From Thalassobius vesicularis (GTDB taxonomy: Bacteria > Pseudomonadota > Alphaproteobacteria > Rhodobacterales > Rhodobacteraceae), in the NCBI RefSeq assembly GCF_004799325.1, contig NZ_SSMD01000001.1:1-64000 (forward strand): DNA of 64,000 nt. Reading direction: 5' to 3'. Shown piece by piece: positions 1-64,000 of the stretch. The notes beneath the pieces were generated by a model. It was not told where the DNA came from, ran no database searches, and saw nothing but the letters and a program-made list of their open reading frames with translations. Within the stretch, counting starts at the first letter, position 1. Each line of letters starts with the position of its first letter. The translations under genes were made by a program, and so were the position numbers.

Positions 1-498
1 CGGCCGAAGCCTAAGGACCCCGATATGCAGTTGTTTGTTCATCGAATGAACCAAACCGCCCACATATCTCTTCAGATATTATCAATGTCAAAGAGCGCGG
101 AGCCTAAGCCCCAGAGACAAAATCAACCGGAAGCGCCAGTTCTTCTTGGCGCAACCTGCGTCAGATGCCTCAGATTTCGTTCCGAACTTCCCACCGAAGC
201 AACCGCCCCGTCGTTCCGTCCGTCCCACCGTCAAGCGCCTCAGCGCCGCCGGTGAAGGGGGTTCTATGGCTTTCACCAAAGACCCGCAAGCGCTTTTTTC
301 GGAAAAAGTGTGAAATCCCGAAATTTTCCGAGACACCCCAACAAAACAACGTAAAATCAATTAGTTAAATCGCCTGCCTTTTGTGCACCGCATCCTCTGA
401 GGCGTAAAATCCACCGACTAGAGGCCGTTTTCGGCTCGAATCTGATTCCAAATCCCGATTCCACGCAGGGAAAAGGCCGCTTTCGCGGCCCTTTCAGC
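1..498. other. Non-coding stretch at window start
   Basis: No convincing gene is visible. Reading from the window edge, a frame ending GCC-GAA-GCC-TAA at 12-14 could be the last codons of a plus-strand gene that lies outside the window; this cannot be tested here. It is followed by two small perfect hairpins, GTTCAT/ATGAAC (37-51) and ATATCT/AGATAT (64-79), and later by CTTTTT/AAAAAG around 293-308. The open frames in 25-368 have atypical composition and no ribosome binding site. The right end holds the terminator of the minus-strand operon. Confidence 0.5.
470..492 (-). terminator. Rho-independent terminator of the caspase/MORN operon
   Basis: On the minus strand GGCCGC-GAAA-GCGGCC is followed directly by TTTTCC. 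The GNRA-type loop, GC stem and short U-tract lie only a few bases past the stop codon of the MORN protein, so this probably ends the three-gene operon. Confidence 0.75.
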
Positions 499-2322
499 TT
501 AGCAGGAGCTTTCGATGTCTTCAGGCAAGGTACAGACCGCCGGAGTCATCCCGCTTTGGAAGTTCGGGATGCGCGTATGCACCATGAACAGCCGTACCGG
601 AGGCGAGCGGCGGATGCTGCCATCGGCGAATGTCGCTTCCATCTGCATCAGGTGCATCGAGGAGCGTTCCGAGTAGAACTTCAGCCCGCTCAGCAGGCTT
701 TGGATATTCGGGTTGCCACGGAACGGGATGTTGATCCGGTAACCTGCGGCGTCATAGGGCAGGTCCACATCCATATATTGCGGGGCCTGGGTTGCGAAGG
801 CACCACCGTCGCCGCATTCCGCCAGCCCGCCGGGAACCTCGATCGTGCCCAGAACGATATTCACCGCGAATACCTGGGTTTCCTGATGGCGCTCCCCCAG
901 CGCGTCGGTCCAGTCATAGGACAGCTCTCCGATCATGTCGGTCGTCAGGCTGCCGCCGCCCTGCTGGGTGCCTGCCAAACGGGACAGCCCCAGATCCTGC
1001 ACCAGCTTTGCCCGGCAGCTGTCCAGCATATCCGCACTGGGGCAGGTCAGGCGTTTGTTTTCCAGCGTTGCAACATCCACGCCGGCATCGATCAGAGCAT
1101 TGCGGATGCTGACATCCACGCCTTCGTCGAAATCGCCGACCGAAACGTCGAACCAAGGCGTATCGGGGGCCTTGGTCGTGCGCTCCTCCCACTCCACCAG
1201 ATCGGGGTTGCGAAAGCCGACGCGGGCCGTGGCGTTCTCGACCTGGCCCCAGCCGTAATTGACGAAGTGGAAATCGGGGCGGAAGCTGACGCAGCCGAAA
1301 TGCTCGACCGTCGACAGAACGGGGCGCAGATGCGGCACGCTGTATTCCACCGCAAGATCCAGCGAGGCCAGCTTTACCCGGCTGCCATCCGTCGTTGCCA
1401 GACGGAACAGCGTGTGGGCGCGGTTCATCAGCCATTCGTTCGGGCCCATCTGGGCGTATTCCCATTGGCTGGCGATCGGGCCGTCGCCATTCCACGCCTG
1501 ACGCCAGCGCGCTTCGGAGGGCAGGATCAGAACCTCGCCGTTCTGGGCGTAGTGGGTATAGGCGACCTCTTGATTAGCCCCAAGGCGCGGATCGACAATC
1601 ACGGTCATGTCCGTCTTGCCAGCCGCCCCGCCATCTTGGGCCTTTTGCAGCCCGCCGATCCGCGAGTCCGCGTAAACAACGGGTCTGGTGCTGGAGACTT
1701 CTTCGCCCGCATCCATCACCACATCATAGGAAAGCCCGCCGGGTTCGGTCACATGGCCATTGCCATCACGCAGGCCATCGCGGAACCCGCCGATATAGAC
1801 CAGACCATCCGCCGACCGGAAAGAGCCCTGCCCCTCGGCCTTGCCATTCACATACGGCCCTTCGTAGCGGTTGCCCCGCGCGTCCAAGTGCTGGCCCTGA
1901 CCATGCAGAACGCCCGCGACCCAGGTGCCGCTGAAATACGAGCCGTCCCGAAAGCTCAGCTTGCCCGGCCCGTCGAACCGACCGTCCTTCATGGTCCCAT
2001 CATAAGAGTGATGCACCGCGCGCGGGTCATAACTGGGCGCGCCCGAGATGCGCCAACTCAGAACCCCGCGGCCTGTGGCCAGACCTTCGGCATTCACACC
2101 CGGCCAGTTGCCAGCGGCAGGTTCCCAGGTGAATTCCAACGCCATGCCGGGGTTGGGGTCATAGATACGCACCATCCGGCGGGTGACCTCGCGGCTGACC
2201 GGGTCATAGATCACCTGCAACCGTTCCCGCAGATCGGTCGCGGCCTCTTCGGCCCAGACCATCCCGGCCAAAGTCAGACCAGCGGCAACACCGAAAACGA
2301 AACCTTTCATCTTGCTGACCAT
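499..2322 (-). CDS. Exported MORN-repeat protein
   Basis: A 607-residue protein with an N-terminal signal peptide (MVSKMKGFVFGVAAG..., cleavage near WAEE at about residue 25). Four MORN-type repeats are visible at about residues 107-191, with the pattern YxGxxxxGxxxGxG (for example YFSGTWVAGVLHGQGQ at 129-144). MORN repeats usually bind proteins or lipids, or act as scaffolds. The roughly 400 residues after them match no family I recognise; they contain several cysteines and beta-rich stretches. I chose the start at 2322 because AAGGAAGGA precedes it and the signal peptide begins there; an upstream ATG at 2586 would add 88 low-complexity residues inside the neighbouring gene. It is the third gene of the operon, 64 bp after the Memo-CapA gene. 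Confidence 0.8.
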   Translation of the reverse strand: MVSKMKGFVFGVAAGLTLAGMVWAEEAATDLRERLQVIYDPVSREVTRRMVRIYDPNPGMALEFTWEPAAGNWPGVNAEGLATGRGVLSWRISGAPSYDPRAVHHSYDGTMKDGRFDGPGKLSFRDGSYFSGTWVAGVLHGQGQHLDARGNRYEGPYVNGKAEGQGSFRSADGLVYIGGFRDGLRDGNGHVTEPGGLSYDVVMDAGEEVSSTRPVVYADSRIGGLQKAQDGGAAGKTDMTVIVDPRLGANQEVAYTHYAQNGEVLILPSEARWRQAWNGDGPIASQWEYAQMGPNEWLMNRAHTLFRLATTDGSRVKLASLDLAVEYSVPHLRPVLSTVEHFGCVSFRPDFHFVNYGWGQVENATARVGFRNPDLVEWEERTTKAPDTPWFDVSVGDFDEGVDVSIRNALIDAGVDVATLENKRLTCPSADMLDSCRAKLVQDLGLSRLAGTQQGGGSLTTDMIGELSYDWTDALGERHQETQVFAVNIVLGTIEVPGGLAECGDGGAFATQAPQYMDVDLPYDAAGYRINIPFRGNPNIQSLLSGLKFYSERSSMHLMQMEATFADGSIRRSPPVRLFMVHTRIPNFQSGMTPAVCTLPEDIESSC

Positions 2323-2386
2323 GGCATCCTTCCTTGGGTTTTGAATAAAGGCTAGCCGCCATGAGCCGAGTCCGACAAGGGATAAG

Positions 2387-4030
2387 TCAGTTTCCCGCCT
2401 GCGTAAGCTCAAACAGATGCGGCAGCGGCAGTTGCCGGACAAAGACCGTGCCTTGCGGGAACACCCGCACCTCGGCCAATGCACCCGAGCTGTGCGGCGG
2501 CAACTGGTCGAACAGGAAATTGCCCAGCGAGTGCAGCACCACCGTGTCCCCGCCCCCCAGCGCCCGCAGGTCCGTGCTGGCGGCATGAGGATGCGCCCCG
2601 ATCACCACCGCCACGCCGCGTTGGCGCAGCCCCTCGGCCAGATCAGTTTCGCGGGCGGCGGGCTGGGTCACAAATTCCCGCCCCCAGTGCAGAAAGGCGA
2701 TGACCGGGCTGGTCGCGTCCGTATGGATCACGCGGTCCAGCAGCTCGGGCGTCAGTCGGTCCACCGGCGGCACAGCCCGGCCTTCCAGATCGGTCAGCCC
2801 CACCAGCGTCGCCCCCATCAGCGGCAACGCCTCTCCCTGCCCGAACGCGGCGATGCCGAACCGGGCCAGCGCGGCGCGTGTCTCGGCCAGACCGGACTCG
2901 CCGATGTCGCGGGCGTGGTTGTTGGCCAGCGAGACCGCCACCACATTCAACAGCCGCGCCCAGTCGCGCAGCAGATCGGCAGGCATTCCCAGCACCATGT
3001 GATCCAGCCCCGCCGGCATCTGCGGCAGCAGAACGCCCTCAAGATTCAGCACCAGCGGCAGGCCATGCGTGGCCGCCAGCGCAGCCTTGGCGACACGATC
3101 CGAGATCAGCTCGTCACTCAGCAACCCCGGCAGCACCCGGCCCAGGAACAGATCGCCCCCGATCATGAACCGCTGCCCGACAAAGGGCGGCACCTCGGCC
3201 CCTTCGGGCGCATAGGCAGCTACGACATAGCTGGTCGTCTCGGCGATGAACGGCTTGTACAGTTCCTGCATGTTGGCATTCGCCACCACGACCGGTCGCG
3301 CACCCCGCGCACCCAGCAATTTCATCGTGATGTACATCGCACCGGTCGAGTCCACGTGATCCGGCTGCACCAGCCCCGCCACGCCGTCCAGATCCATTGC
3401 CGCCAGCAGGTTCAGCACCTGTTGATCCCGCTGCCGCGCCTCGTGCAGCGGCAGGTAATGCGAATAATCCGTCGCTTGCAGCACCACCGTCTCCGGCCCC
3501 AGCAGGGGTGCCAGTCGCTCGGCAAGCGCGTCCCAATGTTCCCGGCGCGAGTTGATCGAGACCGCCACCGGGATCACACTCACCCCCGGCATCAGCCGCG
3601 CCATGAAGGGCAGCACCGCGCGCAGCCCATGCTCCTTGTCGAACAGGCAGCTATCCTGCACCAACGCGCCATCGATCAGCCCCTCCGCCGCCGGATCGGT
3701 CGGCACCGGCCCCAGCACCGTTTCAAACCCGCGCGCCGTGGTGGCAAAGGGGGCGTCCGAGCGAAAGAAGTGGTCGGGAAACAGCACGATCGCGCGTTTG
3801 ACTCCGGGCCGTGCAGTCATGCGGATCGCGGCGCCCAGAAGCTCGGGCATTTCCAGGTGATGCGGCAGGATCGCGCCGCTGATGCCGTCCACCGGCTTTA
3901 CATCGGCGGACCGCGCCAGACCCGCATCGAAATGCTTGGTCTGAGCGTAGAACGGCGGGAAATCCCCCGCCGGACACTCCGCCCGCGCCATGCCGCCGAT
4001 CAGCAAAAGGACCAGCAGCAGCGCTCTCAT
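2387..4030 (-). CDS. Exported Memo-like/CapA metallophosphatase fusion
   Basis: A 547-residue protein with a signal peptide (1-17). Residues about 45-278 resemble AmmeMemoRadiSam protein B (Memo): LPHH at 55-58, FPDH at 84-87, KEHGL at 132-136 and TDYSHY at 187-192. The family cysteine expected before a glycine (ACG) appears as STG at 228-230. Residues about 283-547 are a CapA/PgsA-type (PGA_cap) calcineurin-like metallophosphatase: GGDLFLGR 291-298, NLEG 329-332, NNH 370-372, HWGRE 448-452, GAHPH 478-482 and SLGNFLFDQ 501-509. Its start overlaps the caspase gene stop by 4 bp (ATGA), so the two are translationally coupled. The substrate is unknown. CapA proteins are linked to polyglutamate or surface polymer metabolism, which need not apply here. 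Confidence 0.8.
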   Translation of the reverse strand: MRALLLVLLLIGGMARAECPAGDFPPFYAQTKHFDAGLARSADVKPVDGISGAILPHHLEMPELLGAAIRMTARPGVKRAIVLFPDHFFRSDAPFATTARGFETVLGPVPTDPAAEGLIDGALVQDSCLFDKEHGLRAVLPFMARLMPGVSVIPVAVSINSRREHWDALAERLAPLLGPETVVLQATDYSHYLPLHEARQRDQQVLNLLAAMDLDGVAGLVQPDHVDSTGAMYITMKLLGARGARPVVVANANMQELYKPFIAETTSYVVAAYAPEGAEVPPFVGQRFMIGGDLFLGRVLPGLLSDELISDRVAKAALAATHGLPLVLNLEGVLLPQMPAGLDHMVLGMPADLLRDWARLLNVVAVSLANNHARDIGESGLAETRAALARFGIAAFGQGEALPLMGATLVGLTDLEGRAVPPVDRLTPELLDRVIHTDATSPVIAFLHWGREFVTQPAARETDLAEGLRQRGVAVVIGAHPHAASTDLRALGGGDTVVLHSLGNFLFDQLPPHSSGALAEVRVFPQGTVFVRQLPLPHLFELTQAGN

Positions 4031-6990
4031 TTCGTGCCCTTCGCCAACAGGAAATTCGAGGTCTGCGAGATGTGATAGAACGGCTCTTGCTTGCTTTGGC
4101 TCAGCCGCACGACCTCATGATAGACGTAATCGGCCAGCCCCAGCAGGCGCACGCCCTCGCCCTTGGGATCGGCGGCGCCCTTCAGCCCCTCCAGCATCGC
4201 GTAGGTGAAAATGCCGTGACCCAGATCAGTGCGTTCGCCCGCCGTGTTGTTCGCCGCCGTGGCCGAGAACACGATCACCCGCGCATCTGCTGCTTCCTTT
4301 TCCAGCTTGGCGTTGAAGGCATTGGCCGCGTGGCACGTATCCAGCACCAGAATGCGGCGGCCCTGGGCATAACCGATCTCCTCCTGAATAACGCTCCAAT
4401 CCACCAGCGAGGAGGTCCGCCATTTGTCCCCCCGCATCTGCGCGTCGGTGGGCAGCAGGAAGTACTGTTCCTCCAGATTCATCCCATGCCCCGCCACGAA
4501 AATCACCGTGGTGTCATCCGGCCCGGGTTTGGCCAGGAAATCCACCAGTTCCGAGGACACGGTGCGCGCATCGGGTTCCAAAACATCCAGCGGGTCCATG
4601 AACAGCGACAGCGCGGCCTGACGCGGGGCGTCATCCTCCAGCACCTCGGGGTTGACCATCACCAGTGTTTCCATCCCGGTATACAGCGGGGCTGAGCGGT
4701 CGCGCAGGACGTTCAGAAACTCCAGCGCGTCAGCGACCGGATAAGCCAGATCGCAGGGCTTGCCGGCGCAGCCCTCGGGCAGTTTGGGGTATTTATTCAC
4801 GCCCACGACCGCGACGAATAGCTTGCCCTTCTTCTCTTCGACCGGGCGCTTCTTGGACAGCGCGATGGCAGAGCGTTCGGTGACATAGCCAAACTCATTC
4901 CGCCCGCTGACGGTGATGCGGTTCTCGCCCTCTTCAACCGGGATCTGGTACAGCAACCGCCCGTCCGAGCCGCCAGCCCGCACCGGACGCACGCTGCGAT
5001 CATTCACCAGAACAGCATAGCCCCAGCTTTCGACCTCTTCCAATGCGGCGCCCGTCACCTCGATCATGGCATAGCCGTCAGGTGCGGGCGGGTCATCGAC
5101 CATCCGAATGTCGAACTCCGGCGGGCGGCGGGTCAGCAACTCGTCCAACTCGCTGTCACTCCCGCGTAGCTCTTTCGCCGCTCCGCTGGCCGAGCCGGTC
5201 AGGATCGCCCGCCGCACGATCTCGGGGCTGTGCAGGTGCTGGCGCAACTGCCGCGCGCGGACATAACGGCCTTCGCGGTCCTGCCCCTGATTGATCTGCC
5301 AGCCGACCAGCCGGTCGCCCTCGGGCGAGGAATGGAAATAGCCCTGCGGCGTCCAGATGATCCAGTCGTCACCAGCAAAGAACATGGTCACGATCAGCTC
5401 ATGCGTTTCCAGGTTCCACAGTTTCAGCGTCTGATCCGCGCTGCCCGACAGCACCCGCCCCGCGCGCGGGGCCACCGCCAGCGCCAGAATATCGCCGGTA
5501 TGGCCGGTGAATTCGCCCGCCACTACGCCATCCAACCCGTAATCCAGCAGGATACCGTTGCCACCACCGTCGATCAGCCGCTCTTGCCCCGGCACGAAAC
5601 TGTAGGCAGAGTGGTAATAACCGTCCTGATCTCCCTTCACGATCGGCACCGTGCCCACGACCAGACGAGAGCCCTCGAACCCGCTGCCCGGCTCGCTTTC
5701 CAGGTTGGGCGTCAGATCGGGCAGCGCCGTCACCGCACGACCCAACCGGGCCGTGCCGCGAACCGAGGGTTTGTCGAAACTGCGCTCGCCCGTGGGCAGG
5801 GTCATCTCTTGCGTCAGCTCACCCATAGCGGCGGGACAGATCGCCTGATCCGGACAGGGATCGTCCAGCCCCCAGCCGATCCGGTCCGCTGCCACCGACA
5901 GCCCAACCGAGGCGACCGGCGCCCCGATCCCGCCCATCACCCGCACCGCGCTGCGCGTGTCCGCCCGCCACAGATGCAACGAATTGCGCCGCCCGCCTGC
6001 CGTCAGCACCACCCCGTCGGGCAGCAGGGCCGAGGCATGGACGCCCGTTTCCTGCGCCGTGTATTCGCCCAGCATCTGGCCGGTCGCCACGTCCCAAACC
6101 TCGGTCCCGTGCGCGCCCGCGCAGCGATAGCCGCAGGACAAGGTCAGCACGTCGCCCGCCAGTGTCATCGCATCCACCCGGAACGGGCGTGGCGGCAGAT
6201 CGGCCAGAACCGTCCCCGTCGCCGCATCGCGCAGGGTCACGCGCCCCTGATCGTCGGCCAGCGCGAACCGCGCGCCATCAGGGCTGACCGCCAAAGCAAT
6301 CAGCGGGAAATCCCACAGCGCCTCGGCATCCGGGGGCGTGATTGCCTCGCCGGTTCCAGTGTCCCAAATCCGCAGCCCGTAATCATATGTCGCCGCGATC
6401 AGCCGCGTCCCGGCATAGCCCAGCTCCGAGACCCGCAGCGCCTCGGTGTCCAGCGTCGCTAACGCCTCGGGCGTATCGGAGAACGGCGCGCGCCAGCGCA
6501 GCACCTGACCGCCCTGCCCGCTGACCGACAGCTCGTCGCGCACCGGATCATAGGCCAGCGCCTCGGCCACGTATTGGTGGCCCTTCAGCACGTTCACCAC
6601 GGCCCCGCTGCGCAGATCGAAGATGCGCACATCCCCGAATGCCTGGTCCGAGGCCAGGTTCGCCCCGAAATACCCCGCCACCGCCACATGCGTCCCGTCC
6701 ACCGACAGCGCCACCGCGTTGACCAGCCCTTCGCTGCCCGGCCCGATCTGGCCACGCAGCACCGCCGTGCTGATCCCCGCCTGCCAATCCCAGACCCGCA
6801 CCGTCTTGTCGTCCGAGGCGCTGACGATCACCGCCCCATCCGCGCTGACATCCACGTCGCGGATCACAGCCCGGTGGCCGCCCGTATCCAGATCCAGATA
6901 GTAGTTTTGCCCGTCAGCCTGACCGGCACTTGGAAAGACGGCCCAAACAACGCTGGCCAACAAGAAAGCAGAGGATCGAAGCGACTGCAT
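4027..6990 (-). CDS. Exported WD40-repeat caspase-like (orthocaspase) protein
   Basis: A 987-residue protein: signal peptide (about 1-26, ending AGQA-DG), a WD40-like beta-propeller region about 35-540 with clear repeats (GHRAVIRDVDVSADG at 38-52, GHTGDILALAVAP at 496-508), a linker, an Ig-like segment about 625-712, then a peptidase C14-type domain about 722-985. The catalytic dyad is visible as His835 in VAGHGMN and Cys886 in LDTCHAANAF, 51 residues apart as in caspases and metacaspases. Prokaryotic caspase homologues cleave proteins and have been tied to regulated proteolysis and cell death; here the signal peptide points to the periplasm. I chose the ATG at 6990 over the GTG at 6996 because GGAAGG is 5 bases upstream. 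First gene of the operon. Confidence 0.88.
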   Translation of the reverse strand: MQSLRSSAFLLASVVWAVFPSAGQADGQNYYLDLDTGGHRAVIRDVDVSADGAVIVSASDDKTVRVWDWQAGISTAVLRGQIGPGSEGLVNAVALSVDGTHVAVAGYFGANLASDQAFGDVRIFDLRSGAVVNVLKGHQYVAEALAYDPVRDELSVSGQGGQVLRWRAPFSDTPEALATLDTEALRVSELGYAGTRLIAATYDYGLRIWDTGTGEAITPPDAEALWDFPLIALAVSPDGARFALADDQGRVTLRDAATGTVLADLPPRPFRVDAMTLAGDVLTLSCGYRCAGAHGTEVWDVATGQMLGEYTAQETGVHASALLPDGVVLTAGGRRNSLHLWRADTRSAVRVMGGIGAPVASVGLSVAADRIGWGLDDPCPDQAICPAAMGELTQEMTLPTGERSFDKPSVRGTARLGRAVTALPDLTPNLESEPGSGFEGSRLVVGTVPIVKGDQDGYYHSAYSFVPGQERLIDGGGNGILLDYGLDGVVAGEFTGHTGDILALAVAPRAGRVLSGSADQTLKLWNLETHELIVTMFFAGDDWIIWTPQGYFHSSPEGDRLVGWQINQGQDREGRYVRARQLRQHLHSPEIVRRAILTGSASGAAKELRGSDSELDELLTRRPPEFDIRMVDDPPAPDGYAMIEVTGAALEEVESWGYAVLVNDRSVRPVRAGGSDGRLLYQIPVEEGENRITVSGRNEFGYVTERSAIALSKKRPVEEKKGKLFVAVVGVNKYPKLPEGCAGKPCDLAYPVADALEFLNVLRDRSAPLYTGMETLVMVNPEVLEDDAPRQAALSLFMDPLDVLEPDARTVSSELVDFLAKPGPDDTTVIFVAGHGMNLEEQYFLLPTDAQMRGDKWRTSSLVDWSVIQEEIGYAQGRRILVLDTCHAANAFNAKLEKEAADARVIVFSATAANNTAGERTDLGHGIFTYAMLEGLKGAADPKGEGVRLLGLADYVYHEVVRLSQSKQEPFYHISQTSNFLLAKGTK

Positions 6991-7226
6991 CGTCACCTTC
7001 CCGCAATGAAAAAAACGGCGAATGGAATCTCGAAAATGCGCAAGTTATCTGCCTTTATCGCCTGATCCTGGCCTCACATCCAATAGCCCGCGCAACACAT
7101 TGGCGCGATCACCCGCCCATAAAGGCAGCCCCGGCCGCTCTATTCAAGCACACGTTGCCGGCCAAGGCTGGCGATGCCAATCCAGCCGGTGTACCGTGGC
7201 CGGGACACATACTCGAAAGGCCCCCC
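6991..7226. promoter_or_regulatory. Divergent intergenic region, caspase operon / DUF4202 gene
   Basis: This 236-bp gap separates the minus-strand caspase operon from the plus-strand DUF4202 gene and must hold promoters for both. It is locally richer in A and T near 7008-7050. I see no clear palindrome that would name a regulator. Confidence 0.4.
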
Positions 7227-7790
7227 ATGTCCGACCGTCTGCAAACCGTTCTGACCGCGATCGACACCGCCAACGCCGCTGATCCCGGATACGAGATGGA
7301 GCGCCCCGCCGCCCTGCTATACGGCGAACGCATGACCGAGGAACTGTTGCGCCTGTTCCCCGATGCCTCGGAACGTCTGCGCATCGCAGCGCGCGGTCAG
7401 CACGTCGAACGCTGGCTTCTGCCGCGCAAAGACTACCCCGAGGGGCGCACCGGTTACCTGGACTGGCGCCGCGAACAGGGCCGCCGTCATGGCGAACGTT
7501 TGGCCGGCATGATGGCCGAGGCTGGCTATTCCGAGGAAGATCAGGAAAAGGTCCGCGTGATGCTGCGCAAGGAAGGCATCAAACGCGACCCCGAGGTGCA
7601 GGCGCTTGAGGATGTGATCTGCTTCACCTTCCTCAAGTGGTATTTCCAGCCCTTCGCGGGCACGCAATCCCCCGAAGCGCTGGAAAAAATCGTCATCCGC
7701 ACGGCGCGCAAGATGTCCGCCGAAGCCCGCGCCCGGGTGCTGGACGAATTCGACCTGCCCGAGCCCTTCGCCGCGGCCTTCCGCGCCTGA
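7227..7790 (+). CDS. DUF4202 domain-containing protein
   Basis: A 187-residue cytoplasmic protein. The segments YGERMTEELLRLFPDA, IAARGQHVERWLLPR, YPEGRTGYLDWRR and DPEVQALEDVICFTFLKWY are characteristic of the DUF4202 family, whose biochemical role I do not know. Conserved His and Asp residues in an all-helical context suggest a metal- or phosphate-dependent enzyme, but that is inference. The start at 7227 has GAAAGG six bases upstream. The gene ends 3 bp before the stop of convergent znuA. No signal peptide is present, unlike the neighbouring caspase operon. Confidence 0.8.
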   Translation: MSDRLQTVLTAIDTANAADPGYEMERPAALLYGERMTEELLRLFPDASERLRIAARGQHVERWLLPRKDYPEGRTGYLDWRREQGRRHGERLAGMMAEAGYSEEDQEKVRVMLRKEGIKRDPEVQALEDVICFTFLKWYFQPFAGTQSPEALEKIVIRTARKMSAEARARVLDEFDLPEPFAAAFRA

Positions 7791-7793
7791 TCG

Positions 7794-8705
7794 TTACGTA
7801 CAGTCGCGGATGCTCTCGGCCAGGTCGCGCAGCATCTGCGCGTACAGCGGCCAGCCCGGCGCCTGATTGGCGCCCAGCGGGTCCAGCGTGGCGACATTTA
7901 CGCCTGCCTCGGTGACCGTGTTGATCAGGCCGGGGTTAAACTGAGGCTCGGTGAAAACGCAGGTGACATTCATCTGCGTCACCGTCTGGCGGATTTCGGC
8001 GATCCGCTTGGCGCTGGGGTCCGAGGCATCCGACAACGAGATCGCGCCCGCAGCCGACAGGCCAAAACGGTTCTCGAAATAGTGAAAGGCATCGTGGAAC
8101 ACGATGAACTTCAACCCCGCCGCATCAGCCAGAGTTGCGGTCAATTCAGCAGTCAAAGCGTCCAGCTCCGCCCGCCCCTCGGCGGCATTGGCGGCGTAGC
8201 GCGTGGCGTTTTCCGGGTCGATCTGGCCCAGCGTATCCGCAATCGCGCCCAGCCAGACCCAGGCGTTCATCGGGTCCAGCCACGCATGGGGATCACCCTC
8301 GTCATGGCCGTGCTCATCCGCATGCGCCCCCCCCTCGGCCTCATGCTCATGCGCCTCGAACGTCGCGCCCTCGCGGAACTCCAGCACGGTCGTGCCCGGC
8401 ACCTGCAGCAATTCGACGACCGTCGCCTTATCGCCCAGCGTTTCCAGCGGCCCTTCCAGCCAAGGCTCCAGCCCCTCGCCCATCCAGAACACCGCCTGCG
8501 CCCTGTCCAGCGCCGCCGCCCGCGACGGCCGCAGCGCGTATCCATGCGGCGAGGCGCCCGGCTCCACCAGCAGCGCCGGTTCCCCGACGCCCTGCATCAC
8601 CCGCGCCACCAGCGCATGTATCGGAGCAATATCCGCCACCACCTGAGGCACCTCGGCCTGCGCCGCACCCGCCAACAGAAACGCCCCTGCAAAGGCCAGC
8701 CGCAT
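7794..8705 (-). CDS. znuA: Zinc ABC transporter substrate-binding protein ZnuA
   Basis: A 303-residue periplasmic zinc-binding protein that delivers zinc to ZnuBC. Signal peptide about 1-17 (LLAGAAQAEV). Likely zinc ligands of the cluster A-I family are His54 (SPHGYAL), His140 (DPHAWLD) and His204 (VFHDAF). Between them, at about 119-134, lies the acidic His-rich loop typical of ZnuA proteins (HEHEAEGGAHADEHGHDEG). It is transcribed away from zur-znuC-znuB across a shared control region, the usual arrangement. The start at 8705 begins a clean signal peptide; open frame continues upstream but runs into the control region and zur. Confidence 0.95.
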   Translation of the reverse strand: MRLAFAGAFLLAGAAQAEVPQVVADIAPIHALVARVMQGVGEPALLVEPGASPHGYALRPSRAAALDRAQAVFWMGEGLEPWLEGPLETLGDKATVVELLQVPGTTVLEFREGATFEAHEHEAEGGAHADEHGHDEGDPHAWLDPMNAWVWLGAIADTLGQIDPENATRYAANAAEGRAELDALTAELTATLADAAGLKFIVFHDAFHYFENRFGLSAAGAISLSDASDPSAKRIAEIRQTVTQMNVTCVFTEPQFNPGLINTVTEAGVNVATLDPLGANQAPGWPLYAQMLRDLAESIRDCT

Positions 8706-8723
8706 TGTCTCGCTCCATGTGAT

Positions 8724-8763
8724 TGTATAACGTAACACCGCTTGATATATGTTACAGTATATC
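8724..8763. promoter_or_regulatory. Putative paired Zur boxes between znuA and zur
   Basis: Two related AT-rich near-palindromes lie between the divergent starts. TGTATAACGTAACA at 8724-8737 reads TGTTACGTTATACA on the other strand, close to the core of GATATATGTTACAGTATATC at 8744-8763, which itself has perfect 6-bp arms (GATATA/TATATC). Zur operators in this class are AT-rich palindromes with GTTAY cores, so repression of both znuA and zur-znuCB under zinc sufficiency is likely. The exact Zur consensus for this organism is not known to me. Confidence 0.55.
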
Positions 8764-8804
8764 ACATCAAGACCCAATCTCGGCACCGCAGCGAAAGGCC
8801 ACCC

Positions 8805-9284
8805 ATGGACCCCGTCGGTTTCACCCAGCATGATCACCACAGCTGCATCGCGCAGAACCTCTCGGCCGTCGAACAGATGTGCGCAGATCAAGGCCTGCAA
8901 TTCACCCCGGTGCGCCGCCGCGTGCTGGAGATTCTGCTGCACGAACACCGCGCGCTTGGGGCGTATGAAATCCTCGACCGGCTGCGCGACGAGGGGCTTG
9001 GCTCGCAACCGCCCGTCGCATATCGCGCGCTCGACTTCCTCGTCTCGAACGGTTTCGCCCACAAGATCGAGCACCTGAACGCCTTTGCCGCCTGCGCGCA
9101 TCCGGGGCAGGATCACACGCCGATGTTCCTGATCTGCCGCGCCTGCCAATCCGTGGCCGAGGCCGTGGCCCATCTGCCCTCGGACACGCTGGGCCGCACC
9201 GCCCGCGCCGAAGGGTTCCGCATCGAAAAGGCCGTGATCGAGGCCGAGGGCCTGTGCCCCCATTGCCAGGACGCCACCGCATGA
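8805..9284 (+). CDS. zur: Zinc uptake regulator Zur (Fur family)
   Basis: A 159-residue Fur-family repressor. N-terminal winged helix (TPVRRRVLEILLHEHRALGAYEILDRL, with VAYRALDFLVSNG as the recognition region) and a C-terminal metal-binding part with CRAC and CPHC pairs for the structural zinc, plus HPGQDH. It is placed as Zur rather than Fur because it starts the znuCB operon and faces znuA. I chose the ATG at 8805, six bases after GAAAGG; an in-frame ATG at 8742 lies inside the putative operator. It overlaps znuC by 4 bp. Confidence 0.93.
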   Translation: MDPVGFTQHDHHSCIAQNLSAVEQMCADQGLQFTPVRRRVLEILLHEHRALGAYEILDRLRDEGLGSQPPVAYRALDFLVSNGFAHKIEHLNAFAACAHPGQDHTPMFLICRACQSVAEAVAHLPSDTLGRTARAEGFRIEKAVIEAEGLCPHCQDATA

Positions 9285-10048
9285 GCCTGATCGACGTCCA
9301 GAACCTGACCGTCCGCATGGGCGGCAACACCATCCTGTCCGGCGTGAATTTCCGCATGGATCAGGGCGAGATCGTCACCATCGTCGGCCCCAACGGCTCG
9401 GGCAAATCCACGCTGCTGAAGGCCATCGTCGGCGCGCTGCGCCCCAATGCGGGCAAAGTGGTGCGCCAGTCTGGCCTGCGCATCGGGTACGTCCCGCAAA
9501 AGCTGCATATCGACCCGACCCTGCCGCTGACCGTGGGCCGGTTCATGAACCTGCCCCGCCATGTCTCGGACGCCGCCGCACAAGACGCGCTGGACGAGGC
9601 CGGGGCGGGTGCGCTGTCGGATCGCCAGATGGCCGATCTGTCCGGCGGGCAGTTCCAGCGTGTGATGCTGGCCCGCGCGCTGCTGTCCAAACCCCACCTG
9701 CTGATATTGGACGAGGCAACGCAGGGTCTGGACCAGCCCGGCTCCGCCGCGTTCTACCGTCAGATCGAGCAAGTCCGCAGCGACATGGGCTGCGCCGTGC
9801 TGATGGTCAGCCATGAATTGCACGTGGTGATGGCGGCGTCCGACCGGGTGATCTGCCTGAACGGTCACGTCTGTTGTCAGGGCGCACCGGAACAGGTCGC
9901 CTCGGCCCCCGAATACCGGGCGCTGTTCGGCTCGGGCACGCAGGGCGCTCTGGCGCTTTACCGGCACGAACACACCCACAGCCATGACGAGGCCTGTGCC
10001 CACGATCATGCGCATGACCATTCCCACGACCACGAGGCCGCCGAATGA
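9281..10048 (+). CDS. znuC: Zinc ABC transporter ATP-binding protein ZnuC
   Basis: A 255-residue ATPase of the zinc importer. Walker A GPNGSGKST, signature LSGGQ, Walker B LLILDEATQGLD and the switch histidine in MVSHELH are all present. The last about 25 residues form a His/Asp-rich tail (from HEHTHSHDEA on), which could bind or sense zinc at the cytoplasmic face; such tails occur on some ZnuC proteins. Start overlaps the zur stop (ATGA) and the stop overlaps znuB in the same way, so zur-znuC-znuB is one translationally coupled operon. Confidence 0.95.
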   Translation: MSLIDVQNLTVRMGGNTILSGVNFRMDQGEIVTIVGPNGSGKSTLLKAIVGALRPNAGKVVRQSGLRIGYVPQKLHIDPTLPLTVGRFMNLPRHVSDAAAQDALDEAGAGALSDRQMADLSGGQFQRVMLARALLSKPHLLILDEATQGLDQPGSAAFYRQIEQVRSDMGCAVLMVSHELHVVMAASDRVICLNGHVCCQGAPEQVASAPEYRALFGSGTQGALALYRHEHTHSHDEACAHDHAHDHSHDHEAAE

Positions 10049-10842
10049 CCCTGCTCGACGATTTCCTGATCCGCGCCGCTTTGGCCGGGGTGGGCGTGGC
10101 CATCGCTGCCGCCCCCTTGGGCTGTTTCGTGGTCTGGCGCCGCATGGCCTATTTTGGTGACGCCACCGCGCACGCCGCGATTCTGGGCGTGGCCTTGTCG
10201 CTGGGCTTTGCTACTTCGGTCTTTGTCGGGGCGCTGGCTGCGGCGTTGCTGATGGCGGTCACCGTCTCGTCGCTCAGCGGGCGAGGCTATGCGATGGACA
10301 CGCTTCTGGGCGTGCTGGCGCATTCCGCGCTGGCCTTCGGTCTGGTCGCCGTATCCTTTCTGCACGGAGTCCGCATTGACCTGATGGGCTATCTGTTCGG
10401 CGACATTCTTGCCGTCAGCAAAGCCGATCTAGCCGTGATCTGGGCCGGGGCCGCATTGGTACTGGGCCTGCTGTGGTGGCGCTGGTCGGCGCTGCTGTTG
10501 TCCTCGCTGAACCAGGATCTGGCCTATGCCGCCGGTCTGAACCCGCGGCGCGAGCAGATGGTTCTGACCGTTGCATTGGCCCTTGTCGTGGCCGTCGCGA
10601 TCAAGGTCGTCGGCGTGCTGCTGATCGCCGCTTTGCTGATCATCCCCGCCGCCACCGCCCGCCCCTTTGCCACCACGCCGGAACGGATGGGCATCGTCGC
10701 GGCGGTGCTGGGCAGCCTCTCTGCGATCGGGGGACTGGCGCTGTCCTACCAGTTCGACACGCCCACCGGCCCGTCGATCGTGTGTCTGGCCGCCGTGCTG
10801 TTCGCGCTGTCCAGCCTTAGCCACGTCATCCGCCGCGCCTGA
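10045..10842 (+). CDS. znuB: Zinc ABC transporter permease ZnuB
   Basis: A 265-residue integral membrane protein with about eight hydrophobic helices, of the ABC-3 (ZnuB/MntB) permease family; the segments RMAYFGDATAHAAILG and LIAALLIIPAATAR are typical. It forms the zinc channel with ZnuC as ATPase and ZnuA as donor. Overlaps znuC by 4 bp. A small GGGGG-ATTG-CCCCC hairpin follows the stop (10843-10856) but lacks a U-tract. Confidence 0.95.
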   Translation: MTLLDDFLIRAALAGVGVAIAAAPLGCFVVWRRMAYFGDATAHAAILGVALSLGFATSVFVGALAAALLMAVTVSSLSGRGYAMDTLLGVLAHSALAFGLVAVSFLHGVRIDLMGYLFGDILAVSKADLAVIWAGAALVLGLLWWRWSALLLSSLNQDLAYAAGLNPRREQMVLTVALALVVAVAIKVVGVLLIAALLIIPAATARPFATTPERMGIVAAVLGSLSAIGGLALSYQFDTPTGPSIVCLAAVLFALSSLSHVIRRA

Positions 10843-10883
10843 GGGGGATTGCCCCCGCGGCGCACTGCGTTAGGTTCAGCCCC

Positions 10884-11567
10884 ATGACACAAAGCGCCCT
10901 GATCGTTGCCCACGGCAGCCCCTCCGACCCCGCCCCGCAAGAGGCCGCCCTGCAAGGGCTGGCCGCCCGCGTCCAATCGCTGCTGCCCGGCTGGCAGATC
11001 CGTGGCGCGACCTTGGCCGCCGATGGGGCCGTTGACGCAGCACTGGCACAGCTGGACCAGCCGCTGATCTACCCGTTCTTCATGGCGCAGGGCTATTTCA
11101 CCAACCGCGTTCTGGCCCCACGGTCCAAGGCGCTTGGCCTGACCCAGATGGCGCCCTTCGGTGTCGAACCCGCCCTGTCCGATTGCGTCGCCGCGATGCT
11201 GACCGACACGCTGACGGCCCAAGGCTGGCAGGCTCCAGACACCGCGCTGCTGCTTGCCGCGCATGGCAGCGCCGTCTCGCGCACCAGCGCCAATTCGACC
11301 CGCGCGATGGAGGAGGAGCTGGCCCAACGCCTGCCCTTCCGCACCACCCGCTCGGGCTTTATCGAGGAGCCACCCCACGTCGCCGACCAAGCCCGCGATC
11401 TGGGGCAGGCGATCTGCCTTTGCTTCTTTGCGCTGAACGCTGGCCACATGCTGGACGACATGCCTCAGGCGTTGGAGGAGGCCGGTTTCACCGGCCCCGT
11501 CCTGCCTCCGATGATCGACTGGCCGCAGGTGCCGCAACTGATCGCGAACAGCCTGCAAGCCGCCTGA
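10884..11567 (+). CDS. CbiX/sirohydrochlorin chelatase-like protein
   Basis: A 227-residue protein with two chelatase half-domains, each opening with the CbiX signature: LIVAHGSP near residue 6 and LLAAHGSA near residue 127. CbiX enzymes insert cobalt (or iron, in SirB) into sirohydrochlorin in cobalamin or siroheme synthesis; the histidines of the AHGS motifs are the metal ligands. No other cobalamin gene is close, so its metal is not settled by context; its place 41 bp after znuB leaves open a link to metal homeostasis. Its stop abuts the stop of the convergent permease gene with no gap. Confidence 0.8.
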   Translation: MTQSALIVAHGSPSDPAPQEAALQGLAARVQSLLPGWQIRGATLAADGAVDAALAQLDQPLIYPFFMAQGYFTNRVLAPRSKALGLTQMAPFGVEPALSDCVAAMLTDTLTAQGWQAPDTALLLAAHGSAVSRTSANSTRAMEEELAQRLPFRTTRSGFIEEPPHVADQARDLGQAICLCFFALNAGHMLDDMPQALEEAGFTGPVLPPMIDWPQVPQLIANSLQAA

Positions 11568-12768
<1,201 letters not shown>

Positions 12769-12779
<11 letters not shown>

Positions 12780-13500
12780 GCGGCACCTCCTTGCGGGTCG
12801 GCTCGTCGCGCTCGACGCGGCCATCGACCATCCAGATCAGCCGGTCGGCAAAGGCAGCCATGTCGTCCTCGTGCGTGACCATGACGATGGTCAGGTTACG
12901 CTCGGCCCGCAGTTTCACCAGCAGTTCCATGATCTCAACCGAGCGGTGACTGTCCAGGTTCCCGGTCGGTTCGTCCGCCAGCAGCACCTCGGAACTGGCC
13001 GCCAACGCACGGGCAATCGCCACGCGTTGTTGTTGGCCGCCCGATAGCTCGGACGGATCATGCGCTGCCCGTTGTGCCAGCCCGACCTGCTCCAACGCTT
13101 CCATCGCGCGGGCGCGGCGTTCCTCGGGCGGGATGCCCTTGTAGATCAGCGGCAACTCGACGTTTTCCAGCGCGGGGGTGCGTGGCAGCAGGTTGAAGCC
13201 CTGAAACACGAAGCCCAGATAGTGCCGCCGCAACAGCGCCCGCTGATCCTGGCTCAGCCCCGCCACATCGACCCCGTTGAACAGGTATTCCCCGCCCGTC
13301 GGACTGTCGAGGCAGCCGATCACGTTCATCGCCGTCGACTTGCCCGAGCCGCTGGGGCCCATGATCGCCACGAATTCCCCGTGGTGGATTTTCAGGTCCA
13401 CCCCGTCCAGCGCACGGACCTCGGCCTCGCCCGTACCATAAACGCGAGAAATGTTACGAAACTCGATGACCGGAGTGTCGCCCGACCCGTCCTGAGGCAT
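12769..13500 (-). CDS. MacB-type ABC transporter ATP-binding protein
   Basis: A 243-residue ATPase of the LolD/MacB class: Walker [11 protein letters not shown]-loop VFQGFNLLPRT, signature [15 protein letters not shown], Walker B VLLADEPTGNLDS. In E. coli MacB the ATPase and permease are one chain; here they are separate, overlapping genes. The start at 13500 has GGAGGG eight bases upstream and sits 4 bp after the adaptor stop; an alternative ATG at 13530 lies within the adaptor gene. Confidence 0.9.
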
Positions 13501-13504
13501 CGGA

Positions 13505-14758
13505 TCAACCCTCCTGCCCGGTGATGACAAGATCGCCAGCGGCCAGCGCCCCCTCGACGATCTGCGTGCGCGACCCGTCAGAGTCGCCCGCCGTCACCGG
13601 CACCTCTACCGGGGCCCCGTCCTTCAGCACCCAGACCGATTTGCCATCGGCGCGCGGCGTGTCACTGGTTGGACGCTTGGGCATGATCATCCCCAGCAGG
13701 CCACTGCCGCCGCTCGTCTCTTCGACCTCGACCGGCGGTGCATAGCGCAGCGCCGCGTTGGGCACGCTCAGCGCGTCCTTGACCTCGGCTACCAGGATTT
13801 CCGCCGTGGCCGTCATGCCAGGGCGCAGCGCTAGATCGTCGTTCTGCACGCTCAGGATCGCCGTATAGCTGACCACCCCATCCACGGTTTCCGAGGCATA
13901 GCGCACCGACCGGATGGTCGCCGGAAACTCCCGCTCGTCATAGGCTTCGACAGTGAAAGTGGCGCTTTTGCCCTCGGTGACCTTGCCGATATCGGCCTCG
14001 TCTACGGCGACCTGCACATCCATCTTGGCCAGATCCTCGGCGATGGTGAACAACACCGGCGCGGACAGGGACGAGGCCACGATCTGCCCCTTGTCCGCCT
14101 CGCGGTCCAGCACCACTCCGGCGATGGGCGAGCAGATGCACGCCTTGTCCAGATCGGCCTCGACCTCTTGCATCTGCGCCTTGGCCAGATCCAGGTTGGC
14201 ATTGGCCACTTTCAGCTGCGATTGCGCCCGATAATAGGCGGCGCGCTTGCTCAGCAGGGTCGAGTGGCTGGTCACCCCGCGTTCATCCAGCGCGACGGTG
14301 CTTTCATAATCTTCCTTGGTTTCGGCCAGCGTAGTCTCGGCGCTGCTGACCTGCGCCTGGGCCGAGGCGACCGTCGCCTTGGCCACCGCCAGAGCTGCCT
14401 CCAGCTTGGTCGTGTCCAACTCGGCCAAAGGCTGGCCCTGCGTGACGGTGTCATTGAAATCCACCAGCACCGATTTCAGCGTGCCCGACAGTTCCGAGGA
14501 AACATCGACCAGGTTAGTCGGCTCGACCGTGCCGGTCGCCGTGACGGTGATCCGCAGATCGCCCCGCTGAACGGCAGCCGTCCGGTACGTCACCCCGCCA
14601 TCGCCCCCCGACAGCATCGCCATCAGCACCCAAGCCCCGATCGCCAGCACGGAAGCCCCGCCACCCCATTTCAGGATGCGGCTGCCGCCGGTCTTTTTAC
14701 CCATCTGCAAACGGGCTTCGATCTCGGATTTGCGGTCCTGTGCGGCGGTGTCCGGCAT
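13505..14758 (-). CDS. Periplasmic adaptor subunit (MacA/HlyD family)
   Basis: A 417-residue membrane fusion protein: short cytoplasmic N-terminus, one membrane helix about 30-50, lipoyl-like half motifs around TATGTVEPTNLVDVSSELSG, a long helical hairpin (about 110-190) and a beta-barrel domain. It links the inner-membrane ABC pump to an outer-membrane channel, which is not encoded nearby. First gene of the adaptor-ATPase-permease operon. The 132 bp upstream (14759-14890) should hold its promoter. Confidence 0.88.
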   Translation of the reverse strand: MPDTAAQDRKSEIEARLQMGKKTGGSRILKWGGGASVLAIGAWVLMAMLSGGDGGVTYRTAAVQRGDLRITVTATGTVEPTNLVDVSSELSGTLKSVLVDFNDTVTQGQPLAELDTTKLEAALAVAKATVASAQAQVSSAETTLAETKEDYESTVALDERGVTSHSTLLSKRAAYYRAQSQLKVANANLDLAKAQMQEVEADLDKACICSPIAGVVLDREADKGQIVASSLSAPVLFTIAEDLAKMDVQVAVDEADIGKVTEGKSATFTVEAYDEREFPATIRSVRYASETVDGVVSYTAILSVQNDDLALRPGMTATAEILVAEVKDALSVPNAALRYAPPVEVEETSGGSGLLGMIMPKRPTSDTPRADGKSVWVLKDGAPVEVPVTAGDSDGSRTQIVEGALAAGDLVITGQEG

Positions 14759-14890
14759 GTGCTTTCCCCTGCTTGTTCGGGGTCATCGTGGCGGGCGCTG
14801 TGCGACGCCGACATGACTCCGATCAATATTACGCGGCAGCGCGGCATTTCCGTCGCGTCGCGCGTAGCAGATAGGCACAAACCCGCAGGC

Positions 14891-15691
14891 TTACACGCTG
14901 TACGAGATCACCATCCCGTCATAGGCGGGCACGATGTGGTCGGGGGTTTCATCCATCACCGTCTGGTAATCCAGATCGATATGCATGTTGGTCAGCACGG
15001 CCCGGCGCGGGGCGGCGCGCTCGATCCATTCCAGCGATTGGGCCAGGTGCGAGTGGGTGGGGTGCGGCGTGCGGCGCAGCGTGTCCAGCACCCAGCAATC
15101 CAGCCCTTGCAGGGTATCCCACGCCTCGTCATACATCTCGGCCACGTCGGGCAGATAGGCCAGATCGCCCACCCGGAACCCCAGCGAGTCGATCGAGCCG
15201 TGCCCCACCTTGAACGGCGTCAGCACGATGTCCCCACCTTTGCCGCTGATCGTCACGTCCCCGTGGATCGAGTGCATGTCCAGAATCGGCGGATACGGGC
15301 TGTCGTCGGGCTGAATGAACGCATAACCAAAGCGCGCGAACAGGCTGTTTTGTGTATCGCCATCGGCCCAGACCGGCAGTCGTTTGCGCATGTTGAAGAC
15401 GATCATGCGCAGGTCATCCAACCCGTGGACGTGGTCGGCGTGGGCATGGGTCCAGATGACCCCATCCAGCCGCCCGATCCCGGCATCCAGCAATTGCTGG
15501 CGCATGTCCGGGCCGGTGTCGATCAGAACCGAGGTCGTACCCTCATCCGTGATCCGCTGCACCAGCATCGAGCACCGCTTACGAGCATTTTTCGGGTTGG
15601 TCGGGTCGCAGTCGCCCCATTGGCCGCCCAGACGCGGCACCCCGCCGGACGAGCCGCAGCCCAGAATGGTGAAACGCAGCTCTGCCATCAT
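14891..15691 (-). CDS. MBL-fold metallohydrolase (PhnP-like)
   Basis: A 266-residue enzyme of the metallo-beta-lactamase fold. The metal motif HAHADH is in WTHAHADHVHGLDDLR, with later ligands in FKVGHGS and LTNMHIDLDY. The opening ILGCGSSGGVPRLGGQWGDCDP is characteristic of the PhnP/cyclic-phosphodiesterase-like group, often found next to tatD in alphaproteobacteria. The role is probably phosphodiester hydrolysis; the substrate is unproven. It overlaps the tatD stop by 4 bp (ATGA; a second ATG follows at once) and is last in the dac-tmk-holB-tatD operon. Confidence 0.85.
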   Translation of the reverse strand: MMAELRFTILGCGSSGGVPRLGGQWGDCDPTNPKNARKRCSMLVQRITDEGTTSVLIDTGPDMRQQLLDAGIGRLDGVIWTHAHADHVHGLDDLRMIVFNMRKRLPVWADGDTQNSLFARFGYAFIQPDDSPYPPILDMHSIHGDVTISGKGGDIVLTPFKVGHGSIDSLGFRVGDLAYLPDVAEMYDEAWDTLQGLDCWVLDTLRRTPHPTHSHLAQSLEWIERAAPRRAVLTNMHIDLDYQTVMDETPDHIVPAYDGMVISYSV

Positions 15692-16494
15692 GCGGCCGCC
15701 TTATACTGGGCCGCCTTCCAGAACAGGCGGTCGAAATTGGCCTGCGTCTGCGCGGCGAAATCGGCATAGTCCATCCCGAACACCTCGGCCCCGACTTGGG
15801 CGGTGTGGACGGTGTAGCCCGGCTCGTTACGCTTGCCACGATAGGGCTTGGGCGCCAGATAGGGGCTGTCGGTTTCCACCAGAATGCGATCCACGGGCGC
15901 AGCGGCAAAGATGTCCCGCACTTCTTGGCTTTTGGGGAAGGTGGCGATGCCGGACATCGACAGGTAGAAGCCCAGATCCAGCGCAATCTTTGCCAGCTCT
16001 GGCCCCGAGGTATAGCAATGCATCACGCAGCTATAGGCCCCGTTGGCGTATTCGCGGCTCAGGATGTCAGCCATGTCCTCATCCGCGTCGCGCGAATGGA
16101 TGATCAGGGGCAGGCCGGTCTGCCGCGCTGCCTCGATATGAATGGGCAGCGAAGCCTTCTGAATCTCGGCACTATCTGGCGTGTAGTGGTAATCCAGACC
16201 GGTCTCGCCGATGCCGACAAACTTGGGATGGGCCGCGAACCCGACCAGCTGTTCGACCGTGACCAGAGGCTGTTTTTCGGCGCTCATCGGATGGATGCCA
16301 GCGGCGTAGAACACTGGTTCATAGGCCTCGGCCATCGCGCGGACCTTGGGTTCGTTCTCCAGCTTGGTGCAGATCGTCACCATCCGCGTGACCCCGGCGG
16401 CCAGCGCGCGGTCGATCACCTGATCCAGCTCGCCCTCGAAATCCGGGAAATCGAGGTGGCAATGGCTGTCGGTAATCTGGATCAATTCGGTCAT
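15688..16494 (-). CDS. tatD: TatD-family metal-dependent hydrolase
   Basis: A 268-residue TIM-barrel metallo-deoxyribonuclease. Family motifs: TDSHCHLDF near the N-terminus (metal His-x-His), GIGETGLDY, IHSRDAD, MHCYTSG and ETDSPYLAPKPYRGKRNEP. TatD enzymes are 3'-5' nucleases involved in DNA repair or quality control. Lies 18 bp after holB and overlaps the MBL gene. Confidence 0.94.
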   Translation of the reverse strand: MTELIQITDSHCHLDFPDFEGELDQVIDRALAAGVTRMVTICTKLENEPKVRAMAEAYEPVFYAAGIHPMSAEKQPLVTVEQLVGFAAHPKFVGIGETGLDYHYTPDSAEIQKASLPIHIEAARQTGLPLIIHSRDADEDMADILSREYANGAYSCVMHCYTSGPELAKIALDLGFYLSMSGIATFPKSQEVRDIFAAAPVDRILVETDSPYLAPKPYRGKRNEPGYTVHTAQVGAEVFGMDYADFAAQTQANFDRLFWKAAQYKAAA

Positions 16495-16512
16495 AGGTAT
16501 CCCTGCACGGGA

Positions 16513-17661
16513 TCACCCCGCGGCGGTTTGTTGGATCTTGAAAACCGTATCTAGGATCAACGCGGCAGGGTCAAGGTTGACGGCCCGGCCATGCCGCACA
16601 CGCGCGCCGATCTGCTGCGCGATCACTGCCCAGTCCCGCGCCTTGTGTACATTCGGGGCCAACCGCGCGAACAGCGCTGCCTCGCCCGGCACAGCCTCGA
16701 CCGCCGGGGGACACCCCATCGCGCCGCTGCGCGCCAGTCGCGTCAGCAACAAGTCGTTCAGATCGATCAGCAGGTCCAGCTTGGCCGCGGCCCCGCGGGC
16801 GCCTGCCGCCTCGGCCAATGCCAAAGCGCGGGCGCGATCCATGCGCGGCAAGGTGCCATAAAGGCCCACCAATTCGCGATACATCTGCATGCCGCCGAGG
16901 TTAATCAGGCTGATCGCCTCGCCGACCGAGCCTGCGGCCAGTTCCGCCAACCCCTCGGGGTGATCGGGCAGCGTCACATGCGCTTGTTCCAGCGCATCGG
17001 CGATCGCTTCGGGCGGCAGCGGGGTCAAACGCAGCTCGCGGCAGCGCGAGCGTATCGTCGGCAAAAGACGCGTCGGCTGGTGGCAGACCAGCAGCAGCGT
17101 GGTGTTCGCGGGCGGCTCCTCCAGCATCTTCAGCAGGGCGTTGGCCGCCTGCACGTTCATCTCGTCAGCGGCATCCACGATGACCACGCGCCGGCCGCCA
17201 TCGCTGGCCGACATGTGAAAGAAATTCGCCAGTCGCCGCACCTCGTCCACACGGATTTCGGCGGCAAATTTGCCCTCGCGCAGGTTCTTGTCACGGTCAT
17301 TGTCGCTGCTGCCCGCCCCGCCCCGCCGCAGCAGGAACAGACCCGGTTCGGACAGCGCCAGCATCCGCCGCGCCGCCGGATGATCCGGCGATATGTCCAG
17401 GCTGACAGGAGCCGGAGGGCCACCGAACATGTCGTCACCCCCTGCCGGAGGCGTCGCCAGCAGGAACCGCGCAATCCGCCAGGCCAGCGTCGCCTTACCC
17501 ACGCCACGCGGCCCGGTGATCAGCCAGCCATGATGCATTCGGCCCGAGTTATATGCCTCAAGAAACGCGGCCTCGGCCGGATCTTGCCCGAACAGCCGCG
17601 CGGTTTCACGTGGATGCGGCGCGCCTTCGATGCGGTCGGGTTCCGGCAGCAGATCGCTCAT
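16513..17661 (-). CDS. holB: DNA polymerase III subunit delta'
   Basis: A 382-residue AAA+ clamp-loader subunit. P-loop-like GPRGVGKAT near residue 50, VIVDAADEMNVQAANALLKMLEEPP as the Walker B/sensor region and the TIRSRCRELRL element containing the SRC motif. It helps load the beta clamp with tau/gamma and delta. Start overlaps the tmk stop by 4 bp. The tmk-holB-tatD order is widely conserved in bacteria. Confidence 0.92.
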   Translation of the reverse strand: MSDLLPEPDRIEGAPHPRETARLFGQDPAEAAFLEAYNSGRMHHGWLITGPRGVGKATLAWRIARFLLATPPAGGDDMFGGPPAPVSLDISPDHPAARRMLALSEPGLFLLRRGGAGSSDNDRDKNLREGKFAAEIRVDEVRRLANFFHMSASDGGRRVVIVDAADEMNVQAANALLKMLEEPPANTTLLLVCHQPTRLLPTIRSRCRELRLTPLPPEAIADALEQAHVTLPDHPEGLAELAAGSVGEAISLINLGGMQMYRELVGLYGTLPRMDRARALALAEAAGARGAAAKLDLLIDLNDLLLTRLARSGAMGCPPAVEAVPGEAALFARLAPNVHKARDWAVIAQQIGARVRHGRAVNLDPAALILDTVFKIQQTAAG

Positions 17662-18278
17662 GGCAGGCGCGGCTCCACCGCGGCCAGCACGTCAGCGGCC
17701 ACCGCCTCGGGGCTGCGCGCGCCGTCAATGACGCGGAACCGCGCCGGGTATTCACCCGCAAGAGCCAGAAAGCCCGCGCGCATCTTTTCTTGCAGGTCTT
17801 GTCCGAAGGACTCGAACCGTTCTTCGGTGCCGTTGCGCGACAGCGCCCGCGACAGGCCGACCGCCGGGTCCATGTCGATCAGCACTGTCAGGTCAGGCTC
17901 CTGCCCGATCATCAGCGCATGCAACTGGTCCACCAGCGCGCGCAAATCCCCCCTGCTGAGGCCCTGATACATCCGTGTGCTGTCTGCGAAACGGTCGCAG
18001 ATCACCACCTTGCCGGCCTCCAGCGCCGGGCGGATGGTCCGCTCCAGATGATCGCGACGGGCAGCGGTGAACAGCAGGATTTCCGTCTCTGCCGACCAGC
18101 GATCCGGATCGCCCTGCAGCACCAGCGCACGGATTTCCTCTGCCCCCGGGCTGCCGCCCGGTTCGCGGGAGTGAATCACGTCGAAACCCCGCTTGCGCAG
18201 GGTTTCCGCCAGTACACGGGCCTGAGTGGATTTTCCGGACCCGTCTATGCCTTCGAAACTGACGAACAGTCCGGTCAA
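17658..18278 (-). CDS. tmk: Thymidylate kinase
   Basis: A 206-residue dTMP kinase that makes dTDP for DNA synthesis. P-loop FEGIDGSGKST at about 8-18, substrate motif REPGGSPGAEEIR, DRFADST (DR[YF] motif) and the lid region near LSRNGTEERFE. Length is normal for the family. Overlaps the carboxypeptidase gene upstream and holB downstream by 4 bp each. Confidence 0.96.
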   Translation of the reverse strand: MTGLFVSFEGIDGSGKSTQARVLAETLRKRGFDVIHSREPGGSPGAEEIRALVLQGDPDRWSAETEILLFTAARRDHLERTIRPALEAGKVVICDRFADSTRMYQGLSRGDLRALVDQLHALMIGQEPDLTVLIDMDPAVGLSRALSRNGTEERFESFGQDLQEKMRAGFLALAGEYPARFRVIDGARSPEAVAADVLAAVEPRLP

Positions 18279-19444
18279 GACGCGCCCTCGGGCCCTTGGT
18301 CCAGGCGTTTGAGCAGCAGTTGCGCCACCGTCGTCACGCGCGAGATGAAGCCACCCTTTGGCACATCACGTTCCGCCACCAGAGGAATTTCCATCGCCTC
18401 CATCCCGTTGGGTTGCAGGATCAGTTTGCCCAGCTCCTGCCCCTTCGTGACCGGAGCCTGCACCGGACCATTATAGACGACCTCGGCCTGAACCTGCTTG
18501 GCCTCCAGCACCGGCAGCAGCAACGCGATGTCCTGCGCCGGCACCAGACCGACGCGCGGCTCATCCCCCATCCAGACATCGGCGCGGGCGATCACCGTTC
18601 CGGCCTTGGCGACGCTTTTGTGGACAAATTGGCGAAATGCCCAGTTAACGATGGCCTCGGATTCCTCGGCGCGGGCCTGCACGCTATCCAGCCCCGAAAT
18701 CACAAAGATCACCCGGCGATCACCCTGCAATGCCGACCCGACCAGACCATAGCCTGCCTCGGCGGTGTGGCCGGTTTTCAGGCCATCGGCGCCGATGCCC
18801 AAACCCAGCAGCGGGTTGCGGTTGGTCTTGTTCTGCGGCGCGCGGCCGTCAAAGGCGAACTCGCGCTGCGAGAAGAGCGGATAGAACTGCGGGAAATCCG
18901 TGATCAGCAGGTTCGCCAGCAACGCCAGATCGCGCGTGGACATCAGATGTCCGGCGGCGGGCCAGCCGTTCGAGTTGGCGAAGGACGAGTTGGACATGCC
19001 CAACTGATGCGCCCGCTGGGTCATGTAGCGCGCGAAACCGGCCTCGGTCCCATCGGGGCTGAGCGCTTCGGCGATCACCGCGCAGGCGTCGTTGCCCGAC
19101 AGCACGATGATACCTTTCAGCAGGTCCTCGACACGCACACGGTCCGTCGTGTCCAGAAACATGGTCGAGCCGCCATAGCTCATCGCATGGGCAGAGACCG
19201 GCAGGCGTTCGTCCAGTGTCAGACGGCCGTCGCGGATCGCCTCGAACGCGATGTACAGCGTCATCAGCTTTGACATCGACGCGGGCGGCAGCGCCACATC
19301 GGCGTTCTTGTTCAGCAGCACGGTTCCCGTGGTCTGGTCGATCACGAAAGCCGAGCGCGCCTTGGTGTCAAACGCATGCGCAGGCAACGCCAGCAGGGCC
19401 GAAGCGGCCAGAGCGCCCAGCACTCGGAGAAGACGGTTTTTCAT
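18275..19444 (-). CDS. D-alanyl-D-alanine carboxypeptidase (PBP5/6 family)
   Basis: A 389-residue penicillin-binding protein that trims terminal D-Ala from peptidoglycan stem peptides. Signal peptide about 1-24 (ALPAHAFD). All three active-site motifs are present: SMSK (SxxK), SGN (SxN, in LSGNDACAVIAEAL) and KTG (DGLKTGHT). The C-terminal part (about 270-389) matches the PBP5 C-terminal domain with a membrane-anchoring end helix (VTTVAQLLLKRL). I chose the start at 19444, where GGAAAGG precedes the signal peptide. Second gene of the operon, 17 bp after the SPOR lipoprotein. Confidence 0.92.
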   Translation of the reverse strand: MKNRLLRVLGALAASALLALPAHAFDTKARSAFVIDQTTGTVLLNKNADVALPPASMSKLMTLYIAFEAIRDGRLTLDERLPVSAHAMSYGGSTMFLDTTDRVRVEDLLKGIIVLSGNDACAVIAEALSPDGTEAGFARYMTQRAHQLGMSNSSFANSNGWPAAGHLMSTRDLALLANLLITDFPQFYPLFSQREFAFDGRAPQNKTNRNPLLGLGIGADGLKTGHTAEAGYGLVGSALQGDRRVIFVISGLDSVQARAEESEAIVNWAFRQFVHKSVAKAGTVIARADVWMGDEPRVGLVPAQDIALLLPVLEAKQVQAEVVYNGPVQAPVTKGQELGKLILQPNGMEAMEIPLVAERDVPKGGFISRVTTVAQLLLKRLDQGPEGAS

Positions 19445-19461
19445 GACCTTTCCTTTCCGGT

Positions 19462-20328
19462 TCAATTGGTTACGGCATATGCGTCAGCAAAGCCCCTGGC
19501 CTTGATCTTCTTCAGCAGCTCGGTGCGGTCCGAGGCGGATTTCGCCGGGCCAGCAACCACGCGCCAGAACGCCTTGCCCTTCGAGTTGCCCTCGATCACG
19601 TCGGTTTTGACCCCGGCCCCGTTCAGGTTTTTCGCAGCGGCCTCGGCATTGGTGCGGACGCTGAAAATCCCGATCTGGATGAAGGGTTTTTCCAGTTTCG
19701 ATTTCGACGGCTTGGCGGGCTTGGGCGCCGGAGCGGGTGCTGCGGGCGCGGCCTTTGCCTCGGCCTTTTCAATCGCCTTTTCGGCCGACTTGACCGGGTC
19801 CAGCGGCTTTTCTTCGATGCTCGACGCGGGCGGAACCTGCGCTTCGGACGGCGGCGGGGCGGCGGGTTCTTCGGCCACCTGCTCGCGGCGCAGCGCGGTC
19901 ACGTTCAGGCGGACGGGCTGCCCTGCCAGAACGCCCAGCGTGGCAGCGGCGTCCGAGGATACCTGCAGACGCGGGCCCGGGTTTTCTCGTTCGCGGCGGA
20001 ACAGCGCGCCGATGACGAATTTGCCGTTGGTGGTGTTGCGGATGATGACCCGCTCAGGCTCGATCACGTCGGGGTGCGCAACCCAGACCCCACCCAGCGA
20101 GGGGCGGCCGTCCCAAAGGCCGGCTTCGGTGACCTGGAAAACATCGGGCGCTTCGACGTCATGCTCGATCAGCTTGACCGCACGCGCGGGTTCGCCGTCT
20201 TCGGCAGGCGGCGTCTTGTTGAACAACGAGAAATCGCTGCCCTGACACCCGGCCAACAGCGCAAGCGCCGCCGCAGCCAGTAACAAGCGCGTCTTGCCTT
20301 GATCAATCTTATTGATCCCAGAAATCAT
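19462..20328 (-). CDS. SPOR-domain lipoprotein
   Basis: A 288-residue lipoprotein: signal with lipobox LLAGC (Cys28), a middle part (about 55-145) containing GLWDGRPSLGGVWVAHP that looks like an RlpA-like fold remnant, a Pro/Ala/Glu-rich linker (about 150-210), and a C-terminal SPOR domain (about 213-288, FIQIGIFSVRTNAEAAAKNL) that binds denuded septal peptidoglycan. It probably acts at the division site with the carboxypeptidase encoded 17 bp downstream. First gene of this operon; its promoter should lie in 20329-20531. Confidence 0.85.
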   Translation of the reverse strand: MISGINKIDQGKTRLLLAAAALALLAGCQGSDFSLFNKTPPAEDGEPARAVKLIEHDVEAPDVFQVTEAGLWDGRPSLGGVWVAHPDVIEPERVIIRNTTNGKFVIGALFRRERENPGPRLQVSSDAAATLGVLAGQPVRLNVTALRREQVAEEPAAPPPSEAQVPPASSIEEKPLDPVKSAEKAIEKAEAKAAPAAPAPAPKPAKPSKSKLEKPFIQIGIFSVRTNAEAAAKNLNGAGVKTDVIEGNSKGKAFWRVVAGPAKSASDRTELLKKIKARGFADAYAVTN

Positions 20329-20531
20329 CCTAACCTGCCAATTTCAAAGCGGTTTTCCCCGCCGTTAACTGCCCCGAACACCGACCCGGCGCCCCTTGCC
20401 ACGGCTGTTTCGCCCGCAGTGTAGCGGCAGGCGGGTTTCAAGAAAAGTCAAAGGGGCGGCCTCGGCGGATTTTCACACGTTGATGGCTGGACGGCGGCGG
20501 GCGGAGGAGTGTAGAAGGCGCGGAGATCGAC

Positions 20532-20621
20532 GGAAGTGTGGCCGAGTGGTTGAAGGCACTGGTCTTGAAAACCAGCGACGGGGAGACTCGTTCGTGGGTT
20601 CGAATCCCACCGCTTCCGCCA
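20532..20621 (+). tRNA. tRNA-Ser(UGA)
   Basis: A 90-nt class II tRNA. Acceptor GGAAGTG pairs with CGCTTCC; anticodon stem CTGGT/ACCAG encloses loop CTTGAAA with anticodon TGA; a long variable arm follows, then a GGTTCGAATCC T-arm. Discriminator G and an encoded CCA end (20619-20621) are present. It stands alone in front of the 21-29 kb accessory block. Confidence 0.97.
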
Positions 20622-21032
20622 CCTATTTATTGAAAAATAGAGCGCGCACGCACGCTACCCCCAGATACCCGCCAAAAAATTTGCGCTTACTGGCGATAAA
20701 TTAAGGTGCACATAGCGCTCAGGGCTTCCGCCAAAGGGAAGGTGGGGCTTAGCTCACGATCCATTCAGAGTTGCTATCAACCGTTCTTGTCACCGTTGAG
20801 GGGCGAGCGGAAAAGATGGGCGCTGCCAATAACGGCAGGCCCACCACGCTGGTTACAGTGGTCATTTTGAACAGGTCGGCCTTCGCGCATTAACCGGTCT
20901 TTCACAGAACCAGTGTCGACCGAAGACGTTGCAAGCATGACGCTTGGCACGCCTGTGGGCTCTTGCACCACGTTTCGGTACGACCGGCGGGAATGGCGCC
21001 CCAGAATGCGGCGATGTTGGCTGCCTTCTGGA
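20622..21032. other. Gene-free stretch after tRNA-Ser
   Basis: About 410 bp with no supportable gene. It starts AT-rich (to about 20705), then becomes mixed. Frames open across 20777-21291 on both strands lack a ribosome binding site and any recognisable motif. The operon at 21033-28240 must end here, but I see no clear terminator; CAACGG/CCGTTG-like pieces near 20780-20800 are weak. I found no copy of the tRNA 3' end that would mark an integration site. Confidence 0.5.
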
Positions 21033-21353
21033 TCAGGCCGTCTCGGCCTGTTTCGCTTGGTCTTTGGCAATGGTATTGAGCGCGGACAGGAACGCCTCGG
21101 GGCCATTTTGGCTGGCGTTTTCCAACATGCTTACATAGCGCGTAAACCGCTCGAAAGCTGCCGTTGCCTCGCGGGTTGTCGTCGGCTGGCGTTCGTTGTT
21201 TTCCACAAATTCCTCGGCCACCGTCGCCAACAGAAAGCACGCTGCTGCGTTGTCTGTTGTTCCAGCCATGGACCGAGCTTGCGCGGCGCATTTCCTAAAG
21301 GCGTGGATGCCTTTGCCATGCTCGACCAAAGTTTCGATGAATTCGGCAAACAT
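21033..21353 (-). CDS. Hypothetical protein, last gene of the orotate operon
   Basis: A 106-residue protein (MFAEFIETLVEHGKGIH...) with no signal peptide or membrane helix, apparently all-helical. I do not recognise the family. A strong ribosome binding site (AAGGAGAT) stands before the start at 21353, only 12 bp after the pyrE stop, so it is very likely translated as the final gene of this operon. Cysteines are present near residues 20 and 36. No function is proposed. Confidence 0.65.
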   Translation of the reverse strand: MFAEFIETLVEHGKGIHAFRKCAAQARSMAGTTDNAAACFLLATVAEEFVENNERQPTTTREATAAFERFTRYVSMLENASQNGPEAFLSALNTIAKDQAKQAETA

Positions 21354-21364
21354 GTGTATCTCCT

Positions 21365-22060
21365 TCACAGTGACAGGGTAGTGGCGCCGCCGTGGTCGCC
21401 TGACCACTTGAACGGGTTGCCCAGAAAACTTTCAACCTCGGCCAAAGTTGTCGGGTCGAAATACGTAGATTCTTTGCTGACCCGCAGTACGTCACGCCAA
21501 GTGGCCAGTGAATGGAGGGTCAGGTTGTGTTCTGCCAGCCGAGTGCGGGTTTCAGGGAAGATGTCGTAGAAAAAGATCATCACCGTGTGGTCAACGCGCG
21601 CACCGGCCCGGCGCAGAGCTTCGCAGAACTTGATCTTCGAGGCACCGTCGGTTGTCAGATCCTCTACCAGCAGCACGCGTTGGCCTGGCGTGATGTCGCC
21701 TTCGACCTGAGCATCGCGAGCATATCCCTTGGGCTTCTTGCGGACGTATTGCATCGGCAGTCCAAGATCGGCGGCGATCCACGCCGCAAAGGGAATGCCT
21801 GCGGTCTCACCACCCGCCACCGTGTCGAACTGATCCAGCCCGACATCACGCAGCAGAAGTGAGGAGGCGAAACTCATCATCTTTTCGCGCACCTGGGGGT
21901 GAGAAATCACTTTGCGGCAGTCAATATAGACCGGGCTGGCCAGACCCGAGGTGAACATAAAGGGCTGGTCGGCGCGAAACCTGACCGCACCGATTTCCAG
22001 CAACATCCGCGCCGTGGAGTCAGCGATGACTTCCTTGCTTGGATAATCATGGGACGTCAT
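21365..22060 (-). CDS. pyrE: Orotate phosphoribosyltransferase
   Basis: A 231-residue enzyme converting orotate and PRPP to orotidine 5'-monophosphate. The PRPP-binding motif [14 protein letters not shown] is clear, with [18 protein letters not shown] and [17 protein letters not shown] as OPRT elements. I chose the start at 22060 (AAAGGAAA upstream); it overlaps the small gene before it by 4 bp. It lies in a transport/catabolic operon and not with other de novo pyrimidine genes, so it may be a dedicated second copy that channels imported orotate to UMP. Confidence 0.92.
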
Positions 22061-22266
22061 GCGTATTTCCTTTCGCCGCCGTTGCGCTCGTACGTCAACG
22101 GAGTGCATTCCCAAACGGTAGGGAAACCTGAAACGAACACCTGCACCTCGTCCTGTAGTGCCATGATCCGATTGGCCCCGGACAATGGCAAGTCATGTTT
22201 AATGCGGAGGTCGTATTGTTGGTCAGATCTGGCCAGAATTGGTTCTTTACGCATCGCCAATCTCAT
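22057..22266 (-). CDS. Small hypothetical protein between carbamoylase and pyrE
   Basis: A 69-residue frame (57 or 65 residues would also be possible from internal starts; the ATG at 22254 gives [12 protein letters not shown]). It begins inside the end of the carbamoylase gene and its stop overlaps the pyrE start by 4 bp, so translational coupling supports it as real. No signal peptide, membrane helix or known motif; the central part ([20 protein letters not shown]) looks beta-rich. Function unknown. Confidence 0.5.
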
Positions 22267-23533
22267 GGACTAAATGTTCGTAGATGATCGACATCCCGAC
22301 CAGGAAATCGTCGATCTCCATGGCTTCGTCGGGATTGTGTGATCCGTTGCGGTTGCGGACAAAAACCATCGCGCTGGGGACACCTGCATTCGCGAATACG
22401 GCCGCATCGTGACCACCACCCGATGCCATGATCATCGGTTCGATTCCCAGCCGCTCCATCGCATGGGCGAGTTTCGCCACCACTTTCGGATCCATCAAGG
22501 CAGGCGCGGTTTCGTTGGCGCTGCCCGGTTCGAACAGAACTTTGCGTTCGCGTGCGATCTGGGCCATTTCTTCGGACAGCATCCGACGCATGCCGGTCAG
22601 AATCGCGGGGTCTTGGCTGCGAATATCAAGGCTGAACTCCACCCTATCCGGTATCCGCGACATCGCATTGCTTTCGGAGTCGGTATGCACCACGCCCGAA
22701 GTCAGCACCAGATCGTCCCCCTGTTGCAGGATGGACAGCCATGCCTCGTCCAGACGGCTCAGCAGATCGGCCATGGCCAGCACCGGATCTTTGCGGAAGG
22801 CGCGGGGGACTGCGCCGGAATGCCCCGCCTCACCGATGCATTGCACGGCCTTGTGGCGGAAATTGCCCCGGATGCCTGACACGATAGCCGCAGGCATGTC
22901 TTTACCGATCAGAAGCGGCCCTTGTTCGATATGCAGTTCGATATATTCAAGGATCTGCTGTACTTGCATCAGCGGTTGGCCATCCCGCACCGGCGCAAGA
23001 TCGATTCCGACATCGGCCATGTGCGCCTCAAGGCTGCGCCCGTCGCCCTTATGCGGTGCCGCACGTTCATCCGCGCCAAGCACCCCCATCAAGGTTTTGG
23101 ATGCGATGTAGCAGGGGCCAAACCAGGCGCTTTCCTCGCCGCGCATGGCAATGACTTTGACCGGTCGCGCAAAACGAAGACCTTGCCGGCGGGCGCGCAG
23201 CAGGCACATTAATCCGGCCAGAACGCCAGCGAGCCCGTCAAAATTACCTCCCATTGGCACGGAATCCACATGGCTGCCAACAAGAACGAATTGCTCTGCC
23301 TCAGCGTCCTCGGGCAGAGACATCAGCAGGTTTTGGCCGCGATCATAAGTCGTGGCCAAACCGGCCTGTTGGGCTGCGCCTTCTAAAAATTCCAGCGTTG
23401 CGGTCTCAACCCGGGAAAACGCGGGCCGACTGACCCCGGCCTTGTCCGGGCTCATGGCCGCAATCACCTCGAAAAACTCTGCGGCCTGCTCCCGTTCGGC
23501 TTGATCGATGGCAAAGCTTGCATCAAATGTCAC
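22247..23533 (-). CDS. M20-family N-carbamoyl-L-amino acid/allantoate amidohydrolase
   Basis: A 428-residue zinc hydrolase of the hydantoinase/carbamoylase family. Metal-site motifs: GSHVDSVPMGGNFDG (His88, Asp99), RGEESAWFG (Glu133/Glu134), ELHIEQGP, and SHNPDE near the C-terminus; GHSGAVPRAFRKDP is in the dimerisation/lid domain. Family members hydrolyse N-carbamoyl amino acids, allantoate or beta-ureidopropionate. Between a dihydroorotate dehydrogenase and PyrE, a ureidosuccinase role (N-carbamoyl-aspartate to aspartate, CO2 and ammonia) is an attractive inference. The start is GTG at 23533, overlapping the pyrD stop by 4 bp (GTGA). Confidence 0.82.
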   Translation of the reverse strand: MTFDASFAIDQAEREQAAEFFEVIAAMSPDKAGVSRPAFSRVETATLEFLEGAAQQAGLATTYDRGQNLLMSLPEDAEAEQFVLVGSHVDSVPMGGNFDGLAGVLAGLMCLLRARRQGLRFARPVKVIAMRGEESAWFGPCYIASKTLMGVLGADERAAPHKGDGRSLEAHMADVGIDLAPVRDGQPLMQVQQILEYIELHIEQGPLLIGKDMPAAIVSGIRGNFRHKAVQCIGEAGHSGAVPRAFRKDPVLAMADLLSRLDEAWLSILQQGDDLVLTSGVVHTDSESNAMSRIPDRVEFSLDIRSQDPAILTGMRRMLSEEMAQIARERKVLFEPGSANETAPALMDPKVVAKLAHAMERLGIEPMIMASGGGHDAAVFANAGVPSAMVFVRNRNGSHNPDEAMEIDDFLVGMSIIYEHLVHEIGDA

Positions 23534-24474
23534 GGTGCCGCCTCCATGAAGACCACGGCGTCGGCGGCATCGGCGTCCCTCACCGTTCCGATCAAGTCGC
23601 TGACGTTGGCGATGTTCTGGTCGCTTAGAAAATGCCGCAGATCGTCGATCAAGCGCACCATGGTGGTGGGGTTGATGAAGGTCGCGGTGCCGACTTGCAC
23701 GGCAGTTGCCCCGGCGATCAGGTATTCGATCACGTCCTCAATCGTGGAAATGCCGCCGCAGCCTATCACGGGAATATCCACCGACTTGGCGCATTGATAG
23801 GCCATGCGCAGGGCGATCGGTTTCAGCGCCGGCCCGGACAGACCGCCCATCAGGTTGCCCAGTTTTGGCTTGCGTGTGTGGATGTCGATCGCCATCGACA
23901 GCAAGGTGTTGGACACAACCAGCGCGTCCGCACCCGCCTCTTGCGTGGCAAGGGCCACTTCGGTCGTTTCTCCGGTATTCGGTGACAGCTTTGCCCAGAG
24001 CGGCAGATCGGAAGCGCCACGAAGTTTCTTCATCACTGCATGGGCCGAGGAAGGTCGCATGGCAAAGGCTTTGCCGTCCTCTTCGATATTGGGACACGAG
24101 ATGTTGACTTCGATCGCGCTGACGCCGGGGACGCTGATTTCCTCACACAGGCGAGCGAATTCGTCGGCGCTGTGAGCCGAGATGCTGACCACCAACGGCA
24201 CATCGTAGCGGTGATAAAAGGGGATCACGTTTTGAATAAAGTGATCGATACCCTTCGACGGAATCCCGATCGAATTCAGCATCGAACCGCGCACTTCGCA
24301 CACGCGGGGTGTCGGGTTGCCGCCGCGTTTTTCGCGGGTCACTGTTTTGGTCACATGTGCGCCAAGAACACCAAGGTCGATGATGTCGGCCAGATCTTCC
24401 GAAAAGGTGCCAGAGGCCGGCATGATCGGGTTCGCAAGGGTCAGATTGCCGATCCGGGTTGTCAGGTTCACCAT
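23530..24474 (-). CDS. pyrD: Dihydroorotate dehydrogenase, class 1B catalytic subunit
   Basis: A 314-residue FMN TIM-barrel enzyme interconverting dihydroorotate and orotate. The base is Cys127 in VNISCPN, which places it in class 1 (class 2 uses Ser); NSIG at 67-70 and the FMN-binding GCGGIST element and GATAVQVGTA are present. Next to PyrK it is the NAD-dependent 1B type. Class 1B enzymes are typical of Gram-positives, while proteobacteria usually carry the membrane class 2 enzyme for synthesis, so this copy fits a catabolic or salvage role. Overlaps the pyrK end by 7 bp. A related dihydropyrimidine dehydrogenase is the main alternative. Confidence 0.87.
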   Translation of the reverse strand: MVNLTTRIGNLTLANPIMPASGTFSEDLADIIDLGVLGAHVTKTVTREKRGGNPTPRVCEVRGSMLNSIGIPSKGIDHFIQNVIPFYHRYDVPLVVSISAHSADEFARLCEEISVPGVSAIEVNISCPNIEEDGKAFAMRPSSAHAVMKKLRGASDLPLWAKLSPNTGETTEVALATQEAGADALVVSNTLLSMAIDIHTRKPKLGNLMGGLSGPALKPIALRMAYQCAKSVDIPVIGCGGISTIEDVIEYLIAGATAVQVGTATFINPTTMVRLIDDLRHFLSDQNIANVSDLIGTVRDADAADAVVFMEAAP

Positions 24475-25310
24475 GCCATTGCCTCCTGCAGGTCAAACAC
24501 GGGGCCCTCGCGGCAGACCCGTTCATGGGTGATTTTCCCTCCCCGCCGGAACGAGCGGACGCAGCACTGGCACATACCCACACCGCAGGCCATCTGCTGT
24601 TCCAGCGCGATCTGGCCGGGGATGCCGTGCTCAGCGCCGAGGCCCTGCAACATCGTCAACATCCGATTCGACCCACAGGTGTACAAGGCATCCACGCGGT
24701 TCTGCGCGATCCGGTCGGCAATGATGGCGCGGATGTGGTCCATGCCAGAGGTGCCTTCGCTGTCGGTCACGGTAATGACCTCGGCACCCATGTCCCGGAA
24801 TAGTTCGGCTGACATCAGCACGTCAGGCGAGCGGGCCGAACAGATCGCGGTCAGGTTCCGCCCAAGGCGTCGCGCCTCCTGTGCCAGCGGGGCCAACGTA
24901 GCAAGACCGACCCCGCGAGCGACCAGCAGAAGGTTCTGCCAGTCTGCCCCGATCACATAGCCCTTGCCCAGCGGACCCATGATGTTGAAAGTGTCGCCTT
25001 CGCGCAGCATCGCCATGGCGCGCGTTCCCTCGCCCGCCACCTTGTAGAGAAAGTGAAGCTCTCCGGCTTCGGGGTAGTAGCCGTAGATGCTCATCGGGCG
25101 ACGCAGATATGGCTGATGTTCAGCCGAAACGGGGCACAGCAGATGAAAGAACTGGCCGGGCTGACAATTCAGCACCTTCGCAGGGGCGGCCAGGACCAGT
25201 TTCCGGTACTCGCCGTTCACGACCACGTTGCTTTTTACTGTCGCTTCAACTTCGAAAACTTTCCCGTTCGCCGAAGCACCGGCTTCGACGTCTAAGTGGT
25301 TCACTTGCAT
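24468..25310 (-). CDS. pyrK: Dihydroorotate dehydrogenase electron transfer subunit PyrK
   Basis: A 280-residue flavoprotein passing electrons between the PyrD FMN and NAD. FAD motif LRRPMSIY at 69-76, NAD-binding region around LLLVARGVGLATLAPL (127-142), and a C-terminal [2Fe-2S] site with Cys242, Cys247, Cys250 and Cys266 in the family spacing CX4CX2C...C. AAAGGGAAA precedes the start, which is 12 bp after the TRAP large-subunit stop. Confidence 0.9.
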   Translation of the reverse strand: MQVNHLDVEAGASANGKVFEVEATVKSNVVVNGEYRKLVLAAPAKVLNCQPGQFFHLLCPVSAEHQPYLRRPMSIYGYYPEAGELHFLYKVAGEGTRAMAMLREGDTFNIMGPLGKGYVIGADWQNLLLVARGVGLATLAPLAQEARRLGRNLTAICSARSPDVLMSAELFRDMGAEVITVTDSEGTSGMDHIRAIIADRIAQNRVDALYTCGSNRMLTMLQGLGAEHGIPGQIALEQQMACGVGMCQCCVRSFRRGGKITHERVCREGPVFDLQEAMAW

Positions 25311-25322
25311 GGTTTCCCTTTC

Positions 25323-26606
25323 TTATCCGAAGATCAGTTTCGGAATGAAAAGCGAGATGTCGGGCACATAGGTCACGATCAACAGCACGATGATGTTAAC
25401 CGCAACGAAGGGCCAGACACCCTTGATGATATCAAGGACGGGCATCCCGAGCGTCGAGGACGCCACGAATATGTCCAATCCGAATGGAGGCGTAATCATC
25501 CCGAGGCTGATGTTCAGCGTGACGATCATACCGAAATGCACGGGGTCGACCCCCAATGCGGTCGCCACCGGATAGAGCGGCGGCACCAGGATCAACAGGG
25601 CCGAGTTCGGGTCGATGAACATACCTGCGATCAGGAAGCAGACGTTTACTACCAATAGAAATGTGATGGGGCCGGCGTCGATCACACTCAGGAAAGAGCT
25701 GATTTGCGTCGGCACCTGCGCCAGGGTGACAAAGAACGAGATTAGCCCCCCCATCGCCAGCAGTACGAAGATGACCGAAGTCGCGATCGCGCTTTGCTCG
25801 GTGATCCGGAACAGGTCGCGGAATCCAAAATTACGGTAGACGATCATTTCCACGAAGATCGCGTAGATCACGCTGACCGCCGCAGCTTCGGTCGGGGTAA
25901 TGACGCCCGAGTAGATGCCGCCAAGGATGATCGCTGGCATGCCAAGCGCCCAACCGGCGTCTTTCACGGCGCGGGCACGTTCAGCCCAACTGCTGCGATC
26001 GCCTGACTGGATGCCGTTCCGGCGCGCCTCGATCATCACCATGATGGCAAATGCCAGGCCAAGAAAGATGCCCACGGCCAGCCCCCCCGCGAACAGACGC
26101 GCAATCGAAGTGCCGGTCATCCAGCCGTAGATGATGAAGGTGATCGAGGGCGGAATCAGCAGCGCGGTTTCGGCGCTGGCGACCAGCAGGCCAAGGCTGA
26201 ATTTCTGGCTGAAACCGGATTTGCGCATCTCGGGATAGACCATCTTGCCCATTGCGGCGACGGTCGCGGGGGCCGATCCCGACACAGACCCGAAGGCCAT
26301 CGAGCCGCCGATTACCGTATGCCCCATGCCACCACGGCTATGGCCGATCAGCGCACGAACAAGCCCCGTCAGGTGCTTGGCGATCTGGCCCGAGCCCATC
26401 AGATGCGCGGCAAAGATGAAGAAGGGGATCGCCAGCAGCGTCGTGTGATCGATGCCACCAAAGATTTTCTGCACGATGGCCGGATCGGGCAGGCGTCCAT
26501 AGAACGCCTCTTTCGTCGCAATGGCCGGCAAACCCAGAACCAGGAACATCTCGAAACCCAGAACCAGCAACGCAATCGCCAGCAGAATGATGAGGAGCAG
26601 TATCAT
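25323..26606 (-). CDS. TRAP transporter large permease subunit (DctM family)
   Basis: A 427-residue membrane protein with about 11-12 hydrophobic segments, the transport channel of a sodium-coupled TRAP importer. Typical segments are FIFAAHLMGSGQIAKHL, GGSMAFGSVSGSAPATVAAMG and LNISLGMITPPFGLDIF. Its start overlaps the stop of the small subunit by one base (TAATG). The pairing with PyrK/PyrD downstream suggests the substrate is a pyrimidine-related carboxylate. Confidence 0.92.
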   Translation of the reverse strand: MILLLIILLAIALLVLGFEMFLVLGLPAIATKEAFYGRLPDPAIVQKIFGGIDHTTLLAIPFFIFAAHLMGSGQIAKHLTGLVRALIGHSRGGMGHTVIGGSMAFGSVSGSAPATVAAMGKMVYPEMRKSGFSQKFSLGLLVASAETALLIPPSITFIIYGWMTGTSIARLFAGGLAVGIFLGLAFAIMVMIEARRNGIQSGDRSSWAERARAVKDAGWALGMPAIILGGIYSGVITPTEAAAVSVIYAIFVEMIVYRNFGFRDLFRITEQSAIATSVIFVLLAMGGLISFFVTLAQVPTQISSFLSVIDAGPITFLLVVNVCFLIAGMFIDPNSALLILVPPLYPVATALGVDPVHFGMIVTLNISLGMITPPFGLDIFVASSTLGMPVLDIIKGVWPFVAVNIIVLLIVTYVPDISLFIPKLIFG

Positions 26607-27106
26607 TATGCCTCCACTGCCTCGGTCTCCGACTTGGAGAACCTGTCGATCACACCGAAAAAGCTGAGCCCGAACCGCAGGCCAAGCAGGGCGAACCCGA
26701 TGATTGGAGCGAGATAGACATACCCCATGGGGATATCGAGGGTCGGGCTACGTTGCCCGGTTTTCAGAACAAATTGGGCAAGACCGTAGCCAAGCCATGC
26801 AAGGTACATGGAAAAGCCGAAACCGATCGCGTCGATCGCCTTGAGCAGAACCGAACGAAACCGCTCGGGCAACCGTTCACGCAGCGAGTCGATGCCGACA
26901 TGCCGTCCGCGCTCCAGTGCCAGGCCCAGCCCCAGGAAAACCAGAAAGGTGTTCATGATCCGGACGGCCTCTTCGATCCAGGCGAACTGGCTGGCAAAGG
27001 TGCCGCCGATTTCGCGCGTGACCACGCTTAAGAAAAACAGGCCCGCCATCGTGAGGAATATGGTAACCAGCAGCGTACGCTCGGCCAGTCTTAGTAGATT
27101 GAGCAT
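26606..27106 (-). CDS. TRAP transporter small permease subunit (DctQ family)
   Basis: A 166-residue protein with four membrane helices, of the TRAP small subunit family (FLVFLGLGLALERGRHVGIDSLRERLP is a typical loop). It bridges the large permease and the binding protein. The start at 27106 follows a GAGGG sequence; a longer frame to 27175 would begin in the hairpin-bearing spacer. Confidence 0.88.
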   Translation of the reverse strand: MLNLLRLAERTLLVTIFLTMAGLFFLSVVTREIGGTFASQFAWIEEAVRIMNTFLVFLGLGLALERGRHVGIDSLRERLPERFRSVLLKAIDAIGFGFSMYLAWLGYGLAQFVLKTGQRSPTLDIPMGYVYLAPIIGFALLGLRFGLSFFGVIDRFSKSETEAVEA

Positions 27107-27158
27107 TGGCTTTATCCCTCGATACCTGCGCCTTCCCGACCGGGATCGACAGTGTGAT

Positions 27159-27187
27159 GGTGCGCAATCGAGCAATGACCGCGCACC
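27159..27187 (-). repeat. Intercistronic hairpin between TRAP dctP and dctQ genes
   Basis: GGTGCGC (27159-27165) and GCGCACC (27181-27187) form a 7-bp stem with a 15-base loop in the 111-bp gap after the binding-protein gene. It has no U-tract. Such hairpins often protect the upstream mRNA and let the binding protein be made in excess over the permeases. Confidence 0.5.
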
Positions 27188-27217
27188 TTCGTCATTTATC
27201 CATCTGCAAGGACCAGA

Positions 27218-28240
27218 TCAGTTAGCGACCTGCGCCTCGTAGGTGGCCATCAGCGCTGCACCTTCGTCGCCCGCACGTTCGATATAGGCCGCCTTGGCGG
27301 GTTCATACATCTTGGCACGCAGGGCCGCGCGTTCGTCATCGGATGCGACGCGGACATTGATGTCGCTGGCTTCGATCTCTTTCAGGGCTGCTGCCACTGC
27401 GGTCGCCTTATGCGAAATCAGTTCCGGCACGACTTCGGAGAACGCGTCCACGATGATCTTTCGGTAATCCTCCGGCAGGCCTTCCCAGAACATCGGGTTG
27501 AACAGGACGACATCTTCCATGGCGCCATGTTCGGACACCACAAGGTAATCCTGCACTTCGTGGAACTTCATCCGCAGGATCGTATCCAGCGGATTTTCCT
27601 GACCGTCGACAACGCCCGTCTGAAGCGAAGTGTACAGTTCGCCGAACGGCAGGGCGATCGCCGATGCGCCCAGTGCGTTGAACTGTTCAATCAGGATTTT
27701 GCTGTCCATCACGCGGAACTTCTGGTCCGCGAAGTCCGAGATGTCTGCCAGCGGCTTGTTCGAGGTGAAGTTCTTCTTGCCGTTGGGCCAGAGGGCCACG
27801 CCGACAACGCCGCGCGTGTCGAACGAATGCAGCAGTGCCTGGCCGAAGGGGCCTTCGCGCAGCGCCTGTGCCTTGGCGTCGTCTGCGGGCATCAGATAGG
27901 GGATGTCCAGAACCGATACCGCCGGGTTGAAGCCGCCCAAGAAGGCTGCGGGCGAAACGGTTGCTTCCAGCGTTCCCAGTTGGACGCCTTCGGTCATCTG
28001 GCGCTGATTGCCCAGCTGCCCTTGCGGGAAGATCTGGAATTCGACGGCGCCACCGGTGCGCTCAGCGACCAGAGCGGCGACCTTTTCTAGGTGGATGTGG
28101 CGGCTTTGCTGCGGCGACTCGAGGTGTCCGATCCGCGCGACATATTCCTGCGCCATGGCAGGAAGGCCGGCCAACACGATGGCCGCTGCGCCGAGGGCAA
28201 GGGCCGAGCGGCGCCGAAGCTTGTTGGTGAGTGCAGGCAT
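27218..28240 (-). CDS. TRAP transporter substrate-binding protein (DctP family)
   Basis: A 340-residue periplasmic binding protein. Signal peptide about 1-30, with an RRR run before the hydrophobic core (RRRSALALGAAAIVLAG), so Tat export is possible. DctP motifs: FPQGQLGNQRQMTEGVQLG, FRVMDSKILIEQFNALGA (the Arg that pairs with a ligand carboxylate) and YTSLQTGVVDGQENPLDTI. The Arg supports an acidic ligand such as orotate, dihydroorotate or N-carbamoyl-aspartate; the exact ligand is inferred from the operon only. First gene of the operon; GGGAG precedes the start. Confidence 0.9.
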   Translation of the reverse strand: MPALTNKLRRRSALALGAAAIVLAGLPAMAQEYVARIGHLESPQQSRHIHLEKVAALVAERTGGAVEFQIFPQGQLGNQRQMTEGVQLGTLEATVSPAAFLGGFNPAVSVLDIPYLMPADDAKAQALREGPFGQALLHSFDTRGVVGVALWPNGKKNFTSNKPLADISDFADQKFRVMDSKILIEQFNALGASAIALPFGELYTSLQTGVVDGQENPLDTILRMKFHEVQDYLVVSEHGAMEDVVLFNPMFWEGLPEDYRKIIVDAFSEVVPELISHKATAVAAALKEIEASDINVRVASDDERAALRAKMYEPAKAAYIERAGDEGAALMATYEAQVAN

Positions 28241-28267
28241 GGTTTTCTCCCGGTTGGTTATAGCCAA

Positions 28268-28350
28268 ACGTAACCCGGGGGCAATTTCATGGTCAAGACT
28301 TTTCTCAAATTTGAGACTGACTTGATTTTTTTCTAAATACTGCGATATTG
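28268..28350. promoter_or_regulatory. Divergent promoter region with perfect palindrome
   Basis: Between the TRAP operon and the XRE-type regulator lies a perfect 14-bp palindrome, TCTCAAATTTGAGA, at 28303-28316. On the minus strand it sits just upstream of a -35-like TTGACC (28296-28291), which is 17 bases from TTACGT (28273-28268). On the plus strand it precedes TTGATT (28322-28327) and GATATT (28344-28349). It is the best candidate operator for the divergent regulator; promoter elements are weak matches. Confidence 0.45.
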
Positions 28351-28378
28351 GCTGTACTTGATCGATTAATGCAGCCGA

Positions 28379-29275
28379 ATGGACAGACGAACGATGCCAT
28401 CACAATACGATGCTATTCTGCAAGTCGGAGAGCGGCTTCGTTCCTATCGGATTGGCAAGGGTCTTTCACCGGAAGAAGTCGCAAACAAGGCTGGCATCTC
28501 TAGGGCTGCAATCTATCGCTATGAATCCGGCCAGCCGATCAAGGTCGACGTCTTGGGACGCATCGCGGATCTGTTGGGTGTGTCTTTGACCTCGTTGTTT
28601 GGCGTTGGGTCGGAATACATTGATTCCGCTGTGACTTTCTTCGAACGCATGAAGCAAATCGAAGCAAATGCCGAACAGATCAGCGTGCTTTTCGGGCCCA
28701 TTTCATACCTGTTGACGACCGACCGCTTCGACGAGGCGTTGGGCGATGTCCTGCTGGAAAGCGTCCCCGAAAATGCACCCGACCGCGACTGCCTGTCGGC
28801 GCAGGTTCAGCAGATCCTGACCACGCTGAAGGAACGTAAGGCGGCCTACCGGCAACGTCAGCCAACCATCGTAAGTCTTGTTTCCAGCGCAGAGCTGGAG
28901 CAGTTCGTGCAGCTTGGTTTTGTTGGATGCCACAACGTCGATGATAAAACTTTGTGCAAACGTCGCGAAATTGCCCGTCTCGAAATCGAGAATATTATCG
29001 AGATGATAGCCGAGCAGCCCATGGGCGTGCAGATCGGCGTTGTCGAAGATTCGATTCCGGGGTCCAGTTTCCAGATTTTCCGCAACGGTCCGAAAGCTCA
29101 GGTTGCCGTCAGCCCGTTCCGTCTGGGCACTTACCCGAATGTCCGCATTGGAGTTGCGACGATCACCTCTGCCCAAGAATCGGTGGCGTTGCACCAGAAG
29201 ATGACCGAACAGTTGTGGCGCAACAGCCTCAAGGGACAGGAAGCAGTCGCAAGACTGTCCGACATTCTCGGCTAG
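28379..29275 (+). CDS. XRE-type transcriptional regulator of the orotate/TRAP operon
   Basis: A 298-residue protein with an N-terminal helix-turn-helix of the XRE/Cro type at about 17-72 (LRSYRIGKGLSPEEVANKAG, then ISRAAIYRYESGQPI). The remaining about 220 residues match no domain I recognise and do not look like a cupin; they may bind the operon's substrate. It is divergent from the TRAP-pyrKD-pyrE operon and shares the palindrome-bearing region, so it probably controls that operon and itself. No good ribosome binding site precedes either possible ATG (28379 or 28394), so the start is uncertain. Confidence 0.82.
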   Translation: MDRRTMPSQYDAILQVGERLRSYRIGKGLSPEEVANKAGISRAAIYRYESGQPIKVDVLGRIADLLGVSLTSLFGVGSEYIDSAVTFFERMKQIEANAEQISVLFGPISYLLTTDRFDEALGDVLLESVPENAPDRDCLSAQVQQILTTLKERKAAYRQRQPTIVSLVSSAELEQFVQLGFVGCHNVDDKTLCKRREIARLEIENIIEMIAEQPMGVQIGVVEDSIPGSSFQIFRNGPKAQVAVSPFRLGTYPNVRIGVATITSAQESVALHQKMTEQLWRNSLKGQEAVARLSDILG

Positions 29276-29494
29276 TATTCAAAAGTTACCGAATGGGGTA
29301 CTTGATAAAGACTGCCATTAGGGTCTGGGCCGCCCGGGCTGGTGTTTGATCTCATCACACAGTGGACACCTCAAATCACGAGCATTGCCGCCCGGCCCTG
29401 TGCGGCCCCGGGATCGACCCGCTCAAAGCGTTGCCAACGGCTTGGACCGGGCGCCATGTGCACCTTTCGTTAAGCCGGGAAATTGTATGATTCC

Positions 29495-29528
29495 GGGCGT
29501 TTTTTGTACGCCCGAAAACGCCCCTTTT
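29495..29528. terminator. Bidirectional terminator-like hairpin
   Basis: GGGCGTTTT (29495-29503) pairs with AAAACGCCC (29515-29523), followed on the plus strand by CTTTT; a competing stem CGGGCG/CGCCCG lies within it. It is between the convergent XRE regulator and acyl-CoA ligase genes and could end transcription from both sides. The rest of 29276-29494 holds nothing I can identify. Confidence 0.5.
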
Positions 29529-31054
29529 CAGCGCTTCCAGTATTCGTCCTTCAGCAGCCGCTTGAGCAGTTTGCCGGTCTCCGTGCGGGGCATGTCCTGA
29601 CGGAAATCGACGCTGCGGGGGGCCTTCACGTGGGACAGGCGGGCGCGGATGTAGGCGATCAGCTCGGCCTCGGTCTCGGGCGTGGCGCGGGCGGGGTCTT
29701 CGAGTTGGACGACCGCCTTCACCTCTTCGCCCAGATCCTCGTTCGGGACACCAAAGACGGCGGCGTCGGCGATCAGGGGGTGGCCGATCAGCAGGTCTTC
29801 GATCTCTTGCGGGTAGATGTTCACGCCGCCGGAGATGATGGTGTAGGCCGCGCGGTCGGTCAGGAACAGGTAGCCGTCGGCATCCAGATAGCCGACATCG
29901 CCCAGAGTCGAGCAGCCGGGCCGGGCAAACGCCTTGGCCGTCTTTTCGGGATCGTTGCGGTATTCAAAACTGATGCCGCTGTCGAAATAGACGTTGCCGA
30001 TGCGGCCCTGCGGCAGCTCTTGCATGTCGTCGTCCAGAATGCGGACCGGCCCGATCAAAGAGCGCCCGACGGTGCCCGCGTGTTCCAGCCATTCCTGCGA
30101 GGTGGCCAGCGTGACGCCGGACGCCTCGGAGCCCGCGTAATACTCGATCAGGATCGGGCCCCACCAGTCGATCATCTGGCGCTTGACCTCGACCGGACAG
30201 GGGGCGGCGGCGTGAACGGCGGCCTGAAGCGTGGACGTGTCGTAGGCGGTGCGCACGGCGTCGGGCAGTTTCAGCATGCGCACGAACATGGTCGGCACCA
30301 GCTGGCTGTGGGTGATGCGGTGATGCTGGACGAGGCGCAGGAACTCCTCTGGCTCGAACTTCTCCATGATGATGGCGGTGCCGCCCATCTGCGCGACGGT
30401 CATGGTAAAGCGCAGGGGGGCGGCGTGATAGAGCGGCGCGGGCGACAGGTAGGTGCAGTCGGCATCCATGCCGCACATCTTGACGCACAGCAGATCGAGC
30501 AGCGGCATGATGAAATCGAGCGGCTTTGCCTCGTACCGGCGGATGATGCCCTTGGGCCGCCCCGTGGTGCCCGAGGAGTAGAGCACATCGGACCCGGCGG
30601 TCTGGTCTGGGATGGGGGTGACGGGCATGGCGTCGCACAGGGCATCCCAATCGGGCAGGCCGGGGACGGCATCGCCGACGCAGTAGATCGGGACATCGCC
30701 CAGCGCCTCGCGCAGCATGGGGACTTGCGGGGCGTAGCGGTCCGAGATCACCAGCACCTGCGCGCCGCAGTCGCGGACGATATAGGCGATCTCCTCCGGT
30801 TGCAGGTAGCGGCTGAGGGCGGTGTAGAACACGCCCGAGCGATGGGCGGACCAGCACAGCTCCAGAAACTCCAGCCGGTTTTCCATCAGCAGCGCGATGC
30901 TGCCGCCCGGCCCGACGCCAAGGTGCCGCAACGCCTGCGCGCCCTGGTTCGAGCGCCGGTCCAGCTGGGCATAGGTCAGCGACTTGCCCGAGCCGGCCAT
31001 CTGGTAAACGATCTTGTCCGGCGTGGTGCGGGCGTGAAATGACGGATGGTTCAT
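29528..31054 (-). CDS. AMP-dependent acyl-CoA synthetase/ligase
   Basis: A 508-residue enzyme of the ANL superfamily that activates a carboxylic acid through an acyl-adenylate and passes it to CoA. Motifs: P-loop-like [55 protein letters not shown], and the C-terminal lysine in [11 protein letters not shown]. Length is normal. GGGGAGGA stands before the start at 31054. The chain or ring type of its substrate cannot be read; no beta-oxidation gene is adjacent. Confidence 0.9.
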
Positions 31055-31267
31055 GGTGGTCCTCCCCTAGGGTCATGCAGCAACAGCGCGGCGGCGGTGA
31101 CTTGCGTCAACTTGCCGTTCGGACGGGTGGGCGCGCGGAAATCGGGGGAAAAACCGGTGGGGCCGTAGAAACCCGGTGGTCGGCGGACATTAGGACAACG
31201 AACTTTACCTTTTGTCGCGACGGTCGTAGGACTGCCCCAACGTCCGCTTCAGGAAAGGGCCGCGGGG

Positions 31268-32197
31268 ATGCAAGATCTTCTGAATGTCGTTCTGCCGGTC
31301 TTTATCGTGCTGGGCTTTGGCTATGTCGCGGTGTGGCGGGGGTTCTTTTCCGAGGCCCATGTCGACGGGCTGATGAAATACACCCAGACATTCGCGATCC
31401 CGGCGCTGCTGTTCTCGGCGATCTCGACGCTGGACCTGGCCGAGTCGTTCGATCTGAAGCTGATGGTCAGTTTCTACACCGGGGCGGCGACGGGATTCAC
31501 GCTGGGCCTGCTGGGCGCGCGCTATCTGTTCAACCGCCCGTGGGAGGACAGCGTGGCGATCGGCTTCGTCGGGCTGTTCTCGAACTCGTTGCTGCTGGGC
31601 CTGCCGATCACCGAGCGCGCCTATGGCCACGAAGCTTTGGCGGGCAATTATGCGATCATCTCGATCCACTCGCCGTTCTGCTACATGCTGGGCATCACCG
31701 CGATGGAGATCGCGCGGGCCAAGTCGCGCTCGCCGGTGCTGCTGGTCAGACAGGTGGCGCGGGCGATGTTCCGCAACGCGCTGGTGGTCGGGCTGATCCT
31801 GGGCTTTGCGGTGAACCTGTCGGGTTTCGACATGCCCGCCCCGCTGACGGCGGCGGTGGACCTGCTGAAACGCTCGGCCCTGCCGGCGGCGCTGTTCGGG
31901 CTGGGCGGCGTGCTGGTGCGCTATCGCCCCGAGGGTGACGGCAAGGTCATCGCCTATGTGCTGAGCCTGAGCCTGCTGGTGCACCCGCTGATCGCGTGGG
32001 GGCTGACGCGGCAGTTCGATCTGCCGATCGCCTCGCAGCGTTCGGCGGTAATGACGGCGGCGATGGCGCCGGGGGTGAATGCCTATGTCTTTGCCAACAT
32101 GTACGGCGTGGGCAAGCGGGTGGCGGCGTCCTCGGTGCTGGTGGGGACGGCGCTGTGCATCGTGACGGCGTGGATCTGGCTGCAACTGCTGCCCTAA
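31268..32197 (+). CDS. AEC-family transporter
   Basis: A 309-residue membrane protein with about ten hydrophobic helices in two five-helix halves, of the auxin efflux carrier (AEC) family. Typical parts are KYTQTFAIPALLFSAI near the N-terminus, and TAAMAPGVNAYVFANMYG and ASSVLVGTALC in the second half. Bacterial members carry malonate, malate or other acids. It faces away from the acyl-CoA ligase across 213 bp, so the two could share control, but nothing proves a joint function. Confidence 0.85.
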   Translation: MQDLLNVVLPVFIVLGFGYVAVWRGFFSEAHVDGLMKYTQTFAIPALLFSAISTLDLAESFDLKLMVSFYTGAATGFTLGLLGARYLFNRPWEDSVAIGFVGLFSNSLLLGLPITERAYGHEALAGNYAIISIHSPFCYMLGITAMEIARAKSRSPVLLVRQVARAMFRNALVVGLILGFAVNLSGFDMPAPLTAAVDLLKRSALPAALFGLGGVLVRYRPEGDGKVIAYVLSLSLLVHPLIAWGLTRQFDLPIASQRSAVMTAAMAPGVNAYVFANMYGVGKRVAASSVLVGTALCIVTAWIWLQLLP

Positions 32198-32293
32198 GTG
32201 CTGCCCTGAGACGCACCCGACATCAGGGCGAACGGGGCTGTCATCGCGGATCGGTTCGGCTATGCTGATCCCGATCAACCTGCGAGCGATCCT

Positions 32294-33022
32294 GTGACCG
32301 ACACGTCTGCCGCATCCCCAAGGCCGGTCTTTTGCACCAAGGCGCTGACCAAGACCTATGGCGAAGGTCCGGCTGCCGTGCACGCGTTGCGCGGCGTGGA
32401 TCTGGACATCCCCGAGGGCGAGTTCGTCGTGCTGCTGGGCCCTTCGGGCAGCGGCAAATCCACCTTGCTGAACATCCTTGGCGGGCTGGACCGGCCCAGC
32501 GCCGGCACCGCGCATTTCAAGGACGTGGAGCTGACGGGCATGTCGGATGCCGAGCTGACGAAGTACCGGCGTGATCATGTCGGGTTCGTTTTCCAGTTCT
32601 ACAACCTGATGCCCAGCCTGAACGCCCGCGAAAACGTCGAGTTGGTGACCGAGATCGCCAAAACCCCGATGGACGCCAAAGAGGCGCTGGCGCTGGTCGG
32701 GCTGGACAAGCGGGCGCATCATTTCCCCTCGGAACTGTCGGGGGGTGAACAGCAGCGCGTGGCGATTGCGCGGGCCGTGGCCAAACGCCCGACGGTGCTG
32801 TTTTGCGACGAACCCACCGGGGCGCTGGACAGTGCGACGGGCCGGGCGGTGCTGAAGGTGCTGACCGATGTAAATCAGCAGTTGGGCACCACGGTGATGA
32901 TCGTGACCCATGCGGCCAACACGGCGATGCTGGCGGACCGGGTGATCCACTTTGCCGATGGCGGTATCCGAGAGGTGATCCGGAACCGCGAGAAACTGAC
33001 CGCCGAACAGATCGACTGGTAA
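32294..33022 (+). CDS. ABC transporter ATP-binding protein (LolD-like)
   Basis: A 242-residue ATPase: Walker [11 protein letters not shown]-loop [11 protein letters not shown], signature [15 protein letters not shown], Walker [14 protein letters not shown] and switch His in VTHAAN. It starts with GTG at 32294 with only a weak upstream purine run. One base separates its stop from the permease start. With the permease and adaptor it makes a DevBCA/MacAB-like exporter. Confidence 0.9.
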
Positions 33023-33023
33023 C

Positions 33024-35390
33024 ATGCTGAGCCCGCTGGACCGGAAATTGCTGCGTGACCTGGCCCGGATCAAGGGACAGGCCGCCGCGATCGGGCTGGT
33101 GATCGCGCTTGGCGTGCTGATGATGGTGATGATGACGGGGCTGGTGAACACGCTGGATCAGACCCGGCTGGCCTATTACGACCGTTACCGCCTGGCGCAG
33201 GTCTTCGCGCCGGTGACGCGCGCTCCCGAGCCGGTGCTGGCGCGACTGGCGGCGATCCCGGGGGTGGCGGCGGTCGAGGGGCGGGTCAGCGGCTGGGCCC
33301 TGATCGACATCGGCGCGCATGAATTGCCGGTGCGCGCGCAGGCGCTGAGCCTGCCGGACCTGGGCCGCCCGCGCCTGAACGACATCTACCTAGTGGGCGG
33401 GCGTCTGCCCGAGCTGGGCCGCGCCGACGAGATCGTGCTGCTGGACGGCTTTGCCAAGGCGCGCGGGCTGGCGCTGAACGACCGACTGATCGCCACGATG
33501 AACGGCACGCGGCGGGCGTTCCGCATCACCGGCTTCGCGCAATCGCCCGAGTTTCTGTACTCGACCGCGCCGGGGGAGATGGTGCCCGACGACGCGCGGT
33601 TCGCGGTGTTCTGGATGCGGCACTCGGCGCTGGCGGCGGCCTATGACATGAAGGGCGCGTTCAATCAGGCGCTGATCGCGCTGGGGCGCGGGGCCTCGTC
33701 CGAGGGGGTGATGCTGGCGGCCGACCAGATGCTGGCGCCCTACGGATCGGCGGGCAGTTACGGGCTGGAGGACCTGATCTCGAACCGGTTCATCATGGAA
33801 GAGATCAAGGGGCTGCGCAGCACCTCGGGCGTGGTGCCGCCGATCTTTCTGGGGGTGGCGGCGTTCCTGCTGTACATCGTCATCAACCGCATGGTGCAGG
33901 CCGAGCGTGAACAGATCGGGCTGCTGAAGGCGTTCGGCTATTCGGGGCTGGAGGTCAGCCTGCATTATCTAAAACTGGTGCTGGTGATCGCGGTGCTGGG
34001 CGCGGTTTTGGGCAGTCTGGGGGGCATGTGGTCGGGCCATGCGTTGGCGCGGGTCTACCAGATTTACTACAAGTTCCCGTTCCTTGTGTTCAGCGTCGAT
34101 CCGCGCAGCTTTGTCACCGGGTTCGCGGTGTCGATCCTGACCGCCTCGGCCGGTAGTCTGTTCGTGCTGCGCGGGGTGTTCCGACTGACGCCCGCGGTGG
34201 CGATGCGCCCCCCTGCCCCGCCGGATTATTCGCGCAGCTTTGATCTGGCGGCCCGGCTGAAACGCTGGCTGGACCAGCCCAGCCGCATGGTGGTGCGGCG
34301 GCTGACGCGCTATCCGGGGCGGATGATCGGGGCGGTGATCGGGATCGCGACGGGGCTGGCGCTGTCGGTCGCCTCATTGACGCTGATGGCGGGGTTCGAC
34401 GAGACACTGGACCTGAGCTTCAACGTGATGAGCCGGGGCGAGCTGAGTGTCTCGTTCACCGGCAAGCAGACCGACAAGGCCCTGCTGGAGCTGGCCCGCC
34501 TGCCCGGCGTCGAGCATGTCGAACCCTCGCGCGCGGTGTCGACGGTGTTCCGAAACGGCACCTACAGCTATCGCGGCGCAATCGAGGGGCGGCCGGAATT
34601 TCCGGTGCTGAACCGGGTGATCGACACGGACGAGGCCCCGATTTCCATGCGGCGCGAGGGGGTGATCCTGTCCAAGCCGCTGGCCGATCTGCTGCATCTG
34701 CAACCGGGCGACACGCTGATCGCCGAGATCAAGGAAGGCCGCCGCCCGGTGCTGCATCTGCCGGTGATCGGCGTGGCGGAAACGCTGATGGGGGCCCCCG
34801 CCTTCATGGAGATCGGCGCGCTGTCGCGGGTGCTGAACGAGCCGGGACAGGTGACGGGGGCCGCGCTGACCATCGACGAGGCGCAGCTGGACGGGCTGAT
34901 CGCGCGGCTGAAGGCGATGCCGCAGATCGCGGGCGTCACCCTGAAATCCGACATGCGAGAGGCGCTGGTGCGGATCATGAACGAAGGCCCCGGCGCGGTG
35001 CGCTTCGTGATGCTGGCGGTGGCGGCGATCATCACCTTCGGGATCGTCTACAACTCGGCCCGGATTGCCTTTGCCGAGCGCGAGCGGGATCTGGCCAGCC
35101 TGCGGGTGATGGGCTTTTCGCGGGGCGAGGCGGCGTTCGTGCTGCTGGGCGAACTGGCGGTGGTGACGCTGGCCGCTTTGCCGCTGGGGGTCGGGTTGGG
35201 CTATGGTTTGACCTATCTCACGGTCAAGGGGTTCTCGACTGACATATACCAGATCCCGGTGACCTATAGCCCCGAAAGCTTTGGTCTGGCGATGGTGGCG
35301 GTATTGGTGGCGGCGGCCCTGTCGGGCTGGCTGGTGAAACGGGAACTGGACCGGGTCGACCTGGTTGCGGCCCTGAAAACACGGGATTGA
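33024..35390 (+). CDS. FtsX-type ABC transporter permease, double length
   Basis: A 788-residue membrane protein with two FtsX-type repeats: an N-terminal helix (about 20-42), periplasmic domain, three helices about 270-400, then a second helix-periplasmic domain-three-helix unit ending at 788. The segments VNRMVQAEREQIGLLKAFGYS and IAFAERERDLASLRVMGFSRGEAAFVLLGE are equivalent cytoplasmic loops. This topology is shared with lipid or lipoprotein exporters. It is in an operon with an ATPase and adaptor, directly before tamA-tamB. Confidence 0.87.
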   Translation: MLSPLDRKLLRDLARIKGQAAAIGLVIALGVLMMVMMTGLVNTLDQTRLAYYDRYRLAQVFAPVTRAPEPVLARLAAIPGVAAVEGRVSGWALIDIGAHELPVRAQALSLPDLGRPRLNDIYLVGGRLPELGRADEIVLLDGFAKARGLALNDRLIATMNGTRRAFRITGFAQSPEFLYSTAPGEMVPDDARFAVFWMRHSALAAAYDMKGAFNQALIALGRGASSEGVMLAADQMLAPYGSAGSYGLEDLISNRFIMEEIKGLRSTSGVVPPIFLGVAAFLLYIVINRMVQAEREQIGLLKAFGYSGLEVSLHYLKLVLVIAVLGAVLGSLGGMWSGHALARVYQIYYKFPFLVFSVDPRSFVTGFAVSILTASAGSLFVLRGVFRLTPAVAMRPPAPPDYSRSFDLAARLKRWLDQPSRMVVRRLTRYPGRMIGAVIGIATGLALSVASLTLMAGFDETLDLSFNVMSRGELSVSFTGKQTDKALLELARLPGVEHVEPSRAVSTVFRNGTYSYRGAIEGRPEFPVLNRVIDTDEAPISMRREGVILSKPLADLLHLQPGDTLIAEIKEGRRPVLHLPVIGVAETLMGAPAFMEIGALSRVLNEPGQVTGAALTIDEAQLDGLIARLKAMPQIAGVTLKSDMREALVRIMNEGPGAVRFVMLAVAAIITFGIVYNSARIAFAERERDLASLRVMGFSRGEAAFVLLGELAVVTLAALPLGVGLGYGLTYLTVKGFSTDIYQIPVTYSPESFGLAMVAVLVAAALSGWLVKRELDRVDLVAALKTRD

Positions 35391-35394
35391 GACG

Positions 35395-36630
35395 ATGGCG
35401 GAACACAAGCACTCTCGTCTGGGGATGACATTGGCGGCGGGCGTCGTGGTGGCGGGGGCGCTGACCTATGCGTTCTGGCCACGGCCCACGCTGGTGGACA
35501 TGGGCGCCGTGACCGAGGCCCCGCTGCAAGTGACCATCGACGAGGAAGGCCGCACGCGGGTGCATGAACCCTATGTCGTCTCGACCCCGATCGCGGGGCG
35601 GATGATGCGCCTGACTTTGGAACCGGGCGACCGGGTAGAGCGCGGCGACGTGGTGGCGCGGTTGTTGCCGACCTCGCCCTCGGCGCTGGATGCCCGCTCG
35701 CGCGAGCAGGCGCGGGCCAATGTCACCGCCGCCGAAGCCGCGCTGCGCGTGGCCGAGGCCGACCTGAACAAGGCGCGCGCCGACCGGGATCTGGCGCAGG
35801 CCAACCTGGAGCGCACCAAGCGGCTGTTCGACAGCGGCATCGTCAGCCACGCGGCGCTGGATTCGGACGAACGCTCGGCCAAGGCGGCGAATGCGGCGCT
35901 GGACACGGCGCGGGCGGCGATCTCGATGCGGGTGGCCGAGCTGAACAACGCCCGCGCGGCGCTGATCAGTTTCGACGACAGCGGACTGGCCGAGGCGATC
36001 GAGGCCGAACAGGGCGAGGTGCTGCCGCTGAAGGCGCCGGTGCCGGGGGCGATCCTGCAGATCATGCAACGCTCTGAGGTGACGCTGCCCGCCGGCACAC
36101 CGATCCTGGAGATCGGCAATGTCGAGACCGATCTGGAGGTGCTGGCCGAGTTGCTGTCCACCGACGCGGTGCGGATCGCACCGGGGGATGCGGTGATCAT
36201 CGACAATTGGGGCGGCGACATCCCCCTGCAAGGCGAGGTCGCGCGGATCGAACCCTGGGGCTTCACCAAGGTCTCGGCGCTGGGGGTCGAGGAGCAGCGG
36301 GTCAACGTCACCGTCCGCTTTCTGTCCCCGTGGGAGGACCGCAAGGCGCTGGGGCATGGTTTCCGCGTCGAGGTGCGGATCGTGACATGGGCGCAGGACA
36401 AGGCGCTGACCGTTCCGGCGGGCGCGCTGTTCCGCGATGGCCCCGACGCATGGGCGCTGTTCGTGGTGCAGGACGGGGTCGCCGTGCAGCGCCGGGTGGG
36501 TGTTGCGGCCAATAACGGGCTGGTCGCGGCGATCACGGAAGGTGTCAATGCAGGCGACGTGATCGTGCTGTATCCGCCCGCCGGGCTGACGGATGGGCAA
36601 AAAGTGGCCCGTCGCAGCGCCTATCAGTAA
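35395..36630 (+). CDS. Periplasmic adaptor subunit (HlyD family) of ABC exporter
   Basis: A 411-residue membrane fusion protein: one membrane helix about 10-28, lipoyl motif halves around VVSTPIAGRMMRLTLEPGDRV and PLKAPVPGAILQI, a helical hairpin about 95-200 rich in Ala/Arg/Glu, and a beta-barrel domain. Starts 4 bp after the permease stop. A degenerate stem-loop (36651-36685, 12 of 15 pairs) follows the gene without a U-tract. Confidence 0.88.
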   Translation: MAEHKHSRLGMTLAAGVVVAGALTYAFWPRPTLVDMGAVTEAPLQVTIDEEGRTRVHEPYVVSTPIAGRMMRLTLEPGDRVERGDVVARLLPTSPSALDARSREQARANVTAAEAALRVAEADLNKARADRDLAQANLERTKRLFDSGIVSHAALDSDERSAKAANAALDTARAAISMRVAELNNARAALISFDDSGLAEAIEAEQGEVLPLKAPVPGAILQIMQRSEVTLPAGTPILEIGNVETDLEVLAELLSTDAVRIAPGDAVIIDNWGGDIPLQGEVARIEPWGFTKVSALGVEEQRVNVTVRFLSPWEDRKALGHGFRVEVRIVTWAQDKALTVPAGALFRDGPDAWALFVVQDGVAVQRRVGVAANNGLVAAITEGVNAGDVIVLYPPAGLTDGQKVARRSAYQ

Positions 36631-36763
36631 CGGAACGCGGCAGTGCGGCGTTTTCCCGCCGGTTTCTGCTGAAACGCGGGGGAAAGCGCGTGTACTCGCC
36701 CTCGGAACCCCCTATCCTTTGATACAGATACTCGGTTGCCCCCTGATTGGACCAGATATTGAT

Positions 36764-38572
36764 TTGAAACGCCTGCTGCTTCCTTTCCGTGCCCTGTCTG
36801 CCCTGAGCCTGTGCCTTGCGCTGGGGGCCATGCCCGCCTTTGCGTTCGACAGCCTGTCGATCCGTCTGGAGGGCGCGCAGAATGACGCGCTGCAAAAACG
36901 GCTGCGCGCGTCGTCGCTGCTGCGGATGGCGCAAGAGGACGGGGTGAGCGACGCGCAGGACGTGTTCTCGACCGCGCTGGCGGATTACCAGCGCCTGCTG
37001 GAGACGCTGTACGCGCAGGGCTATTATTCCGGCGTGATCCATATCCGGCTGGACGGACGCGAGGCCGCGGCGATCCCGCCGCTGGACGCCCCCGACCGCA
37101 TCGGCAAAATCGAGGTGACGGTCGCGCCGGGCAAGCAGTTCCGATTTGGCCGCGCCAGTGTCGCGCCGCTGGCCCCCGGATCGACCCTGCCCGAGGGGTT
37201 CGCGCCCGGTCAGCCCGCCCATTCCACCGCCGTGATCGAGGCCGCGCAGGCCGCCGTGGATGGCTGGCGGCTGGCGGGTCACGCCAAGGCCCAGCCCACG
37301 ACGCAGCACCTGACCGCCAACCATGCCCGCCAGATCCTGGACGCCGAGATCGGCATCGCCCCCGGCCCCGAGGTGACCTTTGGCACCGTTCAGGTCGCAG
37401 GCGCCAGCAAGGTCCGCCCGAACCGAATCCGGCGCATTGCCGGGCTGCCGGTGGGGGAGAAGTACTCTCCGCTACAGATGGAGAAGGCCGCCAACCGGCT
37501 GCGGCGCACGGGGGCGTTCCGCTCGGTCACGCTGAGCGAGGCGGAAAAGCTGAACCCCGACAACAGCATGGACGTGACCGCCACGGTCGTGGATGAAAAA
37601 CCCCGCCGTTTTGGCGCGGGGGCTGAACTGTCGAATTACGAGGGGCTGACGCTGTCGGGCTTCTGGATGCACCGCAACCTGCAAGGCCGGGCCGAGCGGT
37701 TGCGGCTGGACGCCAAGGTGGCGGGGATCGGTGGCGATACCGGCGGCATCGACTACACCATGTCGGCCCGGTTCGAGCGCCCCGCCGTGTTCGGCGCGGA
37801 CACCAAGGGCTATGCCTACCTGACACTGGAAAGCCTCGACGAGGTGGATTACCGCTCGGACAACATCACCCTGGGGATCGGGACCACGCGGATTTTCACC
37901 GACCATCTGGAAGGCGACGTCGAAATCGCGCTGAGCCATTTCGAGACCAACGATTTCTACGGCAAACGCTACTTCACGCTGCTGTCGCTGCCGACCGCGC
38001 TGCGCTGGGATCACCGCGACAGCATCCTGAACCCGACGCGCGGCCATTACGTCAACGCCCAGATGACGCCCTTTGTCGGGCTGGCGGGCGAAACCGCGGG
38101 CGCGCAGCTGAAGCTGGACAGCCGGATCTATCGCTCGCTGGTCGGGGATGGGCGGTTCGTGGCGGCGGGGCGGTTCCAGATGGGCTCGGTCATGGGGCCG
38201 GAGCTGTCGGAAACCGCGCCGGATTTCCTGTTCTACTCGGGCGGAGGCGGCACGGTGCGTGGCCAGCCCTACCAGTCGCTGAACGTCGATCTGGGCGGCG
38301 GCAACGCAACCGGCGGGCGCACATTCGTCGGCGTCTCGGGCGAGTTGCGGGCCAAGATCAGCGGCGCGTTCAGCGTCGTGGGCTTTGCCGATGCCGGCTA
38401 TATCGGGGCCGAAAGCCTGTATGACGGCAGCGGCTCGTGGCATTCCGGCGCGGGTCTGGGCCTGCGCTATGACACCGTGGTCGGGCCGGTCCGGCTGGAC
38501 GTCGCGGGCCCCTTGGGCGGCGACACCGGCGACGGCGTGCAGGTCTATATCGGGATTGGACAGGCGTTCTGA
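36764..38572 (+). CDS. tamA: Translocation/assembly module outer membrane protein TamA
   Basis: A BamA-superfamily outer membrane protein (602 residues from the start chosen) that works with TamB in inserting outer-membrane proteins or moving lipids. Signal peptide LCLALGAMPAFAFD, POTRA domains about 30-250 (GKQFRFGRASVAPL; FGTVQVAGASKVRP), then a 16-strand barrel ending IGIGQAF, with a terminal aromatic residue. The start is uncertain: no ATG precedes the signal peptide cleanly. TTG at 36764 gives a basic-hydrophobic signal sequence; the ATG at 36593 overlaps the adaptor gene and adds a non-signal-like stretch. Its stop overlaps the tamB start (TGATG). Confidence 0.88.
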   Translation: MKRLLLPFRALSALSLCLALGAMPAFAFDSLSIRLEGAQNDALQKRLRASSLLRMAQEDGVSDAQDVFSTALADYQRLLETLYAQGYYSGVIHIRLDGREAAAIPPLDAPDRIGKIEVTVAPGKQFRFGRASVAPLAPGSTLPEGFAPGQPAHSTAVIEAAQAAVDGWRLAGHAKAQPTTQHLTANHARQILDAEIGIAPGPEVTFGTVQVAGASKVRPNRIRRIAGLPVGEKYSPLQMEKAANRLRRTGAFRSVTLSEAEKLNPDNSMDVTATVVDEKPRRFGAGAELSNYEGLTLSGFWMHRNLQGRAERLRLDAKVAGIGGDTGGIDYTMSARFERPAVFGADTKGYAYLTLESLDEVDYRSDNITLGIGTTRIFTDHLEGDVEIALSHFETNDFYGKRYFTLLSLPTALRWDHRDSILNPTRGHYVNAQMTPFVGLAGETAGAQLKLDSRIYRSLVGDGRFVAAGRFQMGSVMGPELSETAPDFLFYSGGGGTVRGQPYQSLNVDLGGGNATGGRTFVGVSGELRAKISGAFSVVGFADAGYIGAESLYDGSGSWHSGAGLGLRYDTVVGPVRLDVAGPLGGDTGDGVQVYIGIGQAF

Positions 38573-41500
38573 TGCGCAAGTGGCTGTATATCGCGGTTCT
38601 GGCCGCCCCCCTGCCCCTGATGGCGCAGAACGACGACCGCAGTTTCCTTGAGGGGCTGCTGGAGGACAACCTGTCCGGCGCGGGGCGCGTGGTGCAGGTG
38701 CAGGGCTTCAGCGGGGCGCTCAGCTCGGTCGCGACGATCGAGACGTTGACGATTGCAGATGACACCGGCGTCTGGCTGACCCTGAAGGGCGTCACCCTGA
38801 ACTGGAGCCGCACCGCCCTGCTGTCGGGCCGTCTGGACGTGGCCGAACTGTCGGCGCAAGAGCTGATCCTGCCGCGCGGGCCGGTGGTGCCAGACAGCCT
38901 GCCCGACGCCGAGGCGACGCCACTGCAATTGCCCGATCTGCCGGTCTCGGTCAGCATCGGCAAGCTGGAGATCGTCAAGGCCGAACTGGGGGCTGCGCTA
39001 CTGGGGCAGGACTCGGTGATGTCGCTGACCGGCACGGCCACGCTGGCCAATGGCGAGGGGCAAGCCGCCCTGTCGGTGACGCGGACCAGCCCGCAGGCGG
39101 GATCTGTGCTGCTGAGCGCCAGCTACTCGAACACCACGCGGAACCTGGCGCTGGATCTGTCGCTGGACGAGCCGCAGAACGGCCTGGCCGCGCAACTGAT
39201 GGGCCTGCCGGGCCAGCCTGCGCTGACGCTGCGGGTGAACGGCGACGGCCCGCTGGAGGATTTCACCGCCAATTTGGAGCTCGGCTCGGACGGGGTGCCG
39301 CGGCTGACGGGGCAAGTGCGCCTGACCAAACCGGCGGATGTGGCGCAGTTCGACGCGCAGATCGCGGGCGATATCGCGCCGCTGTTCGCCCCGGAATACC
39401 GGCCGTTCTTTGGCCCGCAGATGCAGATCGCCGCGACGGGCGCGCGGGGTGCCGACGGGCGCGTGACGCTGGAGCAGCTGAGCCTGCAGGCCGACGCGCT
39501 GACAGTTTCGGGGCGCGCCACGCTGGGGCCGGGCGGCTGGCCCGAACTGGCCCGCCTGAACGCCGAACTGGCGCCGCGCAATGGTGACACGGTGCTGCTG
39601 CCGATCTCGGGCGCGCCGACGCGGGTGTCGGGTGCGAAACTGGCGCTGGATTATGACGCCGGGCGCGGCGATGGCTGGACCTTGGCCGCCACGCTGGACG
39701 GGCTGGCACGGGACAGCCTGTCGCTGCAATCGGCGCGCATCGACGCAAACGGCACGCTGACCCCCGGCCATGTAGACGGCCGCGCCGAGGTGGCGCTGCA
39801 AGGGCTGGACCCACAGGATCAGGCCCTGGCCGAGGCGCTGGGGCGCGACTTGCGCGCGGCGCTGACCTTTGACTGGGCGACGGGGCAACCGCTGGGGCTG
39901 GAACGTGTGACGCTGGCCGGAACGGGGCTGCGGCTGGACGGTTCCGCCCGGATCAGCACGCTGCCGCGGACGGCGGATGTGCAGATCGTGACGGATGCAA
40001 CACTGACGACTCCTGACCTGTCGCGCTTTGCGGCGCTGGCCGGGCAACCGCTGGCAGGCGGCGGCAATCTGCGCGTGAACGGCTGGGTGCAACCGGTCAG
40101 CGGGGCGTTCGATCTGGCGATCACGGGGGCCACGCAGGATTTGGCCGTGGGTCAGCCGATGCTGGACCCGCTGCTGGCAGGCCGCGCCGCACTGGATATC
40201 GCGGCGACGCGGGATGCGACGGGTATCGCTTTGAAAACGCTTCACATTGCCTCGGAGCATGCCCGCATCGACGGCACCGGATCGCTGAGCGCGCAGAGCG
40301 CCGCTGGCCAGGTCTCGGCCCAGGTGACCGACCTCGCGCGCATCCTGCCGCAGCTGAGCGGGGCCGCCGCGCTGAACGCGGACCTGACGCGCAGCGGCGA
40401 GACCTGGGATGTCAGCCTGCAGGCCAGTGCGCCGGGCCAAGCCAAGGCCCGCCTGACCGCCACGGCGACCGGCCAGACCTGGGCCGACCTGAGCGTCGCG
40501 GGCACGCTGGACGCCAGCGCCGAGGCGCTGAACGCCTATGCCGCGCTGACCGGGCAGGACCTGTCGGGCGCGGTGCAGCTGAGCGTTTCGGGCACCGTGC
40601 AGCCCGCGAAACTGAGCTTTGAGACCACGGCCCATGCCAATGGGCGCAATCTGGCGACCGGGCTGCCGCAGTTGGACCAGCTGTTGCGCGGCAAATCGCA
40701 GGTGACGATCACCGCCGCGCGGGACGCCGACGGGCTGCTGAGCCTGACCTCGGCCGAGGTGGAGACGCCGGAAATCACGCTCAACGCGACCTCGGAAACC
40801 GGCGAGACGCTGGAGTTTTCGACCCGCCTGCGGGACTTGGGGCTGCTGGCCTCGGGGCTGTCGGGGCCGGCGACGGCCAAGGGCACGATCGCGCTGGAGG
40901 ATCGCGACTGGCGGCTGGACATCACCGGCGACGGGCCGGGCCAGACCAACATGGCGGCCAAGGGCACAATCCGGCGCGACGGCAAGTCGGTGGACCTGTC
41001 GTTGGCGGGCGTGGCCCCGCTGGCGCTGGCCAACGACCTGATCCGCCCGCGCAGCCTGAGCGGTCTGGTGCGCTATGATCTGACGGTGAACGGGGCGCCG
41101 GTTCCGGCCAATATCAGCGGGACGATCAGCGCACGGGACGGCCGATTTGCCCTGCCAAATGAAGGGGTTGCGCTGGAAGGGCTGAATGCGGACATCACCC
41201 TGTCGGGCGGGCAGGCGCAGGTGTCGGCGCAGGCGCGGCTTTCCTCGAACGGGGCGCTGTCGGTGTCGGGGCCGATCAGTCTGGCGGCGCCGTATCAGGC
41301 CAATCTGACGGGCACGCTGACCGACGCATACCTGAGCGATCCGCAGCTGTACGAGACCTATCTGGGCGGCGATTTCCGGGTCACCGGGCCGCTGGCCGGG
41401 GGGGCGCAACTGGGCGGGCGGATCACGCTGGGCCAGACAGAATTGCGGGTGCCGAACCCGTCGGGCTCCAACTATGCCGACCTGCCCGGATTGCGCCATG

Positions 41501-42279
41501 TGGGCGAGCCTGCCGCCGTCTACCAGACCCGCGTGAACGCTGGCATGGTCAGCACTGAGGCCGCCAGCGCAGCCAGCGGGCCGGTCTATGGGCTGGACAT
41601 CCAAGTCATTGCGCCGGAACGGATTTTCGTGCGCGGACGGGGGCTGGACGCGGAACTGGGCGGCAGTCTGCGCCTGACCGGAACCACGCGCGACGTGGTT
41701 CCGCAGGGCCGGTTCGACCTGATCCGCGGACGTCTGGACATCCTGGGCAAACGCCTGACGCTGAGCGAGGGGCTGATCCGTCTGCAAGGCGCGTTCGACC
41801 CCTATGTGCGCTTTGTCGCCAGCACCACGGCGGCGGATACGACGGCCAGCATCGTGATCGAGGGGCAGGCATCGGCGCCGGGGCTGACCTTTGCCTCGAG
41901 CCCCGAATTGCCGCAGGACGAAGTGCTGGCGCTGATCCTTTTTGGCAAGGAAATCAGTATGATATCGCCGTTGCAGGCGGTCCGTCTGGCGGCGGCTGTG
42001 CGCACGCTGACGGGCATTGGCGGCGACGGGGTGGGCGGGCGCATCCGCAAGGAGCTGACGCTGGACGACCTGGACGTCACCACGTCCGAGGACGGCGCGA
42101 CCGAAGCGCGCGCCGGTAAGTACCTGAGCGAAAACATCTATTCCGAGGTCACTGCAGACACCGAGGGCAATTCCCAGATCAACCTGAACCTGTCGATCAA
42201 CCGCACGGTGACGGCGCGCGGGCGGCTCAGCTCGGACGGGGAAACCGGGTTGGGGATCTTCATCGAAAAGGACTACTGA
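38572..42279 (+). CDS. tamB: Translocation/assembly module inner membrane protein TamB
   Basis: A 1235-residue AsmA-like protein with an N-terminal hydrophobic segment (about 3-16), then a very long repetitive beta-rich region forming a periplasm-spanning groove, and a C-terminal TamB (DUF490) domain about 900-1235 with VPQGRFDLIRGRLDILGKRL and PELPQDEVLALILFGKEIS. It is the partner of TamA, to which it is translationally coupled by the overlapping TGATG. TamB-family proteins are linked to phospholipid transport to the outer membrane. Confidence 0.93.
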   Translation: MRKWLYIAVLAAPLPLMAQNDDRSFLEGLLEDNLSGAGRVVQVQGFSGALSSVATIETLTIADDTGVWLTLKGVTLNWSRTALLSGRLDVAELSAQELILPRGPVVPDSLPDAEATPLQLPDLPVSVSIGKLEIVKAELGAALLGQDSVMSLTGTATLANGEGQAALSVTRTSPQAGSVLLSASYSNTTRNLALDLSLDEPQNGLAAQLMGLPGQPALTLRVNGDGPLEDFTANLELGSDGVPRLTGQVRLTKPADVAQFDAQIAGDIAPLFAPEYRPFFGPQMQIAATGARGADGRVTLEQLSLQADALTVSGRATLGPGGWPELARLNAELAPRNGDTVLLPISGAPTRVSGAKLALDYDAGRGDGWTLAATLDGLARDSLSLQSARIDANGTLTPGHVDGRAEVALQGLDPQDQALAEALGRDLRAALTFDWATGQPLGLERVTLAGTGLRLDGSARISTLPRTADVQIVTDATLTTPDLSRFAALAGQPLAGGGNLRVNGWVQPVSGAFDLAITGATQDLAVGQPMLDPLLAGRAALDIAATRDATGIALKTLHIASEHARIDGTGSLSAQSAAGQVSAQVTDLARILPQLSGAAALNADLTRSGETWDVSLQASAPGQAKARLTATATGQTWADLSVAGTLDASAEALNAYAALTGQDLSGAVQLSVSGTVQPAKLSFETTAHANGRNLATGLPQLDQLLRGKSQVTITAARDADGLLSLTSAEVETPEITLNATSETGETLEFSTRLRDLGLLASGLSGPATAKGTIALEDRDWRLDITGDGPGQTNMAAKGTIRRDGKSVDLSLAGVAPLALANDLIRPRSLSGLVRYDLTVNGAPVPANISGTISARDGRFALPNEGVALEGLNADITLSGGQAQVSAQARLSSNGALSVSGPISLAAPYQANLTGTLTDAYLSDPQLYETYLGGDFRVTGPLAGGAQLGGRITLGQTELRVPNPSGSNYADLPGLRHVGEPAAVYQTRVNAGMVSTEAASAASGPVYGLDIQVIAPERIFVRGRGLDAELGGSLRLTGTTRDVVPQGRFDLIRGRLDILGKRLTLSEGLIRLQGAFDPYVRFVASTTAADTTASIVIEGQASAPGLTFASSPELPQDEVLALILFGKEISMISPLQAVRLAAAVRTLTGIGGDGVGGRIRKELTLDDLDVTTSEDGATEARAGKYLSENIYSEVTADTEGNSQINLNLSINRTVTARGRLSSDGETGLGIFIEKDY

Positions 42280-42300
42280 GCGGTCCCGTAACGACGCATC

Positions 42301-42334
42301 AACCCGCCGAATCGTAAGGTTTCGGCGGGTTTTC
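42301..42334 (+). terminator. Rho-independent terminator after tamB
   Basis: AACCCGCCGAA (42301-42311) pairs perfectly with TTCGGCGGGTT (42321-42331), followed by TTCG. It is 21 bp after the tamB stop and before the convergent GNAT gene; the A-rich left flank is too short for strong action on the other strand. Confidence 0.8.
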
Positions 42335-42345
42335 GTACGCCCGGA

Positions 42346-42813
42346 TCAGGCGGTTTCCAGACGGAATTTCAGGAACGCAGACCCGGCGTGATCGACGGTG
42401 CCCAGCGGCTGCGCACCCAGCCGCCGCAACGCGCCCAGATGACGGCGCGAGGGCGGCAGCAGGAAGGTGACGAACGGAATCCGCGGATCGGCGCGGGCAA
42501 AGTCCAGCGCGGCGCGGGCGATGCGCTGACCCAGCCCAAAATTCTGCGGGCGGAGGACCAGGCCGAAATCCCACTCCTCGCCCTCTTTCTGGAAACCGCC
42601 CCAGCCGACATAGTCCCCGTCGGACAGAAAGGCCCAGTGGCCCAGACCATCGCGGTGCCAGGTCGCCTCTTTCGCGGCGATGAATTGCGTGGCGGTGGCC
42701 ACGTCCCACGCGCCGGTCAGCAAGGGCATGTGCCGCGCCATGACCGGATCGGACATGTGCGCCGCAATAAGTTCGGGGGGAATGTCGCGCAAACGGGCGA
42801 AGGCAATCGTCAT
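42346..42813 (-). CDS. GNAT-family N-acetyltransferase
   Basis: A 155-residue acetyltransferase of the GCN5 fold; acetyl-CoA binding is suggested by LGQRIARAALDFARADPR, matching the Q/RxxGxG/A loop region, and VGWGGFQKEGEEWDFGLVL as the central strands. The acceptor is unknown. AAGGTG precedes the start at 42813. Convergent with tamB. Confidence 0.75.
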   Translation of the reverse strand: MTIAFARLRDIPPELIAAHMSDPVMARHMPLLTGAWDVATATQFIAAKEATWHRDGLGHWAFLSDGDYVGWGGFQKEGEEWDFGLVLRPQNFGLGQRIARAALDFARADPRIPFVTFLLPPSRRHLGALRRLGAQPLGTVDHAGSAFLKFRLETA

Positions 42814-42980
42814 GGGGCACCTTGGTTTGATACGGCCCAACTAGCGCGAGCGAAACGGCGTGGCAAATCGCGCGGGCAAAGTCGATCGACACAATATTGT
42901 TACAAAACTAGCGTGAAAAAAGCTTTTCGTCGGATCGCGTTTCGCCATTCGATTGAAACATATAAGAATAACGCGGTCAC

Positions 42981-43724
42981 ATGTTTCGTTCCCTTCGCTC
43001 TATCGCGTTGCTTTCCACTTTGACCCTTGCTGCCTGTGGTGCCGGACCGTCCGGGGCCCCTGCGCGGGACTCGCTGACCGGGGAGGGCGGCGTCAAGGTC
43101 AGCCTGACGCTGGGGGATGCCAAGAACCAGACCACCAAGCGTACCGCGACCGGGTTCATGAACATCACCGCCACGACGCAATACGCGACCCAGCCGATGC
43201 GGTTCACCGCCGAGCTGGGCAACTCGGAGGCGGCCAAGAAGATCAAGGCCAAGGGCGAGGCGCTGTATGTCTACGCGGGCACCCAACTGCGCATGGATGT
43301 CGTCAGCAATGGTAAGAAGCGGGTCAAGAAAGGCGGCGTGAACCTGGAGGGCAAGACCTGCGAGGGCTACACCTTCGTTCTGTATCCGGGCAACAATTAC
43401 CGGGTCAGCGTCTATGCGGAACCCAAGATCCGCATCCGGGACAAGACCCGTGCCGACACGATTCTGGGCAAATACTCGGAAGATTGGTACGGCACCTCGA
43501 TCGAGGGGTATGCCCATGTCGCGGCGATCCGGACGCGGCCGTTCATGGTGGTGGAATACGGCGCGCGCTACATCAATCCCAAGAATTTCGGCCCGGCTGT
43601 CGTCGTCTCGCGCGAGTTTGACAAGGATTGCACGCTGAACGCCTACAAGCCGTATTTCAAGAGCGCGGGCAACCAGAAGAACAAGTACGGCAACGTCGTC
43701 CGCCGCGCTCCGAAGGCGCCCTGA
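42981..43724 (+). CDS. Lipoprotein of unknown function
   Basis: A 247-residue protein with a lipobox LAAC (Cys19) and a hydrophobic signal. The mature part is Lys- and Tyr-rich with predicted beta strands (GFMNITATTQYATQPMRFTA; YTFVLYPGNNYRVSVYAEP) and contains two more cysteines (in KTCEGY and KDCTLN) that could form a disulfide. I do not recognise a family. The 167 bp upstream, divergent from the GNAT gene, is AT-rich with AAAAGCTTTT and ATATAAGAAT stretches that could be promoter parts. A second exported protein gene follows after 14 bp. Confidence 0.7.
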   Translation: MFRSLRSIALLSTLTLAACGAGPSGAPARDSLTGEGGVKVSLTLGDAKNQTTKRTATGFMNITATTQYATQPMRFTAELGNSEAAKKIKAKGEALYVYAGTQLRMDVVSNGKKRVKKGGVNLEGKTCEGYTFVLYPGNNYRVSVYAEPKIRIRDKTRADTILGKYSEDWYGTSIEGYAHVAAIRTRPFMVVEYGARYINPKNFGPAVVVSREFDKDCTLNAYKPYFKSAGNQKNKYGNVVRRAPKAP

Positions 43725-43738
43725 GGATGGGGGGCCGG

Positions 43739-44344
43739 ATGATGCGGAACGGCGTGACCCGATCCATCGCCCTGGCGCTGTGCCTGAGCCTGCCCGTCCC
43801 CGTGATGGCGGGCAGCCTTGGCAAGCTGGTCAACGAGGGCAACAGCGCGTTTGAGCGATCGGAAGAGGCCAACAGGCAGTGGCTGAAGAAAGAGCAAGCG
43901 GCGGATCGCAAGCGGGCTGAAGACGCCAAACGGCAGGCCGAGGAAGCACAGCGGAACCCGACCTATTACGCGCCGTCGCCTTCGGAGAGTGGGTCTGGCT
44001 CGTCGTCGAATCCATCTTCGGGCGGGTCCAAGTCGGCCAGTTCGTCTGGGTCGACGCGGGGCGTGCGGTCGATCCGGAACAATGGCCGCATCAACGGCGA
44101 TCCGAGCTGGGTTATCACCTGCACCAGCAGCAGCCGTGTGGTGCGCCGTCGAGGCAACACCTGGACAGACGATACGGGCCACACCTTTTCTGACAGGCTG
44201 TGGTCTCTTCCCTTGGAAGATTTTGCTCGGAAGATTTGCGAGTGCCCCACGAAACGCGACAGACCGGGCAGCCGGTCTGTATCGCGGGCAAAGGCGTGGA
44301 TATGGCGATCCCGGAAGGACTCGAACCCTCAACCTGGCGATTAG
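43739..44344 (+). CDS. Exported coiled-coil/Ser-Gly-rich protein overlapping tRNA-Arg
   Basis: A 201-residue frame: signal peptide (ALALCLSLPVPVMAG), a charged helical segment about 30-75 likely to form a coiled coil (QWLKKEQAADRKRAEDAKRQ), a Ser/Gly linker about 80-115, and a small domain with three cysteines (WVITCTSSS, KICEC). The frame has no stop until it has run 42 bases antisense into tRNA-Arg, so the last 14 residues, including RKDSNPQPGD, are tRNA sequence. GGGGGG precedes the start. Probably co-transcribed with the lipoprotein upstream. Function unknown. Confidence 0.6.
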   Translation: MMRNGVTRSIALALCLSLPVPVMAGSLGKLVNEGNSAFERSEEANRQWLKKEQAADRKRAEDAKRQAEEAQRNPTYYAPSPSESGSGSSSNPSSGGSKSASSSGSTRGVRSIRNNGRINGDPSWVITCTSSSRVVRRRGNTWTDDTGHTFSDRLWSLPLEDFARKICECPTKRDRPGSRSVSRAKAWIWRSRKDSNPQPGD

Positions 44345-44379
44345 AAGTCGCCTGCTCTATCCAGTTGAGCTACGGGACC
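44303..44379 (-). tRNA. tRNA-Arg(UCU)
   Basis: A 77-nt tRNA on the minus strand: acceptor GGTCCCG with CGGGATC, D-arm AGCTCAACTGGATAGAGCA, anticodon stem GGCGA/TCGCC around CTTCTAA with anticodon TCT, and T-arm GGTTCGAGTCC. Discriminator G and an encoded CCA end (plus-strand TGG at 44303-44305). Its 3' part overlaps the end of the convergent plus-strand reading frame. Confidence 0.97.
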
Positions 44380-44409
44380 GCATAGGGCGCGGTCCCCCGC
44401 GCCGGGATG

Positions 44410-44721
44410 TCAGTGGGTCCAGGGGCCGCGGCGGTTGGTGGCGAAATTCTCGCCGTAGCCACCGTTGCGGATGTTGGGCTTGCGCGAGTGCGGCTCGGTC
44501 ACGACGGCGTCGATGCCGTGTTCCTTGGCGTAGTCCAGCGCGGCCTCTTTGGTGGCGAATCTCATCTTCACCTGCGACTGCGTGTCGGTGCTGGAGGTCC
44601 AGCCCATCAGCGGGTCAACTTCGCGTGCCGAGGCGGGCGCATATTCCAGAACCCAGGCTTTGGTCTTGGCCGTCCCCGAGGACATCGCGGTTTTCGCAGG
44701 TTTGTAGATACGCGCAGGCAT
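44410..44721 (-). CDS. NDUFS4-family complex I accessory subunit
   Basis: A 103-residue protein of the ETC complex I NDUFS4 (18 kDa) family: [14 protein letters not shown] at the start, [25 protein letters not shown] and the C-terminal [23 protein letters not shown]. Alphaproteobacteria and mitochondria share this NADH:ubiquinone oxidoreductase accessory subunit, which supports complex I stability. It is encoded alone, away from a nuo cluster. GAGGAG precedes the start. Its gene ends 30 bp before tRNA-Arg on the same strand. Confidence 0.9.
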
Positions 44722-45135
44722 GTCGGAACTCCTCTATCACGGCGAGTTTATCAGGGAAAAAGCCGTAAACGGCAAGAGCAGACCGCCCGTTTTCAGTGCA
44801 AAAATGCCGCGGAAAATGGGCGTTGGCCGTCAAAGGGCCCGCAGGGAGCGAGGGGTGGGTGAACGCAGACCCGATGACGGCCAAGCCTGCTGCTTGCTAG
44901 CTGTATTCATACGTGCGGGGCGCACCTTTTCGCAAGCGTTTCAATTCAATAAATTTCAAACATCACGCATATTTTTTACGAATATTTCCAACCGGTCTGA
45001 AACCTTTACCAATTCAATTGCGTTTTTCCGTCTTCCGCTGTGCGAACAGAATCGGCCAGGCCGTTCCGCAGCAAAAAGCAGGGGTTGAACAAGAACAAAA
45101 ACAGATCAAATCTGTGGCAACCGCCGGAGATTCTC
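44722..45135. promoter_or_regulatory. Divergent control region, NDUFS4-like gene / uvrB
   Basis: About 410 bp with no supportable gene. A markedly AT-rich tract runs from about 44936 to 45025 and could hold the uvrB promoter. Near uvrB, GAACAAAAACAGATC at 45093-45107 matches the alphaproteobacterial LexA box GAAC-N7-GAAC with one mismatch, and overlaps the spacer after a -35-like TTGAAC (45085-45090). SOS control of uvrB would be expected, but the match is imperfect. Confidence 0.35.
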
Positions 45136-47331
<2,196 letters not shown>

Positions 47332-47372
47332 GCTTAACGCCGTTTTAACCCTGTTCAGGGCAGGCTGCGGGG

Positions 47373-47690
47373 ATGCAGACTCCAAGCTCTCCTCTGACGC
47401 CCGACGTGTGGCTGAACGACCTGTTCACCAGCAAATCCGTGATGCAAGGCGGCGTGATCCGGCGCAAGGCGCGGGATATCGAGCGATATGCCGGCATGAG
47501 GCTGTTCCTGGCAGAGGTGGAGCGACGCGGCTATCAGGCGTTCGAAAACGCGGGGCAAGTGGTGATCCTGTGCAACCAGGGGCCGGTCCGCTGGCTGACA
47601 GCGCCCCGGCCACCACGCGCGGTGCCGCTTTCTTTCAAAGAAAGCGGTCCGAAATCTTTCAAAGATTTCGGGGGCGTCAGTCGTGCGTGA
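47373..47690 (+). CDS. Small conserved hypothetical protein
   Basis: A 105-residue frame. The first about 76 residues (DVWLNDLFTSKSVMQGGVIRR..., RDIERYAGMRLFLAEVERRGYQ) resemble a short Rhodobacterales protein of unknown function with an alpha/beta pattern. The last about 25 residues (SFKESGPKSFKDFGG) are translated from two palindromes and are probably not an ancestral part of the protein. It ends 14 bases inside the end of the convergent rhodanese gene. Confidence 0.55.
   Translation: MQTPSSPLTPDVWLNDLFTSKSVMQGGVIRRKARDIERYAGMRLFLAEVERRGYQAFENAGQVVILCNQGPVRWLTAPRPPRAVPLSFKESGPKSFKDFGGVSRA
47625..47671. repeat. Two tandem perfect palindromes between convergent genes
   Basis: Positions 47625-47647 (CCGCTTTCTTT-C-AAAGAAAGCGG) and 47649-47671 (CCGAAATCTTT-C-AAAGATTTCGG) are each perfect 23-base inverted repeats, one base apart, sharing the core CTTTCAAAG and CCG ends. 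They sit at the junction of two convergent genes, so they may terminate both transcripts or be a REP-like element. Neither is followed by a clear U-tract. Confidence 0.8.
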
Positions 47691-48264
47691 CGGTCAGGCC
47701 CAGAAGGCGCCAGGCCTGCATGCCTCCGCGGTAGTAGGAGATGTGGTCGGCGGGGTAACCGGCCTCGATCATGTTGCGGATCGCCGTGGGGGACTGGCCG
47801 CACCAGTTGCCGTTGCAGAACAGCGCCACGCGTTTGGGGGCCGCGCAATCCCAGCCGTCGAAGTCGGGCTCGCAGCCCAGCTCGCCCAGGTAGTCGATGA
47901 CCTGCGTGTAGGGCACGTTCACCGCCCCGGGGATGGAGCCGTTCGCGAACCATTCAGGCGTGCGCGAATCCATCACGACCACTTCGGGGTCTTGCAGCAT
48001 CTCGAGCAGTTCCAGCTCGCCGATGGTTGTGACGCCTTCGGCCGGGCTCATCGGCTGGACGCAGAAGGGCGGGCAGGCGCGCGAGGTGCGGGCCCACTCG
48101 CCACTCAGCTCGTTCGCGTTGTCCTGAATTCGGGCGATCCGCGCGGGGCCGTCGGGCGTGGGCACGGTGACTTCGGCCAGATCGGGGCGGATGTTGACGG
48201 GTTTGTCCTGCGCCAGCGCGGGGCCGGCAACCAGCAAGAGAATGACAGCGACGAGACGGAACAC
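47677..48264 (-). CDS. Exported rhodanese-like domain protein
   Basis: A 195-residue protein with a signal peptide (LVAVILLLVAGPALAQD) and a rhodanese-like domain about 95-190: VVVMDSRTPEWFANGSIPGAVNVPY and the active-site loop ALFCNGNWCGQSPTAIRNM, where the first cysteine occupies the catalytic position and the second may pair with it. A further Cys pair (SRACPPFC) lies before the domain. It could handle sulfane sulfur or disulfides in the periplasm. I chose GTG at 48264, which has AGAGGT upstream and begins the signal peptide; an ATG at 48339 would add 25 residues. Confidence 0.75.
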   Translation of the reverse strand: MFRLVAVILLLVAGPALAQDKPVNIRPDLAEVTVPTPDGPARIARIQDNANELSGEWARTSRACPPFCVQPMSPAEGVTTIGELELLEMLQDPEVVVMDSRTPEWFANGSIPGAVNVPYTQVIDYLGELGCEPDFDGWDCAAPKRVALFCNGNWCGQSPTAIRNMIEAGYPADHISYYRGGMQAWRLLGLTVTHD

Positions 48265-48423
48265 CTTTTGGACCTCTGCAAATTCAGTGTGACAAAGCGC
48301 GCTGGGAGGTCGATTGAAAACCCCCGGCACATTCGGCATAGTATGCGCAAGAGTAGCAGACCCGGGCACGGGATACAGGTAAAATCTCCGGACCGCGCCC
48401 ACCCGAACCGAGGCAAACCAACC

Positions 48424-48735
48424 ATGAAGTCCCTTTTTGCAAGCCTGTCGCTGGCTTGCTGTACCGTTCTTGTTAGCCATTCCCCCGCCGCGGCTGGCCT
48501 GATCGAGCAGGCGTGCCTGACCTCGGCCCGGCAAAGCGCCAGCGGGCAGCTGTGTGGCTGCATCCAGCGCGTCGCTGACCAGACCCTGACCAGCCAGGAC
48601 CAGCGCATCGCCGCCAGGTTCTTTGAGGATCCGCATCGCGCGCAGGAAATCCGCCAGTCGGTCAACACCCGGCACGAGGCGTTCTGGGAACGCTACAAGG
48701 AATTCGGCGCCTCTGCCGCCGCCGCCTGCAACTGA
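48424..48735 (+). CDS. Small exported cysteine-containing protein
   Basis: A 103-residue protein with a signal peptide (1-24, SPAAAG) and a helical mature part containing four cysteines (EQACLTS, QLCGCIQRVAD, AAACN) likely to form disulfides. Such proteins are common in Rhodobacterales and are sometimes labelled arginine transporter, for which I see no support. Divergent from the rhodanese gene over a 159-bp control region. Confidence 0.65.
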   Translation: MKSLFASLSLACCTVLVSHSPAAAGLIEQACLTSARQSASGQLCGCIQRVADQTLTSQDQRIAARFFEDPHRAQEIRQSVNTRHEAFWERYKEFGASAAAACN

Positions 48736-48798
48736 GCCGCCTTCGTATTGCCTAAGCCCCGACCTTGCGCCATGATCCGGTGCAAGGAGTGGCTTTTC

Positions 48799-49254
48799 AT
48801 GCGTAAATTTCTGGTGATCCTCGACGACAGCCGTGAATGCCTGAACGCGATGCGCTTTGCCGCGATGCGCGCGGCCAAGACCGGGGGCGGAGTGCAGATC
48901 CTGTCGGTCATCCCGCCGGAAGAGTTCAACCACTGGATCGGCGTCTCGGACATCATGCGCGAGGAAGCGCGGGAACGCATCACCGTGCATTTCGAGGTGT
49001 TCGCCAAGTGGATGCGCGACCGCCAGAACGTGGACCCCGAACTGGTGATCCGCGAAGGCGAGGCGGTGACCGAGATCCTGGCGCAGATCAAGGCCGATCC
49101 CGATATCGGTGTGCTGGTGCTGGGCGCGGGCACCGAACGCAAGGGCCCCGGCCCGCTGGTGACACAGATGAGCCGCAGCGCGGGCACCCTGCCCGTCCCC
49201 ATCACCATCGTTCCGGGCGACATGTCCAAGGAGCGGCTGGAAGCCATCACATGA
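48799..49254 (+). CDS. Universal stress protein family protein
   Basis: A 151-residue UspA-fold protein: KFLVILDDSRECLNAMRFAAMRAA as first strand and helix, and VLVLGAGTERKGPGPLVTQM near the C-terminus in the place of the usual nucleotide loop GxxGxG(S/T). The loop departs from the ATP-binding consensus, so nucleotide binding is unsure. AAGGAG precedes the start at 48799. Its stop lies 23 bp before the next gene. Confidence 0.78.
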   Translation: MRKFLVILDDSRECLNAMRFAAMRAAKTGGGVQILSVIPPEEFNHWIGVSDIMREEARERITVHFEVFAKWMRDRQNVDPELVIREGEAVTEILAQIKADPDIGVLVLGAGTERKGPGPLVTQMSRSAGTLPVPITIVPGDMSKERLEAIT

Positions 49255-49277
49255 CAATTGCCCAGAGGAAGGCCCAG

Positions 49278-50249
49278 ATGACCCGATCCTTGCGCGTGAT
49301 CCTGCTGATTGCTCTGCCCCTGCTGACCCTTGGCTCGGCGCTGCGGGCGCAATCGATGGACGACCCGTTCCGCCCCGACTGGATGAGCTATTCCGACCTG
49401 CAATTCCTGCAAACCGGGCTGACGCTGCAGGGGCTGTATGTCGGGCTGATCGACGGCAAGTGGGGCAAGGGCAGTCAGGGCGCTTTGGAGCGTGCTTTGG
49501 GTCGCGCGTCCGGCTCGGACATCCGCAATCGCGATCTGCTGCCGTTGTTGCAGGCGACGCGCGATGCGATCCAGACGGATTTCTGGCAGGGCGTCACCGA
49601 TTTCCCCGACAAGGTGACGTTCCTGGCCCCGATGTCCGTGGTCCAGCAGGACTTGGGATCAGAGCTGTTCACGCTGCAATCCCCGGACCAGAGCCTGAAG
49701 ATCCGCCTGATCGAGAACGACAAGGACAAGACCGTCGAGATGCACAAGTGGTTGATCGAAAACCACAAAGGCACCAAGCAGCAGCTGTACCAGAAGTATG
49801 ACAAGACGGTGCTGATCACCTCGGGGCTGCTGGGCAACGGCAAGACGGTGTACCTGCGCTCGCAATATGCGCGCAGCCAGACGATCGTGACGGTGCTGGT
49901 GCAGTACGACCCCTCGGAGAAAGAGCGCGGGCAGCTGGTGGCGGCCTCGATCAGCTATGACCGGCCGATCACGCTGACGCTGGACCAATACGGCACGCTG
50001 GCGCGGCTGATGAGCGAAGGCACCACCCCGGTGCGCCCGTCGCAACCGGCCCAGCCGGGGGGCGGGATTTCCGGTGGCGGATCGGGCGGCGGCATCGGGA
50101 TTTCGCGGCCCGCACCGGGGACGGGCACCCAGCCTGCGCCGCCGGCACAGCCGGGCGGAGGCTCGGGCGGGGGGATCGGGATCGGCCGGCCGGCCGCGCC
50201 GATTGCCTCGGGCAGCTTCACCATCCCGCCGGTGCCGATGTCCGAGTAA
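49278..50249 (+). CDS. Exported peptidoglycan-binding-like protein with Gly/Pro-rich tail
   Basis: A 323-residue protein: signal peptide (LRVILLIALPLLTLGSALRAQ), a short segment LQFLQTGLTLQGLYVGLIDGKWGKG that resembles the PG_binding_1 repeat (about 45-75), a middle domain of unknown type about 110-250, and a low-complexity tail with two copies of a PGGG...SGGGIGI.RPA unit. I chose 49278, which has GGAAGG upstream and starts the signal peptide; ATG at 49251 overlaps the stress-protein stop and is the alternative. Confidence 0.65.
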   Translation: MTRSLRVILLIALPLLTLGSALRAQSMDDPFRPDWMSYSDLQFLQTGLTLQGLYVGLIDGKWGKGSQGALERALGRASGSDIRNRDLLPLLQATRDAIQTDFWQGVTDFPDKVTFLAPMSVVQQDLGSELFTLQSPDQSLKIRLIENDKDKTVEMHKWLIENHKGTKQQLYQKYDKTVLITSGLLGNGKTVYLRSQYARSQTIVTVLVQYDPSEKERGQLVAASISYDRPITLTLDQYGTLARLMSEGTTPVRPSQPAQPGGGISGGGSGGGIGISRPAPGTGTQPAPPAQPGGGSGGGIGIGRPAAPIASGSFTIPPVPMSE

Positions 50250-50329
50250 CAGATTAGAACCATTCCAAACCTTGACTCTGACGCCCCTCGGGCGCATATC
50301 CAAGGCAGACCATATAAGGCACGTGACAG

Positions 50330-50893
50330 ATGTTCATTCAGACCGAGTCCACCCCGAACCCCGCAACGCTGAAATTCCTGCCCGGCCAGTCCGTGCTGGA
50401 GATGGGAACCGCTGATTTCCCCTCGGCCGAGGGCGCGGAAAAATCGCCGCTGGCACAGCGGATTTTCGCGGTGAACGGCGTGTCGGGCGTGTTCTTTGGC
50501 ACCGATTTCGTGACCGTGACCAAGTCGGACAAGGTCGAGTGGGACCACATCAAACCGGCCCTGCTGGGCGCGATCATGGAGCATTTCCAATCCGGCCAGC
50601 CGGTGATGGCAGGCGAAGGCACCGCTGCGGGCGGCCATGCTGACCATGACGGCCCGGACGGTGAAATCGTCGGCCAGATCAAAGAGTTGCTGGATACGCG
50701 GGTGCGTCCGGCCGTGGCGCAAGATGGCGGCGACATCACGTTCCACGGCTTTGATCGCGGCGTCGTTTACCTGCACATGCAGGGCGCCTGCGCGGGCTGC
50801 CCGTCCTCGACCCTGACGCTGAAAATGGGCATCGAGAACCTGCTGCGCCACTACATCCCCGAAGTGACCGAGGTCCGCCCGGTCAATGTCTGA
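50330..50893 (+). CDS. NifU-family Fe-S scaffold protein (Nfu type)
   Basis: A 187-residue protein: N-terminal Nfu_N domain (MFIQTESTPNPATLKFLPGQSV... through FGTDFVTVTK) and C-terminal NifU domain about 110-187 with the cluster-binding CAGCPSS motif. Nfu proteins carry [4Fe-4S] clusters to target enzymes such as lipoyl synthase and aconitase. Overlaps tsaB by 8 bp. Confidence 0.93.
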   Translation: MFIQTESTPNPATLKFLPGQSVLEMGTADFPSAEGAEKSPLAQRIFAVNGVSGVFFGTDFVTVTKSDKVEWDHIKPALLGAIMEHFQSGQPVMAGEGTAAGGHADHDGPDGEIVGQIKELLDTRVRPAVAQDGGDITFHGFDRGVVYLHMQGACAGCPSSTLTLKMGIENLLRHYIPEVTEVRPVNV

Positions 50894-51458
50894 TCGCAGG
50901 ATCCTGGCCTTCGACACATCGGCCGCGCATTGCGCGGCCGCTTTGCTATGCGGGGACCGGGTGATCGTGGCGCGCGCCGAGGAAATGGGCCGCGGCCAGG
51001 CCGAACGGCTGATCCCCCTGCTAGAGGACGTGCTGGCCGAGGGCGGCATCGGCTGGGGCGATCTGGACGCCATCGGCGTGGGCGTGGGCCCCGGCAATTT
51101 TACCGGCATCCGCATCAGCGTGTCAGCGGCGCGTGGGCTGGCGCTGGGGCTGGACGTGCCGGCCATCGGCGTGTCCGGGTTCGAGGCGATCGCCTTTGGC
51201 ACAACCGACCTGCCCGCCATTCCGGGCCCGCGTGGGCAGCTGTATGTGCAGCGCGGCACCCCTGATCTGATCCCGGCGGACGAGGTGGACGAGCCCGTCG
51301 CCCTGCCCCCTGCCCCGGCCGATTTCGCCGTGGCCATCGCGCGCGTCGCCCTTTCGAGGCTGGACGGCCCGCATGAGGCGCCCGCGCCTATGTATGTCAA
51401 ACCCGCAGACGCGGCCCCGTCGAAGGACGCGCCGCCGGTGATTCTGGATGACGCCTGA
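50886..51458 (+). CDS. tsaB: tRNA threonylcarbamoyladenosine biosynthesis protein TsaB
   Basis: A 190-residue ASKHA-fold protein that dimerises with TsaD in making t6A37 on tRNA. Opening LAFDTSAAHCAAALLCGD, then GVGPGNFTGIRISVSAARGLALGL, which is the family signature. Shorter than the E. coli protein (about 231), as is usual in this group. Overlaps the NifU-like gene and rimI. Confidence 0.93.
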   Translation: MSDRRILAFDTSAAHCAAALLCGDRVIVARAEEMGRGQAERLIPLLEDVLAEGGIGWGDLDAIGVGVGPGNFTGIRISVSAARGLALGLDVPAIGVSGFEAIAFGTTDLPAIPGPRGQLYVQRGTPDLIPADEVDEPVALPPAPADFAVAIARVALSRLDGPHEAPAPMYVKPADAAPSKDAPPVILDDA

Positions 51459-51861
51459 GGCCCTTGCCGCCCTCCACGCGCGGGCCTTTACGGTGCAGCG
51501 ACCGTGGAGCAGCGCGGAATTTGCCGATCTTCTGGACTCGGCCTTTGTGTTTGCGGTCGGCTCGGACGCGGCATTTGCGATGGGGCGGGTGATCGCGGAT
51601 GAGGCGGAATTGCTGACGCTGGCCACCGATCCGCAGCACCAGCGCCGGGGATTGGGCCGGATGATGCTGGACGCCTACCACGCTCAGGCCGCCGAACGCG
51701 GCGCGACCCGCAGTTTCCTGGAGGTCGCGGCGGATAATTTCGGGGCCATCGCGCTATATGAATCAGCGGGTTACAAATCGGACGGACGGCGGCCGGGCTA
51801 TTACCACATGCAAAATGGCGCACGTGTGGATGCGGTGCTGATGTCACGCGCATTGCCCTGA
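51448..51861 (+). CDS. rimI: Ribosomal-protein-alanine N-acetyltransferase-like GNAT
   Basis: A 137-residue GNAT enzyme with the acetyl-CoA motif QHQRRGLGRMMLDA (RxxGxG) and the C-terminal FLEVAADNFGAIALYESAGYKSDGRRPGYY typical of RimI, which acetylates the N-terminus of ribosomal protein S18. Its start lies within the end of tsaB; the tsaB-rimI pairing is widely conserved and supports the call. Confidence 0.9.
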   Translation: MTPEALAALHARAFTVQRPWSSAEFADLLDSAFVFAVGSDAAFAMGRVIADEAELLTLATDPQHQRRGLGRMMLDAYHAQAAERGATRSFLEVAADNFGAIALYESAGYKSDGRRPGYYHMQNGARVDAVLMSRALP

Positions 51862-51976
51862 CGTAACCTTTCCATTTGGTCAAAATCTGCGCGCTTTCCC
51901 CCCAGATTCCTGTTGACCGCCACACCCCCCTGCGGCCTAAATTCTTTCAGGAACAGACCTGATCTGCTCAATAAGC

Positions 51977-51996
51977 GGGGCTGCACGATCAGCCCC
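51977..51996 (+). other. Hairpin in the leader of the BMP gene
   Basis: GGGGCTG-CACGAT-CAGCCCC forms a 7-bp stem with a 6-base loop, 24 bp before the start of the BMP gene. It lacks a U-tract directly after it. It may stabilise the leader mRNA; no known riboswitch fold is recognised. Confidence 0.45.
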
Positions 51997-52020
51997 CGCC
52001 AACACCGTGGGAGAATACCA

Positions 52021-53019
52021 ATGACCCTGATGACCAAATTCCTGGGCGCCGCTGCTGCCGTGGCGCTGTCCGCTGGCGCGGCCCTGGCCGAACCGGCCCT
52101 GATCTTTGACCTGGGCGGCAAGTTCGACAAGTCGTTCAACGAGGCCGCCTTCAACGGCGCATCCCGTTGGGCCGACGAAACTGGCGGCACCTTCCGCGAG
52201 ATCGAGCTGCAGTCCGAAGCACAGCGCGAGCAGGCCCTGCGCCGCTTCGCCGAAGCTGGCGCGAACCCGATCATCACCATGGGCTTTGCCATGGCCGACC
52301 CGCTGAGCGCCGTGGCACCCGATTACCCGAACACCAAGTTCGTCGTGGTCGACGTGACCTGGATCAGTGGCGACAACATCCGCCAGATCGGTTTTGCGGA
52401 ACATGAGGGCTCGTACCTGGTCGGGATGCTGGCGGCGATGGCCTCGAAATCCGGCACCGTGGGCTTTGTCGGCGGCATGGACGTTCCGCTGATCCGTCAC
52501 TTTGGCTGCGGCTACGCGCAGGGCGCGATGGCGGTGAACCCGGATGTCAAAGTGGTCGCCAACATGACCGGCACCACCCCCAGCGCGTGGAATGACCCGG
52601 TGAAGGGCTCGGAACTGGCGAAAGCGCAGATCAGCCAGGGCGCGGACGTGATCTATGCCGCGGCCGGCGGCACCGGCGTGGGCGTTCTGCAGACCGCAGC
52701 CGACGAAGGCATCCTGTCGATCGGCGTGGACAGCAACCAGAACCACCTGCATCCGGGCAAGGTGCTGACCTCGATGCTGAAGCGCGTGGACGTGGCCGTG
52801 TACGAGGCGATGAAGGCCGGTGACGCGGTGGAAACCGGCGTCGTGAACATGGGCCTGGCCGAAGACGGCGTGGGCTATGCGCTGGACGACAACAACGCCG
52901 CGCTGATCAGCGACGAGATGAAGGCCAAGGTCGATGCCGCCCGTCAGGACATCATCGACGGCAAGCTGAAGGTCGCAAGCTACTACGAAAACGACAGCTG
53001 CCCCGTTCTGAAATTCTGA
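52021..53019 (+). CDS. BMP-family ABC transporter substrate-binding protein
   Basis: A 332-residue periplasmic protein of the BMP/PnrA family, which binds purine nucleosides. Signal peptide about 1-23 (LSAGAALAEP). Family motifs: DLGGKFDKSFNEAAFNG, GFVGGMDVPLIRHFGCGYAQGA and AAGGTGVGVLQTAADE. With the double ATPase and two permeases downstream it forms a nucleoside importer of the NupABC type. GGGAGAA precedes the start. Confidence 0.9.
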   Translation: MTLMTKFLGAAAAVALSAGAALAEPALIFDLGGKFDKSFNEAAFNGASRWADETGGTFREIELQSEAQREQALRRFAEAGANPIITMGFAMADPLSAVAPDYPNTKFVVVDVTWISGDNIRQIGFAEHEGSYLVGMLAAMASKSGTVGFVGGMDVPLIRHFGCGYAQGAMAVNPDVKVVANMTGTTPSAWNDPVKGSELAKAQISQGADVIYAAAGGTGVGVLQTAADEGILSIGVDSNQNHLHPGKVLTSMLKRVDVAVYEAMKAGDAVETGVVNMGLAEDGVGYALDDNNAALISDEMKAKVDAARQDIIDGKLKVASYYENDSCPVLKF

Positions 53020-53042
53020 TTTCGGGTTAGTACGTAAACCTT

Positions 53043-53074
53043 GGGCCGTGCTGGGAAATCGGCGCGGCCCTTTT
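53043..53074 (+). terminator. Attenuator-like hairpin between BMP gene and ATPase gene
   Basis: GGGCCG (53043-53048) and CGGCCC (53065-53070), with further pairing inside, are followed by TTTT. It lies 23 bp after the BMP stop and 17 bp before the ATPase start. A leaky terminator here would give more binding protein than ATPase and permeases. Confidence 0.6.
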
Positions 53075-53090
53075 GATGTCAGGGGGACAG

Positions 53091-54626
53091 ATGTCGGACG
53101 TGGCGCCAGCGATCGAGCTGAAGGGGATCTCCAAGGCCTTTGGGCCGGTTCAGGCGAACAAGGATATCTCGATCCGGGTGATGCCCGGCACGATCCACGG
53201 GATCATCGGGGAAAACGGGGCCGGGAAATCGACGCTGATGTCGATCCTGTACGGGTTCTACAAGGCCGACAAGGGCGAGGTGTTCATCCACGGCAAGCGC
53301 ACCGCGATCCCCGACAGCCAGGCCGCGATCGCGGCGGGCATCGGCATGGTGTTCCAGCACTTCAAGCTGGTCGAGAATTTCACCGTTCTGGAAAACGTCA
53401 TCCTTGGCGCCGAGGACGGGCGGCTGCTGCGGCCATCCTTGGCGAAGGCCCGGAAAGAGCTGAAGCGGCTGGCCGAGGATTACGGCCTGAACGTGGACCC
53501 GGACGCGGTGATCGAGGAGATCGGCGTGGGGATGCAGCAGCGGGTCGAAATCCTGAAGGCGCTGTACCGTCAGGCGGATATCCTGATCCTGGACGAACCC
53601 ACGGGCGTGTTGACGCCCGCCGAGGCGAACCAACTGTTCCGCATTCTGGACAGGCTGCGGGCCGAGGGGAAAACCATCGTCCTGATCACCCATAAACTGC
53701 GCGAAATCATGGAGATAACGGACACCGTCAGCGTCATGCGACGGGGTCAGATGACGGCGACGGTCAAGACTGCCGAGACAAGCCCCGAGCAATTGGCCGA
53801 GCTGATGGTGGGCCGCAAGGTGCTGCTGCGGGTGGACAAGGCGCCCGCCAAGCCGGGCGCGGTGGTGCTGGACGTGCAGGGGCTGAACGTCACCGATGAA
53901 AAGGGTGTGCAGCGGCTGAAGGATGTCTCGCTGAGCATCCGGGCGGGCGAGATTCTGGGCATCGCGGGGGTCGCCGGCAACGGTCAGTCCGAACTGCTGG
54001 AGGTGCTTGGCGGCATGACGCGCGCCACCGGGCGGATCACGTTGAACGGCGAGGAGATCGACCTGACGGGGCGGCACTCGGACGGGCAATCGCGCCGGGC
54101 GCGGGGCATCGCGCATGTCCCCGAGGATCGCCAGCGCGAAGGGCTGATCATGGATTTCTTCGCGTGGGAAAACGTGGCGTTCGGCTATCACCGCGATCCG
54201 GCGTATCGGCGCGGGGTGCTGATGGACAACGCCGCCCTGCAGGAAGACACCGCGCGCAAGATGGAGAAATTCGACGTCCGCCCGCCGAACCCGTGGCTGA
54301 CGGCCAAGAACTTCAGCGGGGGCAACCAGCAGAAGATCGTGGTGGCGCGGGAAATCGAGCGCAACCCCACCCTGCTGCTGGTCGGCCAGCCGACGCGGGG
54401 CGTGGACATCGGCGCGATCGAGTTCATCCACAACCAGATCGTCGCGCTGCGCGATCAGGGGGCGGCGGTGCTGCTGGTCTCGGTCGAGCTGGACGAAATC
54501 CTGAGCCTGTCGGACCGGATCGCGGTCATGTTCGACGGCAAGATCATGGGCGAACGCCTGCCCGGCCAGACCGATGCGGGCGAATTGGGCCTGCTGATGG
54601 CAGGCATGAACGGAAGGGCCGCGTGA
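53091..54626 (+). CDS. Nucleoside ABC transporter ATPase, two ABC domains
   Basis: A 511-residue protein with two nucleotide-binding domains. The first has a normal Walker A (GENGAGKST) and Walker B (ILILDEPTGVLT) but a degenerate signature (GVGMQQRVEILKAL). The second has a degenerate Walker A (GVAGNGQSE) but a normal signature (FSGGNQQKIVVAREI). This asymmetry is usual in the nucleoside and sugar ABC class. I chose 53091, with GGGGG upstream; an earlier ATG at 53073 lies in the attenuator. Confidence 0.93.
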   Translation: MSDVAPAIELKGISKAFGPVQANKDISIRVMPGTIHGIIGENGAGKSTLMSILYGFYKADKGEVFIHGKRTAIPDSQAAIAAGIGMVFQHFKLVENFTVLENVILGAEDGRLLRPSLAKARKELKRLAEDYGLNVDPDAVIEEIGVGMQQRVEILKALYRQADILILDEPTGVLTPAEANQLFRILDRLRAEGKTIVLITHKLREIMEITDTVSVMRRGQMTATVKTAETSPEQLAELMVGRKVLLRVDKAPAKPGAVVLDVQGLNVTDEKGVQRLKDVSLSIRAGEILGIAGVAGNGQSELLEVLGGMTRATGRITLNGEEIDLTGRHSDGQSRRARGIAHVPEDRQREGLIMDFFAWENVAFGYHRDPAYRRGVLMDNAALQEDTARKMEKFDVRPPNPWLTAKNFSGGNQQKIVVAREIERNPTLLLVGQPTRGVDIGAIEFIHNQIVALRDQGAAVLLVSVELDEILSLSDRIAVMFDGKIMGERLPGQTDAGELGLLMAGMNGRAA

Positions 54627-55720
54627 TGGAAAAGATGCCGAAATGGGCCGACGTGGTGCTGATCCCGCTGATCAGCCTGCTGCTGGCGGCAGTGCTGTCG
54701 GCGCTGGTGATCCTGGCGATCGGAGAAGACCCCTGGGCCGCGCTGAAGATGATGGTGCAGGGTGCCTTGGGCAGCACCTATGGCTGGGGCTACACGCTGT
54801 ATTACGCGACGAACTTCATCTTCACCGGGCTGGCCGTGGCGGTCGCCTTTCACGCGCGGATGTTCAACATCGGCGGCGAGGGACAGGCCATGCTGGGCGG
54901 CCTTGGCGTGGCGCTGGTGTGCCTGTACATGCCGTGGCCGCATTGGACGGTGGCGGTGATCGGGGCCTCGGTCGTGGGGGCGGCGTTCGGCGCGGCCTGG
55001 GCGGCCCTGCCCGCCTGGCTGCAGGCCAAACGCGGCAGTCACATTGTGATCACGACGATCATGTTCAACTTCATCGCCTCGGCGCTGCTGAACTACGTGC
55101 TGGTGAACGTGCTGCGGCCCAAGGGCTCGATGGATCCGGCGACGGCCAAGTTTCCGGCCGCAACGCATCTGCCGACCCTGCATGAGCTGCTGCTGCCGCT
55201 GGGGATCAAGTTCTCAAAGGCCGCGCCTGCAAATGTCAGCCTGCTGATCGCGCTGGCGGCCTGTGTCTTCGTGTGGCTGCTGATCTGGCGCACCCGGCTG
55301 GGGTATGAAATCCGCGCCTTTGGCCATTCAGAATCGGGGGCGAAATACGCGGGCATCAGCGCGGTGAAAATCACCGTGGTGGCAATGCTGATCTCGGGCG
55401 CGCTGGCCGGGCTGATGTCGGTCAACACCACCATGGGCGAGGCCGAGCGGCTGGTGCTGAACGCGACCGAGGGCGCGGGCTTTATCGGGATCGCGGTGGC
55501 GCTGATGGGGCGCAGTCACCCGTTCGGAGTGCTGCTGGCGGCGATCCTGTTCGGGTTCCTGTACCAGGGCGGGGCCGAGCTGGCGCTGTGGACCAACATC
55601 CCGCGCGAGATGATCGTGGTCATTCAGGCGCTGGTGATCCTGTTCACGGGCGCGCTGGACAACATGGTGCGGATGCCGCTGGAAAAACTGTTCCTGTCCC
55701 TGCGCCGGAAGGAGGGCTGA
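54626..55720 (+). CDS. Nucleoside ABC transporter permease 1
   Basis: A 364-residue membrane protein with about nine helices of the BPD_transp_2 family; FNIGGEGQAMLGGLGVALV and TTIMFNFIASALLNYVLV are typical. Its start overlaps the ATPase stop by one base (TGATG). It pairs with the second permease encoded 3 bp downstream. Confidence 0.92.
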   Translation: MEKMPKWADVVLIPLISLLLAAVLSALVILAIGEDPWAALKMMVQGALGSTYGWGYTLYYATNFIFTGLAVAVAFHARMFNIGGEGQAMLGGLGVALVCLYMPWPHWTVAVIGASVVGAAFGAAWAALPAWLQAKRGSHIVITTIMFNFIASALLNYVLVNVLRPKGSMDPATAKFPAATHLPTLHELLLPLGIKFSKAAPANVSLLIALAACVFVWLLIWRTRLGYEIRAFGHSESGAKYAGISAVKITVVAMLISGALAGLMSVNTTMGEAERLVLNATEGAGFIGIAVALMGRSHPFGVLLAAILFGFLYQGGAELALWTNIPREMIVVIQALVILFTGALDNMVRMPLEKLFLSLRRKEG

Positions 55721-55723
55721 GCC

Positions 55724-56689
55724 ATGGATTACATGACGATCCTGCAAATCCTGGACTCGACCGTGCGACTGGCGGTGCCGTTGCTGCTGGCCTGTCTGGC
55801 CGGGCTGTATTCGGAACGCGCCGGGATTTTCGACATCGGGTTAGAGGGCAAGATGCTGGCCGCCGCGTTCTTCTCGGGCGCTGTGGCGGCGGTGTCGGGC
55901 AGCGCGTGGCTGGGGCTGCTGGCGGGGATGGGCGCGTCGCTGGTGCTGTCGGCGCTGCACGGGCTGGCCTCGATCACGTTCCGGGGCAATCAGCTGATCT
56001 CGGGCGTGGCGGTGAACTTTCTGGCGGCGGGCATGACGGTGGTCGTGGCGCAGGACTGGTTCAAGCAGGGCGGGCGCACCCCGTCGCTGTCGGGTGCCGC
56101 CCGGTTCGAGCCGATCACCCTGCCCGGCGCCGAGGCGCTGCGGGACGTGCCCATTCTGGGGCCGCTGTACGCCGAGCTGATCTCGGGCCACACCAGCCTG
56201 GTCTACATCGCCTTTGCCTGCGTGCCGCTGACTTGGTGGGCGCTGTATCGCACGCGTTTTGGCCTGCGCCTGCGGGCGGTGGGTGAAAACCCCGCAGCGG
56301 TGGATACGGCAGGCGTGTCGGTGGTGGGGCTGCGCTATGCGGCGGTCGCCATCTGCGGCGTGCTGTGCGGTATCGCGGGGGCCTATCTGGCCACGGCGCT
56401 TCAGGCGGGCTTCGTCAAGGATATGACGGCGGGCCGGGGCTATATCGCGCTGGCGGCGCTGATCTTCGCCAAGTGGCGGCCGTGGTACGCACTGTTGGCG
56501 ACGCTGCTTTTCGGGCTGCTGCAGGCGATCGCGCTGCGTTATCAGAACATCGACCTGGGCGCGATCACGATCCCGGTGCAGGTGATGGACGCGCTGCCCT
56601 ATATCCTGACCGTGGTGATCCTGGCGGGCTTTGTCGGCAAGGCCATCCCCCCACGCGCGGGCGGCGAGCCCTACGTCAAGGAACGCTGA
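55724..56689 (+). CDS. Nucleoside ABC transporter permease 2
   Basis: A 321-residue membrane protein of the same family as the preceding permease (AGLYSERAGIFDIGLEGKMLAAAFFSGAVAA; GNQLISGVAVNFLAAGMT). The two form the heterodimeric channel. Last gene of the importer operon; a strong hairpin follows. Confidence 0.92.
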   Translation: MDYMTILQILDSTVRLAVPLLLACLAGLYSERAGIFDIGLEGKMLAAAFFSGAVAAVSGSAWLGLLAGMGASLVLSALHGLASITFRGNQLISGVAVNFLAAGMTVVVAQDWFKQGGRTPSLSGAARFEPITLPGAEALRDVPILGPLYAELISGHTSLVYIAFACVPLTWWALYRTRFGLRLRAVGENPAAVDTAGVSVVGLRYAAVAICGVLCGIAGAYLATALQAGFVKDMTAGRGYIALAALIFAKWRPWYALLATLLFGLLQAIALRYQNIDLGAITIPVQVMDALPYILTVVILAGFVGKAIPPRAGGEPYVKER

Positions 56690-56714
56690 ACACAGCGTAT
56701 CAGCATCTTTTTTA

Positions 56715-56742
56715 GGCCCAGCCGGATTTCCCCGGCTGGGCC
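56715..56742 (+). terminator. Hairpin after nucleoside importer operon
   Basis: GGCCCAGCCGG (56715-56725) pairs perfectly with CCGGCTGGGCC (56732-56742) around a 6-base loop, 25 bp after the permease stop. The stem is strong but no U-tract follows, so termination may be partial or Rho-assisted. Confidence 0.6.
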
Positions 56743-56779
56743 GCTTGCCAATCGCCCCGCCCCCGCGCAAAGGTAGGAC

Positions 56780-57700
56780 ATGCAAATCTATCTGCCGATC
56801 GCGGAAATCTCGGTGAATGCGTTCCTTCTGCTGGGGATCGGCGGAATGGTGGGCGTTTTGTCCGGCATTTTCGGCGTGGGCGGCGGGTTTCTGATTACCC
56901 CCCTGCTGTTTTTCGTGGGCATCCCGCCGGCGGTGGCCGTTGCGACCTCGGCCAACCAGATCGTGGCGTCCTCGGTGTCGGGGCTGCTGGCGCATCTGCG
57001 GCGCAAGAACGTCGACCTGAAGATGGGATGGGTGCTGCTGGGCGGCGGGCTTGTCGGCTCGGGGCTGGGGGTGGCGCTGTTCAACTACCTGAAATCGCTG
57101 GGACAAGTCGATCTGCTGGTGCGGCTGTGCTACGTGCTGTTCCTGGGCGTGATCGGCGCGCTGATGCTGGTCGAGGGGCTGCGCGCCCTGCGCCGCGCCC
57201 GCATGGGCGGCGGTGCCGTTCTGAAGAAACGCAACCGCAACTGGGTGCACACGGCGCCGCTGAAGGTGCGGTTCCGGACCTCGGGGCTGTATATCTCGAT
57301 CATTCCGCCGCTGCTGGTGGGGTTTTGCGTGGGGATGCTGGCGGCGGTGATGGGCGTGGGCGGCGGTTTCATCATGGTGCCAGCGATGATCTACATTCTG
57401 GGCATGCCGACGCGGGTGGTGATCGGCACCTCGCTGTTCCAGATCATATTCGTGGCGGCGTTCACCACGCTGCTGCACGCGATCACCAACCACACGGTGG
57501 ACCTGCCGCTGGCGCTGTTCCTGCTGGTCGGCGGGGTCGTGGGCGCGCAGATCGGCACGCGGATCGGGGTACAGCTGAAGGCTGAACAGCTGCGCGTGCT
57601 GCTGGCGCTGCTGGTGCTGGCGGTCTGCGCCAAGATCGCGCTGGAGCTGCTGCTGGAGCCGTCCGAGCTCTACTCGATCGCGACGGGAGGCGGCAAATGA
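56780..57700 (+). CDS. Sulfite exporter TauE/SafE (TSUP) family protein
   Basis: A 306-residue membrane protein with about eight helices in two repeats, each opening with the family signature: GIFGVGGGFLITPLLFFVGI near residue 30 and AAVMGVGGGFIMVPAMIYILG near residue 190. TSUP proteins move sulfite, sulfonates or other sulfur anions. AGGTAGGA precedes the start. It overlaps the TIGR02186 gene by 4 bp, and the two are probably functional partners. Confidence 0.9.
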   Translation: MQIYLPIAEISVNAFLLLGIGGMVGVLSGIFGVGGGFLITPLLFFVGIPPAVAVATSANQIVASSVSGLLAHLRRKNVDLKMGWVLLGGGLVGSGLGVALFNYLKSLGQVDLLVRLCYVLFLGVIGALMLVEGLRALRRARMGGGAVLKKRNRNWVHTAPLKVRFRTSGLYISIIPPLLVGFCVGMLAAVMGVGGGFIMVPAMIYILGMPTRVVIGTSLFQIIFVAAFTTLLHAITNHTVDLPLALFLLVGGVVGAQIGTRIGVQLKAEQLRVLLALLVLAVCAKIALELLLEPSELYSIATGGGK

Positions 57701-58458
57701 TCCGGTTGCTTGTCCTGCTGGCCCTGCTGTTCGCCCGCCCGCTGTGGGCCGAAGAGGCCGTCGTGCTGGGCCTGAGCCGCGACGAGGTGGCGATCACGGC
57801 GCGGTTCGATGGCTCGGACATCCTGATTTTTGGCGCGGTAAAACGCGAAACCGCGATCCCGACCGATCCGCTGGACGTCATCATCGCGATTGCCGGGCCG
57901 TCCAGCCCGGTCACGTTGCGGCGCAAGGATCGGGTGGCGGGGATCTGGGTGAACGCGGCCTCGGTTCAGATCGGATCCGCCCCGAGCTTTTATGCGGTGG
58001 CCAGCTCGCGCCCCCTGACACAGGTGCTGAGCGAGGACGAGGACCGCCGCTATGGCATCTCGGTCGAGCGCAGCATCAACGCGATCGTGACGCCCGGCAT
58101 GACGGTGAATGCCAACGAATTCACGCAGGCGCTGCTGCGCATCCGCAAAGAGGAAGGCGTTTATCAGCAGCTGGAAGGCGCAGTGCGGGTGGACCAGCAG
58201 ACGCTGTTTCACAGCTCGATCGCGCTGCCGGCGAACCTGACCGAGGGCACCTATCGGACCCGGATTTTCCTGGCCCGCGAAGGCAAGGTGATCGCCCGCC
58301 TGCAAACCAAGATCGACGTGCGCAAGGTCGGGCTGGAGCGGTTCCTGTACAATCTGGCGCAAGAGCAGGCCACGCTGTACGGGCTGCTGTCGCTGGTGAT
58401 TGCGGTGATCGCGGGTTGGGGGGCCTCGGCGCTGTTCCGGCTGATCCGGCTGGGCTGA
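57697..58458 (+). CDS. TIGR02186-family transmembrane protein
   Basis: A 253-residue protein with a signal peptide (ALLFARPLWAEE), a periplasmic beta-rich domain (VVLGLSRDEVAITARFDGSDILIFGAVKRE), and one C-terminal membrane helix (about 225-245). It matches the alphaproteobacterial TIGR02186 family, which is regularly found next to a TSUP permease as here. Topology suggests an accessory or sensing subunit on the periplasmic side. Function is not established. Confidence 0.82.
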   Translation: MIRLLVLLALLFARPLWAEEAVVLGLSRDEVAITARFDGSDILIFGAVKRETAIPTDPLDVIIAIAGPSSPVTLRRKDRVAGIWVNAASVQIGSAPSFYAVASSRPLTQVLSEDEDRRYGISVERSINAIVTPGMTVNANEFTQALLRIRKEEGVYQQLEGAVRVDQQTLFHSSIALPANLTEGTYRTRIFLAREGKVIARLQTKIDVRKVGLERFLYNLAQEQATLYGLLSLVIAVIAGWGASALFRLIRLG

Positions 58459-58463
58459 CCGGC

Positions 58464-59183
58464 CTAGCCGCGCCCGATATAGGGCATTTTCGTCGCCATG
58501 ATCGTCATGAACTGCACGTTCGCCGCAGGCGGCAGTTGCGCCATGTTCAGCACCGCGTCAGCGACATGAGACACGTCCATCGAGGGCGGCGGGTTGTCGG
58601 GGTTGCGGGCGATGATGCCCTCTAGCAGTTCGGTCCGGGCGTTGCCGATGTCGATCTGGCCGCAGGCGATATCAAACGGGCGGCCGTCCAGCGAGATCGT
58701 CTTGGTCAGGCCGGTGATCGCGTGCTTGGTGGTGGTGTAAGTCACCGACCCTTCGCGCGGGGTGTGGGCACTGATCGAACCGTTGTTGATGATCCGCCCA
58801 CCCTGCGGCTGCTGACGGCGCATCAGGCGGAACGCGGCGCGGGCGCACAGGAACATGCCGTCCAGATTGACCGAACGGACGCGGTGCCAGTCCTCCAGCG
58901 TGATTTCGTCGATGGGGGCGGCCTGACCGAACATGCCGGCGTTGTTGAACAGCACGTCCAGCCGCCCGGCCTGCGCGGCGAAGGCGTCGAACGCGGCGTC
59001 CACCTGCGCGGGGTCGGTCACGTCGCAGGGCAGGATCACGGCGTTGGCGTGCCCCTCGGCCACGGTGTCCAGCGCCTCGCGGCGGCGGGCCAGCAGGCCG
59101 ACGCGCCAGCCTTCGGCCAGGAATTTGCGCGCACAGGCGGCACCGATACCGGCGCTGGCCCCGGTGATGAGGACGGTTTTCAT
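58464..59183 (-). CDS. SDR-family oxidoreductase
   Basis: A 239-residue NAD(P)-dependent short-chain dehydrogenase: [15 protein letters not shown] nucleotide motif at about 7-21, NNAGMFG, catalytic Ser in NNGSIS and YTTTK (YxxxK). The LARRR after the first fold half favours NADP. Substrate unknown. Overlaps the helicase gene upstream by 4 bp (ATGA) and is probably co-transcribed with it. Confidence 0.9.
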
Positions 59184-60715
59184 GGCTCCTCCACAGTCGG
59201 TTGCAGGGTCAGGGGGGCGGCGGGCAGCGCGCGCAGGTCATCGACGCGCAGCGGCTCGGACGGTTTGGAGAGGCGGTTGCGGACGACCCAGAACAGGCGC
59301 TGCTCGGCCCGGGTGATGGCGACATAGGCGAGGCGTTTCCACAGGGGTTGGCCCGCCTCGCTGCGGCCCATGCGGGCGGCGGCGTAGAGGTCGGGGGCGA
59401 ACACCTGCACGTTTTCCCACTGGCTGCCCTGCGCCTTGTGGATCGTCACGGCCGCGCCATGCAGAAAGGCCGCACCCATGTTGGCCGCGAAGGGGATAAA
59501 GGGTTCCTCTTCGTCCGGTTTCTCGATCTTGATGATCGAGGCGACGTTGACCTGCGGGTCTTCGGCCCCCATGACGTGCATCCGCGAGAAACCGGGCTTG
59601 CGCCCCGGCCCCAGATAGATGACCTGCGCGCCCTTGATGAGGCCGCGTGCCTCAAGATCCACGCGTTTCTTGCGGTGTTTCAGGGGCAGCTCGATCCCGT
59701 CGCAGATCAGCGGCTCGCCTTCCAACAGCTCGTCCTCGGGGGCGCCATAGACGGCGCGGAAGGCGTTGATCAGGCGGATGCGGGTGGCGTTGCGCCAGAC
59801 CAGAACGGGCGAGCGGGCCATCAGGTCCACCTCGACCCGCTGGGCCCAGACGACGCGGTCGTCGCGGCGGGCGGCGTCCTCGATCATGCGTTCGAACTGC
59901 TCGAAGCTGAGGGCGGGGTCGGCCAGCGCGTGGGCCAGATCCAGAATAGGGTTGTCGGCGTCCTGACGGTGGATGCGGTGAAGCTCCTGCTTGGCCTCGG
60001 GGGGCAGCACGTCGAACACCATCTGGCCGGACTGGCCAACGGGGGCCAGCTGCGCGGGGTCGCCGAACAGCACCAGCATCGGGAAAATCTCTTTCAGATC
60101 CTCGAACTGCTTTTCGTCCAGCATCGAGGATTCGTCGATGAAGCCGATGTCCAGCGGATCGTCGCGGCGTTTCCAGCCGGTGATGAAATCGCTGCCGCGC
60201 AGGCCAGCCGCGGCCAGCGCGCCGGGGATGGATTTGTGCAGCTGATAAAAGGCGTGGGCGCGGTCGAGTGCTTCTTCGGTCAGGCCTTCGATCTGCGGGC
60301 GCTCGCCGTTGCTGGCCAGCCAGTCAGCGATCTTCTCGTACTCCGGGTCATAGACCGGGGTGTAGAGGATGCGGTGGATCGTGGTCGCAGGGACGCCGCG
60401 ATTTCGCAAAACGCTGGCGGCCTTGTTGGTGGGGGCCAGAATGGCGAGGGTGCGGCGGTCCTTGCGGCGCTTGCCCTCGTAATCACCGGAAACGATGTCG
60501 ACCCCGGCCTGTTCCAGCGCCTTGGTCAGCTCGGACAGCAGCAGGGTTTTGCCCGACCCGGCCTTGCCCAGAACGGCCATGACGCGGGTTTTGCCCTCGG
60601 TCGCGGGGGTCAGTTCGCCCTCTTCGATGTCCACGCCGAAACCGCGCAGCGCCTCGGCGATGCGGTCATAGGCTTCGGCCTGATCGTGGGAAAATGTCAG
60701 CGCGGGCACGGTCAT
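59180..60715 (-). CDS. RecD-like ATP-dependent DNA helicase
   Basis: A 511-residue superfamily 1 helicase: Walker [12 protein letters not shown] at about 50-60, Walker [22 protein letters not shown] (motif III), [16 protein letters not shown] (motif V region, UvrD_C_2) and [15 protein letters not shown] (motif VI). It resembles RecD2/TraA-type helicases but lacks the long N-terminal domain of RecD2. I chose ATG at 60715; GGG lies 8 bases upstream. Confidence 0.87.
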
Positions 60716-60767
60716 GGGGCGGACCCTACAGCCCATCCGCGCCGGGGGCCAGCCCCGGAAATGGACA

Positions 60768-60799
60768 AGAAAAAACCGCCGGAGGTTACCCTCCGGCGG
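60768..60799 (-). terminator. Rho-independent terminator of ccr
   Basis: On the minus strand CCGCCGGAGG-GTAA-CCTCCGGCGG (60799-60776) is followed by TTTTTTC. It is a textbook terminator 27 bp after the ccr stop. Confidence 0.9.
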
Positions 60800-60826
60800 C
60801 CCGATCCGTCAGCGGCAAAACGCGGA

Positions 60827-62116
60827 TTATTTCTTGCCGGCTTCCAGGACGTCCTCGACGGTGCGCAGGCCGGTGGTCGGGGCCTGAACCAGCACGGCCA
60901 TGTTGCCGGGCTTGTGCTGGTTGCGCAGCATCTTCATGTGTGCGCTGGGAATTTCGTCCCAGGTGAAAACTTCGGACATGCACGGGTCCAGACGACGCTC
61001 GATCATCAGGCGGTTCGCCGAGGCGGCCTGCTTCAGGTTCGCAAAGTGCGAGCCCTGCAGACGCTTCTGGTGCATCCACATGTAGCGCACGTCGAAGGTG
61101 CAGTTGAAACCCGAGGTGCCGGCGCAGATCACGACGATCCCGCCTTTTTTCACGATCAGGGTCGACACCGGGAAGGTCGCCTCGCCGGGGTGTTCGAAGA
61201 CCATGTCAACGCTCACGCCCTTGCCGGTGATGTCCCAGATCGCCTTGCCGAACTTGCGGGCCTCTTTCAGCCACTCGTTATACTCGGGCGAGTTCACCTT
61301 GGGCAGCTGGCCCCAGCATTTGAAGTCCGAACGGTTGATCACGCCCTTGGCACCCTGTGCCATCACGAAATCACGCTTGGATTCGTCCGAGATCACGCCG
61401 ATCGCGTTGGCACCGGCGGTGTTCGCCAGCTGGATCGCGTAGGAACCCAGGCCGCCCGACGCGCCCCAAACCAGAACGTTCTGGCCGGGCTTCAGTTCAT
61501 GCGGGTGGTGGCCGAACAGCATGCGGTACGCAGTCGCCAGGGTCAGCGTGTAGCAGGCCGACTCTTCCCAGGTCAGGTGCTTGGGACGCGGCATCAGCTG
61601 CTGCGCCTGCACACGGGTGAACTGAGCGAACGAACCGTCATGGGTTTCGTAGCCCCAGATCCGCTGGCTGGGCGAGAACATCGGGTCGCCGCCGTTGCAT
61701 TCTTCGTCGTCGCCGTCGTCCTGGTTACAGTGGATGACGACCTCGTCACCGACTTTCCAGTTCTTGACCTTGTCACCCACGGCCCAGACGATGCCCGAGG
61801 CATCCGAACCGGCGATGTGGTAGGGCTGCTTGTGGCCGTCGAAGGGGCTGATCGGAACGCCCAGACCGGCCCAGACGCCGTTGTAGTTCACACCGGCTGC
61901 CATCACCAGAACCAGCACTTCGTGGCTGTCGATTTGCCAGGTGTCCACGACTTCGACCTGGAACGATTTGTCCGGCTCGCCGTGACGCTCGCGGCGGATC
62001 GCCCAAGCATACATTTTCTTGGGAACGTAACCCAGCGGCGGCATTTCACCGATCTCGTACAGGTCTTTTTCGGGCGCCTCGTAGGGTGCAATGCCCGTAT
62101 TGGTGTCCAAAGCCAT
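60827..62116 (-). CDS. ccr: Crotonyl-CoA carboxylase/reductase
   Basis: A 429-residue enoyl-thioester reductase of the MDR superfamily that reductively carboxylates crotonyl-CoA with CO2 and NADPH to ethylmalonyl-CoA, the hallmark step of the ethylmalonyl-CoA pathway for acetate assimilation. Strong family matches: GVNYNGVWAGLGVPISPFDGHKQ region (near 80), VIHCNQDDGDDEECNGGDPM, WGASGGLGSYAIQLA (NADPH motif) and DVRYMWMHQKRLQGSHF. I chose ATG at 62116 (MALDTNTG), with GGAGG 5 bases upstream. Divergent from ecm. Confidence 0.97.
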   Translation of the reverse strand: MALDTNTGIAPYEAPEKDLYEIGEMPPLGYVPKKMYAWAIRRERHGEPDKSFQVEVVDTWQIDSHEVLVLVMAAGVNYNGVWAGLGVPISPFDGHKQPYHIAGSDASGIVWAVGDKVKNWKVGDEVVIHCNQDDGDDEECNGGDPMFSPSQRIWGYETHDGSFAQFTRVQAQQLMPRPKHLTWEESACYTLTLATAYRMLFGHHPHELKPGQNVLVWGASGGLGSYAIQLANTAGANAIGVISDESKRDFVMAQGAKGVINRSDFKCWGQLPKVNSPEYNEWLKEARKFGKAIWDITGKGVSVDMVFEHPGEATFPVSTLIVKKGGIVVICAGTSGFNCTFDVRYMWMHQKRLQGSHFANLKQAASANRLMIERRLDPCMSEVFTWDEIPSAHMKMLRNQHKPGNMAVLVQAPTTGLRTVEDVLEAGKK

Positions 62117-62611
62117 CCAAGCCTCCATCTGTCGTCTCTTGCCGCAGTGCAGAATCGCGGCGTCATGAGTTTGAGATAATTGTGGCCGCGCAACAATGCA
62201 ATCGCAATTAAGACTTTTTTGTAATTTTATGACCGAGCGAATGCAGAAATTTCAGGCAGATCATGCTGCATTTGCGAAAAAGATGTTTGTTTGGCGCAGC
62301 ATAAGCCATATGCGCTGATTTCGCTGCCGTGGCGTCATGCAGACGGGACGTTGCTGTCCTGCATCAGGCCCGCAGCACATCGCATCGGACAGGATCAGAC
62401 TATAGTATAGTGACCACGCGCGCAGCCGGGATTTCGGAATCGTCCGAAATACGGTCATCCGCGGCACTTTGGCCCCGTCCAGCGCCTGTGCAGCGGGCAA
62501 TCCACCCCTCGCACGGATATGCCGCAACGCGGCGAATTGACAGCGACACGAAATTCCAAGTATCAACACCCGGACGCAAGATTATTGCCAAACTTGATTC
62601 ACGAGGCCGAC
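62117..62611. promoter_or_regulatory. Divergent control region ccr / ecm
   Basis: A 495-bp region without a supportable gene. For ccr, TTGCAT (62201-62196) and TATCTC (62178-62173) on the minus strand are 17 bases apart and could be its promoter. The same place carries two direct TTGCG repeats in TTGCGATTGCATTGTTGCGC (62208-62189), a possible regulator site. An isolated TTTGCGAAA lies at 62271-62279. On the ecm side TATAGTATAGT (62401-62411) is a -10-like element without a clear -35 partner. Confidence 0.35.
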
Positions 62612-64000
62612 ATGACCGAGACCAAGAAAGATCGCCCCTGGCTGTTCCGCACCTATGCAGGCCATTCGACCGCCAAGGCCTCGAACGCCCTGTATCGCAG
62701 CAACCTGTCCAAGGGCCAGACCGGCCTGTCCGTGGCCTTCGATCTGCCGACCCAGACCGGCTATGATTCGGATCACGTGCTGGCACGTGGCGAGGTCGGC
62801 AAGGTCGGCGTGCCCGTCTGCCACCTGGGCGACATGCGCGCGCTGTTCGACGAGATCCCGCTGGAACAGATGAACACCTCGATGACGATTAACGCGACCG
62901 CGCCCTGGCTGCTGTCGCTGTACATCGCCGTGGCCGAGGAACAGGGCGCCGACGTGACCAAGCTGCAGGGCACCGTGCAGAACGACCTGATCAAGGAATA
63001 CCTGTCGCGCGGCACCTATATCTGCCCGCCGAAACCGTCGCTTAAGATGATCGCCGACGTGGCCGAGTATTGCTATACCAGCGTGCCGAAATGGAACCCG
63101 ATGAACGTGTGTTCCTACCATCTGCAAGAGGCCGGCGCGACGCCCGAGCAGGAACTGGCCTTTGCGCTGGCGACCGCAATCGCCGTGCTGGACGAGCTGA
63201 AACCCCGCGTCCCCGCCGAAGATTTCGGCCCGATGGTGGCGCGCATTTCGTTCTTCGTGAACGCGGGCATCCGCTTCGTGACCGAGATGTGCAAAATGCG
63301 CGCCTTCGTCGAGCTGTGGGACGAAATCTGCCTGGAGCGCTATGGCGTCACCGACCCGAAACACCGCCGTTTCCGTTATGGCGTGCAGGTGAACTCCTTG
63401 GGTCTGACCGAGCAGCAGCCGGAAAACAACGTCTACCGCATCCTGATCGAGATGCTGGCCGTGACCCTGTCGAAAAAGGCCCGCGCACGCGCCGTGCAGC
63501 TGCCCGCCTGGAACGAAGCCCTGGGCCTGCCGCGTCCGTGGGATCAGCAATGGTCGCTGCGGATGCAGCAGATCATGGCCTACGAAACCGACCTGCTGGA
63601 ATACGAAGACCTGTTCGACGGCAACCCCGCCGTTGACCGCAAGGTCGCCGCCCTGAAAGAGGGCGCGCGCCACGAGCTGGCCAACCTGGATTCGATGGGC
63701 GGGGCCGTGGCCTCGATCGAATACATGAAGTCGCGCCTGGTGGATTCGAACGCCGAGCGCTTGAACCGGATCGAGAAGAACGAGACCGTCGTCGTCGGCG
63801 TAAACCGTTGGATCGAGGGCGAATCCTCGCCGCTGACCGCCGGTGACGGTGGCATCATGGTCGTCGATCCGGCCGTCGAAGCCGAGCAGATCGGCCGCCT
63901 GAACGAATGGCGCGCCAGCCGGGATCAGGCCGCCGTTGACGCGGCGCTGGCCGCGCTGCGTGACGCATCGCAAAAGGGCGAAAACGTCATGCCCGCCTCG
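62612..64000 (+). CDS. ecm: Ethylmalonyl-CoA mutase (partial, runs off window)
   Basis: The first 463 codons of a B12-dependent acyl-CoA mutase, open to the window end. The start is ATG at 62612 with GAGG 5 bases upstream. The N-terminal WLFRTYAGHSTAKASN, then LSVAFDLPTQTGYDSDH, NTSMTINATAPWLLSLY, LQGTVQNDLIKEYLSRGTYI and SSYHLQEAGA-like CSYHLQEAGATPEQE fit the substrate-binding TIM barrel of the mutase family, and the short N-terminus beginning near WLFRTYAG fits Ecm over methylmalonyl-CoA mutase. It converts (2R)-ethylmalonyl-CoA to methylsuccinyl-CoA, the step after Ccr. The B12-binding C-terminus (about 190 residues) lies outside the window. Confidence 0.92.
   Translation, partial: MTETKKDRPWLFRTYAGHSTAKASNALYRSNLSKGQTGLSVAFDLPTQTGYDSDHVLARGEVGKVGVPVCHLGDMRALFDEIPLEQMNTSMTINATAPWLLSLYIAVAEEQGADVTKLQGTVQNDLIKEYLSRGTYICPPKPSLKMIADVAEYCYTSVPKWNPMNVCSYHLQEAGATPEQELAFALATAIAVLDELKPRVPAEDFGPMVARISFFVNAGIRFVTEMCKMRAFVELWDEICLERYGVTDPKHRRFRYGVQVNSLGLTEQQPENNVYRILIEMLAVTLSKKARARAVQLPAWNEALGLPRPWDQQWSLRMQQIMAYETDLLEYEDLFDGNPAVDRKVAALKEGARHELANLDSMGGAVASIEYMKSRLVDSNAERLNRIEKNETVVVGVNRWIEGESSPLTAGDGGIMVVDPAVEAEQIGRLNEWRASRDQAAVDAALAALRDASQKGENVMPAS

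Follow-up and report, generated by a model that had tools for sequence, protein, structure and literature searches.

A WD40-caspase, a Memo-CapA fusion and a MORN-repeat protein, encoded by three consecutive minus-strand genes of Thalassobius vesicularis, form a conserved gene neighbourhood with predicted-exported products, and the three genes very probably constitute one conserved module. They lie in a 64,000-nucleotide stretch of DNA, hereafter the window, as gene 1 (WD40-caspase; 4027-6990, 987 amino acids, with its ATG at 6990 and a GTG two codons 5' of it), gene 2 (Memo-CapA; 2387-4030, 547 amino acids, assigned by Pfam, NCBIfam and an AlphaFold2 model) and gene 3 (MORN-repeat protein; 499-2322, 607 amino acids, assigned by Pfam). 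The stop codon of gene 1 and the start codon of gene 2 overlap in a 4-bp ATGA (4027-4030, minus strand), and 64 nt separate the stop of gene 2 from the start of gene 3. The open reading frame coordinates bear out the layout given by the first-pass annotation, three consecutive minus-strand genes with a 4-bp overlap between the first two, and the terminator that it placed after the third gene is present as a terminator-like hairpin (470-495, minus strand) with an 11-bp stem, the 42-nt stretch folding at -21.9 kcal/mol (z -3.7). This hairpin is absent from our consensus terminator scan, which needs a tail of five T where the hairpin has four; terminator-like sites found by that scan are no more numerous than in shuffled sequences. 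No promoter is claimed for the trio, because the sole minus-strand promoter-like site of the scan falls inside gene 3. WD40-caspases are known in bacteria; the annotation had regarded a secreted one coupled to Memo-CapA and MORN as no described system, and there is no paper on the trio among the literature matches listed, the scope of which ended short of subscription papers and preprints.

A search of a species collection with Memo-CapA matched 232 stretches, of which the best 80 gave 76 loci, with the coordinates of the trio obtained by tblastn (L096 gave no gene 2 match at 1e-20). By record titles and the Memo-CapA tree, 61 of the 76 are alphaproteobacterial, including L046, whose title names no taxon and which the tree places with Mesorhizobium. 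The WD40-caspase is found in 50 of these 61 loci, in 48 of them directly upstream of Memo-CapA on the same strand (L063, cut by a contig end, included); L059 retains the end of the caspase at a contig edge, and L083 carries the caspase on the opposite side of Memo-CapA. The other 11 alphaproteobacterial loci comprise five with a TIR-STAND protein, four that are cut upstream and two (L052 and L091) with full flanks and neither protein. The MORN protein is present in 56 of the 61 loci (56 of 76 overall) and was not found in L026, L050, L051, L065 and L078 despite about 9 kb of downstream sequence, two of these five being cut upstream. Among the 48 pairs, caspase and Memo-CapA overlap by 4 bp in 15, and the widest spacing is 260 bp, with start codons chosen by script. 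The MORN gene is on the same strand in nine loci (eight Rhodobacterales and L083, where the order is MORN-MORN-Memo/CapA-caspase) and on the opposite strand, convergent, in the other 47; gene order has therefore been rearranged between lineages while the neighbourhood was kept. The first-pass annotation had proposed looking for the three families in the same order, and what holds in relatives is the co-occurrence, the order varying by lineage; scattered and independent occurrence, which it had set against its own proposal, was looked for, and the trio is not scattered in the relatives examined.

Among 198 genomes of the family, full-length orthologues of all three genes occur in the same two, the window's own and G184, and in the latter the trio is contiguous. 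The next-best matches are of partial length, with E-values of 2.6e-11 for gene 2, 7e-28 for gene 1 and 4e-18 for gene 3. In 337 genomes across the class, each query matched the window's own genome only, at strict thresholds; the gene 1 search, at 1e-40, would miss TIR-type partners by design. The C-terminal part of gene 3 gave three matches in 283 genomes of the order, namely the window's own genome, G184 and G739. The last belongs to the same genus as the window's genome, and there too the caspase is present and the trio keeps its order and its setting. In the four other genus members sampled (of six), gene 1 and gene 3 were not found, and neither was gene 2 in G076, the one of them searched with it.

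Export of all three products, which the first-pass annotation had read from N-terminal signal peptides, is predicted for most relatives as well. Using our own hydrophobicity rule rather than SignalP, and script-chosen start codons in the relatives, a signal peptide is called in 48 of 49 caspases, 68 of 76 Memo-CapA proteins and 53 of 57 MORN proteins, the window's own included. In gene 1 the predicted signal peptide has about 25 residues (6916-6990, minus strand) and ends in GQA, the cleavage site being placed by eye. The caspases also keep the cysteine pairs C286/C290 and C379/C385 (48 of 49 each) and C741/C746 (49 of 49), and the MORN proteins keep Cys427 (56 of 57) and Cys436 (57 of 57). 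The close spacing of these conserved cysteines suggests disulfides and hence an oxidising compartment, which would fit as independent support for the export of the products of genes 1 and 3.

The WD40 beta-propeller region of gene 1 (about residues 34-540; 5371-6891, minus strand) is matched by PF00400 at 6e-23, above the Pfam cut-off. Its caspase (Peptidase_C14) domain (4051-4809, minus strand) is recognised by PF00656 when the C-terminal segment is scanned alone, scoring 42.1 bits (cut-off 21.4). For the whole protein, the caspase domain is not among the families listed (25 of the 31 that match), its NCBIfam match falls below the cut-off, and a PF00656 search of the genome itself did not find it. 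By sequence, the domain is thus divergent. The caspase segment also gave no match when PDB sequences were searched with it. The catalytic dyad described in the first-pass annotation is nevertheless intact, His835 (codon 4486-4488) and Cys886 (codon 4333-4335, both minus strand) being invariant in all 49 aligned orthologues, a set from which L083 and L059 were left out. Asp884, two residues N-terminal of Cys886, is likewise invariant among the aligned caspases; such an Asp is a feature of the S1 pockets of Arg/Lys-specific metacaspases, and gene 1 may encode a caspase of Arg/Lys-type specificity.

Gene 2 has Pfam matches above cut-off to PGA_cap (2e-24) and Memo (1.3e-10), and scores 66.5 bits with the NCBIfam model AmmeMemoSam_B (TIGR04336, protein B; cut-off 26); gene 2 alone had no match in a PDB sequence search, but a gene 2 profile did. 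Its AlphaFold2 model (mean pLDDT 94.8, pTM 0.93) can be read confidently as a MEMO1-like half joined to an MslH/YmdB-like half. The Memo domain (residues 21-276; 3203-3970, minus strand) has an extradiol-dioxygenase fold by structural comparison and aligns with MEMO1 (3bcz) over 253 residues (VIA Z 27.4, rmsd 2.8 Å), whereas the CapA/PGA_cap domain (residues 283-545; 2396-3184, minus strand), compared as residues 283-547, aligns with MslH over 246 residues (VIA Z 20.3, rmsd 3.5) and also with YmdB (VIA Z 15.0). In MEMO1 the iron ligands are H49, H81 and C244, and a Glu replaces the Cys in dioxygenases, according to the accessible part of PMC11081632. His57 and His87 of gene 2 align with His49 and His81 and are kept at 0.97 and 0.99, respectively, of 76 Memo-CapA sequences. 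None of 16 aligned Memo-CapA rows has a Cys in the C244 column (in the distant L095, Cys stands in columns next to it), and all 16 keep Asp227, two residues from that column. The Cys ligand is retained in five ordinary Memo proteins from relatives. We hypothesise that D227 restores a two-His-one-carboxylate site; a Memo enzyme in which a carboxylate has perhaps replaced the Cys ligand would bear on whether Memo proteins are dioxygenases. Memo-CapA resembles AmmeMemoRadiSam protein B and human MEMO1 in its Memo fold, two His ligands and nearby His/Asp residues, and differs from MEMO1, as described in that part of PMC11081632, in the absence of the Cys244 ligand, the near-invariant Asp two residues off, predicted export and the fusion to CapA. 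No AMMECR1 (protein A) match was found for gene 2, for gene 3 or among the listed families of gene 1 (25 of 31), and gene 2 carries PGA_cap instead.

In the CapA half, the putative metal-site residues D293, E331, N371, H372, D375, H448, H480 and H482 are kept at 0.97-1.00 of the 76 sequences and, by our own residue matching via the alignment, correspond to the Asp/Glu/Asn/His set of MslH and YmdB (PMC10406935, accessible part). The calcineurin-like fold and these residues are shared with the CapA/PGA_cap family and MslH, from which gene 2 differs by its Memo fusion and export signal. In the same portion of that source, MslH is described as having a rearranged site that binds one metal, whereas on our own reading Memo-CapA keeps a fuller, YmdB-like His-x-His set and would be more phosphoesterase-like.

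Gene 3 has a MORN match in Pfam (1.9e-14, above cut-off), and its MORN repeats (about residues 107-207; 1702-2004, minus strand) match MORN1 structures by Foldseek (E 4e-11). The structure model (pLDDT 83.6, pTM 0.59) further predicts a C-terminal beta-rich domain (about residues 230-600; 523-1635, minus strand), which contains the conserved Cys427 and Cys436. No fold is claimed for this domain, because the best structural matches, PDIP38, RbmA and alpha-2-macroglobulin, reach a Z of about 7, within the stated noise of the tool.

The trio belongs to something larger than three genes, and most rhizobial loci have further protease genes on its flanks. By tblastn, a second exported caspase (family f3; PF00656 on a representative) flanks 43 of the 50 caspase loci, and two families of trypsin-like, predicted-exported proteases (representatives scanned with Pfam) occur in the fetched flanks of 40 (f5) and 38 (f4) of them; counts from clustering differ slightly, at 41 for f3, 37 for f5 and 38 for f4. 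Among the 11 other alphaproteobacterial loci, f3 was found in none (4 of the 11 being cut upstream), f5 in L034 and L052, and f4 in L052. The association with f3 is confounded with rhizobial ancestry and partly reflects shared descent. In the Rhodobacterales loci L023 and L027, f3 and f5 occupy other positions, and a DUF900-type alpha/beta hydrolase (Pfam on L023) lies between the trio and the caspase. The trio of G184 is adjoined by an f3-type caspase, a trypsin-PDZ protease, a response regulator, a histidine kinase and a patatin, which are 41-65% identical to a set encoded in the window's own genome (G000). There, the set lies at a separate place, C6, together with a further caspase and trypsin (Pfam). 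The idea that the C6 caspases are a component which the module lacks was considered and set aside: they are unlinked to the trio in G000, though their relatives adjoin it in G184. At 1e-10, none of the 76 loci matched the C6 patatin, kinase or regulator. Family f11, a small exported protein that contains Cys, is found in 27 of the 61 alphaproteobacterial loci. In the 15 loci from outside the Alphaproteobacteria, DUF3160 occurs in the flanks of eight (two scanned with Pfam) and an unnamed family in five; Memo-CapA has other partners there and is therefore not tied to proteases. Neighbouring genes were taken from GC3-based gene calling, which still yields one family, f14, that runs antisense to gene 2.

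The caspase itself can be exchanged. By tblastn, a TIR-nSTAND1 protein takes its place next to Memo-CapA and a MORN-family protein in 5 of the 61 loci (L067 and L086 of Bauldia, L076 and L079 of Devosia, and L081 of Rhizobium). The same combination occurs on a plasmid of Rhizobium leguminosarum, whose MORN-family protein matches residues 188-586 of gene 3 only and has no Pfam match. The TIR and nSTAND1 domains (PF13676, PF20703) were scanned with Pfam on L067, L081 and L136, in each of which WD40 repeats follow C-terminal to one hydrophobic segment; L086 is cut by a contig end before the WD40 part. In the predicted topology, this segment would place the TIR domain inside and the propeller outside. 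In a tree of 76 Memo-CapA proteins, which left out L087 and L092 (both short) and L096 and in which L081, L083 and L136 form long branches, the TIR label must have changed at least three times on branches with good support and falls in two separate groups, with the caspase-bearing L083 as sister to one of them; the three changes may represent one gain and two losses. The tree labels L071 and L072 as 'none', but tblastn finds DUF3160 there. In the Alphaproteobacteria, Memo-CapA and MORN form the constant core; what varies is the protein that couples a destructive effector to a WD40 propeller. TIR-nSTAND1-WD40 proteins thus stand in some relatives where the caspase stands in others, and differ from the window's trio, which includes none of them, in being predicted to span the membrane with the effector inside.

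Taken with these neighbours, the exported proteolytic module put forward in the first-pass annotation stands in part: the trio co-occurs as one predicted-exported module, but that description is incomplete in leaving out the extra caspase, the trypsin-like proteases and the exchange for TIR-nSTAND1. We tentatively prefer to see the trio as an extracytoplasmic sensor-effector module with a protease as effector, with slightly less than even confidence. In the proposed model, everything except gene content, fold and residues is inference. The WD40 propeller would face the periplasm in the caspase as well as in the TIR-nSTAND1 partner and would read a signal from the envelope; the MORN protein, as a scaffold, would present this signal or serve to check it, and Memo-CapA would set the threshold by making or editing a small molecule or peptide. 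Signal binding would then release the effector, either the caspase outside, an Arg/Lys-type enzyme acting in the periplasm, or, in the other variant, a cytoplasmic, NAD-consuming TIR domain inside. In rhizobia, the caspase would probably activate, or join, the second caspase and the trypsin-like zymogens, and the likely outcome would be controlled envelope or cell damage on injury or invasion. If true, sensing would be placed at the envelope, and the purpose of secreted bacterial caspases would become testable in ordinary rhizobia. To our knowledge, most of the bacterial caspases that have been investigated for a part in immunity or cell death are located in the cytoplasm.

The resemblance of the CapA half to the lasso-peptide epimerase MslH (Z about 20 over 246 residues) and the dioxygenase-type fold of the Memo half are also what would be expected if the genes served the maturation of a surface peptide or protein, with Memo-CapA modifying it, the caspase and trypsins processing it and the MORN protein anchoring it, and with no part in killing or immunity. 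The small exported protein f11 and the pairing of Memo-CapA with other proteins outside the Alphaproteobacteria point the same way. We consider this somewhat unlikely: the one-metal site of MslH (PMC10406935, accessible part) is set against the YmdB-like, more phosphoesterase-like site that we read in Memo-CapA, no dedicated substrate gene is seen in common to the Rhodobacterales loci, and the exchange of the caspase for TIR-STAND is left unexplained. Stress-controlled quality-control proteases of the periplasm, with the WD40 and MORN proteins as substrate adaptors and no role in death, would account for the trypsin-PDZ (HtrA-like) protease and two-component system that adjoin the trio in G184 and for f5 and f4 beside most caspase loci. 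Such envelope proteostasis appears improbable, however, since a presence as patchy as 2 of 198 family genomes and 2 of 6 genus members sampled is unusual for housekeeping and since the patatin and the TIR-STAND variant fit it poorly. That three unrelated exported genes are neighbours by accident is strongly disfavoured: the families are common alone in the 198 family genomes (any match to gene 3 in 194, to the caspase or WD40 parts of gene 1 in 66 and to gene 2 in 18), but the matches listed outside the two trio genomes are to partial domains, full-length orthologues occur there only together, and the linkage extends across two orders with rearranged gene order.

For the sensor-effector module that we favour, the TIR-STAND proteins, the sets of caspases and trypsins and the patatin nearby, some of which have PADLOC matches, suggest a purpose in immunity or cell death, which is in our view conceivable though doubtful. 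Among neighbour-type proteins of relatives, PADLOC matches caspase models (51 and 82 bits), a phospholipase effector (28 bits) and also a TIR model; in the trio itself neither gene 2 nor gene 3 had a match, and gene 1 had a partial 26-bit match to HEAT-ARM and not to the caspase model. In its fullest version, which is unlikely as a whole, the module would be the extracytoplasmic equivalent of immune or cell-death pathways in bacteria: a periplasmic WD40 propeller and a fixed core of MORN and Memo-CapA would serve interchangeable effectors. These would be either a secreted caspase, joined in rhizobia by a cascade of trypsins and a second caspase, or a TIR-STAND protein that spans the membrane and relays the periplasmic signal inward. 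Carriage by plasmids or phages was considered and is not claimed: plasmids gave no match to gene 1 at 1e-60 and one to gene 2 at 1e-30, of the TIR type, and none of 50,697 phage records matched gene 3. The Mesorhizobium loci have flanking genes in common, unlike a roaming defence island.

Three published accounts together treat WD40-caspases, caspase-trypsin conflict systems and related domains (PMC3501461, PMC7159879 and PMC8195603); in their accessible parts, the word MORN is absent from all three, and Memo from PMC3501461 and PMC8195603. The available part of PMC3501461 reports WD40 as the domain found in highest number in bacterial metacaspases (73 sequences, 10.9%), N-terminal helices that are possibly signal peptides and a caspase operon conserved in four Rhizobium strains. 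Gene 1 shares Peptidase_C14 and WD40 repeats with these prokaryotic metacaspases or orthocaspases, but it is part of a conserved module to which Memo-CapA and MORN also belong. The NTP-dependent conflict systems are alike in combining caspases with an alpha/beta hydrolase, trypsin-like peptidases, TIR and STAND, whereas the window's trio is predicted to be exported and has no NTPase domain; the term 'signal peptide' is also absent from the accessible part of PMC7159879. No NTPase family is among those listed for the three genes (25 of 31 for gene 1), nSTAND1 being present only in the TIR variants.

A link to zinc was also considered, as genes judged by eye to be of znu/zur type lie near the trio in the window and also in G739 and L021. 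It is treated as location only, because no repressor-like palindrome was seen by eye upstream of gene 1 and the znu/zur setting is absent from the gene calls of L022, L023 and G184. A Fur/Zur-like family is present in 29 of the 61 alphaproteobacterial loci.

Small proteins of one family (f11) are encoded in 27 of the 61 alphaproteobacterial loci, which were found among the best 80 of 232 matching stretches, and their gene is placed between those for the second caspase, an extra exported protein flanking the trio in many rhizobial loci, and the WD40-caspase. The member at 4864-5241 of locus L041 is small, contains cysteine and has a signal-like N-terminus; a Pfam scan of the f11 protein gave no match, and a role as substrate or inhibitor is possible. 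Close to the trio, at 7794-9284 of the window, are a znuA-like and a Zur-like gene, both identified by eye, and a Zur-like family related to that of the window occurs in 29 of the 61 loci, Mesorhizobium loci among them. The proximity of these two genes to the trio probably reflects location only.

Elsewhere in the same genome, outside the window (L140; G000:C6:84501-104400), a set of genes codes for a trypsin-PDZ protease, a response regulator, a histidine kinase, a patatin, a caspase and a trypsin, predicted to be exported, with a second caspase gene oriented divergently to it. Relatives of several members of this set adjoin the trio in G184, a genome from the same family.

Outside the Alphaproteobacteria, a DUF3160 protein is encoded near Memo-CapA in Deltaproteobacteria, Riflebacteria and Peregrinibacteria (L070, L071, L072, L073, L075, L080, L089 and L095). 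In candidate-phylum bacteria (L088, L090, L092, L093 and L094), an unnamed family, two members of which had no match in a Pfam scan, adjoins Memo-CapA or sits one gene away. On a Rhizobium leguminosarum plasmid (L136), a protein annotated as CHAT-domain is encoded at 16951-19584, near the TIR-nSTAND1-WD40 gene.
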